Assembly (NCBI RefSeq): GCF_016904885.1
Contig: NZ_JADWYI010000001.1
Coordinates: 3,844,001 to 3,908,000 of the forward strand
Direction: 5' to 3'
From: Archangium primigenium
Lineage (GTDB): Bacteria > Myxococcota > Myxococcia > Myxococcales > Myxococcaceae
DNA length: 64,000 nucleotides
Positions 1-64,000 of this stretch are shown here, in pieces. Position 1 is the stretch's first letter; every line of letters starts with the position of its first letter. The position numbers and the translations under genes are program-made. The notes under the pieces were generated by a model. The model saw nothing but the letters and a program-made list of their open reading frames with translations. It searched no databases and was not told where the DNA came from.

Positions 1-886
1 CCGCGCAGTCCTTCTTGCGCCGGAACAGTCCCGAGCCGGGTGACGTCTCACGGGAGCGGTTGCTCTCGCCGCAGACGACCTGGGCCGAGCCGCTTCCCGT
101 GTGCGTCCAGTACACGCCGCAGCCTGGCGAGCCGCACAGGATGTCCGACTCCGAGGCGAACGAGGAGACGACCGCGGGGAACGAGGGGCAGTTGCCCCCC
201 GCCAGGGCGGGCTGTTGCGTGGGGGCGTCCCCGCTGGAGGCGAGGTCATGGACGTGCCCGTCCGTGCCCTGGGCCTGGACGCTCAGGACGGGGCTCAAGG
301 TCTGGCCGAGCGGCGCGCACCCGGGGAACAGCTTGAACAGCGACGCGGGCAGCTTCGGCATGGGAAGCAGGGGATCCATCAGCGAGAGCTCGCAGCCGCG
401 CTCCGGCGAGTCCTGACGGACGAGCATCGCGTCGTAGGTGAAGTGCTCGGCGCCCACCGTGAGCTCGATGCCCACGAGCGCGAAGCCCGTCATCGCCGAG
501 CCGCGCGCGTACTCGAAGTAGACGCGCCGCATGGGGATGCGCGCCACGGACAGCGCCCCCGTCGACGAATCGCGCTCGGGGCGGAAGTAGACGTCCTCGG
601 CGGGCTCCTGGATGTACTTCGCCGTCGCGTCCCAGGCGTCTCGCGGATCGAGCAGTTCCGTGCGCACCCGCGCGTGGACCTGGAGGCTGCCCTGGGGGAA
701 GGTGCGCGCCAGGTCGTCATAGGCGCTCTGGACGAGGGTGGGCAGGTCCGCTTCGGGCATCCGCGGCGCTTCGGGCTCGTGGGGCAGGCGCTCCGTGCCT
801 TCACCACAGGCCATCATGCCCGCCACCAGGGACAGGGCGAGTCCCGAAGGCAGGCTCCACACCAGGGGATTCTTCTTCTGCGTCAT
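1..886 (-). CDS. lipoprotein of unknown function (3' end outside window)
   Basis: The reading frame is open from the ATG at 886 to the window edge, giving at least 295 residues with no stop, so the C-terminus is missing. The start is supported by GAAGGAG placed about 7 bases upstream. The N-terminus has a hydrophobic stretch ending in AGMMAC, a plausible lipobox with Cys27, followed by an acidic, Pro-rich linker. The later part is Cys-containing (paired cysteines around SPERGC, PGC, GGNC, LCGSPGC), which suggests disulfides and an exported protein. I recognise no enzymatic motif. It lies downstream of the kinase gene on the same strand across a 135-base gap, so it probably has its own promoter. 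Coding is supported by strong GC bias at third positions and by the ribosome binding site; the function is unknown. Confidence 0.8.
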   Translation of the reverse strand, partial: MTQKKNPLVWSLPSGLALSLVAGMMACGEGTERLPHEPEAPRMPEADLPTLVQSAYDDLARTFPQGSLQVHARVRTELLDPRDAWDATAKYIQEPAEDVYFRPERDSSTGALSVARIPMRRVYFEYARGSAMTGFALVGIELTVGAEHFTYDAMLVRQDSPERGCELSLMDPLLPMPKLPASLFKLFPGCAPLGQTLSPVLSVQAQGTDGHVHDLASSGDAPTQQPALAGGNCPSFPAVVSSFASESDILCGSPGCGVYWTHTGSGSAQVVCGESNRSRETSPGSGLFRRKKDCA

Positions 887-931
887 ACGACGGCTCCTTC
901 ACGGGGAGGGGACCGGCGTACGAATTCGTGA

Positions 932-947
932 AGCCCTTGGAAGGGCT
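932..947. promoter_or_regulatory. 16-bp palindrome upstream of the edge lipoprotein gene
   Basis: AGCCCTT GG AAGGGCT is a perfect inverted repeat lying 46-61 bases before the ATG at 886, in a locally AT-richer stretch. It could be an operator for the lipoprotein gene or a short terminator for the kinase gene upstream. No T-run follows it on the minus strand, so an operator is slightly favoured. Confidence 0.35.
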
Positions 948-962
948 AATAACTCCGATTCC

Positions 963-993
963 CCTGGATAATCATGACAAGCTTGTATCCAGG
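963..993. promoter_or_regulatory. inverted repeat in kinase/lipoprotein gap
   Basis: CCTGGATA (963-970) and TATCCAGG (986-993) form a perfect 8-bp inverted repeat with a 15-base spacer; flanking ATTCC and AATC extend it imperfectly. It sits 29 bases past the kinase stop codon. Either a terminator stem for the kinase transcript or a binding site for the next gene is possible. Confidence 0.3.
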
Positions 994-1021
994 AATCAAC
1001 ACGGGGGCTTTTTCCCTGGGC

Positions 1022-3394
1022 TCAGCTGTTCCAAATGGCCTCCACGCGGCGGCGCACGAGGGCGCGACCCTCGATGAAGCCGGGCAGGGCCCGCATGGGT
1101 CCGAGCACCGGGCAGAACTCGACCCAGTCCAGGTCGATGAGCGCCGTGTTCGCGGCCCGCTGGAAGTAGCCGAGGGCCGCGGGGGCATCGCCCGCCAGAC
1201 ACGCCATCTCCGCGACGAACTGGCAGGCCATGGAGACGAAGCGGGGGTTGTCGTGGGTCGAGAGGACGGCCCGCGCCGCGGCCGTGAACCGTGACGCGTC
1301 CAGTTCTCCGAGCACCACCTCGGCGTAGAGGTGGGCGAGCCGCGTCAGGAACTCATCGCCCAGGCGGAACTCCTCGCGGGCGCGGCGCGCCTCGGCCAGG
1401 TCCCCCGTCCACCCGGCGACCCGCACGCGCAGGAAGTCGACCACGGGGCGGTGGGATTGGGACGGGGCGAGCTGCCCGAGCGCCCACCGGTAGTCCTCCA
1501 TGCGGCCGAGCAGGGCGCTCGTGCGGGCCAGATCGATGAGCGCGCCGCCCATGTCGGGCGCCAGGGCATGGGCGAGGCGCAGGCGCTCGAGGCCCTCGGC
1601 CGAGTGGCCCGCCTCGCACTGGATGCTGCCGAGGTACTGCAGGGACAAGGCATGGAAGGGGGCGATGTCCAGGCTCATCCGGACATGGGTGACCGCCGAG
1701 CGCCAGTCGCCGTCCTGGGCCATGAGCATCGACCGGGCCAGGTGCGTCTCGGCGAACTCGGGCGCCTGCCGCAGCGCCCGCTCGACGCTCTCGCGCGCGA
1801 GCTGGCGCAGCTGCGGGCCGGTGTCCTCGCGGCTCGAGAAGCAGGCCCGGACGGTGGACAGGGCGTACAGGGCCACGGCGGGCAGGAAGGCGGGGGCCAG
1901 CTCCAGGCAGCGCACGAGCAGGGGACTCGCCCCGTCGCTCGCCGAGCGCCGCTCGCGGTGCAGGTGCTGGTTGGCCTGCCGGTAGAGCACCAGCACATCG
2001 GGGGGAACCCGATCGCGCCAGGCGGCGAGGACGGCTTCGAAGCGCAGCTCCTCGGCGATGCGGGGCCCCAGGCGATCCTGGAGCGCGAAGCCCTCGGACG
2101 CGCCGTCGAACCGGCCGCTCCAGAGCTGCGCGCCCGTGCGGGACTCCAGCAGCCGGACCGAGACGCGCGCCGAGGGGCCCGCGCTCTGCAGGGTGCCATC
2201 CACCACCCAGTCCACGCCCAGCTCACCCCCCACGGCGCGGGGGTCCCGCGTGTCGCGAAAGCGCGCCATGACCCCGCTGCCGAGCACCCGGAAGCCCCGG
2301 GTGCGGGAGAGCTGATCGATGAGCGCCTCGGTCAGCGTGTCCGCCAGCCAGGCGGTGTCCGGGGGACCCTGGTGGCGCAGGGGCAGGAAGGCGATGCCCC
2401 GGGGCACCGCCATGGACGAGGACGCGGCGGGCACGGTCCCGAGCGTGGGCCGCGGCGTCAGGGGGGCGAAGCCCTCGGGTCGCGACGCGGGCGGCAGCGC
2501 CTGGGGGGCGGTCGTCTGCCCCTCGCCTCGGAGCCACTCGCGCAGGACGCGCGCCAGCTCGTCGGCGCTCTGGGGCCGCGCGGCGGGGTGGCGCTCCAGG
2601 CATTGGCTCAAGAGCCGCGCGAGGGGCGCGGGCACGGTGGTGTCCTGTCGGAGGTCCGGAGGGGCCTGGTTCAGGCGGGCCAGGGCGATGGCCCAGGGTG
2701 TCTCCGCGGAGAAGGGCTGCCGGCCGGTGAGCAATTCGTACAGGAGCAGGCCCACGGCGTAGAGGTCCGCGCGGGCGTCCACCGGCTCGCCCGCCACCTG
2801 CTCGGGCGCCATGTAGAGCGGGGTGCCGATGGCGCCCTGGGTCCGGGCGGCGCGCTCCTCCACCAGGGCCCGGGCGATGCCGAAGTCCGTCAGGACGACG
2901 CGCCCGCCGGCCTCCAGCAGGATGTTGGCGGGCTTGAGGTCCCGGTGCACGACCCCCGCGGCGTGGGCCGCCGCCAGTCCCTCGCTGACGGCCAGGGCGA
3001 TGCGCGCGGCATCCGGCGCGGCGATCGCGCCCCGGTGGGCGATGAGCTCGCGCAGGTCCCCGCCCTCCACGTACTCCATGGTGAGGAAGGCCTGGCCCTC
3101 GTGGGTGCCCAGGTCGTGCATGCGCGCGACATGGGGGTGGGTGATGCGGCGGGCCAGGCGCACCTCGCGGCGGAAGCGCTCCAGGGCGTCCGCGCTGGCC
3201 TCGCGGCCGAGCTCCAGTTGTTTGAGCGCCACCGTGTCGCCGACGAGCGTGTCCAGGGCCTGGTACACGCTGCCCATGCCGCCCCGGCCAATCAGGCGCG
3301 TGAGGGCATAGCGCCCGGCGAAGAGGGTCGCGGGCGAGGAGGAGGGGGAGGGGGCGGGAGTGGCCAGGGGACGGACGACGGTGCGGTCATCCAT
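1022..3394 (-). CDS. Ser/Thr protein kinase with TolB-like and TPR-type regions
   Basis: A 790-residue Hanks-type kinase. Visible kinase landmarks are the Gly-rich loop GRGGMGSVY (36-44), Lys58 in VALKQL, alpha-C Glu77, HRDLKPANIL (150-159), DFG (170-172) and APE (196-198), so the catalytic set is complete. After a Pro-rich linker (about 300-400) comes a TolB-N-like segment (FLPLRHQGPPDTAWLADTL..., about 410-520) of the kind found C-terminal to myxobacterial kinases and in adenylate cyclases. It is followed by helical repeats resembling TPRs to the end. No membrane segment is seen, so the enzyme is probably cytosolic. The start at 3394 (MDDRTV) is the first ATG; a GTG at 3433 preceded by CTACACT, which could be a -10 box of a near-leaderless transcript, is an alternative adding 13 residues. 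It probably phosphorylates protein partners recruited by the repeat region; substrates are unknown. Confidence 0.93.
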   Translation of the reverse strand: MDDRTVVRPLATPAPSPSSSPATLFAGRYALTRLIGRGGMGSVYQALDTLVGDTVALKQLELGREASADALERFRREVRLARRITHPHVARMHDLGTHEGQAFLTMEYVEGGDLRELIAHRGAIAAPDAARIALAVSEGLAAAHAAGVVHRDLKPANILLEAGGRVVLTDFGIARALVEERAARTQGAIGTPLYMAPEQVAGEPVDARADLYAVGLLLYELLTGRQPFSAETPWAIALARLNQAPPDLRQDTTVPAPLARLLSQCLERHPAARPQSADELARVLREWLRGEGQTTAPQALPPASRPEGFAPLTPRPTLGTVPAASSSMAVPRGIAFLPLRHQGPPDTAWLADTLTEALIDQLSRTRGFRVLGSGVMARFRDTRDPRAVGGELGVDWVVDGTLQSAGPSARVSVRLLESRTGAQLWSGRFDGASEGFALQDRLGPRIAEELRFEAVLAAWRDRVPPDVLVLYRQANQHLHRERRSASDGASPLLVRCLELAPAFLPAVALYALSTVRACFSSREDTGPQLRQLARESVERALRQAPEFAETHLARSMLMAQDGDWRSAVTHVRMSLDIAPFHALSLQYLGSIQCEAGHSAEGLERLRLAHALAPDMGGALIDLARTSALLGRMEDYRWALGQLAPSQSHRPVVDFLRVRVAGWTGDLAEARRAREEFRLGDEFLTRLAHLYAEVVLGELDASRFTAAARAVLSTHDNPRFVSMACQFVAEMACLAGDAPAALGYFQRAANTALIDLDWVEFCPVLGPMRALPGFIEGRALVRRRVEAIWNS

Positions 3395-3480
3395 GTCGGG
3401 GCCGGGGGGGGCGGGCGGAGCGGGGTCGGGCACGGCGGGCGCCAGTGTAGCGCGCCCGCCCCAGGTGCGCACGGTGCGCG

Positions 3481-4098
3481 TCAGGTGGGCTCGTACCGGC
3501 TGATCTCCACCCCGCTGCCCACGGGCAACAGGACGCTCGTCATCCCGGGCGTGGCGCGCACGGCCCGTCCATAGCGCTTCACTTCCTCGCCACCGGGCCG
3601 GAGCATGTTGTCGGCGACGATGATCGCCCCCGGGTTGAGCTTCGGAAGGAAGGCCTCGAGGCACGGCACGTACAGGTCCTTCCAGAGATCGAGCAGCACG
3701 AAGTCGAGCGTGAAGGGCAGGGCGGCGATGAGCTGGAGCGCGTCGCCGACCTGGAAGTCGATGTGCTCGGCCAGCCCCGCCTTCGTGGCCATCTCGCGCG
3801 CATGGGCCGACTTGTAGTCCTGGAGCTCCAGCGTGGTCAGCCGGCCACCGCTGGCCCGCGCGGCCTCCGCCAGCCAGATGCCCGAGTAGCCGTAGGACGT
3901 GCCGATCTCCAGGATCCGCGGGGCCTGGAGGCTGCGCGCGAGGATGTTGATCAATTGGCCCGTCTCCGGCCCGACGGCGAGCAACACCTGATCCAGCCAG
4001 CCGCGCGAGCCGTCCGGGGGGGCCGCGTGCCAGCGCCGGTCCTCCTCGCGCATGCGCTCGTGGTAGGCGTCGAGCACCGCCGTGATCTTCTCGTCCAT
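3481..4098 (-). CDS. SAM-dependent O-methyltransferase, catechol-OMT-like
   Basis: A 205-residue class I methyltransferase. The SAM-binding motif I is visible as ILEIGTSYGYSGIWLA (62-77). The downstream DFVLLDLWKDLY and IIVADNML segments match the metal-binding Asp and Asp-Asn pair of the caffeoyl-CoA/catechol O-methyltransferase family, which methylates vicinal diols using Mg2+. The start at 4098 has AGGAGGAG about 6 bases upstream; a longer frame to 4176 would run through the operator palindromes and is rejected. It is divergent from the Coq4-family gene, with a double palindrome between them, so the two may be co-controlled. The substrate (quinol, flavonoid or a secondary metabolite) cannot be read from the sequence. 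Confidence 0.9.
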   Translation of the reverse strand: MDEKITAVLDAYHERMREEDRRWHAAPPDGSRGWLDQVLLAVGPETGQLINILARSLQAPRILEIGTSYGYSGIWLAEAARASGGRLTTLELQDYKSAHAREMATKAGLAEHIDFQVGDALQLIAALPFTLDFVLLDLWKDLYVPCLEAFLPKLNPGAIIVADNMLRPGGEEVKRYGRAVRATPGMTSVLLPVGSGVEISRYEPT

Positions 4099-4159
4099 GG
4101 TCGCTCCTCCTGTCGTGGGCTGGGGAGTTAACCGCGTGCCCACGGCCTCGCGGGCTTTT

Positions 4160-4190
4160 AAGTCGGTTGACTTCATCAGTCGGTCGACTT
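4160..4190. promoter_or_regulatory. double palindromic operator between divergent genes
   Basis: Two 14-base near-identical palindromes lie in tandem: AAGTCGGTTGACTT (4160-4173) and CAGTCGGTCGACTT (4177-4190), with centres 17 bp apart. Each has AGTC/GACT arms around a 4-base core. This is the size and symmetry of a TetR- or MarR-type operator. It sits 62 bases before the methyltransferase start and 44 bases before the Coq4-family start. No regulator gene is adjacent, so it would have to be controlled in trans. Confidence 0.6.
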
Positions 4191-4233
4191 AATTGTAGGG
4201 CGTTCGTTCCGCTCGTAGGCCTGGAGGCGCCCC

Positions 4234-4938
4234 ATGACCACCGCCGCGCTCGATCCCGCGACCCTGAAGCTGCCCGAGAACGCTTCCCTGCTCACCCGCC
4301 TGCATCTGGCCACGCGCATCCTGCGGGTGATCAAGGGCAACGAGGGCAACCCCGTCTACGGCCAGACGATCAACCTCTGCCTGGACCAGGGCGTCTACGC
4401 CACGCTCGTCGAGCGCCTGCGGGGCAGCGAGGACGGGCGCCGCCTGCTGTCCGAGCGCCCCTCGCTGGAGGCGGGTGATGTGGACCTGGACGCGCTCGCG
4501 CGGCTGCCCGAGGGCACGCTCGGCCACGAGTTGGTGCGCTACTACCGCGACAACGAGATCTCCCCCTTCCAGACGACGCTCGAGCTCAAGAGCGACCTGG
4601 ACTACATCGGCAAGCGCTACCGCGAGACGCACGACGTGCTGCACCTGCTGACGGGCTACGGCACGGACGTGGTGGGGGAGATGGAGCTGCAGGCCTATGC
4701 CCTGGGCAACCTGGGCATCCACACCGCGCGGCTCATCCTGGCGTTGGGCACGCTCGGTCAACTCAAGACGCCGCAGACGGGCGTCACGCGGTCCGAGTAC
4801 CTGCGACGGGTGCGCGACGCCTATCGACGGGGCCGCGCGTCCCGCCTGTTCCTGGACGTCTGGTTCGAGCACTTCTGGGAGCAGCCCGTGACGGCGCTGC
4901 GCGAGCGGTGGCTCGCGCCCGCGGAGCGGATGAACTGA
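4234..4938 (+). CDS. Coq4-family protein
   Basis: A 234-residue soluble protein. The diagnostic Coq4 metal motif HDxxH-x11-E is intact: His133, Asp134, His137 and Glu149 within RETHDVLHLLTGYGTDVVGE. In eukaryotes and some bacteria Coq4 acts in ubiquinone biosynthesis; human COQ4 is reported to decarboxylate and hydroxylate C1 of the ring. Myxobacteria generally use menaquinone, so a role in another prenyl or aromatic metabolite is possible. GGAGG precedes the ATG at 4234 by 6-7 bases. It is divergent from a catechol-OMT-like gene: ring O-methylation plus Coq4 would fit modification of a quinone-like compound, which is an inference from context only. Confidence 0.85.
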   Translation: MTTAALDPATLKLPENASLLTRLHLATRILRVIKGNEGNPVYGQTINLCLDQGVYATLVERLRGSEDGRRLLSERPSLEAGDVDLDALARLPEGTLGHELVRYYRDNEISPFQTTLELKSDLDYIGKRYRETHDVLHLLTGYGTDVVGEMELQAYALGNLGIHTARLILALGTLGQLKTPQTGVTRSEYLRRVRDAYRRGRASRLFLDVWFEHFWEQPVTALRERWLAPAERMN

Positions 4939-4954
4939 CGGCGTTCATCCGCTC
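4924..4954. terminator. bidirectional stem-loop between convergent genes
   Basis: GAGCGGATGAAC (4924-4935) and GTTCATCCGCTC (4943-4954) are a perfect 12-bp inverted repeat with a 7-base loop. The stem spans the stop codon of the Coq4-family gene and ends 19 bases before the stop of the facing gene. There is no T-tract, so it may act as a two-way stem or an mRNA 3' end rather than a classical intrinsic terminator. Confidence 0.55.
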
Positions 4955-4972
4955 GCCCAGGGCCGCGTCGCC

Positions 4973-6238
4973 TCAGCGCGGCGTGACCTTGAGCAGCTTG
5001 CCGTTGGTGTCGTCGGTGAGCAGGTAGAGCGCGCCCTCGGGGCCCTGGACCACCTCGCGGATGCGGGCGTTGCGCTCCGTGAGCAGCCGCTCCTCGCCCA
5101 CCACCAGGTCATTGCGCACCATGAGCCGCACCAGCGCCTTGCTGGACAGGCCGCCGATGAAGACGTCGTTGCGCCACTCGGGGAAGAGCGTCCCGCTGTA
5201 GATGGTCATGCCCGAGGGGGAGATGACCGGATCCCAGTAGTACACGGGCTGCTCCATGCCCGCGCCCTGGGTGGTGTCGTGGATGGGCGCGCCCGAGTAC
5301 TCCTCGCCGTAGCCGATGGTGGGCCAGCCGTAGTCCTTGCCCGCCTCGGGACGGTTGAGCTCGTCACCGCCCTTGGGGCCCATCTCCACCGTCCACAGCC
5401 GGTTCTGGCCGTCGAGCGCCGCCGACAGGATGTTGCGGTGGCCCACCGACCAGATCTCCGGCTTGGCGTCCGGGGTGTTCAGGTAGGGGTTGTCCTGGGG
5501 CACCGAGCCATCCGGGTTGATGCGGACCACCTTGCCGAAGTGGCTCTTCACGTCGCGCGCCTGCACGCGGCCCTCCAGGATGGAGCGCTCGCCGAGCGTG
5601 ACGAAGAGCTTGCCGTCGGGGGTGAACACGAGCCGGCCGCCCGCGTGCAGCGTGGACTCGAGCGTGGGCATCATGCGGAAGATGACCTGCAGGTTCTCCA
5701 CGCGCGGCTGGGCCCCGTCCACGAGCTTCGCGCGCGCCACGGCCAGGCCGTTACCGCCCTCGCGGGGCTCGTAGTAGGTCCAGTAGATGAGGCCGCTCTG
5801 GGCGTAGTCGGGGCCCACTTCCACGTCGAGCAGACCGCCCTGGTTGCGGCCGTCCACGACGGGCAGGCCCTCGATGGCGGGGGACTTCGCGCCCTGGGGC
5901 GTGACGATGTAGAGCTTGCCGGTGGGCTTCTCGGTCACCAGCATGCGCTGGTCCGGCAGGAAGGCGATGGCCCAGGGGTTCCTGAAGCCCGAGGCGATCT
6001 CGGTGACCTGCAGGGCCGTCTGGGTGTGGATCTCCGGGGCCCGCGTCTGCTGGGGGAAGGCCGGCTGGAACTCGGGCACGTTGGGCGGGCCCGTCTGGAC
6101 CGGAGGCCCGCTGGGCAAGGGCTGCTCGGGCGCCGGCGGCGTGCTCTCCGGCGGCGTGCTCTCCGGCGGGTTGGGCGTCTTGCCGCTGCAGCCCGACACG
6201 AGCGCGGCGAGAACGAGGGTCATCGACAAAGTGCGCAT
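4973..6238 (-). CDS. PQQ-type glucose/sorbosone dehydrogenase lipoprotein
   Basis: A 421-residue beta-propeller dehydrogenase of the soluble aldose sugar dehydrogenase family, which oxidises sugars with PQQ and calcium. Family signatures seen are NPWAIAFLPDQRMLVTEK, LHAGGRLVFTPDGKLFVTLG, the RN-x-ILSAALD segment, LWTVEMGPKGGDELN and AGKDYGWP. The N-terminus is a lipoprotein signal with lipobox LVSGC (Cys18), followed by a Pro-Glu-Ser-Thr linker that contains a 15-bp tandem duplication. The start at 6238 has GGAG about 8 bases upstream; the frame stays open further upstream but looks non-coding there. It is convergent with the Coq4-family gene. It should be surface- or periplasm-anchored. A second member of the family lies at 58187-60586. 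Confidence 0.9.
   Translation of the reverse strand: MRTLSMTLVLAALVSGCSGKTPNPPESTPPESTPPAPEQPLPSGPPVQTGPPNVPEFQPAFPQQTRAPEIHTQTALQVTEIASGFRNPWAIAFLPDQRMLVTEKPTGKLYIVTPQGAKSPAIEGLPVVDGRNQGGLLDVEVGPDYAQSGLIYWTYYEPREGGNGLAVARAKLVDGAQPRVENLQVIFRMMPTLESTLHAGGRLVFTPDGKLFVTLGERSILEGRVQARDVKSHFGKVVRINPDGSVPQDNPYLNTPDAKPEIWSVGHRNILSAALDGQNRLWTVEMGPKGGDELNRPEAGKDYGWPTIGYGEEYSGAPIHDTTQGAGMEQPVYYWDPVISPSGMTIYSGTLFPEWRNDVFIGGLSSKALVRLMVRNDLVVGEERLLTERNARIREVVQGPEGALYLLTDDTNGKLLKVTPR
6134..6163. repeat. 15-bp tandem duplication in lipoprotein linker
   Basis: Two exact copies of CGGCGGCGTGCTCTC (6134-6148 and 6149-6163), followed by a partial third. They encode the repeated Glu-Ser-Thr-Pro-Pro stretch just after the lipobox of the sugar dehydrogenase. 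In-frame slippage here would change only linker length. Confidence 0.8.
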
Positions 6239-6461
6239 GGAACGCTCTCCAGAGGGGGGGTGAAGGTCCTGCCCGGAGCGGTGGAACGGTGACGATCCGG
6301 CGCCCCGGCGGGAGCGGCGGAGGTTGCTCCTTGCTGAACCAATAACCAAGCGGCGAGTGCACCGCTGGCCCTCCATCTGTCGGATGTCCCGCGGGGAGAA
6401 GTCCGCTGGGAATGAAGATGTCCCGTGAGGCTTGTCGGGCGGACGACTGCTTTCTCGGGAA

Positions 6462-7340
6462 TCAAGCAAGGAATTCCGAGATGAGCGAATTGACCCGTTC
6501 CGGGCACTGCCGGTTCGACCAATGCCCCGCGCCCTCGATGAGCTCGTACCGGGCCCCCGGAATCCGTTGGGCCGCCGCCCGGGACTGCTCGGGCCGCACG
6601 CCCACGTCCTCGCTGCCCTGGATGAAGAGGGTCGGACAGCGGATGTCTGCGAGGCGGGGACGGAGGTCCACGTTCATCCGGCCCCAGCCGATGGAGTGGT
6701 TCTGCCAGTCAGACGCGCCGGCGCCCTTGCGCAGCACGTCGGCGTGGTACTCGTCGACGATGGCGTCGAAGTCGTCGACGGGCCCGGCGAAGAGCGCGGT
6801 GCGGGCGAGCCAGGCGCACGCGGCGCGACTGCGAAACAGCAGGGAGGGCAGGGTGGTGCCGAGCAGTCGGCTCCGCGCCATGAGCCACAGGGCCTGATGC
6901 ACGACGGGTGGAAACGAGAGGATGCCCGCGGGCGCCAGCACCACGAGCCGCGCTACCCGCTCGGGCCGCTCGATCGCATAGGCGAGGCCGAGCGCGCCTC
7001 CCTGTGAGAGCCCGACGAGACTCGTCCGGTCGAGGCCGAAATGATCGAGCACGGTGGTGATGACCTCGAGCATCCGGGGATGGTCGACGATGCCTGTCCA
7101 CGGAACGCTGCCGCCCTGCTTCGGCCAGTCCAGCGCGAAGACCCGGTGCCGCTCGGCGAGCACGGGAATCGCGCGCCGCCAGCTCAGGGAGGCATTGTCA
7201 TTGCCCGCGCCGCTCAGCAGCAGCACCGGGGTGCCGTGGTCCCCCCGCCGGATGACACGCAAGCTTCCCTCCGGCTGGGGGATGCGGATGCTCTCACCAA
7301 GGTCGGCCGCGGGATCATTCATGACGCCATCGTAGGACAT
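6462..7340 (-). CDS. alpha/beta hydrolase
   Basis: A 292-residue alpha/beta-hydrolase fold protein. The nucleophile elbow GLSQGG gives Ser112, the acid is probably Asp245 (GSEDVG) and the base His273 (GAGHW), a complete triad in the expected order. The oxyanion-side motif appears as LLSGAGNDN. No signal peptide is seen, so it is cytosolic. The substrate is not evident; related proteins include esterases, lipases and C-C hydrolases. I chose the ATG at 7340, which has GGAGGG 4 bases and AGGAGG 11 bases upstream; a GTG 12 bases further up would place the ribosome site against the start codon. It is divergent from the crotonase-fold gene across about 90 bases. Confidence 0.9.
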   Translation of the reverse strand: MSYDGVMNDPAADLGESIRIPQPEGSLRVIRRGDHGTPVLLLSGAGNDNASLSWRRAIPVLAERHRVFALDWPKQGGSVPWTGIVDHPRMLEVITTVLDHFGLDRTSLVGLSQGGALGLAYAIERPERVARLVVLAPAGILSFPPVVHQALWLMARSRLLGTTLPSLLFRSRAACAWLARTALFAGPVDDFDAIVDEYHADVLRKGAGASDWQNHSIGWGRMNVDLRPRLADIRCPTLFIQGSEDVGVRPEQSRAAAQRIPGARYELIEGAGHWSNRQCPERVNSLISEFLA

Positions 7341-7430
7341 CGGACCCTCCACCTCCTGGAGTGGCCGTCCGCCCGGCGCTCGTCATGTCATGCTGCCGCA
7401 TCGCCTCGCTGTCTGGAGTGGAGCGTCACC

Positions 7431-8210
7431 ATGACCGTGCTTGTCACCGAAGAGACCGAGGGCCCTGTCCGCAAACTGGGCCTGAACCGCCCCGAGAAGC
7501 GCAACGCGATGAACATCGCGTTCATCGAGCAGCTCTCGGCGGCCTTCGCCCGGGTGGAGGAGGACGCGGCCATTCGGGCCACGGTGCTCTTCGCGCACGG
7601 CCCCATGTTCACCGCGGGCCTGGACCTCATGGATGTGTTGCCCCGTCTCGGGGATGCCGACACCCTCTTTCGTTCCTCGGGGGTGGACCCCTGGGGGACG
7701 CATGGGCCCGCGCGCACCAAGCCGTTGATCGTCGCGGTGCACGGCAAGTGCCTCACGCTCGGCATCGAGCTGATGCTCGCGGGGGACATCACCGTCGCCT
7801 CCGAGGACGCCACCTTCGAGCAGATCGAGATCGATCGCGGCATCTTCCCCTTCGGTGGAGGCACCGCGCGCTGGGTCCAGACGATGGGGTGGGGCAACGC
7901 GATGCAGTACCTCCTCACCGGCGAGGCGCTCGACGCCCGCGAGGCGCATCGGTTGGGCCTCGTGCAGCGGGTCGTGGCCCGGGACGCGCTCCTGGAGACC
8001 GCGATGGGTCTCGCCAGACGCATCGCAGCGAAGCCGCCCCTCGCCATCAAGGCCACGCTCGAGAGCGCGCGGACCGCCGTGCTGGAGGGCGAGCGGGCCG
8101 CGGCGGAGAAGCTGCTGCCCGCCATCACGCGGCTGGCCATGACGGAGGACGCCCGCGAGGCCCTTCAGGCCTTCCTGGAGCGCAGGCCCGCCACCTTCCA
8201 CGGGCGCTAG
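7431..8210 (+). CDS. crotonase-fold (enoyl-CoA hydratase/isomerase family) protein
   Basis: A 259-residue crotonase-superfamily protein. Conserved blocks are FTAGLD (about 60-65, the oxyanion loop), the HGKCLTLGIELMLAGDI segment and FEQIEIDRGIFPFGGGTARW, which keeps the equivalent of catalytic Glu144. At the place where hydratases have the second glutamate (AME-x-x-LTG, Glu164 of rat crotonase), this protein reads AMQYLLTG, so that residue is Gln. An ordinary hydratase usually needs both, so isomerase, thioesterase-like or other crotonase chemistry is possible. GGAG lies about 13 bases before the ATG. Its stop codon lies only some 30 bases from the point where a ppx gene on the other strand breaks off. 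Confidence 0.9.
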   Translation: MTVLVTEETEGPVRKLGLNRPEKRNAMNIAFIEQLSAAFARVEEDAAIRATVLFAHGPMFTAGLDLMDVLPRLGDADTLFRSSGVDPWGTHGPARTKPLIVAVHGKCLTLGIELMLAGDITVASEDATFEQIEIDRGIFPFGGGTARWVQTMGWGNAMQYLLTGEALDAREAHRLGLVQRVVARDALLETAMGLARRIAAKPPLAIKATLESARTAVLEGERAAAEKLLPAITRLAMTEDAREALQAFLERRPATFHGR

Positions 8211-8741
8211 GTTCCAGGGTCGGGGAGGCCGCCAAAGCGGTGCGCGAGCAGCCCCGACATCGAAGCTGTGGCAGAAGGACACGTGGCCCCGCGCATCGCC
8301 GTAGATGAACTCGGTGGAGCCACCGCCGGTGTCCATCACCACGAGGGGCCCCGAGGCGTTTCCTCCGAAATCCGCCTGGGCCGAGGCGAAACACAGCCGC
8401 GCCTCCAGGTCTCCGGAGCGCAGGTCCACGGGGACGCCGGCGCGCTGTCGGGCGGTGGCGAGGAAGTCCGCGCCATTGTCCGCGTCGCGCACCGCTCTGG
8501 TGGCGGACACGGCGAGCGCCTCCACACCCAGGCTCCGGGCCTCGGCGACGAAGGTGGAGAGCACCTCGAGGGTGTCCTTCATGCCCTCGGGTGACAGGCG
8601 ACGGGTCCGATCCACGCCCCGGCCCAGGCGGGTGATCTCCGCGCGCTCGAGAACGGCCTGGAAGCGGCCCTCCCGTTGCCGCTCCGCGGCGAGCAGGAGG
8701 ACCGCGTTGGTGCCGATGTCGATGGCGGCGTAGCGAGGCAT
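8211..8741 (-). pseudogene. ppx: truncated exopolyphosphatase (Ppx/GppA) remnant
   Basis: The frame from the ATG at 8741 begins as a clear Ppx/GppA phosphatase: AAIDIGTNAVLLL (residues 5-17, phosphate loop 1), a SATRAVRDADN segment (79-89), and VVMDTGGGSTEF (134-145, phosphate loop 2). Similarity continues to SFDVGAAR at about residue 166. Then the sequence abruptly becomes Pro/Trp-rich and runs as the antisense of the crotonase-fold gene. Full-length members have about 300 residues or more, so at least half of the ASKHA fold, including the second lobe, is missing. The frame itself stays open antisense to 7383, so a chimeric protein could in principle be made, but it could not fold as Ppx. 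A deletion or an insertion with its breakpoint near 8211-8242 best explains this. Confidence 0.8.
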
Positions 8742-8883
8742 GGGCGAAGCCTAGCAATCCGCGCCGCGCGATGTCTGTATTTGTCTCACGAACCAACATG
8801 ACGTGGGAGGGGCCCGCACAGGCGATCACATCCATCAGCTCGGGTAATTCAAGTCATAGGTGTTCTCCATGGTTTCATTCGTT

Positions 8884-8931
8884 CAGCCAGACATGCCCGA
8901 CAGGAATTGTCGAATGCCGTGTGTCTGGCTG
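8884..8931. repeat. nested inverted repeats
   Basis: CAGCCAGACA (8884-8893) pairs perfectly with TGTCTGGCTG (8922-8931). Inside the loop, CGACA (8898-8902) pairs with TGTCG (8908-8912). The two nested stems would form an extended hairpin in RNA or a cruciform in DNA. The position, about 90 bases before a start codon, suits a leader structure or an operator. Confidence 0.5.
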
Positions 8932-8945
8932 CTTTTCCACTGGCT

Positions 8946-8958
8946 ATTCCAATGGAAT
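8946..8958. promoter_or_regulatory. 13-bp palindrome before secreted-protein gene
   Basis: ATTCCA A TGGAAT is a perfect palindrome about a single central base, 61 bases before the ATG at 9019 and followed by an AT-rich run. It has the size of a simple repressor site. No adjacent regulator gene is present. Confidence 0.3.
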
Positions 8959-9018
8959 TGCTTTTATTCTGTTTGAGTTCACCGCAGCCCCCATCCCCCC
9001 CGGAGAACACACACACAC

Positions 9019-9681
9019 ATGCAACACATTCAATCCGTCGCGGCCGGACTGTTGGCGTTGTTGGGTAGCGTGGCGAGTGCCAGTGAGTTGCCCGTCGTCA
9101 AGGAAGCCGAGGCCTCCTGGCGCGGCTGTGCCTACAAGCTCAAGGTGCTGGATGACTCCGCCGCGGGCTCGCAGTCCACGTATCCGATCGGGCCCCCCTG
9201 GCAGACGAGCGGCAAGTACCAGATCACCCTCCAGATCGTGTCTGGCATGCGCTCGCTGTGCCGGATTCAGCCGCGGACCGTCGAGCTGAGCAAGGCGTTC
9301 GAGGTTCCGGACCTCGCGATCACGGTCAATGACGCGGGGCTCGCGGTGGCCTACTCCCGGGGCGCCTACCACCCGTGGACGGGCTACCTCCGGGTCATCG
9401 AGATCAAGCAGTTCGATCCGGTCGACCTGTCCACGCTGAAGGCCACCGACCTCTACGCCCGCTATGGCCAGAACCCGGATGCCTCGGACTACGCTCCCGG
9501 CCGGCTCTCGCTGTCCGAGGTGACCATCCACTCGACGTCCCTCGAGGTGCGGGGCGGGGTGGAAGGCACCCTGATCTGGGGGGGCGGCACGACGCGGACG
9601 GGCTCGGGCTCCCAGTTCATCGCGGGCTACCTCGACTTCTTCGGCCAGCCCCAGCAGCCCCCGAGCATCGTCATCTACTGA
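9019..9681 (+). CDS. secreted protein of unknown function
   Basis: A 220-residue protein with a Sec signal peptide ending near GSVASA (about residue 22) and no lipobox Cys, so it should be released to the periplasm or outside. It has two cysteines in the mature N-terminal part (RGCAYK and SLCRIQ) that could form a disulfide. The remainder alternates polar and hydrophobic residues like a beta-sandwich. I recognise no catalytic motif. The start has only a weak GGAGA 13 bases upstream. Upstream DNA is AT-richer and palindromic, suggesting a separately regulated gene. It is convergent with the NmrA-type gene, 21 bases apart. Confidence 0.8.
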   Translation: MQHIQSVAAGLLALLGSVASASELPVVKEAEASWRGCAYKLKVLDDSAAGSQSTYPIGPPWQTSGKYQITLQIVSGMRSLCRIQPRTVELSKAFEVPDLAITVNDAGLAVAYSRGAYHPWTGYLRVIEIKQFDPVDLSTLKATDLYARYGQNPDASDYAPGRLSLSEVTIHSTSLEVRGGVEGTLIWGGGTTRTGSGSQFIAGYLDFFGQPQQPPSIVIY

Positions 9682-9702
9682 CGTCCTGTCACGGGCGTGG
9701 GC

Positions 9703-10614
9703 TCAACCCGCCACGGAGTGGGCCCAGGTCTTGAAGTCGGTCAAGGGCAGTCCCAGGCTCCGCGCCTGCTCTGGCGTCGCGGGGCTGCCCACCTCGTTGA
9801 GCTGTTGGTAGTTCTTCACGAACGCGGGCGGCATGCCCTGGGCGAGGGCCTCCTCGGGCGTGATGTCTGGCGCCTCGGGCGAGACGTTCCAGGCCTCACC
9901 GAGGATCCGGGCGATGTCCGTCATCGTCAGCCGCTCCCCCGCGAGCTCGAGCTCCACCCGGTGGAACTTCTCCGGCGCGAGGAGCGCCGCGGCCCCCGCC
10001 TCGCCGATGTCCTTCACCGCGATCAAGGCGATCACCGTCTGGGGTTTGAGCACCGTCATCAGGCGGTCCCCCGTCCCGTGGGCGAACAGGGCCGAGGGCC
10101 GCACGAAGTTCTCCATGAAGAAGGCGGGCTTGAGCACGGTCCAGGACCGGAAGCCGGCGTCGCGCACGAGCGCCTCGATGGAGGCCTTGCTCTCCCAGTA
10201 GTGGACGTCCCACCGGCCCTCCTTCCAACCCGGGGCATTGCGCTGGAAGTCCCCCGCGCCCGAGACGGACGTGTGGACGAACTGCGGCACCCCGGCCTCC
10301 TTCGCCGCCCGCACCAGATTCGCGCCCATCACCCGCTCGGCATCCGTCCCCACGGTCTCGAGCGTGAGCGGGGGCATGGAGAACACCGCCCGGACGCCAG
10401 CGCAGGCCTCGCGCAGGGAGGCCGTGTCCTGGAGATCGCCTCGGACGAGCTCCGCGCCCAGGGCCTTCAGGGCCTGGGCGCCCGGGGAGTGGGGGTCTCG
10501 CACCAACGCGCGCACCGCCTGGCCGCGCGCGAGCAACGCCCGCGCCACGGCCCCCCCTTGCTTGCCCGTCGCTCCCACCACCAACACCGGCGTCGACTCG
10601 ATCTGATTCGTCAT
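9703..10614 (-). CDS. NmrA/NAD(P)-binding atypical short-chain dehydrogenase
   Basis: A 303-residue Rossmann protein of the NmrA-like/SDR-a type. The dinucleotide-binding motif VVGATGKQGG lies at residues 12-21 and the second strand ends in ALVRDPHS. Members bind NAD(P) and act as redox sensors or as quinone or isoflavone-type reductases; no Tyr-x3-Lys catalytic pair is obvious. The start at 10614 is supported by GGGAGGA about 5 bases upstream. It is transcribed divergently from a smaller NAD(P)-binding gene over a shared 121-base region that contains a doubled palindrome, so the two are probably co-regulated, perhaps in response to electrophiles or redox state. Confidence 0.9.
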   Translation of the reverse strand: MTNQIESTPVLVVGATGKQGGAVARALLARGQAVRALVRDPHSPGAQALKALGAELVRGDLQDTASLREACAGVRAVFSMPPLTLETVGTDAERVMGANLVRAAKEAGVPQFVHTSVSGAGDFQRNAPGWKEGRWDVHYWESKASIEALVRDAGFRSWTVLKPAFFMENFVRPSALFAHGTGDRLMTVLKPQTVIALIAVKDIGEAGAAALLAPEKFHRVELELAGERLTMTDIARILGEAWNVSPEAPDITPEEALAQGMPPAFVKNYQQLNEVGSPATPEQARSLGLPLTDFKTWAHSVAG

Positions 10615-10638
10615 GGGTCCTCCCTGGATTCGCCCAAT

Positions 10639-10674
10639 ATCTTCCAACTGGAAGATTTATTTCAACTGGAAGAT
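10639..10674. promoter_or_regulatory. doubled 18-bp operator in divergent promoter
   Basis: A perfect 18-base palindrome, ATCTTCCAACTGGAAGAT (10639-10656), is directly followed by an imperfect second copy, TTATTTCAACTGGAAGAT (10657-10674). The copies abut with an exact 18-bp period and share CAACTGGAAGAT. The first copy begins 25 bases before one start codon; the second ends about 61 bases before the other. This is a strong candidate for a dimeric repressor site (HxlR, MarR or ArsR type). The regulator is not encoded next to it. Confidence 0.7.
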
Positions 10675-10735
10675 TTTCGCGCAGGGGCCAGACATCCGTT
10701 CCGCCGCTAGACTCCGGCCGAGGAGGAGAACCCGA

Positions 10736-11368
10736 ATGAAGCTGTTGGTGATTGGGGCGACCCGAGGCACGGGCAAGCATGTCGTCGATCAGGCGCTCGA
10801 GCGCGGGCACGAGGTGACGGTGCTCGTCAGGGATCCCGCGAAGCTCCAGGCTTCGCCGAAGCTCCGTGTCGTCCAGGGAGACGGGCGCAACCTCGCGGAT
10901 GTGGAGAAGGCCGTGCAGGGACAGGACGCGGTCATCACCTGCATTGGCGCCTCGCAGTTGAAGACCGCCGAGTTCCTGGTCTCCACGTCCGCCCGCCCAC
11001 TGGTCGAGGCGATGACGAAGCACGGGGTGAAGCGCCTGCTGTTGCTGTCCACGGCGGGGGCGGGGGACAGCGCGGGCATGATGAAGTGGGTGTTCCCCCT
11101 CATCCGGCTGCTCGCCCGACCGGTGTACCAGACGATCTTCGAGGACAAGGACCGCGCCGAGGCGATCATCTCGGCCACCGGGCTCGACTGGACGTTGGTG
11201 CGGCCTCCCCGCCTCACGGACGAGCCGCGAGTGGGGCGCTACCAGACCAAGCCGAGCCAGGGCGGAGGCGGCTTCGCGAAGATCAGCCGCGCGGACCTCG
11301 CCACCTTCATGATCGACGAGGCGGAGAAGGGCCAGTGGATCCGCGGCGCGCCCTTCGTCTGGACCTGA
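10736..11368 (+). CDS. NAD(P)-binding SDR-type protein
   Basis: A 210-residue single-domain Rossmann protein. The nucleotide motif VIGATRGTGKHVV is at residues 5-17 and the second strand ends in LVRDPAKL. The C-terminal half has the TGLDWTLVRPPRLTDEP block of the NAD(P)H-binding atypical SDR group (biliverdin reductase B/YwnB-like). These typically reduce flavins, quinones or aldehydes. GGAGGAG lies about 7 bases before the ATG at 10736; the frame is open 120 bases further upstream, but that part covers the operator and is rejected. It pairs divergently with a larger NmrA-like gene. Confidence 0.9.
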   Translation: MKLLVIGATRGTGKHVVDQALERGHEVTVLVRDPAKLQASPKLRVVQGDGRNLADVEKAVQGQDAVITCIGASQLKTAEFLVSTSARPLVEAMTKHGVKRLLLLSTAGAGDSAGMMKWVFPLIRLLARPVYQTIFEDKDRAEAIISATGLDWTLVRPPRLTDEPRVGRYQTKPSQGGGGFAKISRADLATFMIDEAEKGQWIRGAPFVWT

Positions 11369-11499
11369 AGTTTCGCCGCCGCCCACACAGGCAGAGGTGG
11401 AGCGGCGTCATTGCCCCGCACATGACATCCAAGGTAGTCTGCGAGAGCAGGGCTCCTTGGGTCATCTTGTGTTGACCCATGAATGGGAGGGGTGAGGAC

Positions 11500-12231
11500 A
11501 TGCGTGACACTGTGCGTTGGAATGGCGGCAAGCTGGGGCCCTATCACGTGGGCCGACGCTACCGTCATCTCCCCTCGCGAGACCGCCTCTATGAGGGCCA
11601 CAACACCGAGACGGGTGCCCCAGCGCTCCTGATGGTTCCCGACAAGCTCGATGATTGGAATCAACGCCTGGACTGGACCGTGCGCATCGTCAGCCGCGAG
11701 GCGTACCCGTTCATCGCCTTGGAGGTCGAGGGCGCCCCCTCCTTCGACGACCTGGCGCTCCAGGAATTGACGCTGATGGTGTACCGAATGAGCGGCGGAC
11801 TGTCCCTCCTCGAGGACCGTCCCGACGTCCGACAGCACCTCATCCGCCGGTCCGTTCCCGTCAAGACGAAGACCAGGACGCAGCGGCATCTGCGCATGGG
11901 CGCGATGGCGGCCACCCTCGTCGTGTGTCTGTCGTCGTTCTGGTCTCACCGAGCCGAGACGCCGGAAGCGTCACTGGCGCGTGAAGCCGTGAACTATTCC
12001 GACGTGGAAGACACTCTGTTTTCCGCCATTGGCTACGCCATGCCGGAGAAGCCCTTCGACGAGCAGAAACGGCCTCCCTGCATTCCGGTCACTGAAACGG
12101 AGCTCCGGGGCGGATGCTGGGTGCAGATGAAGCACGACGCACCGTGCCCACCCAGCTCCGCTGAGTACGAGGGGCATTGCTACATGCCGTCCAAGCGGAA
12201 GACCCCCAAGCCCAATGTCATCCACCCTTGA
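11500..12231 (+). CDS. kinase-associated membrane protein lacking a kinase domain
   Basis: A 243-residue protein. The first part (KLGPYHVGRRYRHL..., about 11-110) resembles regions flanking myxobacterial Ser/Thr kinases but has no HRD or DFG. A single membrane segment (about 134-150, AMAATLVVCLSSFW) follows a basic stretch. The distal part, from memory of similar tails on myxobacterial kinases, is a Cys-rich motif: RPPCIPVTE, LRGGCWVQMKHDAPCP, YEGHCYMP. Topology would put the Cys-rich tail in the periplasm. It may be a decoy, partner or remnant of a membrane kinase. The start at 11500 has GTGAGG close upstream; the ATG 21 bases earlier is an alternative. No partner kinase is adjacent. Confidence 0.75.
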   Translation: MRDTVRWNGGKLGPYHVGRRYRHLPSRDRLYEGHNTETGAPALLMVPDKLDDWNQRLDWTVRIVSREAYPFIALEVEGAPSFDDLALQELTLMVYRMSGGLSLLEDRPDVRQHLIRRSVPVKTKTRTQRHLRMGAMAATLVVCLSSFWSHRAETPEASLAREAVNYSDVEDTLFSAIGYAMPEKPFDEQKRPPCIPVTETELRGGCWVQMKHDAPCPPSSAEYEGHCYMPSKRKTPKPNVIHP

Positions 12232-12279
12232 GACAACACTCCGTGGGGATGTTTGGGAGAGGGTTAGGCTGTCCCCATA

Positions 12280-12558
12280 TGGAAGCCCGATTCAATTGCG
12301 GCCTACATCTGGGTCACCAACGTTTGTTTTGGCGTCCTCTCGGTGCTCATGCCCGACCAGCTCCTCGACCCCTCGCCGCTCGCGCGGGCGGTGACGGGGT
12401 ACATCACGGCCTACTGGGCGTCGCGCGTGCTCGTGCAGTTCTTCCATTTCGACCGTTCGGCGGCTCCGCCGGGCGCCTTCTCCACGCTGGCCGAGGTGGC
12501 ACTCGTCGGCCTCTTCATCTCCCTGACCGCCATCTACGGCTGCGCGGCGATGGCCTGA
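12280..12558 (+). CDS. small membrane protein, start codon unclear
   Basis: The frame encodes a convincing small membrane protein: after WKPDSIAAYIWVTNVCFGVLSV comes a loop with ASRVLVQFFHFDR and a second hydrophobic helix (EVALVGLFISLTAIYG). Coding character begins at about 12280, but the only codons between there and the preceding in-frame stop at 12265 are GCT, GTC, CCC and ATA. The first usual starts are GTG 12343 and ATG 12349, which would delete the first helix. An ATA start at 12277, a lost start codon, or a sequencing change are possible. The gene ends 8 bases before the wax-synthase-like gene, so the two probably form one unit. Function unknown. Confidence 0.6.
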   Translation, partial: WKPDSIAAYIWVTNVCFGVLSVLMPDQLLDPSPLARAVTGYITAYWASRVLVQFFHFDRSAAPPGAFSTLAEVALVGLFISLTAIYGCAAMA

Positions 12559-12566
12559 GGCACACG

Positions 12567-13547
12567 ATGTCCGCGTACATCCCGTCCGAAGCGTGGGTCC
12601 TCTGGGTCCTCGGAGCCCTCCTGCTCTGCGTCCTCGTCGCGGGGCATGCGCTCGCGTGGAGCGGGCCCCTCCGCCTCGTGCGCGGGGGGGCGTGGACGAT
12701 CCTCGTGCTGGGGACGTGGAGCGTGGAACGGCTGACCGCCCGGGAACCTCCCGGGGTCCGCATGCTCGCGCTCATCCTGTTCGCGCTGCTCGTCATGAAG
12801 GTCATCGTCGTGGTGGAGGAGCGGGCGCGCGGCATGGTGCCCCTGACCTTCCGGGCCTGGCTGGGGTTCGCCGGGGCCTGGCTGGGAATGAGACCTCGCC
12901 TGTTCGTGTCCGCGGAGGCCGGGCCCTTGCGCGGAGCGGGCGCGCTCATTCGCCAGGGCGCCCTGTACGCGCTCCTGGGCGCGGTCCTGGTGGGCCTCGC
13001 GCGGGTGACGTGGGGGGAGACCGGGTCGCGGTGGCTCGCCTCCCTGTGGCTCCTTCCCGGGCTCAGCCTGCTCATCCATTTCGGCCTGTGCAACGTCCTC
13101 TCGGGGGCGTGGCGGCTGCGGGGCGTCGCCTGTGACCCCCTGTTCCGGGCCCCCCTGCTGTGCCAGAACCTGGGCGATTTCTGGTCACGCCGCTGGAACC
13201 TGGCGTTCTCCGAGATGACGGTGATCGCGGTGTACCGCCCCCTCGTCGCGCGTCTGGGGCGCGGCCCCGCGCTCCTGGGGGGGTTCGCCTTGTCCGGGCT
13301 GCTGCACGAGATGGCGCTCAGCGTGCCCGTGCGCGCGGGCCTCGGCCTTCCCTTTCTCTACTTCCTCCTCCACGGAGGGCTCGTGCTGCTCGAGCGAGGA
13401 CTCGCGACCCGGGGCCACGTCCTGAAGGGTTGGACGGGACGGGCGTGGGCCTGGTTCTGGCTGGCCGCGCCCCTCCCGCTCTTGTTCCACCCCCCGTTCC
13501 TGGCGGGGGTGGTCTGGCCCCTGATTGGGATGGCCCCGGGCCCGTGA
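12567..13547 (+). CDS. wax-synthase-like membrane acyltransferase (MBOAT-type)
   Basis: A 326-residue protein with about eight hydrophobic helices. The motif LGDFWSRRWNLAFSEM (about 203-218) and the later GLLHEMAL (about 250) match the plant-type wax synthase domain, where the conserved His is the proposed catalytic residue of membrane-bound O-acyltransferases. Such enzymes transfer acyl chains to alcohols, giving wax or sterol-type esters; the acceptor here is unknown. The ATG at 12567 lacks a strong ribosome site (TGAGG 7 bases upstream), consistent with coupling to the small membrane protein ending 8 bases before. It is convergent with the lipase gene, 15 bases apart. Confidence 0.85.
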   Translation: MSAYIPSEAWVLWVLGALLLCVLVAGHALAWSGPLRLVRGGAWTILVLGTWSVERLTAREPPGVRMLALILFALLVMKVIVVVEERARGMVPLTFRAWLGFAGAWLGMRPRLFVSAEAGPLRGAGALIRQGALYALLGAVLVGLARVTWGETGSRWLASLWLLPGLSLLIHFGLCNVLSGAWRLRGVACDPLFRAPLLCQNLGDFWSRRWNLAFSEMTVIAVYRPLVARLGRGPALLGGFALSGLLHEMALSVPVRAGLGLPFLYFLLHGGLVLLERGLATRGHVLKGWTGRAWAWFWLAAPLPLLFHPPFLAGVVWPLIGMAPGP

Positions 13548-13562
13548 GGCGGACGGGTTCGC

Positions 13563-14837
13563 CTACCGGAACGCGCTCAGGTCGATGGCCTGGGCCATGG
13601 CCTCGTAGCCCACGTCGTTGGGATGGAGGTGGTCACCGCTGTCGTACTCCGCGCGCAGTCGGAGCGGGTCGGCCGGGTCGCGCGTGGCCGCCTCGAAGTC
13701 GATGATGCCCTGGGCCCGGGCCGTGTTGGCGCGAATCCAGGCATTCACCGCCTGCCGTTTGGCCTCGGTCTCCTCGCTGAAATACGGGGCGGCCGTTCCC
13801 TTGAACGGGAGCAGGGTGCCCAGGAACACCTTGACGCCGCGCGCCTTCGCCTGGTCCACCATCGTCTGGAGGCCGGCGGTGATGTCGTTGGCCGTCACCG
13901 CCTGCGCCGGCACGAAGCCGCCGAAGCCGATGTCGTTGATGCCGATCAGGATGAGGGCGTGGGTGACCCCCGTCGTGCCCAGCACATCCCGCTCGAAGCG
14001 ATCCACGCCCTTGGGCCCGATGGTGGCGTTGAGCACCCGGTTGCCCCCAATGCCCTGATTGACCACGCTGAACCCCTCGAGCGCCGGGTCGGCCGCGACG
14101 CGACGCGAGAGGAAGTCCGGGTAGCGGTGGGCCGCGTCCACGGTCGACGCCGCGCCATCCGTGATGGAGTCCCCGAAGGCGACGATGACGCCGCGCGCCT
14201 CGGCGGAGCTCACGTCGATGCCGGTCACCCAGGAGTAGGACGGCTGCGTCTCCGTGGGGGTGAAGGTCGCGGCGCCCAGGGCGTTTCCGGACACGATCGC
14301 GTTGGTCTGCTGACCCTGCGAGTGCTCGGTCGCCGCGGGGGTCGCTTGAGGCACGTACACCGTGACCGCCACGTCCGTCTGGGCGGGGAGGGAGAAGGGC
14401 GCCTCGTCGCTCCAGGACTCCTGCCCGGCGGAGACGGTCACGGACGCCTGCCCGTTGAAGCGCAGGGCGGTATCCGTGGAGGCCTCGATGGACGCGCCGC
14501 CGGTGCTCCGGGCGATGTGCACACCGCCGAGGGTGAGGGGCGTGGCGCCGAAGAGGTTCGACACCCGCACCCGGACCTTGTCCCCGCCGGCCGAGACCCG
14601 CATCACATGGCGGATGGATTGATCCTGGAAGGAGCGCGGAGTCGGCGGCGGAAACCCTTCAATCGGAACGCGTTCGTTGTAGTCCTGCGGCGCGGCCGTC
14701 CAGGTGGCCTGCGATTTCCGCGCGTCGTCGGCGTCGTCGGCGTCGTCGCAGGCGCCCAGGCAGGCGGCGAGGCACGCGACGGCCACGACGCTGAAGAAGC
14801 GTCGAGGCGAGACGTTTGTCGGGGGGGTGTTTCGCAT
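13563..14837 (-). CDS. SGNH/GDSL hydrolase lipoprotein
   Basis: A 424-residue exported hydrolase. The lipoprotein signal ends in CLGAC followed by a short Asp-Asp-Ala repeat, encoded by a GTCGTCGGC-type microrepeat. The first half is a beta-sandwich-like region; the second is an SGNH domain with all four blocks: GDSITDG (Ser), GIGGNRVLN (Gly), GINDIG (Asn) and DHLHPNDVGY (Asp and His). This family includes esterases, rhamnogalacturonan acetylesterases and lipases. The position of the lipobox argues for surface anchoring. The start at 14837 has GAGGAG about 9 bases upstream. Likely role: deacylation of polysaccharides or lipids outside the cell. Confidence 0.92.
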   Translation of the reverse strand: MRNTPPTNVSPRRFFSVVAVACLAACLGACDDADDADDARKSQATWTAAPQDYNERVPIEGFPPPTPRSFQDQSIRHVMRVSAGGDKVRVRVSNLFGATPLTLGGVHIARSTGGASIEASTDTALRFNGQASVTVSAGQESWSDEAPFSLPAQTDVAVTVYVPQATPAATEHSQGQQTNAIVSGNALGAATFTPTETQPSYSWVTGIDVSSAEARGVIVAFGDSITDGAASTVDAAHRYPDFLSRRVAADPALEGFSVVNQGIGGNRVLNATIGPKGVDRFERDVLGTTGVTHALILIGINDIGFGGFVPAQAVTANDITAGLQTMVDQAKARGVKVFLGTLLPFKGTAAPYFSEETEAKRQAVNAWIRANTARAQGIIDFEAATRDPADPLRLRAEYDSGDHLHPNDVGYEAMAQAIDLSAFR

Positions 14838-15025
14838 GAAGGATTCTCCTCGGGAGCGGACCGCGTGAGTGGCCTGGATCAGGGTACTACGCACGGCTGT
14901 CGCCTCTCGGACCTCCCGCGGGGGCCGAGGCTTGATGGGTGCTTCGTGGTGGATATCATTTACGACGTAAAGTCTCCCCGAGGCACACTTCCCGACGCAC
15001 CCCCCGATGAGCGAAGGAGGACGAC

Positions 15026-16360
15026 ATGTCAGCGAGTGACATCCATTCCAGAGAGTCGGCATCCACCGAGGCCTCGCCCCCAGGCCCGGTCTCCATTCCC
15101 ATGGACCCGCACGTCTCCCCCGAGGACTACGCGAGGATGCGCGAGCAGGGCCGCGTCGCCCGGGTGTCCTTCGTGCTCGGGGACAAGACGGGCGTGGCGC
15201 CGGAGTCGGACATCCGCGACTTCCTGAAGCAGGAGCACCTCTTCGTCTCGCGCTACGACGACGTGGTCGCCGCCCTGCTCGACTCCCGCATCTCCTCCGA
15301 TCCCCGCACCGCGATGACGCCGGAGCAGCAGAAGAAGCTGCCCCAGGTTCCCGAGGAGATGCGGCCCATCGCCCGGAGCCTGCTCAGCCTGGATCCGCCG
15401 GATCACACGCGGCTGCGCAAGCTCATCCAGCCGAGCTTCACGCCGCGCGCGATGGAGGCGCTGCGGTCGCGCATCCAGCGGATCGCGGAGGACCTCGTGG
15501 ACGCCGCCGAGCGCGCGGCGGCCGAGCGCGGCGAGACCGGGCCCGAGCGGCACATGGATCTCATCGCGGAGTTCGCCTATCCGCTGCCGGTCAAGGTCAT
15601 CTCGGACATGCTCGGCATTCCGCCCGAGGACCGGGACCTGGTGAAGGCATGGACGGAGAACCTCGTCCGGAACAACAACGGCCGGGGGATGATGGATCCG
15701 GAGAACCGGGCGAAGATCCGGGAGTTCACCGACTACCTGCGCAGGCTGTTCGCGGTCCGCCGCAAGCAGCCCGCGGACGACATGATCAGCCAGTTGCTGC
15801 GCATCGAGGAGGACGGCGACACGCTGAACGAGGAGGAGACGCTGTCCACGGTCTTCATCCTCTACCTCGCCGGGCACGTGACGACGGTGAACCTGATCGG
15901 CAACGGTGTCTTCGCGCTGCTCCACCACCCGGACCAGCTCGCGAAGTTCAAGGCGGACCCCGGTCTGGTCAAGGGCATGGTCGAGGAGACCCTGCGCTAC
16001 TGGGGCCCGGTCGACTTCATCTCGCGGCGGATCGCCAAGGAAGACATGGAGCTGGCCGGGACGCACTTCTCCAAGGGAGAGCCGATGATGTTCGGTCTGG
16101 CGTCGGCCAACCGGGATCCCCAGCGCTTCTCCCATCCGGATGAATTCGACATCACCCGCCCGGACGCCGACAAGCACGTCGCGTTCGGCAAGGGCATCCA
16201 CATCTGCATCGGCGCCCCCCTGGCGCGCATGGAGGGACAGATCGCCTTCGAGACGCTGTTCCGGCGCCTGCCGGCGTTGCGGCTCGCCGTTCCCTCCGAC
16301 GAGGTGCGCTGGAGCAACTCCTTCCTGCGCGGCTTCGCGAAGCTGCCCGTCCTGTTCTAG
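15026..16360 (+). CDS. cytochrome P450
   Basis: A 444-residue soluble bacterial P450. The heme-ligand loop FGKGIHICIG holds Cys394, the K-helix ExxR is EETLRY, and the I-helix groove is at residues 282-287. There the sequence is AGHVTT, where most bacterial P450s have an acidic residue before the Thr pair (AGHET/DT); Val285 takes its place, which may alter proton delivery. The N-terminus has a 25-residue polar extension. AAGGAGG lies about 7 bases before the ATG. No ferredoxin or reductase gene is adjacent, so redox partners must be encoded elsewhere. Role: monooxygenation of an unknown, probably hydrophobic or polyketide-type, substrate. Confidence 0.95.
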   Translation: MSASDIHSRESASTEASPPGPVSIPMDPHVSPEDYARMREQGRVARVSFVLGDKTGVAPESDIRDFLKQEHLFVSRYDDVVAALLDSRISSDPRTAMTPEQQKKLPQVPEEMRPIARSLLSLDPPDHTRLRKLIQPSFTPRAMEALRSRIQRIAEDLVDAAERAAAERGETGPERHMDLIAEFAYPLPVKVISDMLGIPPEDRDLVKAWTENLVRNNNGRGMMDPENRAKIREFTDYLRRLFAVRRKQPADDMISQLLRIEEDGDTLNEEETLSTVFILYLAGHVTTVNLIGNGVFALLHHPDQLAKFKADPGLVKGMVEETLRYWGPVDFISRRIAKEDMELAGTHFSKGEPMMFGLASANRDPQRFSHPDEFDITRPDADKHVAFGKGIHICIGAPLARMEGQIAFETLFRRLPALRLAVPSDEVRWSNSFLRGFAKLPVLF

Positions 16361-16370
16361 TCGCGGTGCT

Positions 16371-16931
16371 TCAGCCCGGGCGCAGGGTCTTCAAGGCCCC
16401 GCCCCAGGCGATGACCTGGTCCAGCAGGGAGTCGAGGGTCTTCTCGTGGTGCGCGGCGGGCGTGAAGGTCTTGTAGTTCTCGAAATCGGTGCGCAGCGAG
16501 AGCGCGACCTGGGCGCGCACGGTGGCGACCTGGAGCTCGGCCATGATGAGCCGCAGTTGCTCCACCGCGCGCGTGCCCCCCGCGCTGCCGTAGCCCACGA
16601 ACCCGGCCACCTTGTTGTTCCACTCCTTATACAGGTAGTCGAGCGCGTTCTTGAGCGCGCCCGACGTGCTGTGGTTGTACTCGGGGGTCACGAAGACATA
16701 GGCGTCGAAGGACTGGATCTTCGCGGACCAGGCCTTCGTGTGCGCGTGGGTGTACTGGCCTTGGGAGGGGGGAATCGGCTCGTCGAGCAGGGGGAGCGAG
16801 AAGTCCAGCAGGTCCACCAGCTCGAACTCGGCGTCCGTCCGCTTCCTGGAGCACTCGTGGACCCAGCGGGCAACCGCCTCCGCGTTCCGGCCCGGACGCG
16901 TGCTTCCCACGATGATGGCGACTCTGAGCAT
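16371..16931 (-). CDS. NADPH-dependent FMN reductase
   Basis: A 186-residue flavodoxin-fold protein. The phosphate-binding loop GSTRPGRNAEAVARWV follows the first strand (about 8-23) and the family motif PEYNHSTSGALKNALDYL is intact. Members (SsuE/ArsH/azoreductase group) reduce FMN, quinones or azo compounds with NAD(P)H. AAGGAG is 6-7 bases before the ATG at 16931. It is convergent with the P450, 10 bases apart, so any electron-transfer link between the two is speculative. Cytosolic. Confidence 0.92.
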   Translation of the reverse strand: MLRVAIIVGSTRPGRNAEAVARWVHECSRKRTDAEFELVDLLDFSLPLLDEPIPPSQGQYTHAHTKAWSAKIQSFDAYVFVTPEYNHSTSGALKNALDYLYKEWNNKVAGFVGYGSAGGTRAVEQLRLIMAELQVATVRAQVALSLRTDFENYKTFTPAAHHEKTLDSLLDQVIAWGGALKTLRPG

Positions 16932-16986
16932 GACCGCTCCTTGAAGGGGGATGCGCTCTCTCACGCCCTCAACAGGCAGGGCACCT

Positions 16987-17904
16987 TCATGATTTCCGGG
17001 CACGCGGGTTGGGCGTGCCCGTCACGAGCTCGCCCCTCACGTGGGGGGTGCCGTCCTCGCCCCGCACCCGGTAGGCCACCGCGGCCTCCGAGCGCGGGGC
17101 TTTCTGGAACACCACCCGGGAGGGGAGCGGCAGGGGCCGCTTGAACTCCGACGTCAGGGTGAGGGCGGGGGCCCGCGCCCGGTCGCCCAGCTCCGCCACG
17201 CACCGGCTCACCGTCCACATGCCGTGGGCGATGGCACGGGAAAACCCGAAGGCCTTGGCCGAGAGTGCATGCAGGTGGATGGGATTGTAGTCCCCGGAGG
17301 CCCGCGCGTAGCGTCGGCCGGTGTCCTCGGCCACGCTCCAGGTCGTCGGGAAGCTGTCGCGAAAGGACGGGTCCTCCTCGTCCGTGGCCTCCCGGGGGCG
17401 CTCCTCCCGGGTGCGCTCGGCCGCTCCCGGCAGCCGCCGCAGCATGGTGGTGAGGCCCTTCCAGACCCGCCGCCCGTCCGCCTCCACCTCCGTGTGCAGG
17501 TCCAGCTCGCGGCCCTGGCGCACCTCCCGCTGGCCCTCCAGCCACACGCGGATGCTCAAGGGCTCGTGCTCCTCCAGGCGGCGCTCCTGCTGGATGTGGT
17601 TGCGCACGTGGATCATCCCGAGCAGCCGGTAGGGGAACTCGGGCCGGTTGAGCAGCGCCAGGTGCAAGGGCGCGGCGAGCACCTGGGGATAGGGCAGGGG
17701 AAGGAAGCCGTCCGCCTGGAAGCCACACTCCTCCCGGTAGCGGGCCAGGGCGTCTGGCCGGGCGCTCAGGCGCGGGACGTAGACGGCCAGGGAGGGCACC
17801 TCGCCGGGACGCGCGGGACGGCGGTCCACGGCGGCGCGAAGCAGCTCCGTGGCCAGGGAGGGGGCGGTGGCGAGTTGGAGGACGGAGGGAACGGAGGTCG
17901 TCAT
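16987..17904 (-). CDS. MaoC-type double hotdog dehydratase
   Basis: A 305-residue protein. The C-terminal half carries the MaoC/R-hydratase motif SGDYNPIHLHALSAKAFGF with the following AIAHGMW, where Asp and His catalyse hydration of enoyl-CoA. The N-terminal half is a degenerate hotdog with a RNHIQQERRL segment, giving the fused two-hotdog layout seen in type-2 hydratases and in HadB-like proteins. Role: 3-hydroxyacyl-CoA or ACP dehydration in lipid metabolism. AGGA lies 6 bases before the ATG at 17904. It precedes the FMN reductase on the same strand with a 55-base gap and may share its transcript. Confidence 0.88.
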   Translation of the reverse strand: MTTSVPSVLQLATAPSLATELLRAAVDRRPARPGEVPSLAVYVPRLSARPDALARYREECGFQADGFLPLPYPQVLAAPLHLALLNRPEFPYRLLGMIHVRNHIQQERRLEEHEPLSIRVWLEGQREVRQGRELDLHTEVEADGRRVWKGLTTMLRRLPGAAERTREERPREATDEEDPSFRDSFPTTWSVAEDTGRRYARASGDYNPIHLHALSAKAFGFSRAIAHGMWTVSRCVAELGDRARAPALTLTSEFKRPLPLPSRVVFQKAPRSEAAVAYRVRGEDGTPHVRGELVTGTPNPRARKS

Positions 17905-17960
17905 GGGATCCTCGGGAGGGGGAGGCCTCTGGAGTGCCTCCCCCGCTCGTGGGACCCAGA

Positions 17961-18629
17961 CTACTTCAAGGACGGCGGGCGCTTCGCGGGGACGCAGCGC
18001 AGGAGCGTGGGCGCGCAGACGGTGGCGAAGTCGGGGTTGATGCTCCCGGCGCTCGCGCACAGGCTGTCGTCCGGCGCGCCGTCCTCGTTTCCGCACTCCA
18101 CGTCCCCGGGCCACATGGCCCACACCTCGTACTGGGCGGTGCAGCCGTCCTCGGTGTACTCGAGGTCCGCGACCAGTTGGGTGCCGGGCGCCCGGGGAAT
18201 GGCGAGCACCTGGACGTTGCTCCAGCGGTAGACGATGTCCTTGGCGGGCTGGAAGGGAATGTCATCCCCCGCGATGACCGCCGGCGCGTGCTTCTCCGCG
18301 ACGGCCATCTCCGTGGCGGCGCAGAAGCCCTCGGCGTTGGACGCCTTGGGCAGCTTGCCGAGCGAGTAGGGCGCCCGCGAGGGATCCCGCCCGTCCAGGT
18401 CCTCGAGCGTCTGGGGCTTGATGGACAGCTGCTCGTCGTACGCGGGCGTGGTGAACTTCTGCACGCCGAGCATCTCCGCGGCCTTCACGGGACACGTGTT
18501 GCCGGGCTTGGGCTTGTAGACGGCGGACCACTCCAGGCTCTGCACCGGACAGCCGATGGGCGGCTGCTCCGAGTCACAGGACGCGCCGAGCACCAGGGCC
18601 AGTCCCCATCCAAGAATGTGTCGAGTCAT
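17961..18629 (-). CDS. Cys-rich lipoprotein
   Basis: A 222-residue exported protein with lipobox LVLGASC and eight further cysteines in the mature part (IGCPVQ, NTCPVK, GFCAAT, DGCTAQ, VECGNE, SLCASA, TVCAPT, LRCVPA), suggesting a disulfide-stabilised fold. No known domain is recognised. It directly follows the Oar-type receptor gene: an upstream ATG at 18659 overlaps the receptor stop codon (TGATG), so the two are one unit and translation may be coupled, though the internal ATG at 18629 gives a more usual signal peptide and has AAGGA before it. A role as a surface partner of the receptor is an inference from position. Confidence 0.85.
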   Translation of the reverse strand: MTRHILGWGLALVLGASCDSEQPPIGCPVQSLEWSAVYKPKPGNTCPVKAAEMLGVQKFTTPAYDEQLSIKPQTLEDLDGRDPSRAPYSLGKLPKASNAEGFCAATEMAVAEKHAPAVIAGDDIPFQPAKDIVYRWSNVQVLAIPRAPGTQLVADLEYTEDGCTAQYEVWAMWPGDVECGNEDGAPDDSLCASAGSINPDFATVCAPTLLRCVPAKRPPSLK

Positions 18630-18658
18630 GTGTGTCTGTCCTTGTCGGGCCGGGGTCA

Positions 18659-21600
18659 TCAGAAGGCCACCCGGGCGCCGAAGCGGATGGAGCGCGGAGA
18701 CTGGTAGGCGGTGGGCCGGCCGAAGTTCTTGTTGAGCGAGTCGGACGAGATGGGCGTGCCATCCGGCGCGACGAGCTTCGTGCCCAGGTCCGCCACGGTC
18801 CCGTTCTCGATGGGGAGCACCGCGGCGTAGGTGTAGTTCTGGTCATAGGCCACGGGGGCCTGGAAGTTGAACAGGTTGAACACGTCCACGCTGAACGAGG
18901 CGGTGAGCGACTGGCTCAGCCGGTAGTTGAGCGCCAGGCGGCTGTCGATGCGGTGGGACCAGGGCAGGCGGCCCGCGTCGCCTCGCGGCAGGATGAAGGC
19001 CTGGCCCGCGCCGTAGTCCTGGTGCGCGCCGAGGTAGCTGTAGGGCGTGCCGGACGTGCTCCGGTAGGACAGGCCCAGGTTGAGGCTGATGTCGCGCGAC
19101 AGGGTGAACTCCCGGGCGCCGAACACCTTGAACTGGTGCGTGCGGTCCGCGGGCAGGGGGCCCGAGCGGTTGGGCAACAGGGACACCAGGTCGAAGTCGG
19201 AGTTGATGTTCGGATCCAGCTGGCCGGTGTCCGAGCGGAACAGGCCCTCGTAGTTGCCGCGCAGGAAGGACGCCGTGTAGTTGGCCTGGGCGAGCCACTG
19301 GTTGGCGAAGTTCTTCTGGAAGAAGATCGTGAAGGCGTCGTAGTTGCGCTGGGGCTTCACGAAGTCCGTGGCGAAGCCGCGGCCCGGGTTACCGATGAAG
19401 TAGGTGGAGCCGTCATCGCGGCTCATGTCCTCGATGGCCACGTTGAGGACGCGGTGGGTATAGGTCACGCCGCCGCGCGCGTTGGCGAACAGCTCGTACT
19501 CGCCGCCCACCACGAACTCGTCGGTGGACTGGGGCAGGATGGAGGGGTCCACGATGGTGGCGCCCGCGCCCACGGTGTCCCAGAGGCGGTTGGCATCGAG
19601 CCCCGGGCGGTCCGTCAGGCGCGCCTCGTCGCTGTTGCAGATGCCCTGCTGCTGCGCGGGGTCGCGCGGGTCACACACGTCGGCGCTCTTGTGCGAGCGC
19701 ACGCCGGGCTCGCCGGGGAAGGAGCGGTCCACGAGATCCAGGGGCACGCTCTCGTAGTAGCGCGCGTAGTTGGCGAAGAGCTTGGCGCGGCCCGAGCGCG
19801 TCGGGTCGACGATGACACCCAGGCGCGGCGACCACTGGTTGGCCAGCACCATGGCGAGGTTGTCCCCGCCGTAGAGGTACTGCGCGTCGTAGCGCACGCC
19901 CACGTTGAGGGTGGCGATGTTGTTGAACAGCGTCCAGCTGTCCTGCACGAAGCCGCCCACCGCGTTGGACGTGGACACCGGGTGCTGCGTGTCCTGGATG
20001 ACGACCTGGTCCGGGCCCACGAGGAAGCCGAACTGGCGGTAGTCATAGAAGAACCGGCCACTGTCGTCCTCGATGAGCATGCTGCGGCCCGTCACCGCGC
20101 GGATGTGGTCGTAGCGCATCTGCTCCAGGTCCACGCCCGCCTTGATGACGTGCTGCCCCCCGCCCTGCAGCAGCAGCGTGCCGACGAGCTTGCCCTGGTA
20201 GCGGTCCAACTTGCTCTCGTCCAGACGGCCCGGGCCGCCCGTGACGTAGCCGAGCACCGGACAGCGGTTGGCGTTCTCCGCCGTGGGGGCGAGACAGAGG
20301 GACGCGTTGGCGATGGACTCGAACTCGGTGATGGAGTGCTGTCCCCCCTCGGTGCGCTGCCACCGGACGTTCTGCACGCCCGCGAGCCCCTGGTTGGAGC
20401 CAGCGATGGTGCCGTCCGAGGCCCGGATGCCGAGATCCTGGTGGTGCCAGCCCAGGGTGGCGTTGAAGAGCAGGCGCTTGTCCAGGAAGGACGAAGACCA
20501 CTTGAGGCTGGCGTCCAGCGAGCTGGCGAGCCGCTGGGTGGCCAGCGCGCCCTGCTCACCCTGGATGCGCTCCACCTCGGGCGCGCCCGTGCGCTCGCTG
20601 ATGGAGAAGCGGCCGAGCCCACCCGACGTGGACGGCGTGCCCGTCACGGACACGGCGACGTTGTGGTCCTGGTTGAACAGGTAGGTGAGCTTGCCGATGA
20701 ACTGGAAGTTGCGCTGATCGGCGAAGTAGGTGCGCCGGGTGCCCGGAATGGTCTCCGTCTGGGTGAAGCCCGTGGCGTCCTGCACGGTGTTGCCGCTCGC
20801 GTCCAGCACCAGGGCGTTGAGGTTGCGCTCGAGCTGGTAGCGGGTGAAGGACGGCGCCACGCCCGCGAAGAACCACAGCTTGTCCTTGAGGATGGGACCG
20901 CCCAGCTCGAAGCCGACGTCCCCCAGGTTCCACAGGGCGCTGCGGCCGGACACCGTGCCCGCCTCCTGGCGGATCTCCGTGCCCCGCGTGGCCAGCACGC
21001 CCGGGGTGATGTTGCCGAAGACCGAGCCGTGGAACTCGTTGGAGCCGGACTTCGTCACCGCGTTGACCACGCCGCCCGTGGACCGGCCGTACTCGGGCAG
21101 GTAGCCGCCGCTGATGACGTTCACCTCCCCGATGAACTCCACGCTCAAGGGCGTGCCGTTGATGCCGAAGCCCGGGTCGTTCACCGACACGCCATCGACG
21201 ATGTACTGGTTCTCCGGGGAGGTGGAGCCGGCCACCGAGACGCCGTAGGTGTCGACGTTGGCGCCGGGCGCCAGCTCGGCCAGGGACTCGAAGGAGCGCG
21301 ACGCGGCGCCCTTGCCGCTGGGCGAGACGACGGCGATGTTGCGCAGGAAGTCCGTGCTGACGTTGACGCCGGTGGAGGCCGAGCCGATGTCCACGGTGGG
21401 CGTCTGGGCCACCACGGCGATCTCCTCGCTCAGCGCGTCCGGGAGCAGCTCCACGTTGACGCGGACCGAGTAGTCCAGGCGCACGCTGATGCGCTCACGG
21501 GCCAGGGGCTTGTAGCCCTCGCTGTCGAAGCGCAGCGTGTACGTGCCCGGCGGCAATTGTGGAATGCGGTACTCGCCGGCCGCGTTGGTGACGACCGTCT

Positions 21601-21781
21601 GCTCGCCTTGCAGGGTGGGCGCGGTGGCCGTCACCACCACGTCCGCGACGGGCCGACGGTTGGCGGCATCGGTGACCGTGCCCAGCAGCACGGAGGTGCC
21701 CTGCGCCAGCGCGACAGGGCTCACCAGGCACAGGGCCAGCCCGAGCAGGCCAAGATGCCGCGGGATGCTTCTTCTTGTCAT
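18659..21781 (-). CDS. Oar-type TonB-dependent outer membrane receptor
   Basis: A 1040-residue outer membrane protein. The signal peptide ends at VALAQ. Residues about 28-110 form a carboxypeptidase-regulatory-like domain (GTVTDAANRRPVADV, NAAGEYRIPQLPPGTYTL). A plug domain follows (about 120-240, VDGVSVNDPGF, STGGVVNAVTKSGSNEFHG), and the rest is a large beta-barrel ending in VAF with a terminal Phe, as outer membrane barrels do. This matches the Oar family, which in Myxococcus is needed for development and social behaviour and in other bacteria transports peptides or processed proteases. No clear Ton box is visible. The ATG at 21781 has a poor ribosome site. A Cys-rich lipoprotein gene follows with overlap. 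Confidence 0.93.
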   Translation of the reverse strand: MTRRSIPRHLGLLGLALCLVSPVALAQGTSVLLGTVTDAANRRPVADVVVTATAPTLQGEQTVVTNAAGEYRIPQLPPGTYTLRFDSEGYKPLARERISVRLDYSVRVNVELLPDALSEEIAVVAQTPTVDIGSASTGVNVSTDFLRNIAVVSPSGKGAASRSFESLAELAPGANVDTYGVSVAGSTSPENQYIVDGVSVNDPGFGINGTPLSVEFIGEVNVISGGYLPEYGRSTGGVVNAVTKSGSNEFHGSVFGNITPGVLATRGTEIRQEAGTVSGRSALWNLGDVGFELGGPILKDKLWFFAGVAPSFTRYQLERNLNALVLDASGNTVQDATGFTQTETIPGTRRTYFADQRNFQFIGKLTYLFNQDHNVAVSVTGTPSTSGGLGRFSISERTGAPEVERIQGEQGALATQRLASSLDASLKWSSSFLDKRLLFNATLGWHHQDLGIRASDGTIAGSNQGLAGVQNVRWQRTEGGQHSITEFESIANASLCLAPTAENANRCPVLGYVTGGPGRLDESKLDRYQGKLVGTLLLQGGGQHVIKAGVDLEQMRYDHIRAVTGRSMLIEDDSGRFFYDYRQFGFLVGPDQVVIQDTQHPVSTSNAVGGFVQDSWTLFNNIATLNVGVRYDAQYLYGGDNLAMVLANQWSPRLGVIVDPTRSGRAKLFANYARYYESVPLDLVDRSFPGEPGVRSHKSADVCDPRDPAQQQGICNSDEARLTDRPGLDANRLWDTVGAGATIVDPSILPQSTDEFVVGGEYELFANARGGVTYTHRVLNVAIEDMSRDDGSTYFIGNPGRGFATDFVKPQRNYDAFTIFFQKNFANQWLAQANYTASFLRGNYEGLFRSDTGQLDPNINSDFDLVSLLPNRSGPLPADRTHQFKVFGAREFTLSRDISLNLGLSYRSTSGTPYSYLGAHQDYGAGQAFILPRGDAGRLPWSHRIDSRLALNYRLSQSLTASFSVDVFNLFNFQAPVAYDQNYTYAAVLPIENGTVADLGTKLVAPDGTPISSDSLNKNFGRPTAYQSPRSIRFGARVAF

Positions 21782-21902
21782 GGGGGTGTTTGGTGCCCGG
21801 GGAGGAAGGGAAATCCATGGGCACTCCTCGGGGTGGGTAGAAAGGCCCCATCCCCTGGGATGTCAAATTCCCATGCGCGAAATCCCCGGGCCCGCGCCCC
21901 CG

Positions 21903-24092
21903 TCAACGCACCTGGGAGCTGTCCTGATTGGAGGCCTCGGAGACGTCGCCCCCCTGATAGGCCCGCACCCGATAGGCATAGGTCCCCGGGGCCAGGTTCT
22001 TGTCCACGAAGCTCGTGACATTGACACCCACCCGGCCCACCTCCACGAACTGCTGCGGCCAGGTGCCCGGCGAGCGCTCGAGGATGAATCCGTCTTCCGT
22101 GCTGGAATTATCCGTCCAGCGCAGCGTGACGCTCGTTCCGGAACTCTGGGTATAGAAGTTACTGGGAGCTCCAAGTGAGGCATTGGGGGGATTGGGCGTC
22201 GTGCTGGCGGTGGCCGTGAGGGTCGTGGAGGCGGAGGAGGAGGCGCCGCTCGTGTCCGTCACCGTGAGCGTCACCGCGTAGCTGCCCGCCTGGGTATAGG
22301 TATGGCTCACCCGCGAGCCGGTGCCCTGGGTGCCATCCCCGAAGTTCCAGGCATGGGAGGCCACGGCGCCATCCGCATCGCTGGACGTCGTGCCATCGAG
22401 CACCACCGGCAGGGGGACGACCCCCGAGATGGGCGTGGCGATGATGCGGGCGATGGGCGGCTGGTTGCTGGCGGTGCCCCTGGGCAGCACGAACAGGGTG
22501 AGGCTCTGGGCGGGCACGGTGGTGTTCAGCCCGGTGGACGTCACGGAGACATCCGCCAGCCGGGTGATGGTGTTGGACGCGGTGAGCTGCCAGGGCTGGG
22601 CGGTGCCCGCGGGCTTGAACCCCGCGAGGCTCAGCGCGACGGAGGTACTCGTCCCGGCCTTGTTGATGACCATGACGGTGAGGGCCCCGTCGGTGGAGCG
22701 GGTCGCCGCGAACGCGGACAGGAGGTCCGGGTTGGGCACGCCACACGACACGCTCGTGTCTCCGAAGGCCGACTTCTGCCCGTCGTAGTTGCGGTAGAGC
22801 TTCATGGCCTTGAAGGTGGGCGTGGTCGCCGCGGGCGTCTGCCAGCGCACGCCGTAGTCCAGCCCCTCGCGGCCGAAGATGCCCAGGATGTCGGCCTGCG
22901 CGAGCGCCCCGTTGATGTGGCCCTCCGCGCCCCAGTTGTACTCGGTGATGCCAATCTTCGTGCCGGGGTAGTTCGCCTGCACCCAGCCCTTCAGGCGGGG
23001 GATGAGCGAGACCCGGGATTTGATCCACGACTCGTCCAGGTAGGTGGCGTCCCAGAGCGCGCGCGTGGAGCGGTTGCGCAGCGCCTGCATGGACGCGGAG
23101 GTGTCCTGGCTGAACTCCCCGCCCTGCGGGTAGTAGTGCACGGTGAAGACATCCAGCAGGCGGCGTCCGGTCTCCTGCTCGCGCTGCCGGAACTGGCCGA
23201 GCAGCCAGGGCAGGTAGTCCGCGCCGCCATGGCTGTCCCGGTCCGGCGTGTTGCCCGCGCCCCGGAGCCCGAGCACCTGTTGATCATACCCGCTGTAGAA
23301 GTAGCCATCCCAGCCCCACTCCTCGGGCCCGAAGGTGAGCGCGGCGGGGTCCAGGTTCTTGAGCATGGCGGCGGTGTCCAGGTGCTTGTCCCGCACCTCC
23401 TCCATGGTGGCGCCCACCGGGTGCACGTCCCGGTGGTTGAGGTGCCAGATGCTGGGCTCGTTATCCAGGGTGTAGAAGCGCACCCCGCCTTGCGCCGACG
23501 CGCCCCACCGGCCGAGCAGGTGCTGCACCCAGCCCTGCAGGAAGCCCACCCCCGCGGGGACGTTGGCGTCGTTGGGATCGTTCTTGACGAACTGGCCGTT
23601 GGACAGCACGCCATTGCCCGCGTCCGCGAACCACTGGTAGTCGCGGTCCAACTGCAGGCCGTACTTCAGGATGGAGTAGCTCGACAGGCGCGAGCGGTTG
23701 AGCCCGAGCTTCGCCACCCACCCCACCATGGGCAGGGTGATGAGGGGTTGGGCTCCCGCGCCGCGGGCGTTGGTGATGAAGTCGTCCACCTCCGCGCCGG
23801 CCTGGGTGCTGGTGTAGGGCAGGCTTTGGAAATACCAATCCCGTCCGCGGTTGGTGGCATTCAATTGCCAGTTGTATCGGGTGGTGGCATTGCCACCGCT
23901 GCGATTGAGCGGCGTGTTGAGCTCGCTGAGTTGCGCCGGGGTCGCATGCGCCACGCCATAGACATGCGGGCTGATGGCATGCGTGCCCGCGCTCGCATCG
24001 ATCTGGATGGTCACGGGGGACGTCTGCGCCAGCGCTGGCAGCGAGACAATGGCCAGTCCTCCCGCGAGCAATTTCCAGACATGGGCGTACAT
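21903..24092 (-). CDS. GH44 endoglucanase/xyloglucanase with PKD and Fn3 domains
   Basis: A 729-residue secreted glycoside hydrolase. The signal peptide is cut near LPALAQ. The catalytic domain (about 25-540) has the GH44 acid/base Glu212 in TLDNEPSIW and nucleophile Glu384 in GITEYNWGAEGH. A PKD domain follows (about 555-635: PVVLDGTTSSDADG, AWNFGDGTQGTG, SYAVTLTVTD), then an Fn3-like module (about 645-729: SVTLRWTDNSSTEDGF, GTYAYRVRA). GH44 enzymes cut beta-1,4-glucans and xyloglucan. AGGAG lies 7 bases before the ATG at 24092. The gene sits upstream of the Oar-type receptor on the same strand with a 121-base gap; sharing of a transcript is uncertain. Confidence 0.93.
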   Translation of the reverse strand: MYAHVWKLLAGGLAIVSLPALAQTSPVTIQIDASAGTHAISPHVYGVAHATPAQLSELNTPLNRSGGNATTRYNWQLNATNRGRDWYFQSLPYTSTQAGAEVDDFITNARGAGAQPLITLPMVGWVAKLGLNRSRLSSYSILKYGLQLDRDYQWFADAGNGVLSNGQFVKNDPNDANVPAGVGFLQGWVQHLLGRWGASAQGGVRFYTLDNEPSIWHLNHRDVHPVGATMEEVRDKHLDTAAMLKNLDPAALTFGPEEWGWDGYFYSGYDQQVLGLRGAGNTPDRDSHGGADYLPWLLGQFRQREQETGRRLLDVFTVHYYPQGGEFSQDTSASMQALRNRSTRALWDATYLDESWIKSRVSLIPRLKGWVQANYPGTKIGITEYNWGAEGHINGALAQADILGIFGREGLDYGVRWQTPAATTPTFKAMKLYRNYDGQKSAFGDTSVSCGVPNPDLLSAFAATRSTDGALTVMVINKAGTSTSVALSLAGFKPAGTAQPWQLTASNTITRLADVSVTSTGLNTTVPAQSLTLFVLPRGTASNQPPIARIIATPISGVVPLPVVLDGTTSSDADGAVASHAWNFGDGTQGTGSRVSHTYTQAGSYAVTLTVTDTSGASSSASTTLTATASTTPNPPNASLGAPSNFYTQSSGTSVTLRWTDNSSTEDGFILERSPGTWPQQFVEVGRVGVNVTSFVDKNLAPGTYAYRVRAYQGGDVSEASNQDSSQVR

Positions 24093-24254
24093 GTGCGCTC
24101 CTGATAGGCCCCGCGAGGGGCGAGAGTGCAATGTACAGGGGGGAGGGGGCGGTGTCTTCCCGTTGATAGGATTTACGGACGGGCCCGCCTGCTGAGTTGG
24201 GCGTCAATCACTTGTCGCCCAGTGTCTGTGTAAATGTTTGATGCGGCCATCGCG

Positions 24255-24284
24255 GCTCCGGACCCCGCGGTGGGGGCCCGGAGC
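24255..24284 (-). terminator. GC-rich stem-loop after the CglD-like gene
   Basis: A 12-bp stem, with arms 24255-24266 and 24273-24284 and a 6-base loop. On the minus-strand RNA the single mismatch is a G-U pair. It begins 14 bases past the stop codon of the CglD-like gene. No U-tract follows. Confidence 0.5.
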
Positions 24285-24297
24285 GCGCGAGGGGGGA

Positions 24298-27144
24298 CTA
24301 CTGAGACATCCCGGGGGTCGAGGTGATGATGACCCGGCAGGCGCAGGTGTTCATGTCGCAGCGCGAGCCCGTGCCGCAGACGTCACCGCAGTTGGGCTTG
24401 CAGACGCAGGTGTTCGTCTCCTCGTTGCAGCCCAGCTTGGCGCCCGCGCAGTGGTCCGGCTCGCTCGGGGTGTAGTTGGGATCCAGCTCGCACGGCACGC
24501 CGCCGTTGGGGTTCTTCACCGTGTCGATCCAGTAGCGGTAGGACACGGCGACCTCGGTGGGGCCCACCTGGGGACGGCAGGCGCCGAAGAAGGACAGCGA
24601 GCCGGCGCTGCCGTCGAAGTCGTAGCCGTTGCTGGTGCTGCGCGGCACGTCCGCGCGGGCCGTGCACACGCCCGGCTCACGCACCTGCGCCACGGCGACC
24701 TTGATGGACGCGCCGATGGGCGGCTTGAGCGTCTTATAGCCCGAGCGGCCGATGGTGTAGTCGATGATGGCGTCCATGGAGGCCTGGATGGAGTTGTCAT
24801 CCAGGATGGAGCCGAGGATGCCGCCCGAGGCGTTGACCACCGACGCGTGGCGCTGCTGGGCCACGTTGTTCACCGGCAGGGGGTTGAACTCGCGGGTGGC
24901 CTCCGTGATGGTGCAGGTCTTGCCGGCGTCGCAGCCACAGGCCTTGCCCGAGGGGCACACGATGCCGTGGACGGCGACCTTGCGGCCCGTGGGGTTGGTG
25001 GGCGGCAGCTCCGAGCCATCGCCGAAGAAGCGCACGTAGGTGGGGACCGGCACGCACTGGCTGCCCGCCTTGTCCTTGCTGCCACCCGAGCCGCAGTTGG
25101 CGACGGTGGTCGCGTCGCCCGAGGTCTGGTCATCCGCGTCGCCCAGCAGCACGACGACCACGGCGGCGCCCTTGCGCAGCTCGTTGTCCTTCTCGGGCTG
25201 CTCGGGCTCGGTGCCAGGGGCCATGTCCGTGACGACCTTCTTGGCCGCGCCGAGCAGACCCTCGGAGCCATTGCCCGCCAGCGCCACCCAGCAGCCGCCC
25301 TTGTCACCCTGCGAGGTGTCGCCGGGGCAGGTCGCGGACTCGGGAGTGGTGGGCACGATCGAGCAGATCTTGTTGCTGCCGCACGTGCTGTTCTGCGTGA
25401 GCCACGCCTTCACCTTGTTCACGTTGCGGGTGAAGCGGCGGATGGCGCCCCGGTTGGGACCGCCGCCACTGGCGGAGATGTGGTAGCTGGACGTCACGAG
25501 CGACATGCGCCAGTCGAGCGACGAGGCGTTGAGCGCGTCCACCGCGGTGGAGGCCGTCTTGGCCAGCGCCTGCTGGGACGTGGCCATGGAGCCGCTGTCG
25601 TCCACGACGAAGATGAAGTCCACGCGGGCGCTGGGCAGTTGGAAGCGCTCGCACTGCACGGCCGTGGACTCGTTGAACTGCGCGAGCGCCGAGCCGTTGG
25701 CCAGGTCCTTGGCGGAGAACGCCGTGGGCGAGCCCGCGTTGGCGTTGGTCACCATGGTCAGCTTCGTCACGGCGATGAGCACCACGAGGCTCTTGTCCGA
25801 GCGGTGCACGTAGAGCGCCTGGACGCGGAAGTCGCCCACCACGTTCGCGGCCGCGCTGCTCAACCGCCCCGAGCTGCCGGGCAGCAGCGTGTCCACGAGC
25901 TGATCCGTGCGGCGCTTGAGGTCCGTGGTGCCGCCGCTCTGCTGGTAGATGGCCTGCAGGGCCTTGAAGCCATCCCACGTGGTGAAGAGCTGCGCGGTGC
26001 GGTTGCTCAGCGCGCCCCGCTTCTCGATCTCCGGCCGCAGCGTCTCCTCGTCGCCGAGGGGATCCGTGTCACCCGCCTTGGGCGTGGTGCGGTAGGCGAG
26101 GAAGGCGACCTGCTGGGTGCTGTCATAGCCCACCAGGCCCCGGGTCTCTCCGCCCACCGTGATGGGCGTCACCTCGGTGAAGGTGGGGGGCAGGGCGAGC
26201 TTGATGTCCGGGCCCTTGTGGTCCTGGAAGGTCACCGGGCGCAGGTTCTCGGCCTTGCAGGCCTCGGCCACGGGGCCCTTGGCGTCCGTGGGATCGTTGG
26301 GGTTGAGCTCGCCCTCGTCCACGCGGCCATTCTGGTTGGTGTCCTCGGCGCCATCGCTGATGCCGTCCCCGTCCGTGTCCTCATTGGTGGGATCCGTGGA
26401 GGAGCTGGGATCCATGTCCGGCCGGAACACGTCCTTGCAGTTGGCCTCGTCCAGGTTGACGGTGACGCTCAGCTCCACGCCATCGGAGATGCCGTCGCCG
26501 TCCGTGTCGAAGTGGCGGGGATCCGTCTCGTCCTTGTCCACGCGGCCATTGCCGTTGAGGTCCTCGCCCTTCACGCTGCCCTGGCTGGGGCCGTCGAGCA
26601 GGCCGTCACAGTCGCTGTCGCGCAGCAGCGGGTGGGTCTCGCCCTCGTCCACGCGGCCGTTGTGGTTGGCGTCCTCGACGCCGTCGGGCAGGCCGTCACC
26701 GTCCGTGTCCGCCATGACGGGGCTGGTGTTCGTCTGGAGGTCCGCGTCCTGGGGCAGCACGCAGGACGTGCCCGCCACGGGCTTGTCGATGCCCAGCTCG
26801 AGCCCGTCCGGCAGGCCGTCATGGTCCGAGTCCGCCACGCCGGGATCCGTGCGCAGGCCGTTCTCGTAGACGGTCTCGAACTCGTACTTGTCGCTCAAAC
26901 CGTCGCAGTCGGTGTCCTTGCGGGCGTTGTTCGGGTCGTTGGGATCCGTGGGCAGGCCCGAGGGATCCGGGTAGACGCCGCCGCCGGGGCCGCCGCCCGG
27001 GCCACCCGGGCCGCCGGGACCCCCGGGGTTGGTGTTGTCGCCAGGCCTGGTTCCGGGCGCCGTGCCCGAGCTGTCCGGGCAGGCGGTGGTGACCACCATA
27101 CATACCGCCAACAGGGCGGCGCTGATCAGTTGTCTCGGACTCAT
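24298..27144 (-). CDS. cglD: large VWA lipoprotein, CglD-like
   Basis: A 948-residue surface lipoprotein. The signal ends in VVTTAC; a Gly/Pro-rich linker follows. Residues about 75-290 hold at least six calcium-binding thrombospondin type-3-like repeats (DTDGDGISDG, DSDHDGLPDG). A VWA domain follows with the MIDAS sequence VVDDSGSMATS (Asp-x-Ser-x-Ser) and a later GDADDQTSGD. The C-terminal part is Cys-rich (CNEETNTCVCKPNCGDVC). This layout matches the adventurous gliding motility lipoprotein CglD of Myxococcus, which is proposed to link the motility machinery to the surface; related VWA lipoproteins exist, so it could be a paralogue. GGAG lies 12 bases before the ATG at 27144. A divergent lipoprotein gene follows after a 363-base gap. 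Confidence 0.85.
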   Translation of the reverse strand: MSPRQLISAALLAVCMVVTTACPDSSGTAPGTRPGDNTNPGGPGGPGGPGGGPGGGVYPDPSGLPTDPNDPNNARKDTDCDGLSDKYEFETVYENGLRTDPGVADSDHDGLPDGLELGIDKPVAGTSCVLPQDADLQTNTSPVMADTDGDGLPDGVEDANHNGRVDEGETHPLLRDSDCDGLLDGPSQGSVKGEDLNGNGRVDKDETDPRHFDTDGDGISDGVELSVTVNLDEANCKDVFRPDMDPSSSTDPTNEDTDGDGISDGAEDTNQNGRVDEGELNPNDPTDAKGPVAEACKAENLRPVTFQDHKGPDIKLALPPTFTEVTPITVGGETRGLVGYDSTQQVAFLAYRTTPKAGDTDPLGDEETLRPEIEKRGALSNRTAQLFTTWDGFKALQAIYQQSGGTTDLKRRTDQLVDTLLPGSSGRLSSAAANVVGDFRVQALYVHRSDKSLVVLIAVTKLTMVTNANAGSPTAFSAKDLANGSALAQFNESTAVQCERFQLPSARVDFIFVVDDSGSMATSQQALAKTASTAVDALNASSLDWRMSLVTSSYHISASGGGPNRGAIRRFTRNVNKVKAWLTQNSTCGSNKICSIVPTTPESATCPGDTSQGDKGGCWVALAGNGSEGLLGAAKKVVTDMAPGTEPEQPEKDNELRKGAAVVVVLLGDADDQTSGDATTVANCGSGGSKDKAGSQCVPVPTYVRFFGDGSELPPTNPTGRKVAVHGIVCPSGKACGCDAGKTCTITEATREFNPLPVNNVAQQRHASVVNASGGILGSILDDNSIQASMDAIIDYTIGRSGYKTLKPPIGASIKVAVAQVREPGVCTARADVPRSTSNGYDFDGSAGSLSFFGACRPQVGPTEVAVSYRYWIDTVKNPNGGVPCELDPNYTPSEPDHCAGAKLGCNEETNTCVCKPNCGDVCGTGSRCDMNTCACRVIITSTPGMSQ

Positions 27145-27507
27145 GGGGTTGCGTTCTCCAGGGTCTGTTGGGCGTACCGGTACGAACCGCCCCCCCGTCG
27201 GTGAGGCAATCATACGCGCCGGAAGCAGGCAGCCGGGCGTGTTTCGTTCGGGATGGGATTTTATCGCCCCCATGCTCCCCGACGCGTCCATTCGGATGGG
27301 CAAGCATTCAGCCGGGCCATGGAGCGAGTCCTCGGCGAGCGGACCGTTCGCTCGGAAGCGAGCAGTCTGGTTGGAATTGTCCGGTTCCCACAGGAAAGGA
27401 CATCCACTGGTGGATGCTCGCGGAGCGCCGCGCGGGGGTCGCATTGCCGCGAGGTGCTGAGTTGGCCGACAAAAGCGCACCATGGAGTCTGAGGGGGGAG
27501 GAGCACG
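27145..27507. other. divergent intergenic region of the CglD-like gene
   Basis: This 363-base stretch separates two divergent lipoprotein genes and should hold both promoters. Apart from the CGTACCGGTACG palindrome listed separately, I see no coding frame with an acceptable start and no clear -35/-10 pair. Confidence 0.4.
27173..27184. promoter_or_regulatory. 12-bp perfect palindrome upstream of CglD-like gene
   Basis: CGTACCGGTACG is fully self-complementary and lies 29-40 bases before the ATG at 27144, within the probable 5' leader or promoter. A repressor site is possible; it could also be chance in GC-rich DNA. Confidence 0.3.
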
Positions 27508-29058
27508 ATGCGCCGGAGTCCTGGGGTCGTCTGTCTGTCACTCGGTGTGTTGATCGGGTCGGCATGTGCGCGAGAAACACCGCCGGAGGCCGAGGCGGTC
27601 GCCCCCGTCCCCGAGGCGCCACGGCCCGAGGCGCCGCCGCCCGCGCCAGAGGTCCAGGGCGCGCTGGCGTGGACGCACGAGACCCCGGACGGATACGACT
27701 CGGATGTGTACCGGTGGTTGGACTCGGCCGGTCGGCCGCGCGTGGCGGTGTTGACCCGCAACGACATGCGGGATCCGGGGGGCAGCCATGGCGGCATGTT
27801 GCGGCGCTACCGCTTTCCCGTGGGCGCGGGGGAGCGGGTGGCCACGGGCACCGGGGCCCATGGGTTGTGGAACGGGTGGGGGTACGTGGTGAGCCACGCC
27901 GACGATGGCGCGGCGGTGAGCCACTCCGCGGGGCTGCCCGGCGCCTGGCGGCACGTCTTCCTGGGGGCGAACCACGCGGTGCACGAGTTCTCCTGGACGT
28001 TGCCGCTCGCGGGGGTGCCCGTGCGGGTCACCGCCCATTGGTTCTTCGCCACGGGCCGGGACCACCCCGTGTTCGCCGTCACCTTCGACTCCAGCGCCGC
28101 GGGCTCCAGCGGGCTGCGGATCAACGCGGATTCCCGTACGCCCTATGGGGACATCGCCTGGGATGGGGACGGCACCCAGGCCTGGGTGGATGGCGTGCGC
28201 TGGGGGGACCGGTACCGGTTCGCCTCGCGGACCGAGCCGCTGACCGCCGCGAGTGATTGGGATTACAGCCAGCCCAACACGGTGCCCTTCGTCTCGGTCT
28301 ACTCCCGCGCCGCCGACGCGGAGATGGGCATGGTGCAAACCCTCGACTGGGTTCAACACAACACGGGGGGCTCCTGGTTCCATGACAACTGGGGGCGGAC
28401 CGCCGCGACCCGGGCGCATGGAGATCTCTTTCGGGACTGGCGGATGCCGCCGGACTGGAACTGGCCCTATCAAGTCTGTCAATACGAGATGGATTCACTC
28501 CATCCCACCCGGAGCAAGCGTCTGGCCTGGGGCTTGATGTATGGCGCCGTGGGAAAGACAGCCTATTCAGGCTATGGCCTGGATCGGGTGCTGACGGGCC
28601 ATCCCTATCAAAGCTATTCGTTGTTCGTGGTCCTGGGCGCCTGGAGTCTCGAGCCCGTGCGGGCGCAGGGGGTGGAGGTGGAGCATGCGCTCCAGGCCCG
28701 CCTGCGGGTGGTGCGGGGGGCGGAGGTGAGCGAGGGGCCCGGGGGCGTGGCCCGCGCGGACTCCGTGCGCTACGCGGTGTCCGGGTACAACAGCGTCTAT
28801 GGCGTCCATGAGCTGCGGGCGGACGCGGCGGGTGGCTTCGCCGTGGAGCTGGATGCGGCCGGGGGCGCGCTGCTCCACCCCGTGTTCCTCATCCAGGGCG
28901 CGCGGGGACCGCCGCGCGGGGTGACGCTGGATGGCGAGCCGCTCCAGGCGGGGGTGGACTACTTCGCGTCCTTCGATGCGTCCACGGGCGCGCTCTGGCT
29001 CACCGTGTCGCGCCGGTGGCAGGGGCGCCACCTCCTGGCGGACGCCTCGGGAGAGTAG
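27508..29058 (+). CDS. large lipoprotein of unknown function
   Basis: A 516-residue protein with lipobox LIGSAC and a Pro/Ala/Glu-rich linker to about residue 48. The mature part is rich in Trp, Gly and Tyr and alternates like an all-beta fold (WTHETPDGYDSDVYRW, HGLWNGWGYVVSH, VRVTAHWFFATGRDHPVFAV). It may be a carbohydrate-active or carbohydrate-binding protein, but I recognise no family and see no clear catalytic pair. GGAGGAG lies 6-7 bases before the ATG. The Sel1-type lipoprotein gene follows on the same strand after 63 bases and may be co-transcribed. Confidence 0.85.
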   Translation: MRRSPGVVCLSLGVLIGSACARETPPEAEAVAPVPEAPRPEAPPPAPEVQGALAWTHETPDGYDSDVYRWLDSAGRPRVAVLTRNDMRDPGGSHGGMLRRYRFPVGAGERVATGTGAHGLWNGWGYVVSHADDGAAVSHSAGLPGAWRHVFLGANHAVHEFSWTLPLAGVPVRVTAHWFFATGRDHPVFAVTFDSSAAGSSGLRINADSRTPYGDIAWDGDGTQAWVDGVRWGDRYRFASRTEPLTAASDWDYSQPNTVPFVSVYSRAADAEMGMVQTLDWVQHNTGGSWFHDNWGRTAATRAHGDLFRDWRMPPDWNWPYQVCQYEMDSLHPTRSKRLAWGLMYGAVGKTAYSGYGLDRVLTGHPYQSYSLFVVLGAWSLEPVRAQGVEVEHALQARLRVVRGAEVSEGPGGVARADSVRYAVSGYNSVYGVHELRADAAGGFAVELDAAGGALLHPVFLIQGARGPPRGVTLDGEPLQAGVDYFASFDASTGALWLTVSRRWQGRHLLADASGE

Positions 29059-29121
29059 GGTTGTGTTTTCGCGCGGGATGTGCGCTTGTCGCGCGCGAGA
29101 TCATCGTTCGAGGAGTGACGG

Positions 29122-29604
29122 ATGAAGGGCGTCTGGACGGGGATGTTGATCGCGGCCGTGGGCCTGGGGTGTTCGGAGCAGCCGGCGAAGAAGGCCCCGG
29201 CCCCGGACAAGTCCACCCTGGCCCTGGCGTCCCAGGACGCCACCTGTCCCGAGGGCACGGTGAAGGGGTGCTTCGACGCGGCCTTCGAGGCCGAGCGTCG
29301 GGGCGAGGAGCCCCGCGCGGTGGAGTTGTTCTCCCGGACGTGTGACGCGGGCGTGGCCCGGGCATGCAATCAGTTGGGCGTGCTCGTGTGGCAGGGGCGG
29401 GGCGTGGCCGCGGATCCCGCGCGCGCGTACACGCTCTACATGCGCGCGTGCGAGGGCGGCGACGCGGCGGGCTGCTTCAGCGCGGGCATCTGCCACCGCA
29501 CCGGCTCCTGTGCCACCAAGAGCGAGGGCGAGGCCACGAAGCTGCTCAAGCGCGCGTGCGAGGGCGGCGACAAGCGGGCCTGCGCCAACCTGGGCGGCCT
29601 CTGA
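29122..29604 (+). CDS. Sel1-repeat lipoprotein
   Basis: A 160-residue protein. The lipobox is AVGLGC (Cys17), followed by a Lys/Ala/Pro linker. Residues about 42-160 contain three or four Sel1-like repeats with Cys pairs (GCFDAAFEAERRGE; ACNQLGVLVWQGRGVAADPARA; GCFSAGICHRTG; ACANLGGL). Sel1 repeats are helical protein-interaction scaffolds, and Cys-containing versions resemble the periplasmic Hcp-type proteins. GAGGAG lies 6-7 bases before the ATG. It meets the SRPBCC gene tail to tail with 3 bases between stops. Confidence 0.88.
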   Translation: MKGVWTGMLIAAVGLGCSEQPAKKAPAPDKSTLALASQDATCPEGTVKGCFDAAFEAERRGEEPRAVELFSRTCDAGVARACNQLGVLVWQGRGVAADPARAYTLYMRACEGGDAAGCFSAGICHRTGSCATKSEGEATKLLKRACEGGDKRACANLGGL

Positions 29605-29607
29605 GCC

Positions 29608-30198
29608 TCAGGGGCCGGGGACCGCCTGCCGGGACTTGATCAACGCATCGCGCTCCAGGCGGTTGCGCACCTCGTCCTCGGACAGCGTGCGCAGCGCCTT
29701 GAGCCCCTGCTCCAACTCGTCGCCCGCGCCCTCGTCCACGTCCGACAGCAGCAGGCGGGCCTTGTCCAGGAAGGAGTGGTGCTGCTCCTCGGCCCAGGTC
29801 AGCGTGACGTTCTCCGGGTCGGCGTCGTAGGTGAAGGTGTAGAGGCTCGTGGCCCGGTAGGGCACCTCGCGCTCGAGGCGGATGTGGATGCGCTCGTAGG
29901 GAACGGCTTCCAAGAGGGTCATCCGGCCCTTGCCCGCCTGGGCCTTGCCCTCCCAGAGATAGAGGGCCTCCGGACCGGCATAGGGGCCGTCGAACTTGCG
30001 CCGCACGTCCGGGTCCAGGACTTCCCAGGGGGCCCAGTACTTCCACCGGTGGAAGTCGTTGACCAGGCCGAAGGGGATGGCGGCGGGCGCGGCGATGGTG
30101 ACGGAGCGCTCCACCCGGGTGGTGGTGGGCCGGGACGCCACCAGGGCGCCTCCGCCCATCCCGAGCACGAGCAACACGAGCAGGGCCTTCTTGAGCAT
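29608..30198 (-). CDS. SRPBCC (START-like) domain protein with N-terminal anchor
   Basis: A 196-residue protein. An N-terminal hydrophobic helix ([21 protein letters not shown]) serves as signal anchor. The following domain has the polyketide-cyclase/START-like pattern seen in DUF-type SRPBCC proteins: [38 protein letters not shown], then [10 protein letters not shown] and a C-terminal helix rich in Leu. This fold forms a hydrophobic pocket; ligands are unknown. The ATG at 30198 is chosen because it gives the anchor; there is no strong ribosome site. It lies downstream of sdaA on the same strand with a 50-base gap. Confidence 0.85.
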
Positions 30199-30248
30199 GC
30201 CGCTGGAACCGTATGCCTCTCGCGGAGGCTCGGCAAATCCAGCGACGC

Positions 30249-31628
30249 TCAGCACTCGATGATGTTCACGGCGAGGCCGCCTCGCGCGGTCTCCTTGTAC
30301 TTCGTCATCATGTCGGCGCCCGTCTGACGCATGGTGGCGATGACCTTGTCGAGCGACACCTTGTGCTTGCCATCCCCCTGGAGCGCGAGCCGCGCGGCGT
30401 TGATGGCCTTGATGGAGCCCATGGCGTTGCGCTCGATGCAGGGCACCTGCACGAGCCCGCCGATGGGATCGCAGGTGAGGCCCAGGTTGTGCTCCATGCC
30501 AATCTCCGCCGCGTTCTCCACCTGCTCCGGCGTGCCGCCCATGACCTCCGCGAGGCCCGCGGCCGCCATGGAGCAGGCCACGCCCACCTCGCCCTGGCAG
30601 CCCACCTCGGCGCCGGAGATGGAGGCGTTGAGTTTGTAGAGCATGCCGATGGCGCCCGCCGCGAGCAGGAAGCGCACGGCGCCCTCGTCGTCCGCGTTGG
30701 GCACGAAGCGCCGGTAGTAGTGGAGCACCGCCGGCACGATGCCCGCCGCGCCGTTGGTGGGTGCCGTCACCACGCGACCGCCCGCCGCGTTCTCCTCGTT
30801 CACCGCGAGGGCGTAGAGGTTCACCCAGTCCATGGCCATCAGCGGATCCGCTCCGCCGCGCATGTCACCCTTGAGCTTGCGGTGGATGGCCGCGGCGCGC
30901 CGCCGCACCTTGAGACCGCCCGGGAGAATCCCCTCGCGCTCGCACCCGCGCTTCACGCACGCCTGCATGACCTCCCAGATGCGCACGAGGCGCGCGCGCA
31001 CCTCCGCCTCCGGCCGCAGCGCCTTCTCGTTCTCCATCATCAGCGTGCTGATGCTCAGGCCGTGGCGCTGGCAGAGCGACAGCAGCTCCTCGCCCGTCTT
31101 GAAGGGGTAGGGCAGCCGCGTCTCGGCGCTCTGGGCCGCCGGGCTCACGCTCCCGTCATCGTTCACCACGAAGCCCCCGCCCACCGAGTAGTACGTGCGC
31201 GAGAAGGGGGCCGCGGGCGCGGCGCGCTGGACCGTGAAGCGCATGCCGTTGGGATGGCGGGGCAGGGACTGGCGCTTGTGGAAGACGATGTCCTCGGAGG
31301 GCTTGAACTTCACCCCCTGCTCGCCGAGCAGCGTGAGCCGCGCGCACTCCGCCACCGTCGAGATGCGGCCGGGCACCGCGTCGCAATCCACGCTCTCGGG
31401 GCGCTCGCCCTCGAGTCCGAGGATGACGGCCACGTCACTGCCGTGCCCCTTGCCCGTGTGACCGAGCGAGCCGAAGAGCTCCGCCTTCACGGACACCACC
31501 GCGGCCAGCCCTCCCGGCTCTTGCGCGAGGGCCTCCACGAACTGCCGTGCGGCGCGCATGGGTCCCACGGTGTGGGAACTCGAGGGACCGATGCCAATGC
31601 TGAACATGTCGAGGACGCTGAGGGACAA
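30249..31628 (-). CDS. sdaA: L-serine ammonia-lyase, iron-sulfur type
   Basis: A 459-residue single-chain L-serine dehydratase, converting L-serine to pyruvate and ammonia with a [4Fe-4S] cluster. The small domain begins [18 protein letters not shown]; the cluster cysteines are Cys344, Cys386 and Cys397 ([22 protein letters not shown]), matching the spacing known for the Legionella enzyme. The last residue is Cys459, as in the Legionella enzyme, where the terminal Cys occupies the active site as the fourth ligand. The start is a TTG at 31628 with GGAGG 6 bases upstream; no better ATG keeps the conserved N-terminus. It is probably monocistronic or followed by the SRPBCC gene. Confidence 0.96.
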
Positions 31629-31806
31629 GGACCGCCTCCCGCCCGAAGGCTGGCGAACCTATACCCCAAGCCCACGCGCCGCGCAGGCGCGCGTGCCCGG
31701 TCCCCCACCGCTGGCGGCCAGTCCTCGACTGACCGCTCGCGTCAACGCACCCCCGGCGAAAAGAGGCCCCAAACCTGGAGCCCCAAGGAACGGTGGGACG
31801 AGGGCC

Positions 31807-32124
31807 TCAGTGTCCCGACGCGGCCGAGGCGATGGCCTCCTCGGGCAGCAAGGGCCCGTGGATGGGCAGCTGCCAGCGCTTCTTGGCCCGGGCGCGCGCG
31901 CTGTCGGGGTTGAGTGAGCGGCTCCAGCGGGCCAGCGCCCACGTGGCCAGCGAGACCATGCCCAGGGCGATGGCGCCCGACACGGCGTTCTGGACCATCC
32001 GAGGCCGCAGGCCCCGAACGCCCCAGAGGCCCACCGGCGCGGCGTAGAGAGGAAGGGAGAGCAGACCCGCGGTCTTCAGCCAGCGGCGGTGGCCCGCCCG
32101 GTTCATCGTCTGGGAGAGGTTCAT
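31807..32124 (-). CDS. small two-helix membrane protein
   Basis: A 105-residue protein with two hydrophobic segments (LLSLPLYAAPVGLWGV and AVSGAIALGMVSLATWAL) joined by a basic loop, and a polar tail ending in EAIASAASGH. Basic residues at the N-terminus and in the loop suggest an inner membrane protein. No family is recognised. Coding support comes from codon bias; the start is uncertain because neither the ATG at 32124 nor the TTG at 32133 has a good ribosome site. It lies between two other minus-strand genes, 84 bases after the anchored coil protein stop. Confidence 0.6.
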   Translation of the reverse strand: MNLSQTMNRAGHRRWLKTAGLLSLPLYAAPVGLWGVRGLRPRMVQNAVSGAIALGMVSLATWALARWSRSLNPDSARARAKKRWQLPIHGPLLPEEAIASAASGH

Positions 32125-32208
32125 GGCCCACAAGGTGGGATGGCGGCCCGGAGGAGGGAAGGGCCTTCCCGTCTGGCATCGAGGAGCGGGGGCTCGGTGG
32201 CCTGCCTG

Positions 32209-32883
32209 CTACTCCAGGCCCGAGGGCGCCGAGCGCCTCCAGGACTCGCGGCGGCGCTCCTGGACGTGCTTGCGCGCGAGCGCCTCGTCGATGCGTTGGG
32301 GAAGCTCCTCGAGGCGGCTGTGGTGCATGCGAATGCTCAGCTCGTACAGCCCCCGTTCGGTCTCGGGGAGCCGGGGGCCGTACTCCTCGAGGACCAGGGC
32401 GGCGAAGGCCATGAAGTCCTCGGACACCTGGCGGCGGTGCGCGTAGTACGCGTGGATCTCCGCCTCGGAGGCCGTGTTGGACAGCACCTTGCCGTAGAGC
32501 GTGTTCCAGGAGCGCTCCTCCTCCTCGCGCTGGCGCAGCTCCTCGGGGTCCGTCGTGGGCGCGCCCATGCGCCAGTAGAGGTTGTCGGGCAGCCGCTCAC
32601 GCAGGTGGGAGAGGTCCACGGGGTGGGGGCGGGGCGTGGACGCGGCGTCGGACGGGGGCGTCACGTCCGAGGTCCCCGCTCCGCCGCCGCCGCCCGTGGC
32701 GGTCTCGTCCGCGGGGCCCGCGGCGGGAATCAAGGTCGAGAGCCGGGGCGCGGGCGTCTCCATGCCTTGCAGCGAACGCTCCTGCCGCAAGCGCAGGATC
32801 CACGGTGCGGCAATCAACGCGAGGATGGTCAGCACGGCGAGCCAGAGCAGTGACTTTGAACGGAGATCCTCGCCCATGCCCAT
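32209..32883 (-). CDS. membrane-anchored alpha-helical protein of unknown function
   Basis: A 224-residue protein. A single membrane helix (LLWLAVLTILALIAAPWIL) near the N-terminus follows a short basic stretch. A low-complexity Gly/Ala/Thr/Pro linker runs to about residue 80. The rest is charged and helical (RQREEEERSWNTLY, RRQVSEDFMAFAALVLEEYG, RLEELPQRIDEALARKHVQERRRESW) with coiled-coil character. It resembles the myxobacterial DUF-type periplasmic helical proteins but no family is certain. The start is at the first of two in-frame ATGs (32883, 32877), without a strong ribosome site. It is divergent from the pectinacetylesterase-like gene. Confidence 0.75.
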   Translation of the reverse strand: MGMGEDLRSKSLLWLAVLTILALIAAPWILRLRQERSLQGMETPAPRLSTLIPAAGPADETATGGGGGAGTSDVTPPSDAASTPRPHPVDLSHLRERLPDNLYWRMGAPTTDPEELRQREEEERSWNTLYGKVLSNTASEAEIHAYYAHRRQVSEDFMAFAALVLEEYGPRLPETERGLYELSIRMHHSRLEELPQRIDEALARKHVQERRRESWRRSAPSGLE

Positions 32884-33016
32884 GAAATAGGCCGCGCGGC
32901 ACGTGCTTCGCAACCAGCGCCCGGGGGATGCCGCGCACCGTCTGTGGGGTGCAAGCACTTCGGAAGCAGACGGGTGTTGGCTGTCTTTCGCGGGAACGAA
33001 AGCCGAGGACGCAAGA

Positions 33017-34333
33017 GTGAGAAAGTCGCTGCTGGTGGTGGGTCTTCTGTTCGCGATGGTCATGCCGGGGCGGGCGCGCGCCCAGGTCCTGGTGTCCACG
33101 CTCGTCGACGTGCTCGTGGACGGGGGCAACAATTACAGCTGGGAACGGCTGGAATTACCGGGAACCCGGTGCGGTGATGGCTCGCAATACAAGTTCTTCG
33201 TCCACCGCAGCACGACGGGCTCGCGCGACCTGCTCTTCTTCCTCGAGGGAGGAGGGGCGTGCTGGGATTACGACACCTGCTCGGGCCGCGTGGGGATGCT
33301 CGGCGCGGCCAATCCCAATGGCCTCGCGGACGACTACATGGAGCGCTTCACCGCGAAGTACGTCTCGCCCCTGGTCAATGGCGCGGATCCCGGACTGCCC
33401 TTCAAGGAGCGCACCGAATTGGTGACCCGGGACTGGAACATCGTCTACCTGCCCTACTGTACGGGGGACGTTCATACGGGCAACAGCGTGGCGCTCTACG
33501 CGGACCCCACGGGTCAGGAGCCGCCCCTGCGCTGGCATCACGCGGGCCATGCGAACGTGCTCGCCGCGGCCCAGTACGCCCAGACGCGCTTCCCGCGGGT
33601 GCAGAAGCTGCTCGTCACCGGCTTCAGCGCGGGCGGCACGGGCAGCTCCGCCGCGTACTACTTCGTGCGCCGCGCCATCAACCCCGCCCGGGGCTACCTC
33701 CTCAACGACTCGGGGCCCATCCACCTGTCACGCCAGCTCCAGGACCGCTCGCGCGGCCTGCATGAGCGGATCCGCCAGGCGTGGGCGCTCGACTCGGTGT
33801 TCGCGCGGCTGCCGGCCTCGTTCCAGCGCGAGGACCTGGGGAGCATCAACCGGATGCTCGCCACGGAGTTCCCCCAGGATCAGCTCGCCTACACGGGCTA
33901 CACCCGGGACGTGCGCTACTCGCGCTTCTCCTACGAGCGCTTCCTGTCCCCGCATGACGAGGCGTCGCTCCTGCGCTACTGGAAGGAGGACCAGGACAAG
34001 CTGGTGGCCGAGCTGAAGCTCTACACCAACTACAGCTACTTCATCCCCCACCAGCGCGACATCAACGCCAGCCATTGCAGCACCCTCATCACCTTCGTGG
34101 GGGCGCAGGCCTGTGCGCGCATGGAGAAGAAGCGCTCGCTCTGGGAGTACGCCGCCGAGCCCTGGCAGAGCTACAAGTGCTATGGCGAGTCGTGGTCCAT
34201 GGCGGACTTCCTCGAGCGCTTCGTGAAGGACGGCGAGCGCGTGCGCGTGGTGGAGCCCGCCAATGGCTTCAACGCCGAGGATCCCGGCATGCGGCTGCTC
34301 GCGCCGCTCATCAATCAAGCGCTGAGCGGGTGA
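33017..34333 (+). CDS. pectinacetylesterase-family hydrolase, secreted
   Basis: A 438-residue exported esterase. The family's opening motif [17 protein letters not shown] lies at 72-88, the nucleophile is Ser204 in [15 protein letters not shown], and late Asp/His-containing blocks (RDINASHCS) are present. The family includes plant pectin acetylesterases and animal Notum, both carboxylesterases; a deacetylase of plant or microbial polysaccharide is likely. The start is GTG at 33017, with GAGGA about 7 bases upstream and a signal peptide ending at ARAQ; the frame open further upstream has no coding character. A strong stem-loop follows the stop codon. Confidence 0.88.
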
Positions 34334-34340
34334 GGCGCCC

Positions 34341-34361
34341 GAGCCCCTCCGTCAGGGGCTC
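34341..34361. terminator. stem-loop between convergent genes
   Basis: GAGCCCCT (34341-34348) and AGGGGCTC (34354-34361) form a perfect 8-bp stem with a 5-base loop. It begins 8 bases after the pectinacetylesterase stop codon and touches the stop codon of the facing DUF2845 gene, so it can serve both. There is no T-tract. Confidence 0.55.
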
Positions 34362-34710
34362 AGCGGCCGTAGCCGCCACTGCGCACGTCGACGAGCACGC
34401 CGTTCTCGAACACGGCGATCTGCATGAGGCGCGAGGGGCCGAAGTTGTACGTCCACTCCTCGATCGTCTTGTGCACGACGTGCCGCTGCGAGGTGGTGGT
34501 GCCCGAGTCGCTGTCCTGGGTGCGCGTGCTCGCGCCCACGGACTCGGTGCGGGTGTCCTTGGCGAGGGGCTCGCCGCACCGCATGAGGACGTCGCTCTTG
34601 GAGGCGCCGTCCGAGGCGAGCTGGTTGCCGCAGCGCAGGGTGGCCGCGTCCCCGCGAGCGGGCAGCAGCAGGGTGGAGAGCAGCAGGGTGGAGAGCAGCA
34701 GGGCACGCAT
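34360..34710 (-). CDS. DUF2845-type secreted protein
   Basis: A 116-residue protein with an unusually repetitive signal peptide (LLLSTLLLSTLLLP), cleaved near GDAA. The mature part starts LRCGNQLAS and continues KSDVLMRCGEPL, the two-Cys pattern typical of DUF2845 proteins, and ends with the WTYNFGPSRLMQIAVFENGVL block. These small exported proteins are widespread and of unknown function. AAGGA lies about 9 bases before the ATG at 34710. It is divergent from the caspase-like gene by 84 bases. Confidence 0.85.
   Translation of the reverse strand: MRALLLSTLLLSTLLLPARGDAATLRCGNQLASDGASKSDVLMRCGEPLAKDTRTESVGASTRTQDSDSGTTTSQRHVVHKTIEEWTYNFGPSRLMQIAVFENGVLVDVRSGGYGR
34664..34703. repeat. 15-bp tandem repeat in signal-peptide codons
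   Basis: Two exact copies of AGCAGCAGGGTGGAG (34664-34678 and 34679-34693) and a 10-base partial third. On the minus strand they encode the repeated Leu-Leu-Leu-Ser-Thr of the DUF2845 signal peptide. In-frame slippage would change the length of the hydrophobic core. Confidence 0.85.
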
Positions 34711-34794
34711 GGAAGGCCGTCCTTGGGCGGAGGGGGGTCGCGGATGCGCCGGACGCCCGCGCGTGGGAGGATATTCAACGCGAGGAGGCGGTCC

Positions 34795-35415
34795 ATGGGC
34801 TTGAGGTTGATGGTGTACGACCGGACCTGCGCGGGGCGCTGGGGCCTGCCCGGGCTCACCGCCTCCTGGCGGGTCGGCGGGGTGCTGTACCGGGGACTGG
34901 GCCGGCTCGATGACCGGCACGGCGTGACGGGCTGGCCCGAGGCCCTGGACTGGCTGCTCGCGCGCTCCGAGGCGGAGCCGATCGACGAGGTGCAGTACTG
35001 GGGACATGGGCATTGGGGCCGCGTACTCGTCGATCGCACGTCCCTGGACGCGACGGCCCTGCGCCCGGGACATCCGTGGCACGCGCGCCTGGCGGCGCTG
35101 CGCGAGCGCATGACGCCCGGGGGCGAGGCGCTCTGGTGGTTTCGCACGTGCGAGACGTTCGGCACGGCCCGGGGCCATGACTTCGCCCGGGCCTGGACGC
35201 GGTTCTTCGGCTGCCGCGCGGCGGGACACACCTACATCATCGGGCCCTGGCAGAGCGGGCTGCACTCGCTGCGCGCGGGCGAGGAGCCCTCCTGGTCGGT
35301 GGAGGAGGGCGTCGTGCCGGGGTCGGATCCCGCGCGGCCCCGGGCCCTGTGGTCGGGCCCTCGCGAGCCGCGCACCATCACCTGTCTGGGGGGGCGGATT
35401 CCCGCGGGCTACTGA
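34795..35415 (+). CDS. possible caspase-fold (CHAT/DUF4347-like) protein
   Basis: A 206-residue cytosolic protein. It has a His motif, [18 protein letters not shown] (64-81, His71/His73), and a Cys motif, [20 protein letters not shown] (112-131, Cys119), spaced as in clan CD peptidases and the DUF4347/CHAT group, with a third-strand block GHTYIIGPW. If correct, His71 or His73 and Cys119 would be the dyad. No fusion domain is present, unlike most bacterial CHAT proteins. The alternative is an uncharacterised myxobacterial family with this fold but no activity. GAGGAGG lies about 6 bases before the ATG. Confidence 0.75.
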
Positions 35416-35471
35416 GCCCCGCGGGCCGCGGCGCTTGTCTGGGCGGGGAGGCTCTGCGAGCGTGCGCCGCC

Positions 35472-35963
35472 ATGAGCACTCGACCGTTTCGGATCCTGGG
35501 TCTGCAGCAGGTGGCCATCGGGGGGCCCGACAAGGCACCCCTGCGCAAGCTCTGGGTGGACGTGCTGGGCCTGGAGCCCGTGGGCACCTACCGCAGTGAG
35601 CGCGAGAACGTGGATGAGGACATCGTCGTGGCGGGGGTGGGCCCCTTCCGCGTCGAGGTGGACCTGATGCAGCCGGTGGATCCCCAGGGCAAGCCCCGGG
35701 TGCACGAGCCCGCGCTCAACCACCTGGGCCTGTGGGTGGACGACCTGGGCGCGGCGGTGCGCTGGCTGGAGGGGCAGGGCGTGCGCTTCGCGCCGGGCGG
35801 CATCCGCAAGGGCGCGGCCGGCTTCGACGTGACGTTCATCCACCCCAAGGGCAACGAGCCCTTCCCGCTGGGCGGCGAGGGCGTGCTCATCGAGCTGGTG
35901 CAGGCGCCCCCCGAGGTCATCTCCGCCTTCGAGACGCTCGCGCGGGCTCAGGGCGCCCGGTAG
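35472..35963 (+). CDS. VOC-superfamily (glyoxalase-like) protein
   Basis: A 163-residue protein with two beta-alpha-beta-beta-beta modules: the first begins [12 protein letters not shown] and the second [18 protein letters not shown], ending [10 protein letters not shown]. Metal ligands would be Gln (in place of the usual His at the first strand), His in LNHLG and Glu in LIELV. Related proteins include methylmalonyl-CoA epimerase and lactoylglutathione lyase; length and the tail segment resemble the epimerase. No clear ribosome site precedes the ATG. The final codons overlap the convergent PLA2-like gene by 16 bases. Confidence 0.88.
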
Positions 35964-36541
35964 TTCTGCACCTTGGAGTTGAGCTCCACCGCCGTGGCGT
36001 AGATCTGCGCCCAGGCGCGGCTCTTGAAGCGGTCCAGGGTGCCGGACTTGGCGTTGGCGTGCGCGAAGAGGTCCTCGCGGAACATCGCGTCGGCCGCCTT
36101 GCGCGCGTCGGGGCCCAGGGGCTGGCCCACCTTGGCGTGGTAGCGCAGCAGGTCGTAGCCGTAGTCGTGCGTCTTGGCCATCACGTCGAAGTCCTCCACG
36201 GGGCCGATGCCACCGGGAGACGACGCGAAGCCCAGCGGATCCTGCATCCGGGGGCCGTTGGGCGTCTGCAGCTGGTAGGGCTTGTAGCCCATCACCTTCT
36301 CGAAATCGGCCGGAGGAGGACGCGCACCCGTGAGGTACTCGTTCATCCGCTGGGCGTCATTGACCTTGGGCGCCAGCGCCACGTTCGCCGTGCGCTGGAG
36401 CGCCGGCGCGAAGGTGTCCACCGGACGCGCGCTCGCCTGGGGCGCGGTGGCCGCGCGGGGCGCGACGGTGCTGGCGGCGGGAGTCGTGGCCTCGGGAGCG
36501 GGCAGCCGGCTGGGGATGTTGCTCTTGATGCGCAGGTCCAT
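35948..36541 (-). CDS. phospholipase A2-like protein
   Basis: A 197-residue protein. The first 60 residues are an Ala/Pro-rich, disordered segment. The later domain contains [17 protein letters not shown] (119-134), where His125-Asp126 followed by Tyr resembles the catalytic HD helix of secreted phospholipases A2, and a second helix [16 protein letters not shown] that could supply the partner Asp. Disulfides typical of animal PLA2 are absent. No signal peptide is seen, so export would need another route. The ATG at 36541 is favoured; a GTG at 36658 overlapping the stop of the serine hydrolase gene (GTGA) is an alternative that adds 39 residues. Function is predicted only from the motif. Confidence 0.72.
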
Positions 36542-36654
36542 GGCGAATCTCGCTCCCTGGCGCCGTTCCGGGCGCCCGGTGTCTTCGGGGTTGAGAGCGT
36601 TATCGGAAAATGAGACGCGCGGGTTGCGTGGGGAGATGTCGTTGTCGGTGGTTT

Positions 36655-38232
36655 TCACGGGCCGTGTGTGAGCCGGCGCAAGGTCTCCCGCAGGCGGGGC
36701 GTGAAGCGGAAGGGCTCGGGACAGGCGCGGGCCTCGCAGACGGCGAGGTAGTCGTCGAAGAAGGCCGTGGCGCCCCGGGAGGGGTATTCGCGCAGGCGCT
36801 CGGGGCCCCGGGCGTCCTCCAGCGTCCGGGCCATGTGGACCCCCACGCGGATGAAGACGCCCTGGGCGAGCGGGTGGTGGGCGGCGAGGATGCGCGCGCG
36901 CGCGGCACCGGGCTCGCGGGCGAGCGTGTCGGGGTCCAACAGGCGCGCCACCTGGGCGAAGGCCTCCGCGAGGCCTTCCGACGCCGGGGCCGGGCCCGGT
37001 CCGTGCGCGGCCCAGGAGTGGTAGGCGAGCCCGTAGCCGAGGACACGGCCCAGGCCCTCGCTCACCAGGGCGTCCGTGGCGTCCCGGGGGCGGGCGCCCG
37101 AGCGGGGCGCGTCCCGCTCGAGCAGCAGGCGGATGATGTCCGAGGCGAGGCCCTTGAGGAGCGCGGCCTGGCCCTCCACGTTGCTCGTGAGCGCGATCGC
37201 CAGCGACTCGCCCGGCAGCAGCAAGAGGAGCGTGGACGTCTCCGGCTGCGCGCCCGCGTGCGCCACCACGTAGTGGCCCCGGAGCGGCCAGGTCGCGAAG
37301 CCCATGCCGTAGTCGGTGAGCCGCCCGTCCCGGGTGCTCATGGGCGTCTGCATCAGCGCCGTGGTGGCGCGGGACACCAGCCGGGTGTCGAGCAGCGCCT
37401 CCCCGAAGCCGAGCAGATCCTCGATGGAGGCCCGGGTGCCGCCGCCCGCGAAGCGCCCGGAGACGTCCACCTCGCGCGAGGGCACCCGCCGCCCGTCCCG
37501 GAGCCGGTAGCCCCGGGCGTGGTGCTCGTCGCGCGTGCGCCGATCATCCAGGGCCGCGTGCGCCATGCCCGCGGGCGCGAAGACGTGCGCCTGGAGGTAG
37601 TCGCCATAGGACTGGCCCGAGGCGGCCTCAAGGGCGGCGCCCAGCAGGTTGTAGGCCCAGGTGCTGTAGATGAAGCGGGTGCCGGGCTCGGCTTCCAGCG
37701 GGTAGTCCGACACGAGCGCCACCGCGCCCGCCGTGTCCAGGGGGCCGGTGTCCTGGCTCGGGCCCAGCCGCCCGTAGTTCGTCACGCCGCCCAGGTGGCC
37801 GAGCAGCTGCCGCACCGTGACGGGCCAGCGCCGCTCGGGCCAGGCGGGCACCCAGGTGTGGATGTCCTCGTCCAGCGCGAGCTGGCCCCGCTCCACGAGC
37901 TGCATCACCGCCACCGCGGTGAAGGACTTGGTGAGCGAGGCCATGCGCCAGGTGGTCCGCGGCGTCGCGGGCAGGTGCCGCTCCACGTCCCTCAGCCCGT
38001 AGGCCCCCACCCAGCGCGCGTGCTGGTGCACCACGCCCACGGCCAGGCCCGCGTGGGGCCCGCGCGCCAGCCGCTCGCGCACCAGGGCCTCGAGCGCCGC
38101 CTGGAGCGAGGCGGGCAGGGCGGGGGACTCGGACGGGGCGGGCACATGGGGCCGCTCACACACGGGGACCCCGCCGGGCGCCGCCTCCACCGGAAGGCCG
38201 AGCAGGAGCACCGTCAGCGCGAGCCGCTTCAC
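36655..38232 (-). CDS. serine hydrolase, LACTB/class C beta-lactamase-like
   Basis: A 525-residue exported penicillin-binding-protein-like hydrolase. The SxxK motif is SLTK (Ser99, Lys102); the second motif is YST (Tyr189), Asn being replaced by Thr as in eukaryotic LACTB; the third is HAG. Residues after about 390 form an added helical domain not found in plain beta-lactamases. Family members are esterases, peptidases or beta-lactamases. The signal peptide begins at a GTG (38232) with GGGAGG about 7 bases upstream. The gene's stop codon overlaps a potential GTG start of the PLA2-like gene, suggesting a two-gene unit. Confidence 0.88.
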   Translation of the reverse strand: MKRLALTVLLLGLPVEAAPGGVPVCERPHVPAPSESPALPASLQAALEALVRERLARGPHAGLAVGVVHQHARWVGAYGLRDVERHLPATPRTTWRMASLTKSFTAVAVMQLVERGQLALDEDIHTWVPAWPERRWPVTVRQLLGHLGGVTNYGRLGPSQDTGPLDTAGAVALVSDYPLEAEPGTRFIYSTWAYNLLGAALEAASGQSYGDYLQAHVFAPAGMAHAALDDRRTRDEHHARGYRLRDGRRVPSREVDVSGRFAGGGTRASIEDLLGFGEALLDTRLVSRATTALMQTPMSTRDGRLTDYGMGFATWPLRGHYVVAHAGAQPETSTLLLLLPGESLAIALTSNVEGQAALLKGLASDIIRLLLERDAPRSGARPRDATDALVSEGLGRVLGYGLAYHSWAAHGPGPAPASEGLAEAFAQVARLLDPDTLAREPGAARARILAAHHPLAQGVFIRVGVHMARTLEDARGPERLREYPSRGATAFFDDYLAVCEARACPEPFRFTPRLRETLRRLTHGP

Positions 38233-38469
38233 CGCACACCTCCCCGGGGCGCCGGGCCCCACCCGCACGCTAGCCAAATCCCTCCGCGCCCGGGGGAGTG
38301 GGGAGGAAAAGGGCAGCGCGCGCGGGCCGGTGTCCGTTTGCTCCACGCCGCCTCGCCCCGCGTCCGAGGGGCCTTCACCTGGAACGCCGCTTGCTCAGAC
38401 GTCCGGGGTTTACCCACTGGGTTCTTTGGGGCCCAAATTTTCGCGACACCAATGGAAAACATCCTCCCC

Positions 38470-39297
38470 ATGAAGAAGCTGTTCTCGTCGTTGCTCGCCG
38501 TGTCCGTCGTGGTGCTGGGTTCCGCCTGCCAGAAGGTGGAGAAGATCGCCGTGACGCCGGCGAAGGTGGAGCTGTCCGAGGCGGGCCAGAAGGCGCAGCT
38601 GGCGCCCCGCGCGCTCACCGCGAAGGACGAGCCCGTGGAGAAGGCGACGTTCGAGTTCGCCTCCAGCGACGGGCAGATCGCCACCGTGGACCCCACGGGC
38701 ACGGTGACGGCGGTGAAGAGCGGCTCGGCCACCATCACCGTGAAGTCCGGTGAGGTGAGCGGCACCACGCCGGTGGAGGTGGTGATTCCCGCCACGCTCG
38801 CGCTGCAGGGCACGCCGGAGACGCTCACGGGCCTGGGCGCGCAGGGCACGCTGAGCGCCGAGGTGAAGGACGACGCGGGCCGCCCGGTGAAGGACGCGCA
38901 GGTGACGTTCACCAGCAGCAACCCCGCGGTGGTGGCGGTGGAGGGCACCATGCTCAAGGCCGTGGCGGTGGGCACCGCCACCGTGACGGCGACCTCGGGC
39001 GCGCTCACGAAGACGGCCGAGGTGAGCGTGAAGTTGCCGGACGTGGAGAGGGTGGCCTTCACCGAGATCGTGCCGGCCACGCTCAAGGTGGGCGAGAGCA
39101 CGGCGCTCACGGCGGTGGCCAAGGGGACCGATGGCGCGTCCATCCAGGGCGTGGCCTTCACCTTCACCACGAGCGACGAGAAGATCGCCACCGTGGACGC
39201 CTCGGGCAAGGTGATGGCGGTCAAGCCCGGCTCCGTCACCATCAAGGCCGAGGGCGGGGGCAAGACCGCCGAGGCGCCGCTGAGCATCAAGAAGTAG
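38470..39297 (+). CDS. bacterial Ig-like (BIG2) repeat lipoprotein
   Basis: A 275-residue lipoprotein with lipobox VVLGSAC followed by three BIG2-type Ig-like domains (about 25-105, 108-190 and 195-275), each with the signature ATVDPTGTVTAVKSGSATI or its variants (AVVAVEGTMLKAVAVGTATV, IATVDASGKVMAVKPGSV). Such domains usually present or bind surface ligands. The start is the ATG at 38470; an in-frame ATG at 38452 is possible and neither has a good ribosome site. It is convergent with the cupredoxin-like gene, 10 bases apart. Confidence 0.85.
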   Translation: MKKLFSSLLAVSVVVLGSACQKVEKIAVTPAKVELSEAGQKAQLAPRALTAKDEPVEKATFEFASSDGQIATVDPTGTVTAVKSGSATITVKSGEVSGTTPVEVVIPATLALQGTPETLTGLGAQGTLSAEVKDDAGRPVKDAQVTFTSSNPAVVAVEGTMLKAVAVGTATVTATSGALTKTAEVSVKLPDVERVAFTEIVPATLKVGESTALTAVAKGTDGASIQGVAFTFTTSDEKIATVDASGKVMAVKPGSVTIKAEGGGKTAEAPLSIKK

Positions 39298-39307
39298 CGC
39301 GCCCGGC

Positions 39308-40120
39308 CTACTTCGCGGCCACGAACTCGAAGGAGGCCGGGGTCTTCTCGCCCTCCTTCACCGTCACCTGGGTGGTGCGCGTGCCCAGCGTCTCGTGCCA
39401 GGCCTCCAGGGTGTACGTGCCCGGGGGCAGGCCCTCGAGCGTGAAGGCGCCGTCCTCCTCGGTGGTGGTGAAGAAGGTGTTGGGGCTCATCACCACCCAG
39501 GCGGACATCCACGGGTGGATGTCGCACTTGAGGTGGATGATCTGCGCGTCGGTGGGCGGCATGGCCTCCTTGGTCCTGAGCGGAGGCTGGGTGACGTTGA
39601 AGAGCTGCTTGGTGCCCGCCATTCCGCGCACGTTGTGCAGGGTGCTGTCGCTGTTCATGAGCACCAGCGGCTGGCCGATGACGGCGCCCTGGACGCGCGG
39701 CTTGTACGTGCAGCGGTTCTGGTCCACCACCACCATGGCGTCCGGCGCGGGCCGGGACTGGCCGACGATCTCCCCCTGCACGCGCACCAGGACGTTGGCC
39801 AGCTTGCCGTCGTGCACCAGGACGGGCTGATCCTCCAGGTCCATGCCATCGCAGTTGGGATCCGAGTCGGGGGTGATGGGCTTGGGCGGCGGAGGCGTGC
39901 CCTTGAAGGTGACGACGCCGACCACCGCGCCGCCGCCCTTGGGCGCCGGGGCCTCGTCCTCCTGGGGCGGGACGGCGTCCTGGGGAAGGGCCTGGGCCCG
40001 GATGGCCGGAGCCGCCGGGGGCGGGGCCGGAGCGACGGGCGCCTCGTCCTTCTTGCAGGCCGTCAGGGTGGCGAGCCCCACGGTGCCGAGCACCGTCAGG
40101 CTCAACGTACGCAGCGTCAT
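39308..40120 (-). CDS. cupredoxin-like lipoprotein with regulatory-like tail
   Basis: A 270-residue lipoprotein (lipobox ATLTAC, then a Pro/Ala linker). The central domain shows a likely type 1 copper site: His162 (TLHNVRG), Cys199, His202 and Met205 in LKCDIHPWM, i.e. C-x2-H-x2-M. The C-terminal part (EDGAFTLEGLPPGTYTLEAW) is the end of a carboxypeptidase-regulatory-like fold, suggesting one mixed domain, as in plastocyanin-like methylamine-utilisation-related proteins. If copper binds, it would carry one electron at the outer surface. GAGGAGA lies about 8 bases before the ATG. Confidence 0.85.
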   Translation of the reverse strand: MTLRTLSLTVLGTVGLATLTACKKDEAPVAPAPPPAAPAIRAQALPQDAVPPQEDEAPAPKGGGAVVGVVTFKGTPPPPKPITPDSDPNCDGMDLEDQPVLVHDGKLANVLVRVQGEIVGQSRPAPDAMVVVDQNRCTYKPRVQGAVIGQPLVLMNSDSTLHNVRGMAGTKQLFNVTQPPLRTKEAMPPTDAQIIHLKCDIHPWMSAWVVMSPNTFFTTTEEDGAFTLEGLPPGTYTLEAWHETLGTRTTQVTVKEGEKTPASFEFVAAK

Positions 40121-40218
40121 CGTGCAATCTCCTCGCACTCCGGCGGCGCGCGGGGGTCGCGGGCCCGGGTGGGGATGGTCCAGACGTGTCGTAACAGAAA
40201 AGCGGTGTTCTGGGCCAA

Positions 40219-41139
40219 TCACGGTGGTTCCGGTTCTCCCGATGTGCCAGGGAGGTCCCCAGGGGGGCGGGCTTCCCGCGGCGGCAGACGTCCCCCCCGG
40301 AAGCCGCGCCAGCGCACGTAGTGGGTGAAGTCGCGCGTGAAGGCCTCCTCGGACAGGCCCACGGCCCGCTCGAAGGCCTCGGCGAACGCCGGGCCGCCGC
40401 GCATCTCGCCGAGCACCTCCCGCACGCGCTCCTCTCCGTAGCGCCGCACGAGGAAGGCGAAGGCGTGGTGGGCCATGCCGTAGACGAGGTTGGACTCGTC
40501 CCGGTAGAGCGCGTCGGGGGCGTGCAGCGGGTCCGCGCCCGGGTTGCGCTCCAGGTAGCGGGCGATCTCCTCCAGGGACACCCACCGGTAGCCCTGCTCG
40601 GCGGTGTACGAGGCCATGCCCTCGCGAAACCACAGGGGGATGTGCTTGCGCGTCCAGCCGAGCCGATCCGCGGCGAGCTGGTACATGAGCGTGTGGGTGA
40701 GTTCGTGCAGGAGCAGCTCGGTGAGCTGGGCGGGGCTGGCGCTGGCGAGGCCCCACGTGGAGGGCGTCTGCAGCAGCACCTCGTCGTAGCGGCTCCAGGC
40801 GCGCAGCCACCCCATGCCCCGCTGCCGCGCGGCGGCCTCCAGGCTCGCATGGGTGGGCATCATCCGCACGATGATGGGCTCGCGCGGCGTGCCCCAGCGC
40901 TCGAGCCGGGGCAGGGCCTCGTCCATGGCGTGCTGGACCCGGGGCACGTCCGCGGCGTTCCGGGGCGCGTACTCGATGCGGTAGCGCCCCGAGGGGCTCG
41001 GCCACTCCTCGGTGAGCCGCGCCCGGTCCGCGAACCGGGGCGCCGCGCAGCCCGCGAGCAGCGCCACGCACACCGCCAGCACCCCCGGCCCTGGCCTCAC
41101 GAGCCCTCGTCCCGTGTCCCCGCGCATCCCTTGCCTCAT
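40219..41139 (-). CDS. gluzincin metallopeptidase lipoprotein (peptidase MA-like)
   Basis: A 306-residue exported protein with lipobox LLAGC (Cys31). Zinc ligands are visible as HELTH (His145, Glu146, His149) and a downstream Glu173 in WFREGMASYTAEQGY, giving the HExxH-x23-E spacing of peptidase MA-type gluzincins. The C-terminal half is helical with FLVRRYGEERVREVLGEM, as in that family. The ATG at 41139 overlaps the stop codon of the upstream phosphatase-superfamily gene (ATGA), implying translational coupling. It likely cleaves proteins at the surface or acts in envelope maintenance. Confidence 0.88.
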   Translation of the reverse strand: MRQGMRGDTGRGLVRPGPGVLAVCVALLAGCAAPRFADRARLTEEWPSPSGRYRIEYAPRNAADVPRVQHAMDEALPRLERWGTPREPIIVRMMPTHASLEAAARQRGMGWLRAWSRYDEVLLQTPSTWGLASASPAQLTELLLHELTHTLMYQLAADRLGWTRKHIPLWFREGMASYTAEQGYRWVSLEEIARYLERNPGADPLHAPDALYRDESNLVYGMAHHAFAFLVRRYGEERVREVLGEMRGGPAFAEAFERAVGLSEEAFTRDFTHYVRWRGFRGGRLPPREARPPGDLPGTSGEPEPP

Positions 41140-42071
41140 GGCACGCCCCACCAGCGAAGCACCGCGCGACCCACATCCGCCACGGTGGCCAGGGACTCCA
41201 GTTCGGGCGCTGGCGGCCCGAAATAGAGCACGGGCACCGGGTTGAGGGTGTGGGAACGCGTGGACAGGTCCTCCACGTTGCCGTGATCGCTGCAGATGAG
41301 GATCCGGGCCTCGGGCGGACGGGTGGCCACCACCGCCCGTGCGAAGGCCTCGAAGGTGTCCAGGGCGTCGTGGGCGGCGGCGAAGTCCTGGGCGTGTCCC
41401 GCCTCGTCGGCCAGGTAGTGCTCGAAGAAGGTGAAGTCGGCCTCGCCCGCCACGCGCCAGAACACCCGGGCCGCCTCCTCCGGGGTGCGCGCGGGCACGC
41501 CCAGGCCGCGCGAGGTGGCGCGCGTGCCGGTGATGTCGTGGGTGAGCCCCCGCCCCGCGCGCGCGTCGTCCAGGGTGCGCAAGGGGACCTGGCCCGCCAC
41601 GAAGGCCAGCGTGCTCGCCGAGGCCTTCAGGCGCCGCAGGGCGGCCGGGGTGAGGGTGAACTCGGGCGGGCTGTCCGAGGGGCGCCGGGGCAGCTGGAGT
41701 GCGTCCAGGTAGGCCACCGGGTAGCAGTTGGCGAAGGTGGCGACGCGGCCCGCCTCCCCCAGGCGCTTGACGAGCGAGCGGCGTGCGAGCAGCGCGCGCA
41801 GGGGGGCGTCCGGGTAGCCCAGCACGTGCCGGCCGATGAGCGCGGGGGCCGGCTCGCCCGTGAGGATGGCCGTCTGGTTGGAGGCGGACTGGGGCCGTCC
41901 GGTGACCCCGAAGGTGGTGTCCACGGGGTACAGGCGGCCCCCGGGGGGCAGGGGCGTTCCGGGCGCGTCCAGGAACTGGGAGAGCAGGTGCCCCCTCCCG
42001 GCGAGCGGGTTGCTCGCCGGCTCGTTTCGTCCGATGCCAACCCCATCAATGAAGAGGACCGCGACGCGCAT
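41136..42071 (-). CDS. alkaline-phosphatase-superfamily metalloenzyme (phosphoglycerate-mutase-like)
   Basis: A 311-residue cytosolic protein. Metal ligands of the superfamily are visible: Asp9 in FIDGVGIGR, Ser/Thr nucleophile region SASNQTAILTG, the DEAGH motif and the pair SDHGNVEDLSTRSHT. This order matches cofactor-independent phosphoglycerate mutase and phosphopentomutase, but it is shorter than either (about 510 and 400 residues), so it is a compact member acting perhaps as a phosphatase or phosphotransferase of unknown substrate. It starts only 23 bases from the divergent DUF4388 gene and is coupled to the metallopeptidase gene. Confidence 0.88.
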   Translation of the reverse strand: MRVAVLFIDGVGIGRNEPASNPLAGRGHLLSQFLDAPGTPLPPGGRLYPVDTTFGVTGRPQSASNQTAILTGEPAPALIGRHVLGYPDAPLRALLARRSLVKRLGEAGRVATFANCYPVAYLDALQLPRRPSDSPPEFTLTPAALRRLKASASTLAFVAGQVPLRTLDDARAGRGLTHDITGTRATSRGLGVPARTPEEAARVFWRVAGEADFTFFEHYLADEAGHAQDFAAAHDALDTFEAFARAVVATRPPEARILICSDHGNVEDLSTRSHTLNPVPVLYFGPPAPELESLATVADVGRAVLRWWGVP

Positions 42072-42094
42072 GACGTGACACAGTATGGGCCGTC

Positions 42095-43207
42095 ATGGCC
42101 CTGCACGGTGATTTCTCCAGCTTTCCCCTGCCCGAACTCCTCCAGTGGTTGGACAGCTCCCGCAAGACGGGCACGCTCCAGCTCCTCTCCTGGGAGGGCG
42201 GTGAGCGCTCGCTCTTCCTTCTCTCCGGCCAGGTGCTGGCGGTGGCCAACGAGGGGCTGCGCGGGCGTCTGGCCCGGGTGCTCGCCCTGGCCAAACTGGC
42301 CGATGGCGCGGCGGTGCTCGCCGCCCTCAAGGCGCTGCCCCCCAGCGGCGAAGGCATGGAGTCCGTCTTCCGCGCCCACGGCGTGGAGCCCCGGCTCGTG
42401 CGCGAGCTGGTGCGCGAGGAGATGCTGGGCTCCATGGCGGACCAGACGCGCGGCGGCCACGGCGCCTTCCACTGGACCGAGGACATGGACCGCTCGGGCG
42501 AGGAGTGGGCCCCGTGCGAGATGAGCCTGCGCGAGCTGCTCTTCGAGTCGCTGCGCTGGGTGGATGAACAAGCGGACGTGGACCGGGTGCTGCCCGGGGA
42601 CGCGCTCACGGTGCGCGCCATCGTCCCGCCCAGCTCGCGCCAGCCCCTCTTGCACCGCATCCTCTTGTCCCTGTGCGCGGGCGGGCAGAACATGGGCCGG
42701 CTGCGCCTGTCGCTGGGCATGTCGCGCTCCTCCACCTCGCGCCGCATCTTCGAGCTTTTGCGCGCCCGCCAGGTGGAGGTGGACGGCGCCCCCGAGGTGG
42801 TGGTGGACCCGGTGACGGACATGCTGGAGAAGGGCGCGGTGCTGGTGCGCGAGCGCCAGTACGACGCGGCGGAGCTCGTGTGCGCCACGCTCCTGGCGAG
42901 CGATCCCACCGACCGGCGCGTGCGGGAGTTCGCCCGCATGGCGCAGAGCGAGCACGTGGCCTCGCTCTACGCGGCGCTGCCCCCCCTCTCGGTGCCGGTG
43001 CTGTCGCCCGACTCCGAGGAGCTGAGCCTGCTCAAGGCCGAGGAGCGCCAGGTGGTGGGGCTCGTCAATGGCTCCTGGGACGTGTCCACGCTGGTGCTGG
43101 CCAGCCCCGCGCGCGAGCTGGAGACGCTCAAGACCCTCGCCAAGCTCGTGCGCATGGGCCTCTTGCGCCTGCGCTCCGAGTCCGACCCCGAGCACGGCCG
43201 GGGATGA
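42095..43207 (+). CDS. DUF4388 (PatA-like) regulatory protein
   Basis: A 370-residue protein beginning with a DUF4388 domain (ALHGDFSSFPLPELLQWLDSSRKTGTLQLLS, GGERSLFLLSGQVLAVAN), typical of myxobacterial signalling proteins. A second helical region contains SLGMSRSSTSRRIFELLRARQVEVDG, which resembles a winged helix, and the last part (VVGLVNGSWDVSTLVLASPARELETLKTLAKLVRMGLLRL) is again domain-like. Such proteins act in signalling or gene control; partners are unknown. The 23-base divergent gap to the neighbouring gene means both promoters overlap the start regions. Confidence 0.88.
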   Translation: MALHGDFSSFPLPELLQWLDSSRKTGTLQLLSWEGGERSLFLLSGQVLAVANEGLRGRLARVLALAKLADGAAVLAALKALPPSGEGMESVFRAHGVEPRLVRELVREEMLGSMADQTRGGHGAFHWTEDMDRSGEEWAPCEMSLRELLFESLRWVDEQADVDRVLPGDALTVRAIVPPSSRQPLLHRILLSLCAGGQNMGRLRLSLGMSRSSTSRRIFELLRARQVEVDGAPEVVVDPVTDMLEKGAVLVRERQYDAAELVCATLLASDPTDRRVREFARMAQSEHVASLYAALPPLSVPVLSPDSEELSLLKAEERQVVGLVNGSWDVSTLVLASPARELETLKTLAKLVRMGLLRLRSESDPEHGRG

Positions 43208-43274
43208 CGGAAAAATCCCTCCCAGAGGACCGCCTCGCCTCCGCCGTCCGCGCTCCCCGCGCGGGCGGCGTTTT

Positions 43275-43310
43275 CGTTTCCGTCTCCGTCTCCGTCTCCG
43301 TCTCCGTCCG
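43275..43310. repeat. hexanucleotide tandem repeat
   Basis: Six 6-base units: CGTTTC, four exact CGTCTC, then CGTCCG. It lies in the 226-base gene-free stretch between the DUF4388 gene and the YceI gene, about 124 bases before the latter's start. Copy number could vary by slippage and might alter promoter spacing. No gene is seen in this gap. Confidence 0.85.
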
Positions 43311-43433
43311 AGGGGGCGTGATGGTCCTCATTACCCGGGACAGGCGCGGGGCGAACACGGGGTCTCTACATCGCGCCGGGAAATCGCTATGACGCCGTGT
43401 GTCGACCAGTGGTCATTGACCCGGGAGTTCTCG

Positions 43434-43970
43434 ATGAAACTCAAGCAGATGATGGCGGTGGTGATGGTGCTCGCGACGCCCGCGCTCGCGCAGGTGGAGC
43501 GCACGGGATCGGCGAGCACGGTGTTCAAGGGCAAGGGCCCGGCGGGCTTCAAGATCGAGGGGAGGACGGAGGAGCTCACCCTCAAGGACGACGGCAAGAC
43601 GGTCGTCATCTCCGTGCCCCTGGCGAAGCTGTCCACGGGCATCGACCTGCGCGACACGCACATGCGCGACAAGTACCTCCAGGTGGACAAGTTCCCGGCC
43701 GCGGTGCTGGAGGTGCCCTGGTCGGAGATCAAGCTGCCCGAGGCGGGCCAGAGCCTCACCCAGAAGGTGAAGGGCAAGCTGACCCTGCACGGCCAGACCA
43801 AGGACGTGGTGGCCGAGTACGTCATCAAGCGCAACGGAGACGTCTACGAGGCGACGGGCCAGATGCCGGTCAACTTCAAGGACTTCGGCATCGACGTGCC
43901 CAACTACATGGGCGTGACGGTGAAGCCCGACCTCGAGACGAACACCTCGTTCCACTTCAAGAAGAGCTAG
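43434..43970 (+). CDS. YceI-family periplasmic protein
   Basis: A 178-residue exported protein (signal peptide ending TPALAQ). The YceI lipocalin-like pattern is visible: ASTVFKGKGPAGFKIEGRT, IDLRDTHMRDKYLQVDKFPAAVLEV, GKLTLHGQTKDVVAEYVIKRNG and FGIDVPNYMGVTVKP. YceI proteins bind isoprenoid-type or amphiphilic molecules; some occur next to cytochromes b561. GGGAG lies 7 bases before the ATG. The porin-cytochrome-like gene starts 13 bases after the stop codon, so the three genes 43434-45643 form one operon. Confidence 0.93.
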   Translation: MKLKQMMAVVMVLATPALAQVERTGSASTVFKGKGPAGFKIEGRTEELTLKDDGKTVVISVPLAKLSTGIDLRDTHMRDKYLQVDKFPAAVLEVPWSEIKLPEAGQSLTQKVKGKLTLHGQTKDVVAEYVIKRNGDVYEATGQMPVNFKDFGIDVPNYMGVTVKPDLETNTSFHFKKS

Positions 43971-43982
43971 AGGCCGTAAGCC

Positions 43983-45155
43983 ATGCGTCAGTTGTTCGTC
44001 GTCGTCGTCCTGCTCGGACTGCTCGCTCCGGCGAGCGCCCGGGCCTACCCGTGGATGATCCGCCACGGGTATTCCAGCTGTGCCGCGTGCCACACGGACC
44101 CCTCGGGCAACGGGCTGCTCACGCCCTATGGACGGGCCCAGTCCGAGCTGCTCCTGGCGGCCACTTACGGCAAGGTGAAGGAGGAGGTGAGTCCCTCCAC
44201 GAGCTTCCTCTTCGGCGCGGTGCCGCTGCCGGAGTGGTTGAACCTGGGGCTGTCCTTCCGCGGAGGCGCGCTGGTCAACAAGGTGCCCACGAGCGACGCC
44301 CGGGTGCGGCCGCTGCAGATGGCGAGTGATTTGCGGGGCCAGGCCACCTTCGGCCAGTTCCGCGCCAACGCCAGCGTGGGCATCGCGGTGCGCCGCGCCC
44401 TGCTCGCCTCCCTGACGCCGTGGGAGGGCAACAACATCGTGTCCCGTGAGCACTGGCTCGCCTGGGACAACGAGGAGCAGACGGTGGTGGTGCGCGCGGG
44501 CCGCATGAACATCCCCTTCGGCCTGCGCAACGCGGAGCACACCACCTGGGTGCGCGAGCGCACGCGCACCGACACCAACGAGCACCAGCAGTACGGCGCG
44601 GCCGTGGCCTACAACGGGGACGGCCTGCGCGGCGAGTTGATGGCCATCGCCGGGAACTTCCTGCTCAACCCGGATCTCTACCGGGAGCGCGGCTACGCGG
44701 GCTACCTCGAGTGGTCGCCGCGCTCGGACCTCGCCCTGGGCGTGAGCAGCCTGACCACGCGGGCGCGCTATGACGTGGACACGCGGCTGGCCGGCTTCTG
44801 GCGCCAGTCGCACGGCCTGTTCGGCCGGTGGGCGGTGGCGCGCCCGGTGGTGCTCATGGCCGAGGCGGACGTGCTCGTCAACGCCTCGCGCGAGCAGGAC
44901 ACGGGTCTGGGCTTCACCAGCCTGCTCCAGGCGGACGTGGAGCCGGTGCAGGGCCTGCACATCCTCCTGTCCGGCGAGACGCTCACGCCCGTGGGCAACC
45001 TGGGCACCAGCGTGGGCGCGGGGCTCGGCGTGGGCTTCGTCTTCCTGCCCCAGTTGGAGCTGCGCTTCGATGGTTTCGCCCGGCGCTCGCCCCTGCCGGG
45101 CGGCGGCGGCTCCCAGTCCTTCACCGTCCTCTCCCAGCTGCACCTCTCCCTATGA
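43983..45155 (+). CDS. outer-membrane beta-barrel-like protein with N-terminal CxxCH
   Basis: A 390-residue exported protein. Immediately after the signal peptide (cleaved near SARA) is GYSSCAACHTDPSGNG, with Cys33, Cys36 and His37 forming a c-type heme motif. The rest has amphipathic alternating strands of a porin-like barrel (GLSFRGGALVNK, RGQATFGQFRANASVGIAVR, QYGAAVAYNGDGLRGELMAIAG) and ends QLHLSL. It would place a single c-heme at the periplasmic mouth of a barrel. The stop codon overlaps the ATG of the next gene (ATGA). YceI lies just upstream. Heme attachment is inferred; the CxxCH could also bind metal. Confidence 0.88.
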   Translation: MRQLFVVVVLLGLLAPASARAYPWMIRHGYSSCAACHTDPSGNGLLTPYGRAQSELLLAATYGKVKEEVSPSTSFLFGAVPLPEWLNLGLSFRGGALVNKVPTSDARVRPLQMASDLRGQATFGQFRANASVGIAVRRALLASLTPWEGNNIVSREHWLAWDNEEQTVVVRAGRMNIPFGLRNAEHTTWVRERTRTDTNEHQQYGAAVAYNGDGLRGELMAIAGNFLLNPDLYRERGYAGYLEWSPRSDLALGVSSLTTRARYDVDTRLAGFWRQSHGLFGRWAVARPVVLMAEADVLVNASREQDTGLGFTSLLQADVEPVQGLHILLSGETLTPVGNLGTSVGAGLGVGFVFLPQLELRFDGFARRSPLPGGGGSQSFTVLSQLHLSL

Positions 45156-45643
45156 AAGCGCTCCTGAATCCCGGCTCCCGTCGCGCCCTGGCGCGGGCCT
45201 CCGTCCTGGGTCTCGCCCTGTGGGGGGCCTCGCCCGCGTGGGCGACGGGGGAGTACCCCGACATCCTTCAATCCACGCTGAGCCTGCCGTCCTACCCCTC
45301 GTGCGCCCTCTGTCATCAGGGGCCGCAGGCGGTGGGCACGGTGGTCACGCCCTTCGGCATGTCCCTGCGCGCCCGGGGGCTGGTGAGCTTCAACAACGCG
45401 TCCTTGCGCTCGGCCCTGGAGAAGCTGGAAGCCGAGAAGGTGGACAGCGACGGGGACGGCGTGCCGGACATCGAGGAGCTCAAGACGGGCCGGGATCCGA
45501 ACCGGGCCGAGGCCACCGGCGGGGACGGCGAGCCCATCCTCGAGGAGGTGCTGCCCGAGCCCACGTATGGCTGTGGCGTGGCCCCGGGCGGACTGTCCCT
45601 GGGGCTGGCGGGCCTGCTGCTCGTGCTCAAGCGGCGCCGCTGA
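45152..45643 (+). CDS. MYXO-CTERM protein with CxxCH and calcium loop
   Basis: A 163-residue exported protein. The signal peptide is cleaved near AWAT. A CxxCH motif, YPSCALCHQGPQ (Cys51, Cys54, His55), resembles a c-type heme site; a thrombospondin-3/EF-like loop DSDGDGVPDIEEL (98-110) follows; the C-terminus is a MYXO-CTERM sorting signal with YGCGVAP, a hydrophobic helix and KRRR. Such tails are processed by myxosortase and anchor proteins on the cell surface. Its start overlaps the stop of the barrel gene, so the two are translationally coupled. It could carry an exposed heme near the barrel; this is inferred. Confidence 0.9.
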   Translation: MKALLNPGSRRALARASVLGLALWGASPAWATGEYPDILQSTLSLPSYPSCALCHQGPQAVGTVVTPFGMSLRARGLVSFNNASLRSALEKLEAEKVDSDGDGVPDIEELKTGRDPNRAEATGGDGEPILEEVLPEPTYGCGVAPGGLSLGLAGLLLVLKRRR

Positions 45644-45673
45644 GACGTCGTCGAGACGGACGGTCCGCGCCCG

Positions 45674-46819
45674 CTACTCCGTGGCGGGCGCGGGCAGTCC
45701 GGCGGTGTGCAGCCGGGTGAAGATGTGCATCAGCACGTACAGGGCGAAGGCGGCGTCATCCACCCGGTGACTGGAGCGCGCGCCGAGCGTCTGCAGCTTG
45801 AGCAGGTCCCCCCCATCCACGTGCAGCAGGTAGGCCTGGGCCGCCAGCGAGCCCTCGCCCGCGAGCGCCAGGCCCCGCCGCGCCGCGTCCAGGCACGCCT
45901 GGATGCAGGTGGCGTAGTCGCCCGCCGCGAACGCGCCTTCCGCCGCCCGGGCATGATCGAACAGGTCGGACGGGGCCAGGGCACTCGTCGCGCCCAGGGG
46001 CCGCTGTCCCGTGAGGGACGGGGGCGCGGTGGCCGGGACCCCGGGCTCGGGCAGGGGCGGCTGGGCGGGGGGCGGGGCGCCGATGGCGGGCATGCTCCGC
46101 GAGGGCCGGGGCGCCATGGCGGGCGGCGCGGCCGAGGACGCACGGCCCACCAGGTGCTGGCTCAGCTGGGCCTCCAGGTTGCCCCGCCCGGAGGCCGCGC
46201 CCGGGGGCGGCGCCACGCGTGGCGGCGGCACGATCTTCTTGGCGCGCAAGTCCTGGATGACCAGCCGGGTGATGGCCTTGAGCGCGTCCATCACGCCCCG
46301 GCCGCTGACGGCCTCGGTCTCGAAGTCGGGCACGCCGCGCGGATTGAGCGCCTCGCGCAGCTCCTCCACGGACAGCGCCGAGGGCAGATCCCGCTTGTTC
46401 CACTGCACCACCAGCGGGAAGCGCTCCAGCCGGATGCCCTGCTCCAGCAGGTTCTCCTCCAGGTTGGCCAGCGACTCGCGGTTGGCGTCCATCATCTCCG
46501 GCTGCGAGTCCGCGACGAACACCACCCCGTCGGCGCCCTGGAGCACCAGCTTGCGCGTGGCGTTGTAGAAGACCTGACCGGGCACGGTGTAGAGCGCCAG
46601 GCGCACCGTGCAGTCATTCACCCGCTCCACCTTCACCGGCAGGAAGTCGAAGAAGAGCGTGCGATCGCCCTCGGTGGCGATGGACATCATCTCGCCCCGG
46701 TGCGCCGGGCGCACCGTCTCGAACACCTTGCGCAGCGTGCTCGTCTTGCCGGACAGACCCGGTCCGTAGAAGACGATCTTCACCGCCACTTCCCTGGCCA
46801 CCAGATTGACGCTGCTCAC
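45674..46819 (-). CDS. MglA-like small GTPase with C-terminal extension
   Basis: A 381-residue protein. The first 195 residues are an MglA/Arf-like GTPase: P-loop GPGLSGKT (19-26), EGDRTLFFDFLP, TVPGQ in the switch II position (Thr where classical Ras has Asp, as in MglA), and NKRD as G4. After this comes a Pro/Ala-rich linker (about 205-290) and a helical domain (SDLFDHARAAEGAFAAGDYATCIQACLDAARRG...). MglA sets polarity in myxobacterial motility; this is a longer paralogue, not MglA itself. The GTG start at 46819 overlaps the anmK stop codon (GTGA), with AGGAAAG upstream. Confidence 0.9.
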   Translation of the reverse strand: MSSVNLVAREVAVKIVFYGPGLSGKTSTLRKVFETVRPAHRGEMMSIATEGDRTLFFDFLPVKVERVNDCTVRLALYTVPGQVFYNATRKLVLQGADGVVFVADSQPEMMDANRESLANLEENLLEQGIRLERFPLVVQWNKRDLPSALSVEELREALNPRGVPDFETEAVSGRGVMDALKAITRLVIQDLRAKKIVPPPRVAPPPGAASGRGNLEAQLSQHLVGRASSAAPPAMAPRPSRSMPAIGAPPPAQPPLPEPGVPATAPPSLTGQRPLGATSALAPSDLFDHARAAEGAFAAGDYATCIQACLDAARRGLALAGEGSLAAQAYLLHVDGGDLLKLQTLGARSSHRVDDAAFALYVLMHIFTRLHTAGLPAPATE

Positions 46820-47961
46820 GGTGTCAGCTTTCCTAGAACGACTCTCCGCCGGGCGCCAGTCGCCGACGGCACGTTCGCGGGCGTCCCCGCGAGGTGCTCG
46901 CTGGCCAGCAGCGCGAAGCACACCGCCTCCTTGGCACCCTCTGGCAGGCCCAGCGCATCCACTGGGCGTACGGGCAGGGGAGACAGCCGCGCCGTCAGCC
47001 GCTCCATCAGCACCGGGTTGCGGATGCCGCCGCCGGACACGTACACCGCCTCCAGCGAGAAGCGGGGCAGCAGCCACGCCTCGTACGCGCGCGCCGTGGC
47101 CTCCACCGTGAACGCCACCGCCGTGGCCATCAAATCCCGCGGGGCCACGTGCCGCGCCCGCTCCCACAGCCCCGTCACCAGGGCGTCCCCGAAACCCTCG
47201 CGGCCGGCGCTCCGCGGCGGGGGCAGGGCGAGGAAGGGGTGCGCGAGCAGCTCCTCGAGCAGCGCGGGCACCACCTGGCCCTCGCGCGAGAGGCTCCCGT
47301 CCAGGTCGCACTGCAGCCGTCCCTGGGTGATCCGCCGCGCCAGCCCGTCCAGCACCATGTTGCCCGGCCCGGTGTCGAAGGCGAGCGTGTCCTCGAGCCG
47401 ATCGCCTACCACGCTCACGTTGCCGATGCCCCCCAGGTTCTGCAGCGCCCGCGCCACGCCGGGTTTGCGGAACAGGGCCCAGTCCAGGTAGGGCACCAGG
47501 GGCGCGCCCTGGCCCCCCGCGGCCACGTCCCGGGTGCGGAAGTCGCTCACCACGGGGATGCCGGTGCGCTCGGCGATGACGGACGCCTCCCCGAGCTGCA
47601 GGGTGGAGGGCGTGGCCGACAGGTGCGCGGGCAGGTGCGCCATCGTCTGACCATGCGAGCCGATGACGTCCACGTCCTCGGGCCGCGCGCCGCCCCGCGC
47701 GATGGCCTCCAGCGCGGCCTCGGCGAAGCGCTCACCCAGGGCGAAGTTGAGCTCGCACAGCGCACGGGCATCGTTCGCCGCGAGCACCTGGTGGGTGAAC
47801 TCGGGCGGGAAGGGCCGCGAGACGTGTGCCAGCAGGGTGATGCGGACCTCGGCGCCCGTGCCCTCCACCTGGCAGAGCACTGCCTCCACCGCGTCCACGC
47901 TGGTGCCCGACAACAGCCCGACGCACAGCCGCGACGGGGGAAGGACGGCTCGCGAGTCCAT
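46816..47961 (-). CDS. anmK: anhydro-N-acetylmuramic acid kinase
   Basis: A 381-residue ASKHA-fold enzyme that phosphorylates and opens 1,6-anhydro-MurNAc to MurNAc-6-phosphate in peptidoglycan recycling. Visible motifs are LLSGTSVDAVEAV near the N-terminus (the GTSxD nucleotide loop), DVIGSHGQTMAHLP, SDFRTRDVAAGGQGAPLVPYLD, LNLGGIGNV-like QNLGGIGNVSVV, FDTGPGN and VYVSGGGIRNP. Length matches the family. The start is the ATG at 47961. It overlaps the MglA-like GTPase gene by 4 bases; the pairing has no obvious metabolic logic. Confidence 0.96.
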   Translation of the reverse strand: MDSRAVLPPSRLCVGLLSGTSVDAVEAVLCQVEGTGAEVRITLLAHVSRPFPPEFTHQVLAANDARALCELNFALGERFAEAALEAIARGGARPEDVDVIGSHGQTMAHLPAHLSATPSTLQLGEASVIAERTGIPVVSDFRTRDVAAGGQGAPLVPYLDWALFRKPGVARALQNLGGIGNVSVVGDRLEDTLAFDTGPGNMVLDGLARRITQGRLQCDLDGSLSREGQVVPALLEELLAHPFLALPPPRSAGREGFGDALVTGLWERARHVAPRDLMATAVAFTVEATARAYEAWLLPRFSLEAVYVSGGGIRNPVLMERLTARLSPLPVRPVDALGLPEGAKEAVCFALLASEHLAGTPANVPSATGARRRVVLGKLTP

Positions 47962-48035
47962 GCCCTGAATGTAAGCGCCCGTGCGCCCGCGCGCCGGACT
48001 CCCCGGTGCGGGAACGACGAGAATCCTCCACTCGG

Positions 48036-49085
48036 CTAGCCAGGCCTCCGGTCAAGCGGCGGATCCCGAACGGGCGATGTGCCGTCGGAGGCGTGGGCGG
48101 AGGCCAGGTCCCGTCGGGCGGTGGACGCTCCACCCCCGCCCAGGGACGCCCGGGGAACGGGGGGTTGAGGCCGCGCGCTGCCAGGAGAGGCCGCTCCCGA
48201 CCGCGCTTGATCCTTCCTCCACCGGCGGATGCCCGGACACTCGGGGGGCTCGAGCACCTGGGGTTCGAGCGCGCACTCACCGCTCGCGGGCGGTCCCGCG
48301 CCCCGGGGACTCACGGGCCGGGGCGCCACGGACGGCGGCGGGGACGGGCTCTCCACCACGAGCCGGGGGGACGGGGGGAGCGGGGGCGCGGGGGCCTCCA
48401 CGGGACGCGCTTCCACGGCACGCGGCTCCACGCGGACCGGGACCGCGCGCGCGGGAGGCGGCGCGGCTAGGGGCTGGGGCGTGGGCATGGGCACCACGAG
48501 TCCGTTGTGCCGCGGGGCCTGGAGGCTGTCGGTGAGCGCGGTGTTGCGCGGGGGAGCGCTCCGCGCGCGCTCGCCACACCCGCTCACGTCATTGCCCTGG
48601 AGCACCGCCTTGCCCCACTTCACGCGGATGCAGTCCTCGGCCCGGGCCCGCACCGAGGTGTTGCGCACCGTCGCGGCGATGAGCAGTTCCAGCCCTTGCT
48701 CGGCCTGGGTGAGGAGCGCGCCGTCGATGACCGTCCCCCGGCCACCTCGCACGCGGATGCCATACCAGGCGCCCTCCGCGCCTCGTGCGGTGAACTCCAC
48801 CGGTGACTCCGTGGTGCCCCGCACCAGCAGTGTCCCATCGACAATGAGCTCGACACGTTGGGAATCCACTCCGGATCCCTGAGCATCATCGGAGGCGGCG
48901 ATCACCTGCACACCCGGCTCCAGGGTGAGCTTCGCTCCCCACGGAACCGTGACATCACCACGCAGCACATAAGGGCTGCCGCTCCGCTTCCAGACGGTGT
49001 TCCCCGGCACACTGCCCTGGACGTCCGTCGCGGCGGACGCCATCGCGGGAAGCAGCAACACCAGGGTGAGGAGCACGGCACGCAT
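48036..49085 (-). CDS. exported beta-helix-like protein with Pro-rich tail
   Basis: A 349-residue protein with a signal peptide (LLLPAMASAA). Residues about 22-180 show short repeating strands (GDVTVPWGAKLTLEPGVQVI, ELIVDGTLLVRGTTESPVEFTARG, WYGIRVRGGRGTVIDGALL, VRNTSVRARAED) typical of a right-handed beta-helix. The second half is Pro/Ala/Arg-rich and low complexity, ending without a recognisable domain; the last 70 residues have odd composition and the true stop or frame there is less certain. Function unknown; perhaps an extracellular matrix or surface protein. The nearest gene is anmK, on the same strand downstream after 74 bases. Confidence 0.75.
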   Translation of the reverse strand: MRAVLLTLVLLLPAMASAATDVQGSVPGNTVWKRSGSPYVLRGDVTVPWGAKLTLEPGVQVIAASDDAQGSGVDSQRVELIVDGTLLVRGTTESPVEFTARGAEGAWYGIRVRGGRGTVIDGALLTQAEQGLELLIAATVRNTSVRARAEDCIRVKWGKAVLQGNDVSGCGERARSAPPRNTALTDSLQAPRHNGLVVPMPTPQPLAAPPPARAVPVRVEPRAVEARPVEAPAPPLPPSPRLVVESPSPPPSVAPRPVSPRGAGPPASGECALEPQVLEPPECPGIRRWRKDQARSGAASPGSARPQPPVPRASLGGGGASTARRDLASAHASDGTSPVRDPPLDRRPG

Positions 49086-49238
49086 GGCGGCACGCAGCGT
49101 ATCGTCCGTTGCCTGACACCGTCCACAAAGGGCGCCACGGTTGGCTGCCCATCAAGCGGAGCGGATGACCGGTGGAGGACAGGCGCGGCACCCGGAAGTG
49201 CCCGTCTTCCTGTCCTCCCCGGTTGTTTCACCGACGTC

Positions 49239-49847
49239 CTACTTGAGGAGGCCTTCGGCCTTGAGCGCCGCCTGCACGTTCGGCCGCGCGCCCACGCGCT
49301 CCTGGTAGCTCTTGATGGCGGCGAAGGGGCTCAGGTCCACGCCCACGTGCCCGGCCCAGCTGAGCACCGTGAAGAGGTAGGCGTCGGCGACGGAGAACTC
49401 CCCGCCCTGGAGGAAGGACTGCTTGCCGAGCGTCTCGTTCACGCTCGTCAGGCGCTTGATGGCCATGGCGCGGAACATCTTCTTGGCGTCCTCGGGCAGG
49501 TTGGGGTTGAAGAGCGCGCCCATCGTCTTGTGCAGCTCGGTGCTGATGAAGTTGAGCGTCTCCTGCAGCCGGTAGCGCTCCAGCGAGCCGTTGGCCGGCG
49601 CGAGCTTGGCGTTGGGGGCCTTGTCGGCGATGTACTGCACGATCGCCGGACCCTCGGTGAGCACCGAGCCGTCGTCCATCACGAGCGCCGGCACGTAGCC
49701 CTTGGGGTTGATGGCGTTGAAGTCCTGGCCGGACGCCGTCTTCTTGCTGCCCAGATCCACCTTCTCGGCCTCGAACTTCTGGCCCGCCTCGAACAGGACG
49801 ATGTGCGGCGAGAGCGAACAGGCGCCAGGGGCGAAATAGAGCTTCAT
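49239..49847 (-). CDS. beta-class glutathione S-transferase
   Basis: A 202-residue bacterial GST. The N-terminal thioredoxin-like domain starts KLYFAPGACSLSPHIVL with Cys10, the catalytic residue of beta-class enzymes, and contains NPKGYVPALVMDDGSVLTEGPAI, the cis-Pro and gamma-glutamyl-binding region. The all-helical C-terminal domain follows (FSVADAYLFTVLSWAG). It conjugates or reduces electrophiles with glutathione or a related thiol; thiol availability in this organism is not shown here. GGAGA lies 9 bases before the ATG. Another GST of a different subgroup lies at 57597. Confidence 0.92.
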   Translation of the reverse strand: MKLYFAPGACSLSPHIVLFEAGQKFEAEKVDLGSKKTASGQDFNAINPKGYVPALVMDDGSVLTEGPAIVQYIADKAPNAKLAPANGSLERYRLQETLNFISTELHKTMGALFNPNLPEDAKKMFRAMAIKRLTSVNETLGKQSFLQGGEFSVADAYLFTVLSWAGHVGVDLSPFAAIKSYQERVGARPNVQAALKAEGLLK

Positions 49848-50021
49848 GGGGAGTGTCTCCGCGGTTGGAAAAAGGCCTGAAAACAGGCGGCGGATTACTG
49901 CTCCAATCCCTCGCGCATTGCCAGCACTTCGCGGGTCCCTTCTTCACACTGCGGATGACACGTCGCGTTGGGGGCGGAGGCCCTAGAGTGCGCCCACGCC
50001 TTTTTTCGAGGAGCAATCACC

Positions 50022-50504
50022 CTGACCCCACCCACCCCGAAGAAACGCGCCCCGGCGCGCAAGCGCGCGGTCACGAAGACACCAACGGATTCTTCCAAGA
50101 AGGCTGGAGCCGTTGGGGCTTCACGCGCGGATCCCGCCGTGCACGCGTTCCTGGAAGCGCTGGCACATCCCCTCCAAAAAGAGGCCAAGGCCCTGCGCGC
50201 GCTCATCCTGGAGGTCAGCTCCGACGTCCTGGAGGAGATCAAATGGAACGCGCCGAGCTTCCGCACCACGGAGCACTTCGCGACGTTCAACCTGCGCTCG
50301 CGCGAGCACCTGCGGCTGGTGCTCCACCTGGGCGCGAAGGTGAAGGCCACCGCGAAGACGGGCATCCAGGTCGCCGACCCGTCGGGTCTGGTGGAGTGGC
50401 TCGCGCCGGATCGCGGCCTGGTGACCGTTCGCGACACGAAGGACTTCCAGCGCCAGCGCGAGGCACTCCAGACGCTGCTGCGCGAGTGGATCCGCTGGGT
50501 CTGA
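50022..50504 (+). CDS. DUF1801 protein, non-canonical start likely
   Basis: About 160 residues. The family part is clear: AVHAFLEALAHPLQKEAKALRALILEVSSDVLEEIKWNAPSFRT and the HLRLVLHLGAKVKAT block, a small YdhG-like fold of unknown function. A Lys/Arg/Ala-rich N-terminal segment precedes it. Upstream of that segment there is GAGGAG followed 7 bases later by CTG (50022) in the correct frame, and no ATG, GTG or TTG nearby; the next canonical start, a GTG near 50139, would cut into the conserved domain. A CTG start is therefore proposed. The upstream frame has a GTG at 49968 without a ribosome site. Divergent from the GST gene. Confidence 0.75.
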   Translation: MTPPTPKKRAPARKRAVTKTPTDSSKKAGAVGASRADPAVHAFLEALAHPLQKEAKALRALILEVSSDVLEEIKWNAPSFRTTEHFATFNLRSREHLRLVLHLGAKVKATAKTGIQVADPSGLVEWLAPDRGLVTVRDTKDFQRQREALQTLLREWIRWV

Positions 50505-50667
50505 GCGCGGCCCCCGCGCGGGGAGGCCGCCAGGGTTTGGGTTGGACTGGATTCCTCCAGTCCTCTCGAAAAGCGTTCCGCCATTCAGCGGGCCTGACAG
50601 TGGATTCCCTGGAATAACGGAAATCCTTGCCTAGGATGCGCGGCCTTCCAGCCCCAGGGGTCCGTGC

Positions 50668-53600
50668 ATGTCGCTTCCCGTTTCACGCCTCACACCTTTC
50701 CTCGCCCTCCTCGGTGTCATGACGCTCGGCTGTGGTTCACCGGCCGAGCCCGCGCCCGAGCCAGAGCCCCAACCCGAAGTGGACGCCGGCACCCCGCCGC
50801 CCGCCGACGCGGGCACGGAGCCCGATGCCGGGAGCACTCCCGACGCGGGCACCGAGCCGGACGCGGGCACCGAGCCAGACGCGGGCACGACTCCCGACGC
50901 GGGCACGACTCCCGACGCGGGCACCGAGCCGGATGGAGGCGCACCTCAGACGCCGCGCGAGTTCTCCTCGTCCTTCGAGGCGCAGGATCCCCAACCGACG
51001 TGGATCACCACGGTGGAAATTGACGCCCAGGGCAAGAAGAAGGCCTCGGGTGTCATCGGAGACAAGGACACGCGCATCCTCGGCAGCATCTCCGATCGGG
51101 TGGTCGCGGTGACCGCCAACGGAGAGAACCTTCCCGACGAGGGCGCGGCCCGGGCCGCCGACGGCGAGGTGCTGTCCAAGTGGTTGGTGTTCACGAGCAC
51201 CGGCTGGCTGCGGTTCCAACTCGCCGAGCCCATCGCCGTGACGCGCTATGCCCTCTCCTCGGCCAATGACTCGCCCGAGCGGGATCCCTCCGCCTGGACG
51301 CTCGAGGGTTCGGACGATGGCACGAGCTGGACCGAGCTCGACCGCCGGAGCGGCGAGTCCTTCGCCTCGCGCTTCGAGACGCGGACCTACACGTTCTCCA
51401 ACACCACGCCCTATCTCCACTACCGCCTCAACGTCACCGCCAACCGCGGCGCCACGATCGTGCAACTGGCCGAGCTCCAGCTCTCCACGGGCGACGACAC
51501 GCCCCGACCGGTGACCGACATGCGCAGCGTCGTGGGCAAGGGCCCGGCCGCCTCGCACAACGCCAAATCCGGCGCGGGCTTCACGGGCAAGCACGCGCTG
51601 CGCTTCGCGGGCGAGGTGACGGCGAGCGGCCACGGCTATTCCTACAACAAGCTCTTCGACGTGGACGTGGCCGTCACGCCGACGACGGAGCTGTCCTACC
51701 GCATCTTCGTGGACGAGGCGCTGAAGGACCCGAACTTCCCGGGGACCTACGCGGCGCTCGATCTCGCCTTCGACGACGGCACCTACCTGAGCGAGCTGAA
51801 CGCCCGCGATCAGCACCACGCGGTGTTGAGCCCGGCGGGGCAGGGCGCGTCGCGGACGCTCTACACCGGCGAGTGGAACCACAAGGTCTCGCGCATCGGT
51901 GACGTCGCCGCGGGCAAGACGATCAAGCGCATCCTGATTGGCTACGACCAGCCGAACGGACCCGTCGCGCTCTTCGGCGGCTGGATCGACGACATCCGCA
52001 TCACGGACACGCCCGGCCACGTGACGCCCACGCACCTGTCCGATTACGTGACGACCCTGCGCGGGACGAACTCGAGCGGCGGCTACTCGCGCGGCAACAA
52101 CATCCCCGCGACGGCCGTCCCCCACGGCTTCAACTTCTGGACGCCGGCGACCAACGCGGGCTCGACGAGCTGGCTCTACGACTACCACCGCCGCAACAAC
52201 GCGGACAACCGGCCGACGCTCCAGGCGCTCTCCCTGAGCCACGAGCCGAGCCCGTGGATGGGGGATCGGCAGAGCTTCCAGATCATGCCCTCGGGGGCCG
52301 AGGGCACGCCGAACGCCAGCCGCACCGCGCGGGCGCTGGCCTTCCAGCACGAGAACGAGATCGCCCGGCCCCATTACTACGGGGTGCGGTTCGACAACGG
52401 CATCCAGGCCGAACTCACGCCCACGGATCACGCCGCCGTCTTCCGCTTCACGTTCCCCGACCGCAACGCGAGCCTCCTCTTCGACAACGTGAACAACAAC
52501 GGCGGGCTCTCCCTGGATCCCTCCGGACGGGCGCTCACCGGCTACTCGGACGCGCGCAGCGGGCTGTCGACGGGCGCGTCGCGCATCTTCATCTACGCCC
52601 GGTTCGACCGGCCGGTGTCCGCGGGCGGCATGCTCCCGGGGGGCGGGGGCGCGAACGTGACCGGCTACCTGCGCTTCACCGTGCCGGCGGATGACCGCAC
52701 CGTGACCATGCGGATCGCCACGTCCCTCATCAGCGTCGAGCAGGCCCGGAAGAACCTGGCGCTGGAGATCGCGGAGTCCGAGGGCTTCGAGGACGTGAAG
52801 GCCCGGGCCCGGGCGCTCTGGGATCAGCGGCTCGCGCTCGTCGAGGTCCAGGGCGCCAACGCGGATCAACTCACCACGCTCTACTCCAACCTCTACCGGT
52901 TGTTCCTCTATCCCAACTCGGGCTTCGAGAACACCGGCACGGCGGACGCGCCGGTCTACCAGTACGCGAGCCCGGTGTCGGCGGCCGTGGGCACGGGCAC
53001 GCCCACGCAGACCGGCGCGAAGATCGTGAACGGCAAGATCTACGTGAACAACGGCTTCTGGGACACCTACCGGGCCACCTGGCCCGCCTACGCGCTGTTC
53101 GCGCCGACCCAGGCGGGCGAGCTGATCGACGGCTTCGTGGAGCACTACCGGGAGGGCGGGTGGATCGCGCGCTGGTCCTCGCCGGGCTACGCGGACCTCA
53201 TGACGGGCACGAGCTCCGACGTCGCCTTCGCGGACGCCTACGTGAAGGGCGTGCACAACTTCGATGCCGCGGCGGCCTACGACGCGGCGGTGAAGAACGC
53301 GACGGTGCGGCCGACCCTCGCGGGCGTCGGGCGCAAGGGGCTCGAGACCTCGATCTTCCTCGGCTACACCTCGACCGAGACCGGCGCGGGCCTGTCGTGG
53401 GCCATGGCGGGCTACCTGAACGACTTCGGCATCGCGAACATGGCGAGCGCGCTCGCCGCGGACCCGGCCGACCCCCGCCATCAGGAGTACGTGGAGAACG
53501 CGGAGTACTTCCGGGGGCGCGCGCTCAACTACGTGAACCTGTTCGACCCGGCCATCCAGTTCTTCCAGGGCCGGGACATGAGCGGCGCGTTCGTGGTGCC

Positions 53601-54726
53601 CGTGGAGGAGTACGATCCGCGCGTCTGGGGCCACGACTACACCGAGACCAACGGCTGGAACACCGCCTTCGACGCGCCCTATGACGGCCAGGGACTCGCC
53701 CACCTGCTCGGGGGAAGGGCCCAGCTCGGCGCGAAGCTCGACGAATTCTTCGCCACGCCGGAGACCGCGAGTCATCCCGGCTCCTACGGCGGGGTGATCC
53801 ACGAGATGATCGAGGCGCGGGACGTGCGCATGGGCCAGCTCGGACTGAGCAACCAGCCCTCGTACCACATCCCCTACATGTACAACCACGCGGGGCAGCC
53901 GGCGAAGACCCAGGAGAAGGTCCGCGACGCGCTCGCGCGCCTGTGGATTGGCAGCGACATCGGCCAGGGCTACCTCGGGGACGAGGACAATGGCGCCATG
54001 TCCGCGTGGCACCTCTTCAGCGCGCTCGGCTTCTACCCGCTCGGGGTGGGCAGCTCGGACTACGCCATCGGCTCGCCGCTCTTCACCCGGGCGATCGTCC
54101 ACCTGGAGAACGGCCGCGACCTCGTCATCAACGCGCCGAACAACAGCCCGAGGAACGTCTACGTGCGGGGCCTGCGCGTCAACGGCGCGACCTACACGAA
54201 GACCTCCCTGCCGCATGCGCTGCTCGCCGCGGGCGCCACGCTCGACTTCGACATGTCGGCGTCGCCCTCCACGTGGGGAACGGGGGCGGGGGATGTGCCG
54301 CCCTCGCTCACGCCCGAGGGGGTGCCCCCCCAGCCCCTGGGGGACGTCGCGCGCGGGGGAACGGCCACCGCCAGTGACGGCACGACCGTGGCTTCGCTCT
54401 TCGACGACACCTCGATGACGAGCGCGCGCTTCACCGCCGAGAACCCGTCGCTGCTCTACGCGCTCGGCTCGGGCGCGCGGGAGGTCGCCTTCTACACGCT
54501 GACCTCGAGCTCCGGCACGGTCGACCCGACCGGCTGGACGTTGAGCGGCTCCACCGATGGCGTGACCTTCACGACGCTCGATCAGCGGACCGCGCAGACG
54601 TTCCGCTGGCGCTCCCAGACGCGCGCCTTCAAGGTCGCGACGCCGGGCGCCTACACGCACTACCGCCTCGAGTTGACGGGCCCGACGGGCCTGTCGCTCG
54701 CCGAGGTCGAGCTGCTCGCCCGGTAG
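50668..54726 (+). CDS. GH92 alpha-mannosidase lipoprotein with F5/8-type domains
   Basis: A 1352-residue lipoprotein (lipobox MTLGC). A repetitive Asp-Ala-Gly-Thr-Glu-Pro linker covers about 40-95. An F5/8 type C-like module follows (about 140-275: RFQLAEPIAVTRYALSSAND, WTLEGSDDGTSWTEL). The GH92 region spans about 450-1215, with family blocks GNNIPATAVPHGFNFWTP, GFWDTYRATWPAYALFAP, GGWIARWSSPGYADLMTGTS, HIPYMYNHAGQPAKTQ and GDEDNGAMSAWHLFSALGFYP. A second F5/8-like module ends the protein (about 1225-1352). GH92 enzymes are calcium-dependent inverting exo-mannosidases. It is among the largest proteins here and should act at the cell surface on N-glycan or mannan substrates. Confidence 0.94.
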   Translation: MSLPVSRLTPFLALLGVMTLGCGSPAEPAPEPEPQPEVDAGTPPPADAGTEPDAGSTPDAGTEPDAGTEPDAGTTPDAGTTPDAGTEPDGGAPQTPREFSSSFEAQDPQPTWITTVEIDAQGKKKASGVIGDKDTRILGSISDRVVAVTANGENLPDEGAARAADGEVLSKWLVFTSTGWLRFQLAEPIAVTRYALSSANDSPERDPSAWTLEGSDDGTSWTELDRRSGESFASRFETRTYTFSNTTPYLHYRLNVTANRGATIVQLAELQLSTGDDTPRPVTDMRSVVGKGPAASHNAKSGAGFTGKHALRFAGEVTASGHGYSYNKLFDVDVAVTPTTELSYRIFVDEALKDPNFPGTYAALDLAFDDGTYLSELNARDQHHAVLSPAGQGASRTLYTGEWNHKVSRIGDVAAGKTIKRILIGYDQPNGPVALFGGWIDDIRITDTPGHVTPTHLSDYVTTLRGTNSSGGYSRGNNIPATAVPHGFNFWTPATNAGSTSWLYDYHRRNNADNRPTLQALSLSHEPSPWMGDRQSFQIMPSGAEGTPNASRTARALAFQHENEIARPHYYGVRFDNGIQAELTPTDHAAVFRFTFPDRNASLLFDNVNNNGGLSLDPSGRALTGYSDARSGLSTGASRIFIYARFDRPVSAGGMLPGGGGANVTGYLRFTVPADDRTVTMRIATSLISVEQARKNLALEIAESEGFEDVKARARALWDQRLALVEVQGANADQLTTLYSNLYRLFLYPNSGFENTGTADAPVYQYASPVSAAVGTGTPTQTGAKIVNGKIYVNNGFWDTYRATWPAYALFAPTQAGELIDGFVEHYREGGWIARWSSPGYADLMTGTSSDVAFADAYVKGVHNFDAAAAYDAAVKNATVRPTLAGVGRKGLETSIFLGYTSTETGAGLSWAMAGYLNDFGIANMASALAADPADPRHQEYVENAEYFRGRALNYVNLFDPAIQFFQGRDMSGAFVVPVEEYDPRVWGHDYTETNGWNTAFDAPYDGQGLAHLLGGRAQLGAKLDEFFATPETASHPGSYGGVIHEMIEARDVRMGQLGLSNQPSYHIPYMYNHAGQPAKTQEKVRDALARLWIGSDIGQGYLGDEDNGAMSAWHLFSALGFYPLGVGSSDYAIGSPLFTRAIVHLENGRDLVINAPNNSPRNVYVRGLRVNGATYTKTSLPHALLAAGATLDFDMSASPSTWGTGAGDVPPSLTPEGVPPQPLGDVARGGTATASDGTTVASLFDDTSMTSARFTAENPSLLYALGSGAREVAFYTLTSSSGTVDPTGWTLSGSTDGVTFTTLDQRTAQTFRWRSQTRAFKVATPGAYTHYRLELTGPTGLSLAEVELLAR
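50806..50931. repeat. 18-bp tandem repeats encoding an Asp-Ala-Gly linker
   Basis: Seven imperfect 18-base units starting GACGCGGGCAC or close variants encode Asp-Ala-Gly-(Thr/Ser)-(Glu/Thr)-Pro repeats in the lipoprotein linker. Nearly identical units suggest recent expansion; the repeat number could vary among strains. Confidence 0.9.
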
Positions 54727-54746
54727 TCGCGTCGGAGCTGGCCAGG

Positions 54747-54777
54747 GAGCAGGCGGGCGCGTGCGGCCCGCCTGCTC
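54747..54777. terminator. strong stem-loop between convergent genes
   Basis: GAGCAGGCGGGC (54747-54758) and GCCCGCCTGCTC (54766-54777) form a perfect 12-bp stem with a 7-base loop, lying between the GH92 and DoxX stop codons, 20 bases after the former and 9 before the latter. No T-tract follows on either strand. Confidence 0.65.
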
Positions 54778-54786
54778 TCCGCGCGA

Positions 54787-55218
54787 CTAGGTGCGGCGCA
54801 GTGCCTTGAAGGCGCCGGTGGACCACATCGCCCAGCCCATGAGCACGGGCTGGAAGAACAGCCGCACGAGCCGCCGGGTGTCCGTGTTCAGGCCGAACGC
54901 GGAGATGCGCTGGTCGTACTGGTGCAGGTTGCCGGGGAAGACCGCCGCGAAGAACGCCGCCAGGCCCAGCCCCATGAGCGCCCTGTGCCGCTTGCCGAGG
55001 AGCAGGGCCAGCCCGAGCCCGATCTCCACCACGCCCGAGAGCAGGACCACGGTGTCCTTGTCCATGGGCAGCCAGTCCGGCACCTGTGCCTGGAACGACT
55101 CCCGCGCGAAGGAGAGGTGGCCCGTGCCCGCCCCGGTCATGAAGGTCCCCAGGAGCCACCGGCCCGCGTTCTGAAGTGGGGTCGTCGTTGGTGGGGTGTT
55201 CGTGATGTCTCGCAGCAT
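54787..55218 (-). CDS. DoxX-family membrane protein
   Basis: A 143-residue protein with four hydrophobic helices (GRWLLGTFMTGAGTGHL, VVLLSGVVEIGLGLALLL, ALMGLGLAAFFAAVFPGNL and LFFQPVLMGWAMWSTGAF). The second helix pattern and the GKRHRALMG loop match DoxX-like proteins, which reside in the inner membrane and are linked to redox or stress functions in some bacteria. GGGAGGG lies a few bases before the ATG at 55218. It is downstream of the beta-helix lipoprotein gene on the same strand? No: that gene ends at 55362, upstream on the minus strand, 143 bases away, so a shared transcript is possible. Confidence 0.88.
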   Translation of the reverse strand: MLRDITNTPPTTTPLQNAGRWLLGTFMTGAGTGHLSFARESFQAQVPDWLPMDKDTVVLLSGVVEIGLGLALLLGKRHRALMGLGLAAFFAAVFPGNLHQYDQRISAFGLNTDTRRLVRLFFQPVLMGWAMWSTGAFKALRRT

Positions 55219-55361
55219 CGGATCCCTCCCGCTCCATCCGCCATCGGGTCGCGGGCCGATTCAGGACCCGGTGTCCCGAAAGTGCGATGCGCGGAGGAAA
55301 ACCGCACCTCCCGTCTGGCCGCTCGCACTCCGGCCGACGGGAGATGCCTCGGGGTCGGGTT

Positions 55362-57422
55362 TTACCGATCACCCGTCCAGGTGTTTCCCCCGCCGTCCTT
55401 GAACGAGAACCTCCCGGTCGAGGGGGCATCCGTGGAGAAGAGGTTGCCGGAATGGGACCGCGCCCCCGTGACGCTCGAGTTCTTGAGGGTGAGCGAACCC
55501 GTGGTCGGAATCTTGCCGCTCAGCGGGCTCGGCGGGGCCTTGTGCGAGTCGTTGGCCACGAAGCCGAACGCACCGGCCCGCTCCAGGACGATGCGCACGC
55601 CGTCGAGCTCCGTGTCCTCGATGCGCTGGCCCTGCGTGCTCTGGACGAGGACGCCGGCATAGACGGGGTCGATGATGTCGATGTCCTTCAACCGGATGCC
55701 CTGGAAGCGCAGGGGGGCGGAGGGCGCGGCGGGCGAGTATGGATTGGCGGCGAACAACCAGACCGCGCCCCACGTGCGCCGCGCGGTCTCGTCGCCGTGC
55801 ACGCCGTCATCGTCCCACCACATCCGGCCGCCGCAGCGCTCGACCGTCACGTTCTGGATCGTGGTGTGCCCGGAGAACTCGTGCTGGGGCGCGAACTCGT
55901 TGTCCACGGTGATGCCCGGGTAGCGCAGGGTGTCGTAGACCACCGAGTCCTTGATGACGTTGTCGTGGCCGCCGTAGACCGCGAAGCCCGCCGCGCGCCA
56001 GATGAGCCCCGCCGTGCAGCGCTCGATGACGTTGCCCTGGTTGGGGCCCTCGGGCTGGTGGACCCAGGGCGTCTCGGGGATGGGCGCCTTGTCCCAGGTG
56101 ATGGCGGACCACATGGCGAAGGCGTCGTCGCCGGTGTTGCGCGCGGTGCAGTTCACGATGCGCGAGTTCGTGGTGCCATTGCAGAAGTTGATGCCGTCCG
56201 CGATGGTGTTGCGAAAGCGGCTGTCCTCCCAGAGCATGTTGTCGCCGCCCTCGACCCAGCCGCCCACGATCATCCGCTCGATCCACAGCCGCTTGAAGAC
56301 CGCGTTGTGGTGCATGTAGCGGTCGAACGCGCGGCCAATGCCGTCGTAGCTGTCCCACGGCCATTGGTTGAGGTCGGCGGCGGCCTTGTTGTAGCGCACG
56401 GTCCGGTTGCGCCAGCTGCCGAAGATGGCGAAGTCCTGGAAGGTGATGTTGTCGCCGCTCAGGCGGAAGCCGAACTCGTGGTTGTAGCCCACGTCCTTGG
56501 GAGACGGCGGCACGATGCGCGTGTGCCACATGCCGGCGCCCTGCACCGTCAGCCCGGCGGGGACGTAGACCTTGGGCTGCATGGGGTTCTCATGCGCCAT
56601 CACGTAGTCCCCCGGCGGGAGGAAGATGCCGGGCTTGCCACCGCTCTGGGCGTCCTGGAGCGCCCGCACGATCGCGGCCTCGGTGAACTCGCGCACGACG
56701 ACGTAGTCCGCCGGGACGGAGCGGGGCTCGGGCACGAGCTCCAGGTCCATGAAGTCGACGGTGACGGGCACCTGCGCGGAGGCATCCGGGGAGACGAGCT
56801 TCACCACGTCGCCCGGGTTGATGGTGGCCTGGCCGTTGGTGGCCAGCAGCACGTGCGCCTCGTCGTAGATGTGGTGCGCGGCGGTCCACGGCAGCTTCAG
56901 GCCGAAGTTCTCGTCGTTGGGGCTCGGGTTCTGGGGCAGCTCGTCCACCTGCTGGCGGGGCAGGGCGTTGTGCGTCTGGGTGTTGTTCGGACCGGTGTAG
57001 AGCCAGGCGTAGTCCGAGTTCACCGTGAGCGTGGCGACCTTGGCGTCATTCACGTAGACGTCCAGGTGGGCCTCCCTCTCGTCCGGCACGCTGTAGCGCA
57101 CCACGACGGCGTTGGCCTTCACGCGGCTCGTCCACGCGATGGAGGCGGAGGGGCTCGGGAGCGTCACCGCCTCGCGGTTCGAGGCCTCGCCGGAGAGCGT
57201 GCCTTCCAACCACGCGCCCGAGACCGTCCGCTCGAGCGTGGCGCCGCCGGACAGCGCGCCCGCCTCGGCCTCGTACTCGTCCCAGGACACGGTGGCCCCC
57301 CGGGGCGCGGGGGTCTCGCCCGGGTTCTCGATGGGGCCCGGTTCGGGGTTTTCATCGGGTTTGTCGTTGCAGCCAACGAGCAGCAGGCTCGCGCAAAGCG
57401 ATACGAGGATGGGACGCATCAT
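55362..57422 (-). CDS. right-handed beta-helix lipoprotein, possible glucan hydrolase (GH55/GH87-like)
   Basis: A 686-residue lipoprotein (lipobox LLLVGC, then an acidic/Pro linker). Residues about 45-215 form a jelly-roll CBM35-like region (YEAEAGALSGGATLERT, LDVYVNDAKVATLTV). The remainder is a beta-helix with glucanase-like loops: GIFLPPGDYVMAH, LTVQGAGMWHTRI, RNTGDDAFAMWS and GGHDNVIKDSVVYD. TGDD with neighbouring Asp residues is the kind of catalytic loop seen in GH87 alpha-1,3-glucanases and related beta-helix hydrolases, but the assignment is tentative. GAGGAG lies 9-12 bases before two adjacent ATGs (57422, 57419). It is divergent from the GST gene at 57597. Confidence 0.82.
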   Translation of the reverse strand: MMRPILVSLCASLLLVGCNDKPDENPEPGPIENPGETPAPRGATVSWDEYEAEAGALSGGATLERTVSGAWLEGTLSGEASNREAVTLPSPSASIAWTSRVKANAVVVRYSVPDEREAHLDVYVNDAKVATLTVNSDYAWLYTGPNNTQTHNALPRQQVDELPQNPSPNDENFGLKLPWTAAHHIYDEAHVLLATNGQATINPGDVVKLVSPDASAQVPVTVDFMDLELVPEPRSVPADYVVVREFTEAAIVRALQDAQSGGKPGIFLPPGDYVMAHENPMQPKVYVPAGLTVQGAGMWHTRIVPPSPKDVGYNHEFGFRLSGDNITFQDFAIFGSWRNRTVRYNKAAADLNQWPWDSYDGIGRAFDRYMHHNAVFKRLWIERMIVGGWVEGGDNMLWEDSRFRNTIADGINFCNGTTNSRIVNCTARNTGDDAFAMWSAITWDKAPIPETPWVHQPEGPNQGNVIERCTAGLIWRAAGFAVYGGHDNVIKDSVVYDTLRYPGITVDNEFAPQHEFSGHTTIQNVTVERCGGRMWWDDDGVHGDETARRTWGAVWLFAANPYSPAAPSAPLRFQGIRLKDIDIIDPVYAGVLVQSTQGQRIEDTELDGVRIVLERAGAFGFVANDSHKAPPSPLSGKIPTTGSLTLKNSSVTGARSHSGNLFSTDAPSTGRFSFKDGGGNTWTGDR

Positions 57423-57596
57423 CGGGGGTGGACTCCTCTTCGTGACGGGAGGCGGCAATGTACAGGCGGGGATTCGGGGCGGGTGGAGTTGTCGTGAACC
57501 CGGTCGTCTGACGCGCCGCGTGAAGGAGGGCCATTGACGCACGGGCGGAGGGGAGGGGTAGCGTCGTGCGTTCATCGCGCTGTCAGGAGTTTTCCA

Positions 57597-58160
57597 ATGA
57601 AGCTCTATTTCGCGCCCCGCACCCGTGCGACACGTCCTCGCTGGCTGCTCGAGGAACTCAAGATTCCGTATGAGCTGGTTCGTGTGGACCCGGCGCAACC
57701 GCCTCCGGAACTCCAGACGTTGAATCCGTTCGGCGAGGTCCCGGTGCTCGTCGATGATTCCGTGACCCTGTTCGAGTCGGCCTCCATCTGCCTGTATCTC
57801 GCGGACCGCCACCCCGAGAAGGGATTGGCTCCCGCGCCGCATGCACCCGAGCGGGGCGCCTACTACCAATGGCTGCTCTTCGCGGAGCGGACGCTCGAAC
57901 CGCTGGCGTTGGAGCTCCGCCGGGGGGGCCCGCTCGCGGAGCCCGAGCGCAAGCGGCTCGACGACGTGCTCACGGTCGTGGAGCGGGCACTCGGGGACCG
58001 CGAGGTGTTGGTGGGCAGCGCGTTCACCGCGGCGGATCTGGTGATGGCCTCCCTCCTCCACATGCTCGTCCACGCGGGGGCACTCGAGTCCCGCCCCCGG
58101 CTCGTGGACTACGTCAAACGACACACCTCCCGCCCGGCCCTGCGCAGCGCGATGTCCTAG
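57597..58160 (+). CDS. glutathione S-transferase-like protein
   Basis: A 187-residue GST-fold protein beginning KLYFAPRTRATRPRWLLEEL, with LNPFGEVPVLVDDSVTLFESASICLYLADRHP covering the cis-Pro and the conserved Glu-Ser thiol-binding pair. Residue 10 is Arg, not Cys, and no catalytic Ser or Tyr is obvious, so it may bind or reduce rather than conjugate. The C-terminal helical domain is short but complete (LDDVLTVVERALGDREVLVGSAFTAADLVMASLLHML). CAGGAG lies 7 bases before the ATG. The next gene starts 26 bases downstream of the stop codon. Confidence 0.9.
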   Translation: MKLYFAPRTRATRPRWLLEELKIPYELVRVDPAQPPPELQTLNPFGEVPVLVDDSVTLFESASICLYLADRHPEKGLAPAPHAPERGAYYQWLLFAERTLEPLALELRRGGPLAEPERKRLDDVLTVVERALGDREVLVGSAFTAADLVMASLLHMLVHAGALESRPRLVDYVKRHTSRPALRSAMS

Positions 58161-58186
58161 GCGGTTGAAGCGCGTACGATGCGGTC

Positions 58187-60586
58187 ATGCGCTGCTTCCG
58201 TTCCCGTCTTCTCTTGCTGGGGCTCCTGACGTCTCCAGCGCTCGCCGCCGTCCCCTCTGGTTTCCAGGAGACGGCGTACAGCGCGCCGACCTTGACGCCC
58301 ACCACGGGCCTGGCCTGGGCGCCCGATGGCTCGGGTCGGCTCTTCGTCACGAACAAGAACGGCCAGGTGCTCGTCGCGACGATGCGCGATGGGGCGCTCG
58401 TCGAGCAGGACGCGAAGCTGGTCACCTCCGTGTTCGCCACCGAGTCGGTCTACACAAACAGCGAGTGTGGCCTGCTGGGGATCGCGTTCGACCCGAACTA
58501 CGCCGTCAACCGCTACGTCTACCTGTTCCTCACGGCGACCAGCACCCGGCAGCAGATCATCCGCTACACGGACGCGAGCGGCGTGGGCACGGCGCGCACG
58601 GTGCTCGTCGACAACCTGCCCACCGCCGGACAGAACCACAACGGGGGAGCGATTGGCATCGGGCCAGAGGGAAAGCTGTACTGGGCCATCGGGGACCTGG
58701 GCAACGGCACGGGGGTGAACGCGGATCTCACCTCGATGGCGGCCAAGGTGAGCCGGGCCAACCTGGACGGCACTCCCGCCAATGACAACCCTTTCTTCGA
58801 CGGGGTGGGTCCCAACAGCGAGTACGTCTGGGCGCGCGGCTTCCGCAATCCCTTCACCTTCACCTTCCAACCGGACACCGGGGCGCTGTGGGTGAACTCG
58901 GTCGGAACGAGCTACGAGCAGGTCTTCGTCCCGGGCAAAGGCGCGCACGCGGGCTACAACGCCTACGAGAACAACCAGCCTCCCTCGGGTTACATCGCCC
59001 CGGCCATCAAGTACCGCACCAACGGCACGGACTCGCGCGCCCTCACCGCGACGGGCGCCGTGCGCGGCGCGGGCGTCACCACCTTCACCACCACCGCGGC
59101 GCATGGCTTTCGCAAGGGGGAGAAGATCACCGTGGCCGGCGTGACGGACGCGAGCTTCAACGGGAGCGTCTACGTGGCCAGCGTCCCGAGTGACACCACA
59201 TGGACGGCGGCGCAAGCCGGGGCGGACGCGGCGAGCGGCAACGGCACCGCGACGACCCAGAACCTGGGCGGCTCCATCACGGGGGGGACCTTCTACGACT
59301 CCACCCTCTTTCCCAACGACTACCGGGGCAACTTCCTCTTCGGGGATTACAACTCCGGACGGCTGGTGCGCGCCACGCTGGCGGCGGACCGCTCGGTGGC
59401 CACGGTGGAGGCGTGGGCCAGTGGTTTCAACCAGGCCGTGGACCTGGCCGTGGGGCCAGATGGCGCGCTGTATGCCGTGAGTGTCACCGCGGGACGCCTG
59501 CTGCGGATCACCCCCACCGCTCCCGGACAGAAGCTCCTCGTCTCGGCGCTGCACCTGTCGGTCGTGGAGGGCGGCCAGGCCGTGTTCACGGTGCGGCTCG
59601 CCGAGGCGCCCACCGCGGACGTCACCGTCAGCGTGGCACGGGCCTCGGGAGACACGGATCTCACCGTGGAGGACGGCACGTCGCTCACCTTCACTCCGGC
59701 CAACTGGAACCAGTTGCAGCGCGTCACCCTCGCCGCCGCCGTCGACGTGGACACCACCGCGGACAGCGCGGCCTTCTCGGTGTCCGCCCCGGGCCTCAGC
59801 CCCGAGACGGTCCAGGTGCGGTCCATCGACGACAACTCGTCGCGGCTGGTGCTGTCCTCCACGGCCCTGACGCTCACGGAAGAGGAGACCGCGTCCCTGA
59901 CGGTGGCGCTCTCCAAGAACCCGGCCCGGACGGCCACCGTCACGGTGGCGCGCACGGAGGGGGACACGGACGTCACCGTCACCAGCGCCGCGACCCTGAC
60001 CTTCACCGTGTCCAACTGGAGCACGCCGCAGACGGTCACCGTGGCGGCCGCCAAGGACGTGGACCTGGTGGCGGACGCCGCGACGCTCACCCTGGCCCTG
60101 GCCGGCGGAGACGCGCGCACGGTCTCCGTGAGTGTGCGGGACAATGACGCCGAGGCGCCCGTCATCACCTCCACGCCGGACACCTCGGCGGTGGTGGGCG
60201 TGCCGTACCGCTACCAGGTGGTGGCCGATGGGCTGCCCGCGCCCACCTTCTCCGTGACGAGCGGCGTGGCGGGCCCGGCCATCGACGCCCGCACCGGCCT
60301 GCTCGTCTGGATGCCGGAGACCCCGGGCACGGTGGACCTGACGGTGAGCGCGAGCAACGGCACACCCCCGGACGCCCAGCAGTCCTTCCAGGTGCGTGTG
60401 AAGGCCGCCGAGCCGACGCCCACCCCGGACGCGGGAACCGGCACGGGCGAGCCGCCGCGGCCCCCCGAGGCGCCGGGCGGCGACTGTGGCTGTGGCGCGG
60501 CGGGCCCCGAGGGCGCGCTGGCCTGGGGGGCCCTGCTGCTGGGCCTGCGCTTGCGTCGGAGGCGGACGGGAGCCTCGCGAGGCTGA
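58187..60586 (+). CDS. PQQ-type sugar dehydrogenase with beta-sandwich domains and MYXO-CTERM
   Basis: A 799-residue secreted protein. The signal peptide is cleaved near ALAA. The N-terminal propeller (about 22-440) has the family blocks TGLAWAPDGSGRLFVTNK, SECGLLGIAFDPNYAVNRYVYL, NHNGGAIGIGPEGKLYWAIGD and VWARGFRNPFTFTFQPDTG; an insertion of about 80 residues interrupts it. Two Calx-beta-like repeats follow (about 455-660) and then a cadherin-like/putative Ig domain (TPDTSAVVGVPYRYQVVADG). The C-terminus is DCGCGAAGPEG, a hydrophobic helix and RLRRRR, a MYXO-CTERM signal. It probably oxidises sugars or glycans at the surface. The ATG has no strong ribosome site. Confidence 0.9.
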   Translation: MRCFRSRLLLLGLLTSPALAAVPSGFQETAYSAPTLTPTTGLAWAPDGSGRLFVTNKNGQVLVATMRDGALVEQDAKLVTSVFATESVYTNSECGLLGIAFDPNYAVNRYVYLFLTATSTRQQIIRYTDASGVGTARTVLVDNLPTAGQNHNGGAIGIGPEGKLYWAIGDLGNGTGVNADLTSMAAKVSRANLDGTPANDNPFFDGVGPNSEYVWARGFRNPFTFTFQPDTGALWVNSVGTSYEQVFVPGKGAHAGYNAYENNQPPSGYIAPAIKYRTNGTDSRALTATGAVRGAGVTTFTTTAAHGFRKGEKITVAGVTDASFNGSVYVASVPSDTTWTAAQAGADAASGNGTATTQNLGGSITGGTFYDSTLFPNDYRGNFLFGDYNSGRLVRATLAADRSVATVEAWASGFNQAVDLAVGPDGALYAVSVTAGRLLRITPTAPGQKLLVSALHLSVVEGGQAVFTVRLAEAPTADVTVSVARASGDTDLTVEDGTSLTFTPANWNQLQRVTLAAAVDVDTTADSAAFSVSAPGLSPETVQVRSIDDNSSRLVLSSTALTLTEEETASLTVALSKNPARTATVTVARTEGDTDVTVTSAATLTFTVSNWSTPQTVTVAAAKDVDLVADAATLTLALAGGDARTVSVSVRDNDAEAPVITSTPDTSAVVGVPYRYQVVADGLPAPTFSVTSGVAGPAIDARTGLLVWMPETPGTVDLTVSASNGTPPDAQQSFQVRVKAAEPTPTPDAGTGTGEPPRPPEAPGGDCGCGAAGPEGALAWGALLLGLRLRRRRTGASRG

Positions 60587-60675
60587 GCCCTCGGCGCACG
60601 AGGAGAGGGGCCGTGCTCTTGGCGGGGCAGCGAATGGGTTCGCTGCCGTGGACTCAGCGAATAGATTCATCCGCC

Positions 60676-61290
60676 ATGGACCACGAGCAGGACGCCGAGC
60701 AGATCATCGCGCTCTACCATGAAGGCGCCGACGTCTGGGACAGCCAGCGCCAACGTGCTTTCATCGAGCGGCACTGGCTGGAGCGCCTGGTGCGTCTGAT
60801 TCCCGCGCGGGGAGAGATTCTGGATATCGGCTGTGGTGCGGGTGTGCCGATCGCCGAATACTTCTTGCGGCAGCGGTTTCGCGTCACCGGCATCGACGCG
60901 TCCGAAGCGATGATCGCCCGCTGCCGCCAGCGTTTCCCGCGGGCGCGATGGCAGGTCGTGGACATGCGCGCGTTGGCGTTGCAGCGCACGTTTCACGGCT
61001 TGATCGCCTGGGACAGTTTCTTCCACCTGACGCGCGAGCATCAGCGCGCGATGTTTCCGCGCTTCGCCCGACACGCCGAGCCGGGCGCTGCGTTGCTGTT
61101 CACCAGCGGCCCCGGTGACGGTGAAGTGATGGGCACCTTTCTCGAGCGACCGCTCTATCACGCCAGCCTCGACCACGCGGAGTACCGTCAACTGCTGGCC
61201 GCCAATGGTTTTCAGGTGCGGATGCAGGTCACCGAAGATGCCAGCTGCGGCGGGCATACGGTCTGGCTGGCACAACGGGCGAGCCCGTAG
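60676..61290 (+). CDS. class I SAM-dependent methyltransferase
   Basis: A 204-residue enzyme with motif I ILDIGCGAGVPIAEYF (about 48-63), GIDASEAMIARCRQRFP after the second strand, and WQVVDMRAL preceding motif IV-like AWDSFFHLT. No substrate domain is recognisable. Local GC and codon use are lower than in neighbours and the wording resembles proteobacterial homologues, so horizontal acquisition is plausible. The ATG at 60676 is preferred over a TTG at 60613, though neither has a good ribosome site. A small hairpin (TCCTTC/GAAGGA, 61292-61310) lies right after the stop codon. Confidence 0.88.
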   Translation: MDHEQDAEQIIALYHEGADVWDSQRQRAFIERHWLERLVRLIPARGEILDIGCGAGVPIAEYFLRQRFRVTGIDASEAMIARCRQRFPRARWQVVDMRALALQRTFHGLIAWDSFFHLTREHQRAMFPRFARHAEPGAALLFTSGPGDGEVMGTFLERPLYHASLDHAEYRQLLAANGFQVRMQVTEDASCGGHTVWLAQRASP

Positions 61291-61291
61291 G

Positions 61292-61310
61292 TCCTTCGTA
61301 AAAAGAAGGA
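61292..61310 (+). terminator. short hairpin after methyltransferase gene
   Basis: TCCTTC (61292-61297) and GAAGGA (61305-61310) enclose a 7-base GTAAAAA loop, two bases past the stop codon. The stem is short and there is no T-run, so terminator function is uncertain. Confidence 0.3.
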
Positions 61311-61621
61311 GGCCCGGGGCGCGGTGCCCGCGGACCATGTCCGAAAAGGAGGGATGCATGCGAAAACGGACATGGGCGTCGAGCGTCGGCGACCCGGGAG
61401 GCGCGCCCCTACGCCTTGGGCTTTGGCCCCGGCAATGGCATCACCTCCACCGCGTCGCGCGTCCGTCGCCTCGGACCAAGGTCTCCTCGGTGTGGTCGGT
61501 CGCGTCTCATGTACGCCAATCCCCAGTGCGGCCTCCACCCCAGGCACAGACGAAGACACCTCACGCGAACGTCCCGCGCAGCGGCCTCGCGCATGCCTGG
61601 TCGTTTCGGTGCGCCGACGCC

Positions 61622-61903
61622 TCAGGGGTTCTGGTTGGAGAGCAGCCACTGGAAGGCATTCACGCCGGAAGTGCTCTGCGTGGCGAGGTCATCGGTCACG
61701 GTCCAGCCCTCATGGGCAGTGGATGGGGAGAGGGTCAGCCGTGCGGCCGGCTCGCCCGCTTGAGCGCGAGTGTAGCCGTCGGCATGGCCGACCCGATTGG
61801 CCTTGTCCACCCATCCCTTTTCGTTCGTCAGCGCCGCCACGGGATCTCCGCTGTTGTGGAAGGCCCAGACCGCCCGCGCAAATCCCGAAGAGAAGACGGG
61901 TCC
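61622..61903 (-). pseudogene. C-terminal fragment of an unidentified protein
   Basis: The minus frame is open from a stop at 61904-61906 to the stop at 61622, about 93 codons, and reads like real protein (FARAVWAFHNSGDPVAAL, ANRVGHADGYTRAQ, EGWTVTDDLATQSTSGVN, AFQWLLSNQNP). The first usual start is an internal GTG near 61840. With no upstream start and no ribosome site it is best seen as the remaining 3' end of a broken gene. The parent family is not recognised. Confidence 0.5.
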
Positions 61904-62007
61904 TCATGGTGCCCTTGGGGTCGCACACGGGAAGTTGAGAGACGCGTTTCCGCCTCTCCCGCCCAGGCCCTTCACCGTGTGGCTCCTGCCTCGAACGACC
62001 CGGGCGC

Positions 62008-63873
62008 TCAGTTGGAGCAGAGCACCGCGGACGGGTAGTCCGCGGCCCCACTGCGGCGATGCCCCAGGCCGATGACGTACTGGTTGTCAGCGCATTGTCC
62101 CTTGTACTGGCTCACGCTCCAGTCGCCGCCCGAGGACGAGGCGCGCTGGTCTCCGCTCCAGAAGTTCTTCGCCGACTTGCCGTTGAGGGGGATGCCGCCG
62201 GTGTTCTGCTCGCAGAGCAGGCCCGCCAGCTCGAGGAAGAATGGGTTCGCCGTGGACAGGCCCACCGCGTAGGCCCCCGGGGGGCACTCGAACTTGATGC
62301 TCTGGCTGGCCCAGTCTCCCGGGTAGCGCAGCGGGGAGACCTCCTGGGTGACGGTCTGGTGGTTGCCCGTGCCCTGCTGCGCGGGAATGGCGCCCGCGTT
62401 GGTGCAGAGCAGGGAGAAGTTCGCGCTCACTCCCACCAGCCGGTAGCCCCGTGGGCAGCTGATCTTCGCCTTGCCCGAGTGCCAGTCGGTGTCCAGCGCG
62501 TTGTTGTCCACGTAGTAGGTGGAGCTCCCGCTCTTGAGCAGGACGGTCATCGGCAGGAAGCGCGTCGCCTCCACGGCGCCTGTCCGCCCGTTGGCCCCGA
62601 GCAGCCGCCCCAGGGGGCCCGTCCCGAGCCGCCAGTCCCCGGCGCGCACGCCGTTCCAGTCCGGGTAGCTCCACAGGCCGTAGGTCTCGTCCTCGCCTTG
62701 CACCGTGTTCTGGATCTTCGAGGCGTTCATGGCCCAGTAGGCCCAGTCGACGTCCTTGTCGATCAGGTAGTCCGCGAGGTGGTTGAACCATGCCCGCGAG
62801 TTGGCCGCCTGCTCGTTGTAGCCAATGCCGAACTCGCTCATCCAGACCGGCGCGGTGTACGCCTGGTTCGCCGCGAGCACGAAGCCCCACTCCTGGTCCA
62901 GCGTGGCGTGGAGCGTGGCCTTGTCCATGTCCGCGTACTTCGGGCCGCTGCCCAGCGAGCCGCCCGACTGCCGGGGCCCGGTGTAGCCATAGTTGTGCAC
63001 GGCGTAGACGAGCTTGTCGCCGCGCAGCAGGGCGACGGGCCGCTGCCGCACGGGCTTGAGCTGTGGGCGATCTCCGTCCAGGAGGCCCCACCAGTTGACC
63101 GCCTCGACGACGATGAGCAGGTCCGGGTTCGTGCGCAGCAGCAGGTTGCCCATCGTCTGGGCCGCCATGTGCCAGTCATGCCGGTTGCGCATCCCCCAGT
63201 TGGGGCTGTCCAGGCCGTCCGGACGCACCTCGTTGCGCAGGTCCGCCCCGGCCACCCATTTGTTGCCCTGGTAGCGCACCGCCATCATCACCCAGTCGTC
63301 CTGCCACCGCTGCAGGGCCTGGCTGCTGTCCCAGAAGCCATTGCCGTCCCAGCCGCAGCACCACATGGACTTCGTCGTGTGGTTGTTCAGGACGACCACC
63401 AGGCCCTGCCGCGTCAGCTCCGCCACGACGGCGTCGAAGACCTCGAGCGCCGTCTTGTTCATCAGCTCCGGGTTCTTCGTGGGATCGATGCACGCGACGC
63501 CGTACTTCTCCAGACACCGCTGGGCCGCGGGCTGGGTGTTGTCCGGGTGCAGCATGTTGTTGGAGAACGGCAGGCGGATGGAGTTGAAGCCCTGCGCCTT
63601 GATTCCCGAGACGAGGTCCGACAGCTTCTGCTTCTCCAGGCCGCCCACCACCTCGAGCTGATCACTCGCGCCGAACCAGTTGACGGATTTGAGCTTGAAG
63701 CGCTCGCCGCAGCGGTCCACGACGTACCGGCCCCGGGTGCTCAGCGGAACACGCGGCTCGCACTGCGCCGCGGCCATCCCCGCGCGCCCGGGGCTCGTGT
63801 CTGTCTGGGCCAGGGCGGTGGGTCCGCCCAGGTGGAGGACCGCCAACATCCACAACAGAGGACTGTTCTTCAT
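62008..63873 (-). CDS. GH5 cellulase-like secreted enzyme
   Basis: A 621-residue secreted hydrolase (signal peptide cleaved near ALAQ). The catalytic domain (about 45-430) has GH5 landmarks: FNSIRLPFSNN, VVVLNNHTT, acid/base Glu215 in ADLRNEVRPDG, HNYGYTGP, and nucleophile Glu347 in VWMSEFGIGY. Residues about 450-621 form a Cys-containing beta module with two similar halves (ISCPRGYRLVGVSANFSLLC and FECPPGAYAVGLSTANPFFLELAGLLCEQ), not a standard CBM known to me. Likely role: endo-beta-1,4-glucan or mannan cleavage. AGGAG lies 10 bases before the ATG at 63873. A perfect hairpin (63899-63916) is in its leader. Confidence 0.92.
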   Translation of the reverse strand: MKNSPLLWMLAVLHLGGPTALAQTDTSPGRAGMAAAQCEPRVPLSTRGRYVVDRCGERFKLKSVNWFGASDQLEVVGGLEKQKLSDLVSGIKAQGFNSIRLPFSNNMLHPDNTQPAAQRCLEKYGVACIDPTKNPELMNKTALEVFDAVVAELTRQGLVVVLNNHTTKSMWCCGWDGNGFWDSSQALQRWQDDWVMMAVRYQGNKWVAGADLRNEVRPDGLDSPNWGMRNRHDWHMAAQTMGNLLLRTNPDLLIVVEAVNWWGLLDGDRPQLKPVRQRPVALLRGDKLVYAVHNYGYTGPRQSGGSLGSGPKYADMDKATLHATLDQEWGFVLAANQAYTAPVWMSEFGIGYNEQAANSRAWFNHLADYLIDKDVDWAYWAMNASKIQNTVQGEDETYGLWSYPDWNGVRAGDWRLGTGPLGRLLGANGRTGAVEATRFLPMTVLLKSGSSTYYVDNNALDTDWHSGKAKISCPRGYRLVGVSANFSLLCTNAGAIPAQQGTGNHQTVTQEVSPLRYPGDWASQSIKFECPPGAYAVGLSTANPFFLELAGLLCEQNTGGIPLNGKSAKNFWSGDQRASSSGGDWSVSQYKGQCADNQYVIGLGHRRSGAADYPSAVLCSN

Positions 63874-63898
63874 CGGCAACGGCTCCTGAAGGAGGGAG

Positions 63899-63916
63899 CC
63901 GGGACTCAACTCCCGG
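63899..63916. promoter_or_regulatory. hairpin in leader of GH5 gene
   Basis: CCGGGA (63899-63904) and TCCCGG (63911-63916) form a perfect 6-bp stem with a 6-base loop, 26-43 bases before the ATG at 63873. It may structure the 5' leader or be an operator. The remaining 84 bases to the window edge hold nothing I can call. Confidence 0.3.
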
Positions 63917-64000
63917 AAAACAGGAGCGTCCAGGAAGAACGTCCAAAAGCCCCGGCGCGTTGGCGGCGGCCGGGACAGCACCTCCACCTGCCCCTTTGCC

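Follow-up and report, generated by a model that had tools for sequence, protein, structure and literature searches.

A conserved operon of Myxococcota combines a predicted divergent relative of the Cyc2 cytochrome-porins with a YceI-family protein and a small CxxCH protein

The window (the whole 64,000-nucleotide stretch of the Archangium primigenium genome that was analyzed) contains a three-gene operon that is real and conserved and whose central product is related, though divergently, to a known kind of protein, the fused cytochrome-porin Cyc2, and comes with a new set of partners. The operon is apparently undescribed, as a literature search, outside which most subscription journals lay, recovered no paper on the module. 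The features of the locus are as follows.

43242 to 43270, + strand: terminator-like hairpin with a T-rich tail, between the upstream DUF4388 gene and the trio (from a consensus scan only)
43434 to 43970, + strand: YceI-family periplasmic lipocalin-like protein, 178 aa, with a signal peptide (Pfam PF04264)
43983 to 45155, + strand: predicted fused cytochrome-porin, 390 aa, with a signal peptide, a CxxCH domain, and a 16-strand barrel (AlphaFold2 [AF2] and profiles)
44046 to 44135, + strand: heme-type domain of the barrel protein, residues 22 to 51, YPWMIRHGYSSCAACHTDPSGNGLLTPYGR, with CAACH at residues 33 to 37
44499 to 44564, + strand: barrel segment with the highest conservation, residues 173 to 194, a probable inward-folded constriction loop (62/62 invariance, AF2)
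45152 to 45643, + strand: ORF3, small CxxCH protein with a calcium-type DxDxDG loop and a MYXO-CTERM-like tail, 163 aa

The coordinates and reading frames of the three genes in the original prediction proved exact, as did the operon junctions that it described: 12 bases separate the YceI stop (43970) from the start of the barrel gene (43983), and the TGA of the latter (45153 to 45155) overlaps the ATG of ORF3 (45152 to 45154) in an ATGA. The GC content at third codon positions (0.98, 0.95, and 0.91 for YceI, barrel, and ORF3, respectively) indicates that all three are real coding frames. Given the hairpin upstream and the opposite strand of the genes downstream, the trio looks like a self-contained operon. 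A sigma-70 promoter scan at the locus gave no match, and no iron-oxidation or respiratory genes adjoin the operon. Between the hairpin and the YceI start there is a hexanucleotide repeat, CGTCTC (5.7 copies, 96% matches, 43275 to 43308), that could make expression of the trio variable. The assignment of the first gene to the YceI family was confirmed by the Pfam model PF04264 (64.7 bits versus a gathering cutoff of 23.7), and its nearest solved relative is 3q34. YceI proteins carry octaprenyl compounds or ubiquinone-8 (PMC9113575).

The conserved neighborhood on which the idea of a module depended was recovered: of 145 genomes of the order, 37 carry the three genes as a unit. In this search, the barrel (E <= 1e-5) was found in 40 genomes, ORF3 in 38, and a high-scoring YceI in 37. 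With a relic (G048), a paralogue (G084), a very distant member (G143), and a weak ORF3 match (G128) left out of the trio count, all three genes are found at the cutoffs used (E < 1e-20 for YceI, E < 1e-10 for ORF3) in the same 37 genomes and none in the other 108, a contrast that is not to be read as a probability, since the YceI and ORF3 cutoffs were set after the data had been seen and the genomes are related. The argument for co-inheritance is the all-or-none pattern inside genera in which the trio is confined to some of the species. In 35 of the 37 trio genomes, a single contig carries both YceI and the barrel, and in 32 of these the two are at most 131 bp apart. A broader scan of about 85,000 species genomes recovered 69 loci, nearly all from Myxococcota, with two from Bacteriovoracaceae. 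ORF3 follows the barrel in 60 of the 69, and YceI lies no more than 150 bases upstream of the barrel in 31 of the 61 loci with enough sequence (no more than 2 kb in 36). The barrel/ORF3 junction shows the same four-base overlap in several relatives and a gap of about 1 to 47 bases in others. No full-length barrel lacking CxxCH, which would have spoken against the proposed heme, was found: the motif is kept in all 66 barrel homologues with the N terminus present, three further ones being cut by a contig end and standing outside this count. It is likewise present in every ORF3 copy examined, including four that at first seemed fragmentary, two of which lack the less constant calcium-type loop. 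Thus, with the trio recurring in 37 genomes and the CxxCH invariant, the observation goes well beyond chance, and a fortuitous CxxCH in the barrel protein can be rejected.

In distant lineages, YceI and the barrel are still neighbors, and next to them stands a CxxCH lipoprotein of a different type. In two genomes (G143 and G189), the set consists of a CxxCH lipoprotein, YceI, and the barrel, and the Bacteriovoracaceae operon (L118 and L119), which places the module outside Myxococcota, comprises the barrel, a TPR-type gene, YceI, and a CxxCH lipoprotein. The presence there of a differently typed anchored CxxCH protein beside the YceI-barrel pair makes the strongest case that the second heme protein is important. 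Several myxobacterial loci, a minority, additionally carry a lipoprotein with about three CxxCH motifs between YceI and the barrel. A tblastn search of plasmids with the barrel gave no match. The G048 relic (L155, 2568 to 3383) has about 160 barrel residues fused in frame to the ORF3 sorting tail and lacks the CxxCH parts and YceI.

The barrel protein had no family match above a curated cutoff, and a PDB sequence search with its profile gave no match; Porin_O_P was the commonest weak Pfam match (10 of 23 homologues). An AF2 model built with 23 homologues (pLDDT 78, pTM 0.76) shows 16 long strands after a low-confidence N-terminal region, and structural ranking with VIA-align was led by OprO and OprP (Z about 25, root mean square deviation 2.8 to 2.9 A over 300 residues), with other 16-strand porins close behind. 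The original prediction had envisaged a closed barrel with the CxxCH at its periplasmic mouth. The model supplies the former, as a 16-strand barrel, and does not locate the latter, because its N-terminal part is not confident (the heme domain, with a pLDDT of about 46 to 65, is the lowest-confidence part); the periplasmic position would follow only from the usual porin topology. An outer-membrane barrel headed by a c-heme-type motif is supported. CAACH lies directly after the signal peptide (...ARA/YPWMIRHGYSS, the slash marking the predicted cleavage site), and the 11-residue spacing from the predicted mature N terminus to CxxCH is fixed in 60 of 62 homologues. A possible resemblance of this mature N terminus (YP...) to cytochrome f is a lead; a search of PDB sequences for it gave no match. 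Within the barrel, R182, H186, and R191 are invariant in all 62 homologues and fall in residues 173 to 194, which are probably an inward-folded constriction loop and include a helix (184 to 194) in the AF2 model. Together with the likewise invariant M113 and Q202, they may line the pore. Candidates for the second heme ligand are H186, M113, M25, and H28 or the mature N terminus.

This architecture is that of Cyc2, a fused mono-heme cytochrome-porin with an OprO/P-type 16-strand barrel, for the modeling of which OprO and OprP served as templates, and with the motif AXPXFAR[Q/K][T/Y], described as unique to Cyc2, upstream of CxxCH (PMC8406198). We compared the two by means of a short probe sequence based on this published motif, with which a search of plasmids recovered six Cyc2-type proteins; five of these are followed by a gene with a c-type cytochrome annotation. 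The match of the heme domain of the window protein to a profile of the six has a probability of 97% and extends across about 32 columns, beginning at the A-x-P that follows the signal peptide and ending at LTPYGR; single Cyc2 sequences gave 92 to 95%. As controls, 12 CxxCH segments were taken from ordinary cytochromes c encoded at the same loci; they reached 7 to 54% over 9 to 16 columns, and a profile built from them reached 50% over 14 columns. In the reverse direction, the only match of the six-Cyc2 profile in the 9.49-Mb genome was the heme domain of the barrel gene (E = 0.007), and in a phylum-wide search the profile matched at this position in over a dozen trio genomes. The register between the signal peptidase site and CxxCH in the barrel homologues is also that of all six Cyc2 proteins. 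Both kinds of protein thus consist of a signal peptide, one CxxCH directly after it, a short domain ending in LTPYGR or LTPFGR, and an OprO/P-like barrel, here of 16 predicted strands, and the length of 390 aa lies above the FeGenie filter for Cyc2 (at least 365 aa).

The two also differ. In place of PxFAR[QK][TY], the window protein has AYPWMIRHGY, and no FAR[QK][TY] occurs in the homologues listed; the PxL shortly after CxxCH is absent (CHTDPSGNGLL); and hhalign gave no alignment between the barrel parts, so that barrel-to-barrel sequence homology is rejected and the homology claim is confined to the heme domain and the common porin fold. The partners differ as well, being YceI and a MYXO-CTERM CxxCH protein here and a soluble c-type cytochrome for Cyc2, and, unlike the Cyc2 hosts Acidithiobacillus and Mariprofundus, the host here is not a known iron oxidizer; the trio hosts are heterotrophic soil predators. 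With the defining motif missing, plain membership in Cyc2 is rejected in favor of a divergent relative. We conclude that the heme domain, judged by these profile comparisons, shares common descent with that of Cyc2 and that the architecture is the same. The trio of the original prediction, which would have been an unusual minimal conduit, is real, but the kinship between the heme domain of its barrel protein and Cyc2 had gone unseen.

Further Myxococcota barrels can be aligned with the clade from end to end (99.9%, 359 columns), and their heme domain, of the form P.FA.R.G..C..CH, is closer to Cyc2. One such group (L153, L154, L156, L157, and L162; genomes G084, G154, G160, and G131) starts with P.[FL]A.R.G..C..CH..(x)GGG.RN.[FY]GR, is homologous to the clade along the whole barrel, and has no YceI or ORF3 match in roughly 6 kb around each member. 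Two related barrels (L160, 2632 to 4185; L164, 943 to 2904) have two N-terminal CxxCH motifs and are candidate di-heme fused cytochrome-porins. Four Myxococcota genomes without the trio (G137, G009, G038, and G033; L179 to L182) carry Cyc2 matches that cover the full length or nearly so (E = 1e-86 to 1e-140), and the phylum search with the Cyc2 profile gave dozens of further matches to the heme domain only.

As had been proposed, ORF3 contains CALCH (residues 51 to 55) followed by a calcium-type DSDGDGVPD and a YGC-hydrophobic-RRR tail. All three parts of a sorting tail (Cys motif, transmembrane helix, and Arg cluster) are present and suggest a surface-sorted partner; the score against the MYXO-CTERM model TIGR03901 is 15.3 bits versus a cutoff of 20, and this model matches 13 of 21 ORF3 homologues at E <= 0.1. 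MYXO-CTERM proteins are targeted to the surface via a predicted-lipidated cysteine, myxosortase, and the type II secretion system (PMC11980579). AF2 folds ORF3 into a compact helical domain (pLDDT mostly 90 to 98 over residues 41 to 120). It had no family match above a curated cutoff, a fold search against the PDB gave no match, and a PDB sequence search recovered only EF-hand-like matches at chance level. The N-terminal CxxCH and calcium-loop region of the GEGP motif-containing diheme protein NF041762 weakly resembles ORF3 (20 of 21 homologues), but NF041762 is longer and diheme, and ORF3 scores far under its cutoff (19 versus 300 bits). Elsewhere in the window genome (L170, C1:5471655-5471936), a two-CxxCH protein with an ORF3-like first part (CxxCH, NAYG, and calcium loop) is likely a relative of this diheme family. 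No Met or His beyond the CxxCH histidine is conserved in ORF3, so a heme there would be five-coordinate or borrow a ligand.

We consider it probable that the trio encodes an outer-membrane module for one-electron exchange, with a divergent, Cyc2-like fused cytochrome-porin as its basis. This reading starts from features seen in the sequences or the model (signal peptides, invariant CxxCH motifs, an OprO/P-type barrel, a Cyc2-related heme domain, the ORF3 sorting tail, and co-inheritance). Heme c would, to judge from the motifs, be attached to both the barrel protein and ORF3; the genome has three cytochrome c assembly protein matches (PF01578). The N-terminal 50-residue domain would plug the periplasmic mouth of the barrel, as has been argued for the Cyc2 heme domain, where dissolved Fe2+ is to enter the pore (PMC8406198). 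The redox partner would be small and soluble (Fe2+, a different metal ion, or an organic compound acting as reductant or oxidant); it would enter the pore and swap an electron with the plug heme, while the surface mono-heme ORF3 would capture, release, or pre-oxidize this partner at the outer face. YceI would carry a quinone or isoprenoid in the periplasm, in the role that a soluble cytochrome normally plays for Cyc2. Oxidation of an external reductant is slightly favored as the direction of electron flow, by the Cyc2 precedent only; a flow in which quinol from YceI reduces an external acceptor would fit as well. A more specific version, in which YceI, the Cyc2-like plug heme, and the surface mono-heme protein would form, in that order, a minimal outer-membrane path that connects the quinone pool with the cell surface and dispenses with a periplasmic cytochrome chain, is a doubtful possibility, and the same doubt attaches to its corollary that the surface protein would be of the MYXO-CTERM type here or a lipoprotein cytochrome in other lineages.

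Several known systems share parts of the trio, and some suggest other functions for it. The multiheme conduits MtrCAB, PioAB, and MtoAB also pair an outer-membrane barrel with c-type cytochromes, but they contain about ten hemes, and their barrel has about 26 strands; with one CxxCH per protein and 16 predicted strands, a conduit of the MtrCAB type is rejected. BcnA is a YceI protein proposed as a scavenger of oxidized lipids or quinones, and in the BcnA/LcoA lipocalin-cytochrome b561 system it is genetically tied to a cytochrome (PMC9113575), albeit a b-type inner-membrane one, with the barrel missing. By this precedent, the trio might serve envelope redox defense, with YceI scavenging oxidized lipids or quinones and the two heme proteins disposing of electrons or peroxide. 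The want of a conserved distal Met or His in ORF3 fits this alternative, as a five-coordinate heme there could react with H2O2, O2, or NO, but the fusion of a heme domain to a pore is left unexplained and the distribution of the trio is patchy; we regard it as unlikely.

The original prediction had placed one heme at each face of the barrel as a direct conduit, and the co-inheritance of two conserved CxxCH proteins on opposite faces speaks for such a conduit. Electron tunneling in proteins requires two hemes to lie within about 14 A. The barrel protein has a single CxxCH, extra multi-CxxCH lipoproteins occur in only the minority of loci noted above, and one heme on each side of a membrane-spanning 16-strand barrel would be too far from the other for tunneling; the Cyc2 heme domain was itself judged too small to span the membrane (PMC8406198). 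Direct heme-to-heme transfer across the membrane is therefore unsupported and, in our estimation, quite improbable.

That the CxxCH motifs are metal- or disulfide-type sites and the operon encodes an ordinary uptake porin with accessory proteins would agree with the low model confidence at the motif, but is very unlikely given the invariance of the motif in exported proteins, the profile relation to Cyc2, a demonstrated heme protein, and the cytochrome c assembly protein matches in the genome. Equally remote is the idea that the trio feeds electrons to oxidative enzymes outside the cell, such as lytic polysaccharide monooxygenases (LPMOs), by analogy with Cellvibrio Cbp2D/Cbp2E (X158), where Cbp2D joins a YceI-type, ubiquinone-binding domain to c-type cytochrome domains (PMC8981238) with a presumed redox role outside the inner membrane: the window genome does encode one LPMO_10, but Cbp2D is a multidomain secreted protein with a carbohydrate-binding module, a part that the trio lacks, and no porin, and across the 145 genomes LPMO_10 shows no association with the trio (10 of 37 trio genomes versus 45 of the 108 without it; Fisher P = 0.12, the trend running the wrong way), so the link is rejected.

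Cyc2 serves as a marker of iron oxidation, and published searches retain only proteins with PxFAR[QK][TY]. The clade described here, and the related Myxococcota barrels with a P.FA.R.G..C..CH-type start, would drop out of such motif-filtered searches, so fused cytochrome-porins may extend beyond iron oxidation in both taxonomy and function. The conserved operon with YceI offers a testable role for a common protein family with a disputed physiological partner, and a genetically accessible system for the study of electron exchange by an outer-membrane porin with one heme. With the module as predicted, soil-living predators may possess a means of electron exchange with their surroundings. If the minimal path holds, it would represent a new branch of fused cytochrome-porins in heterotrophic predatory bacteria.
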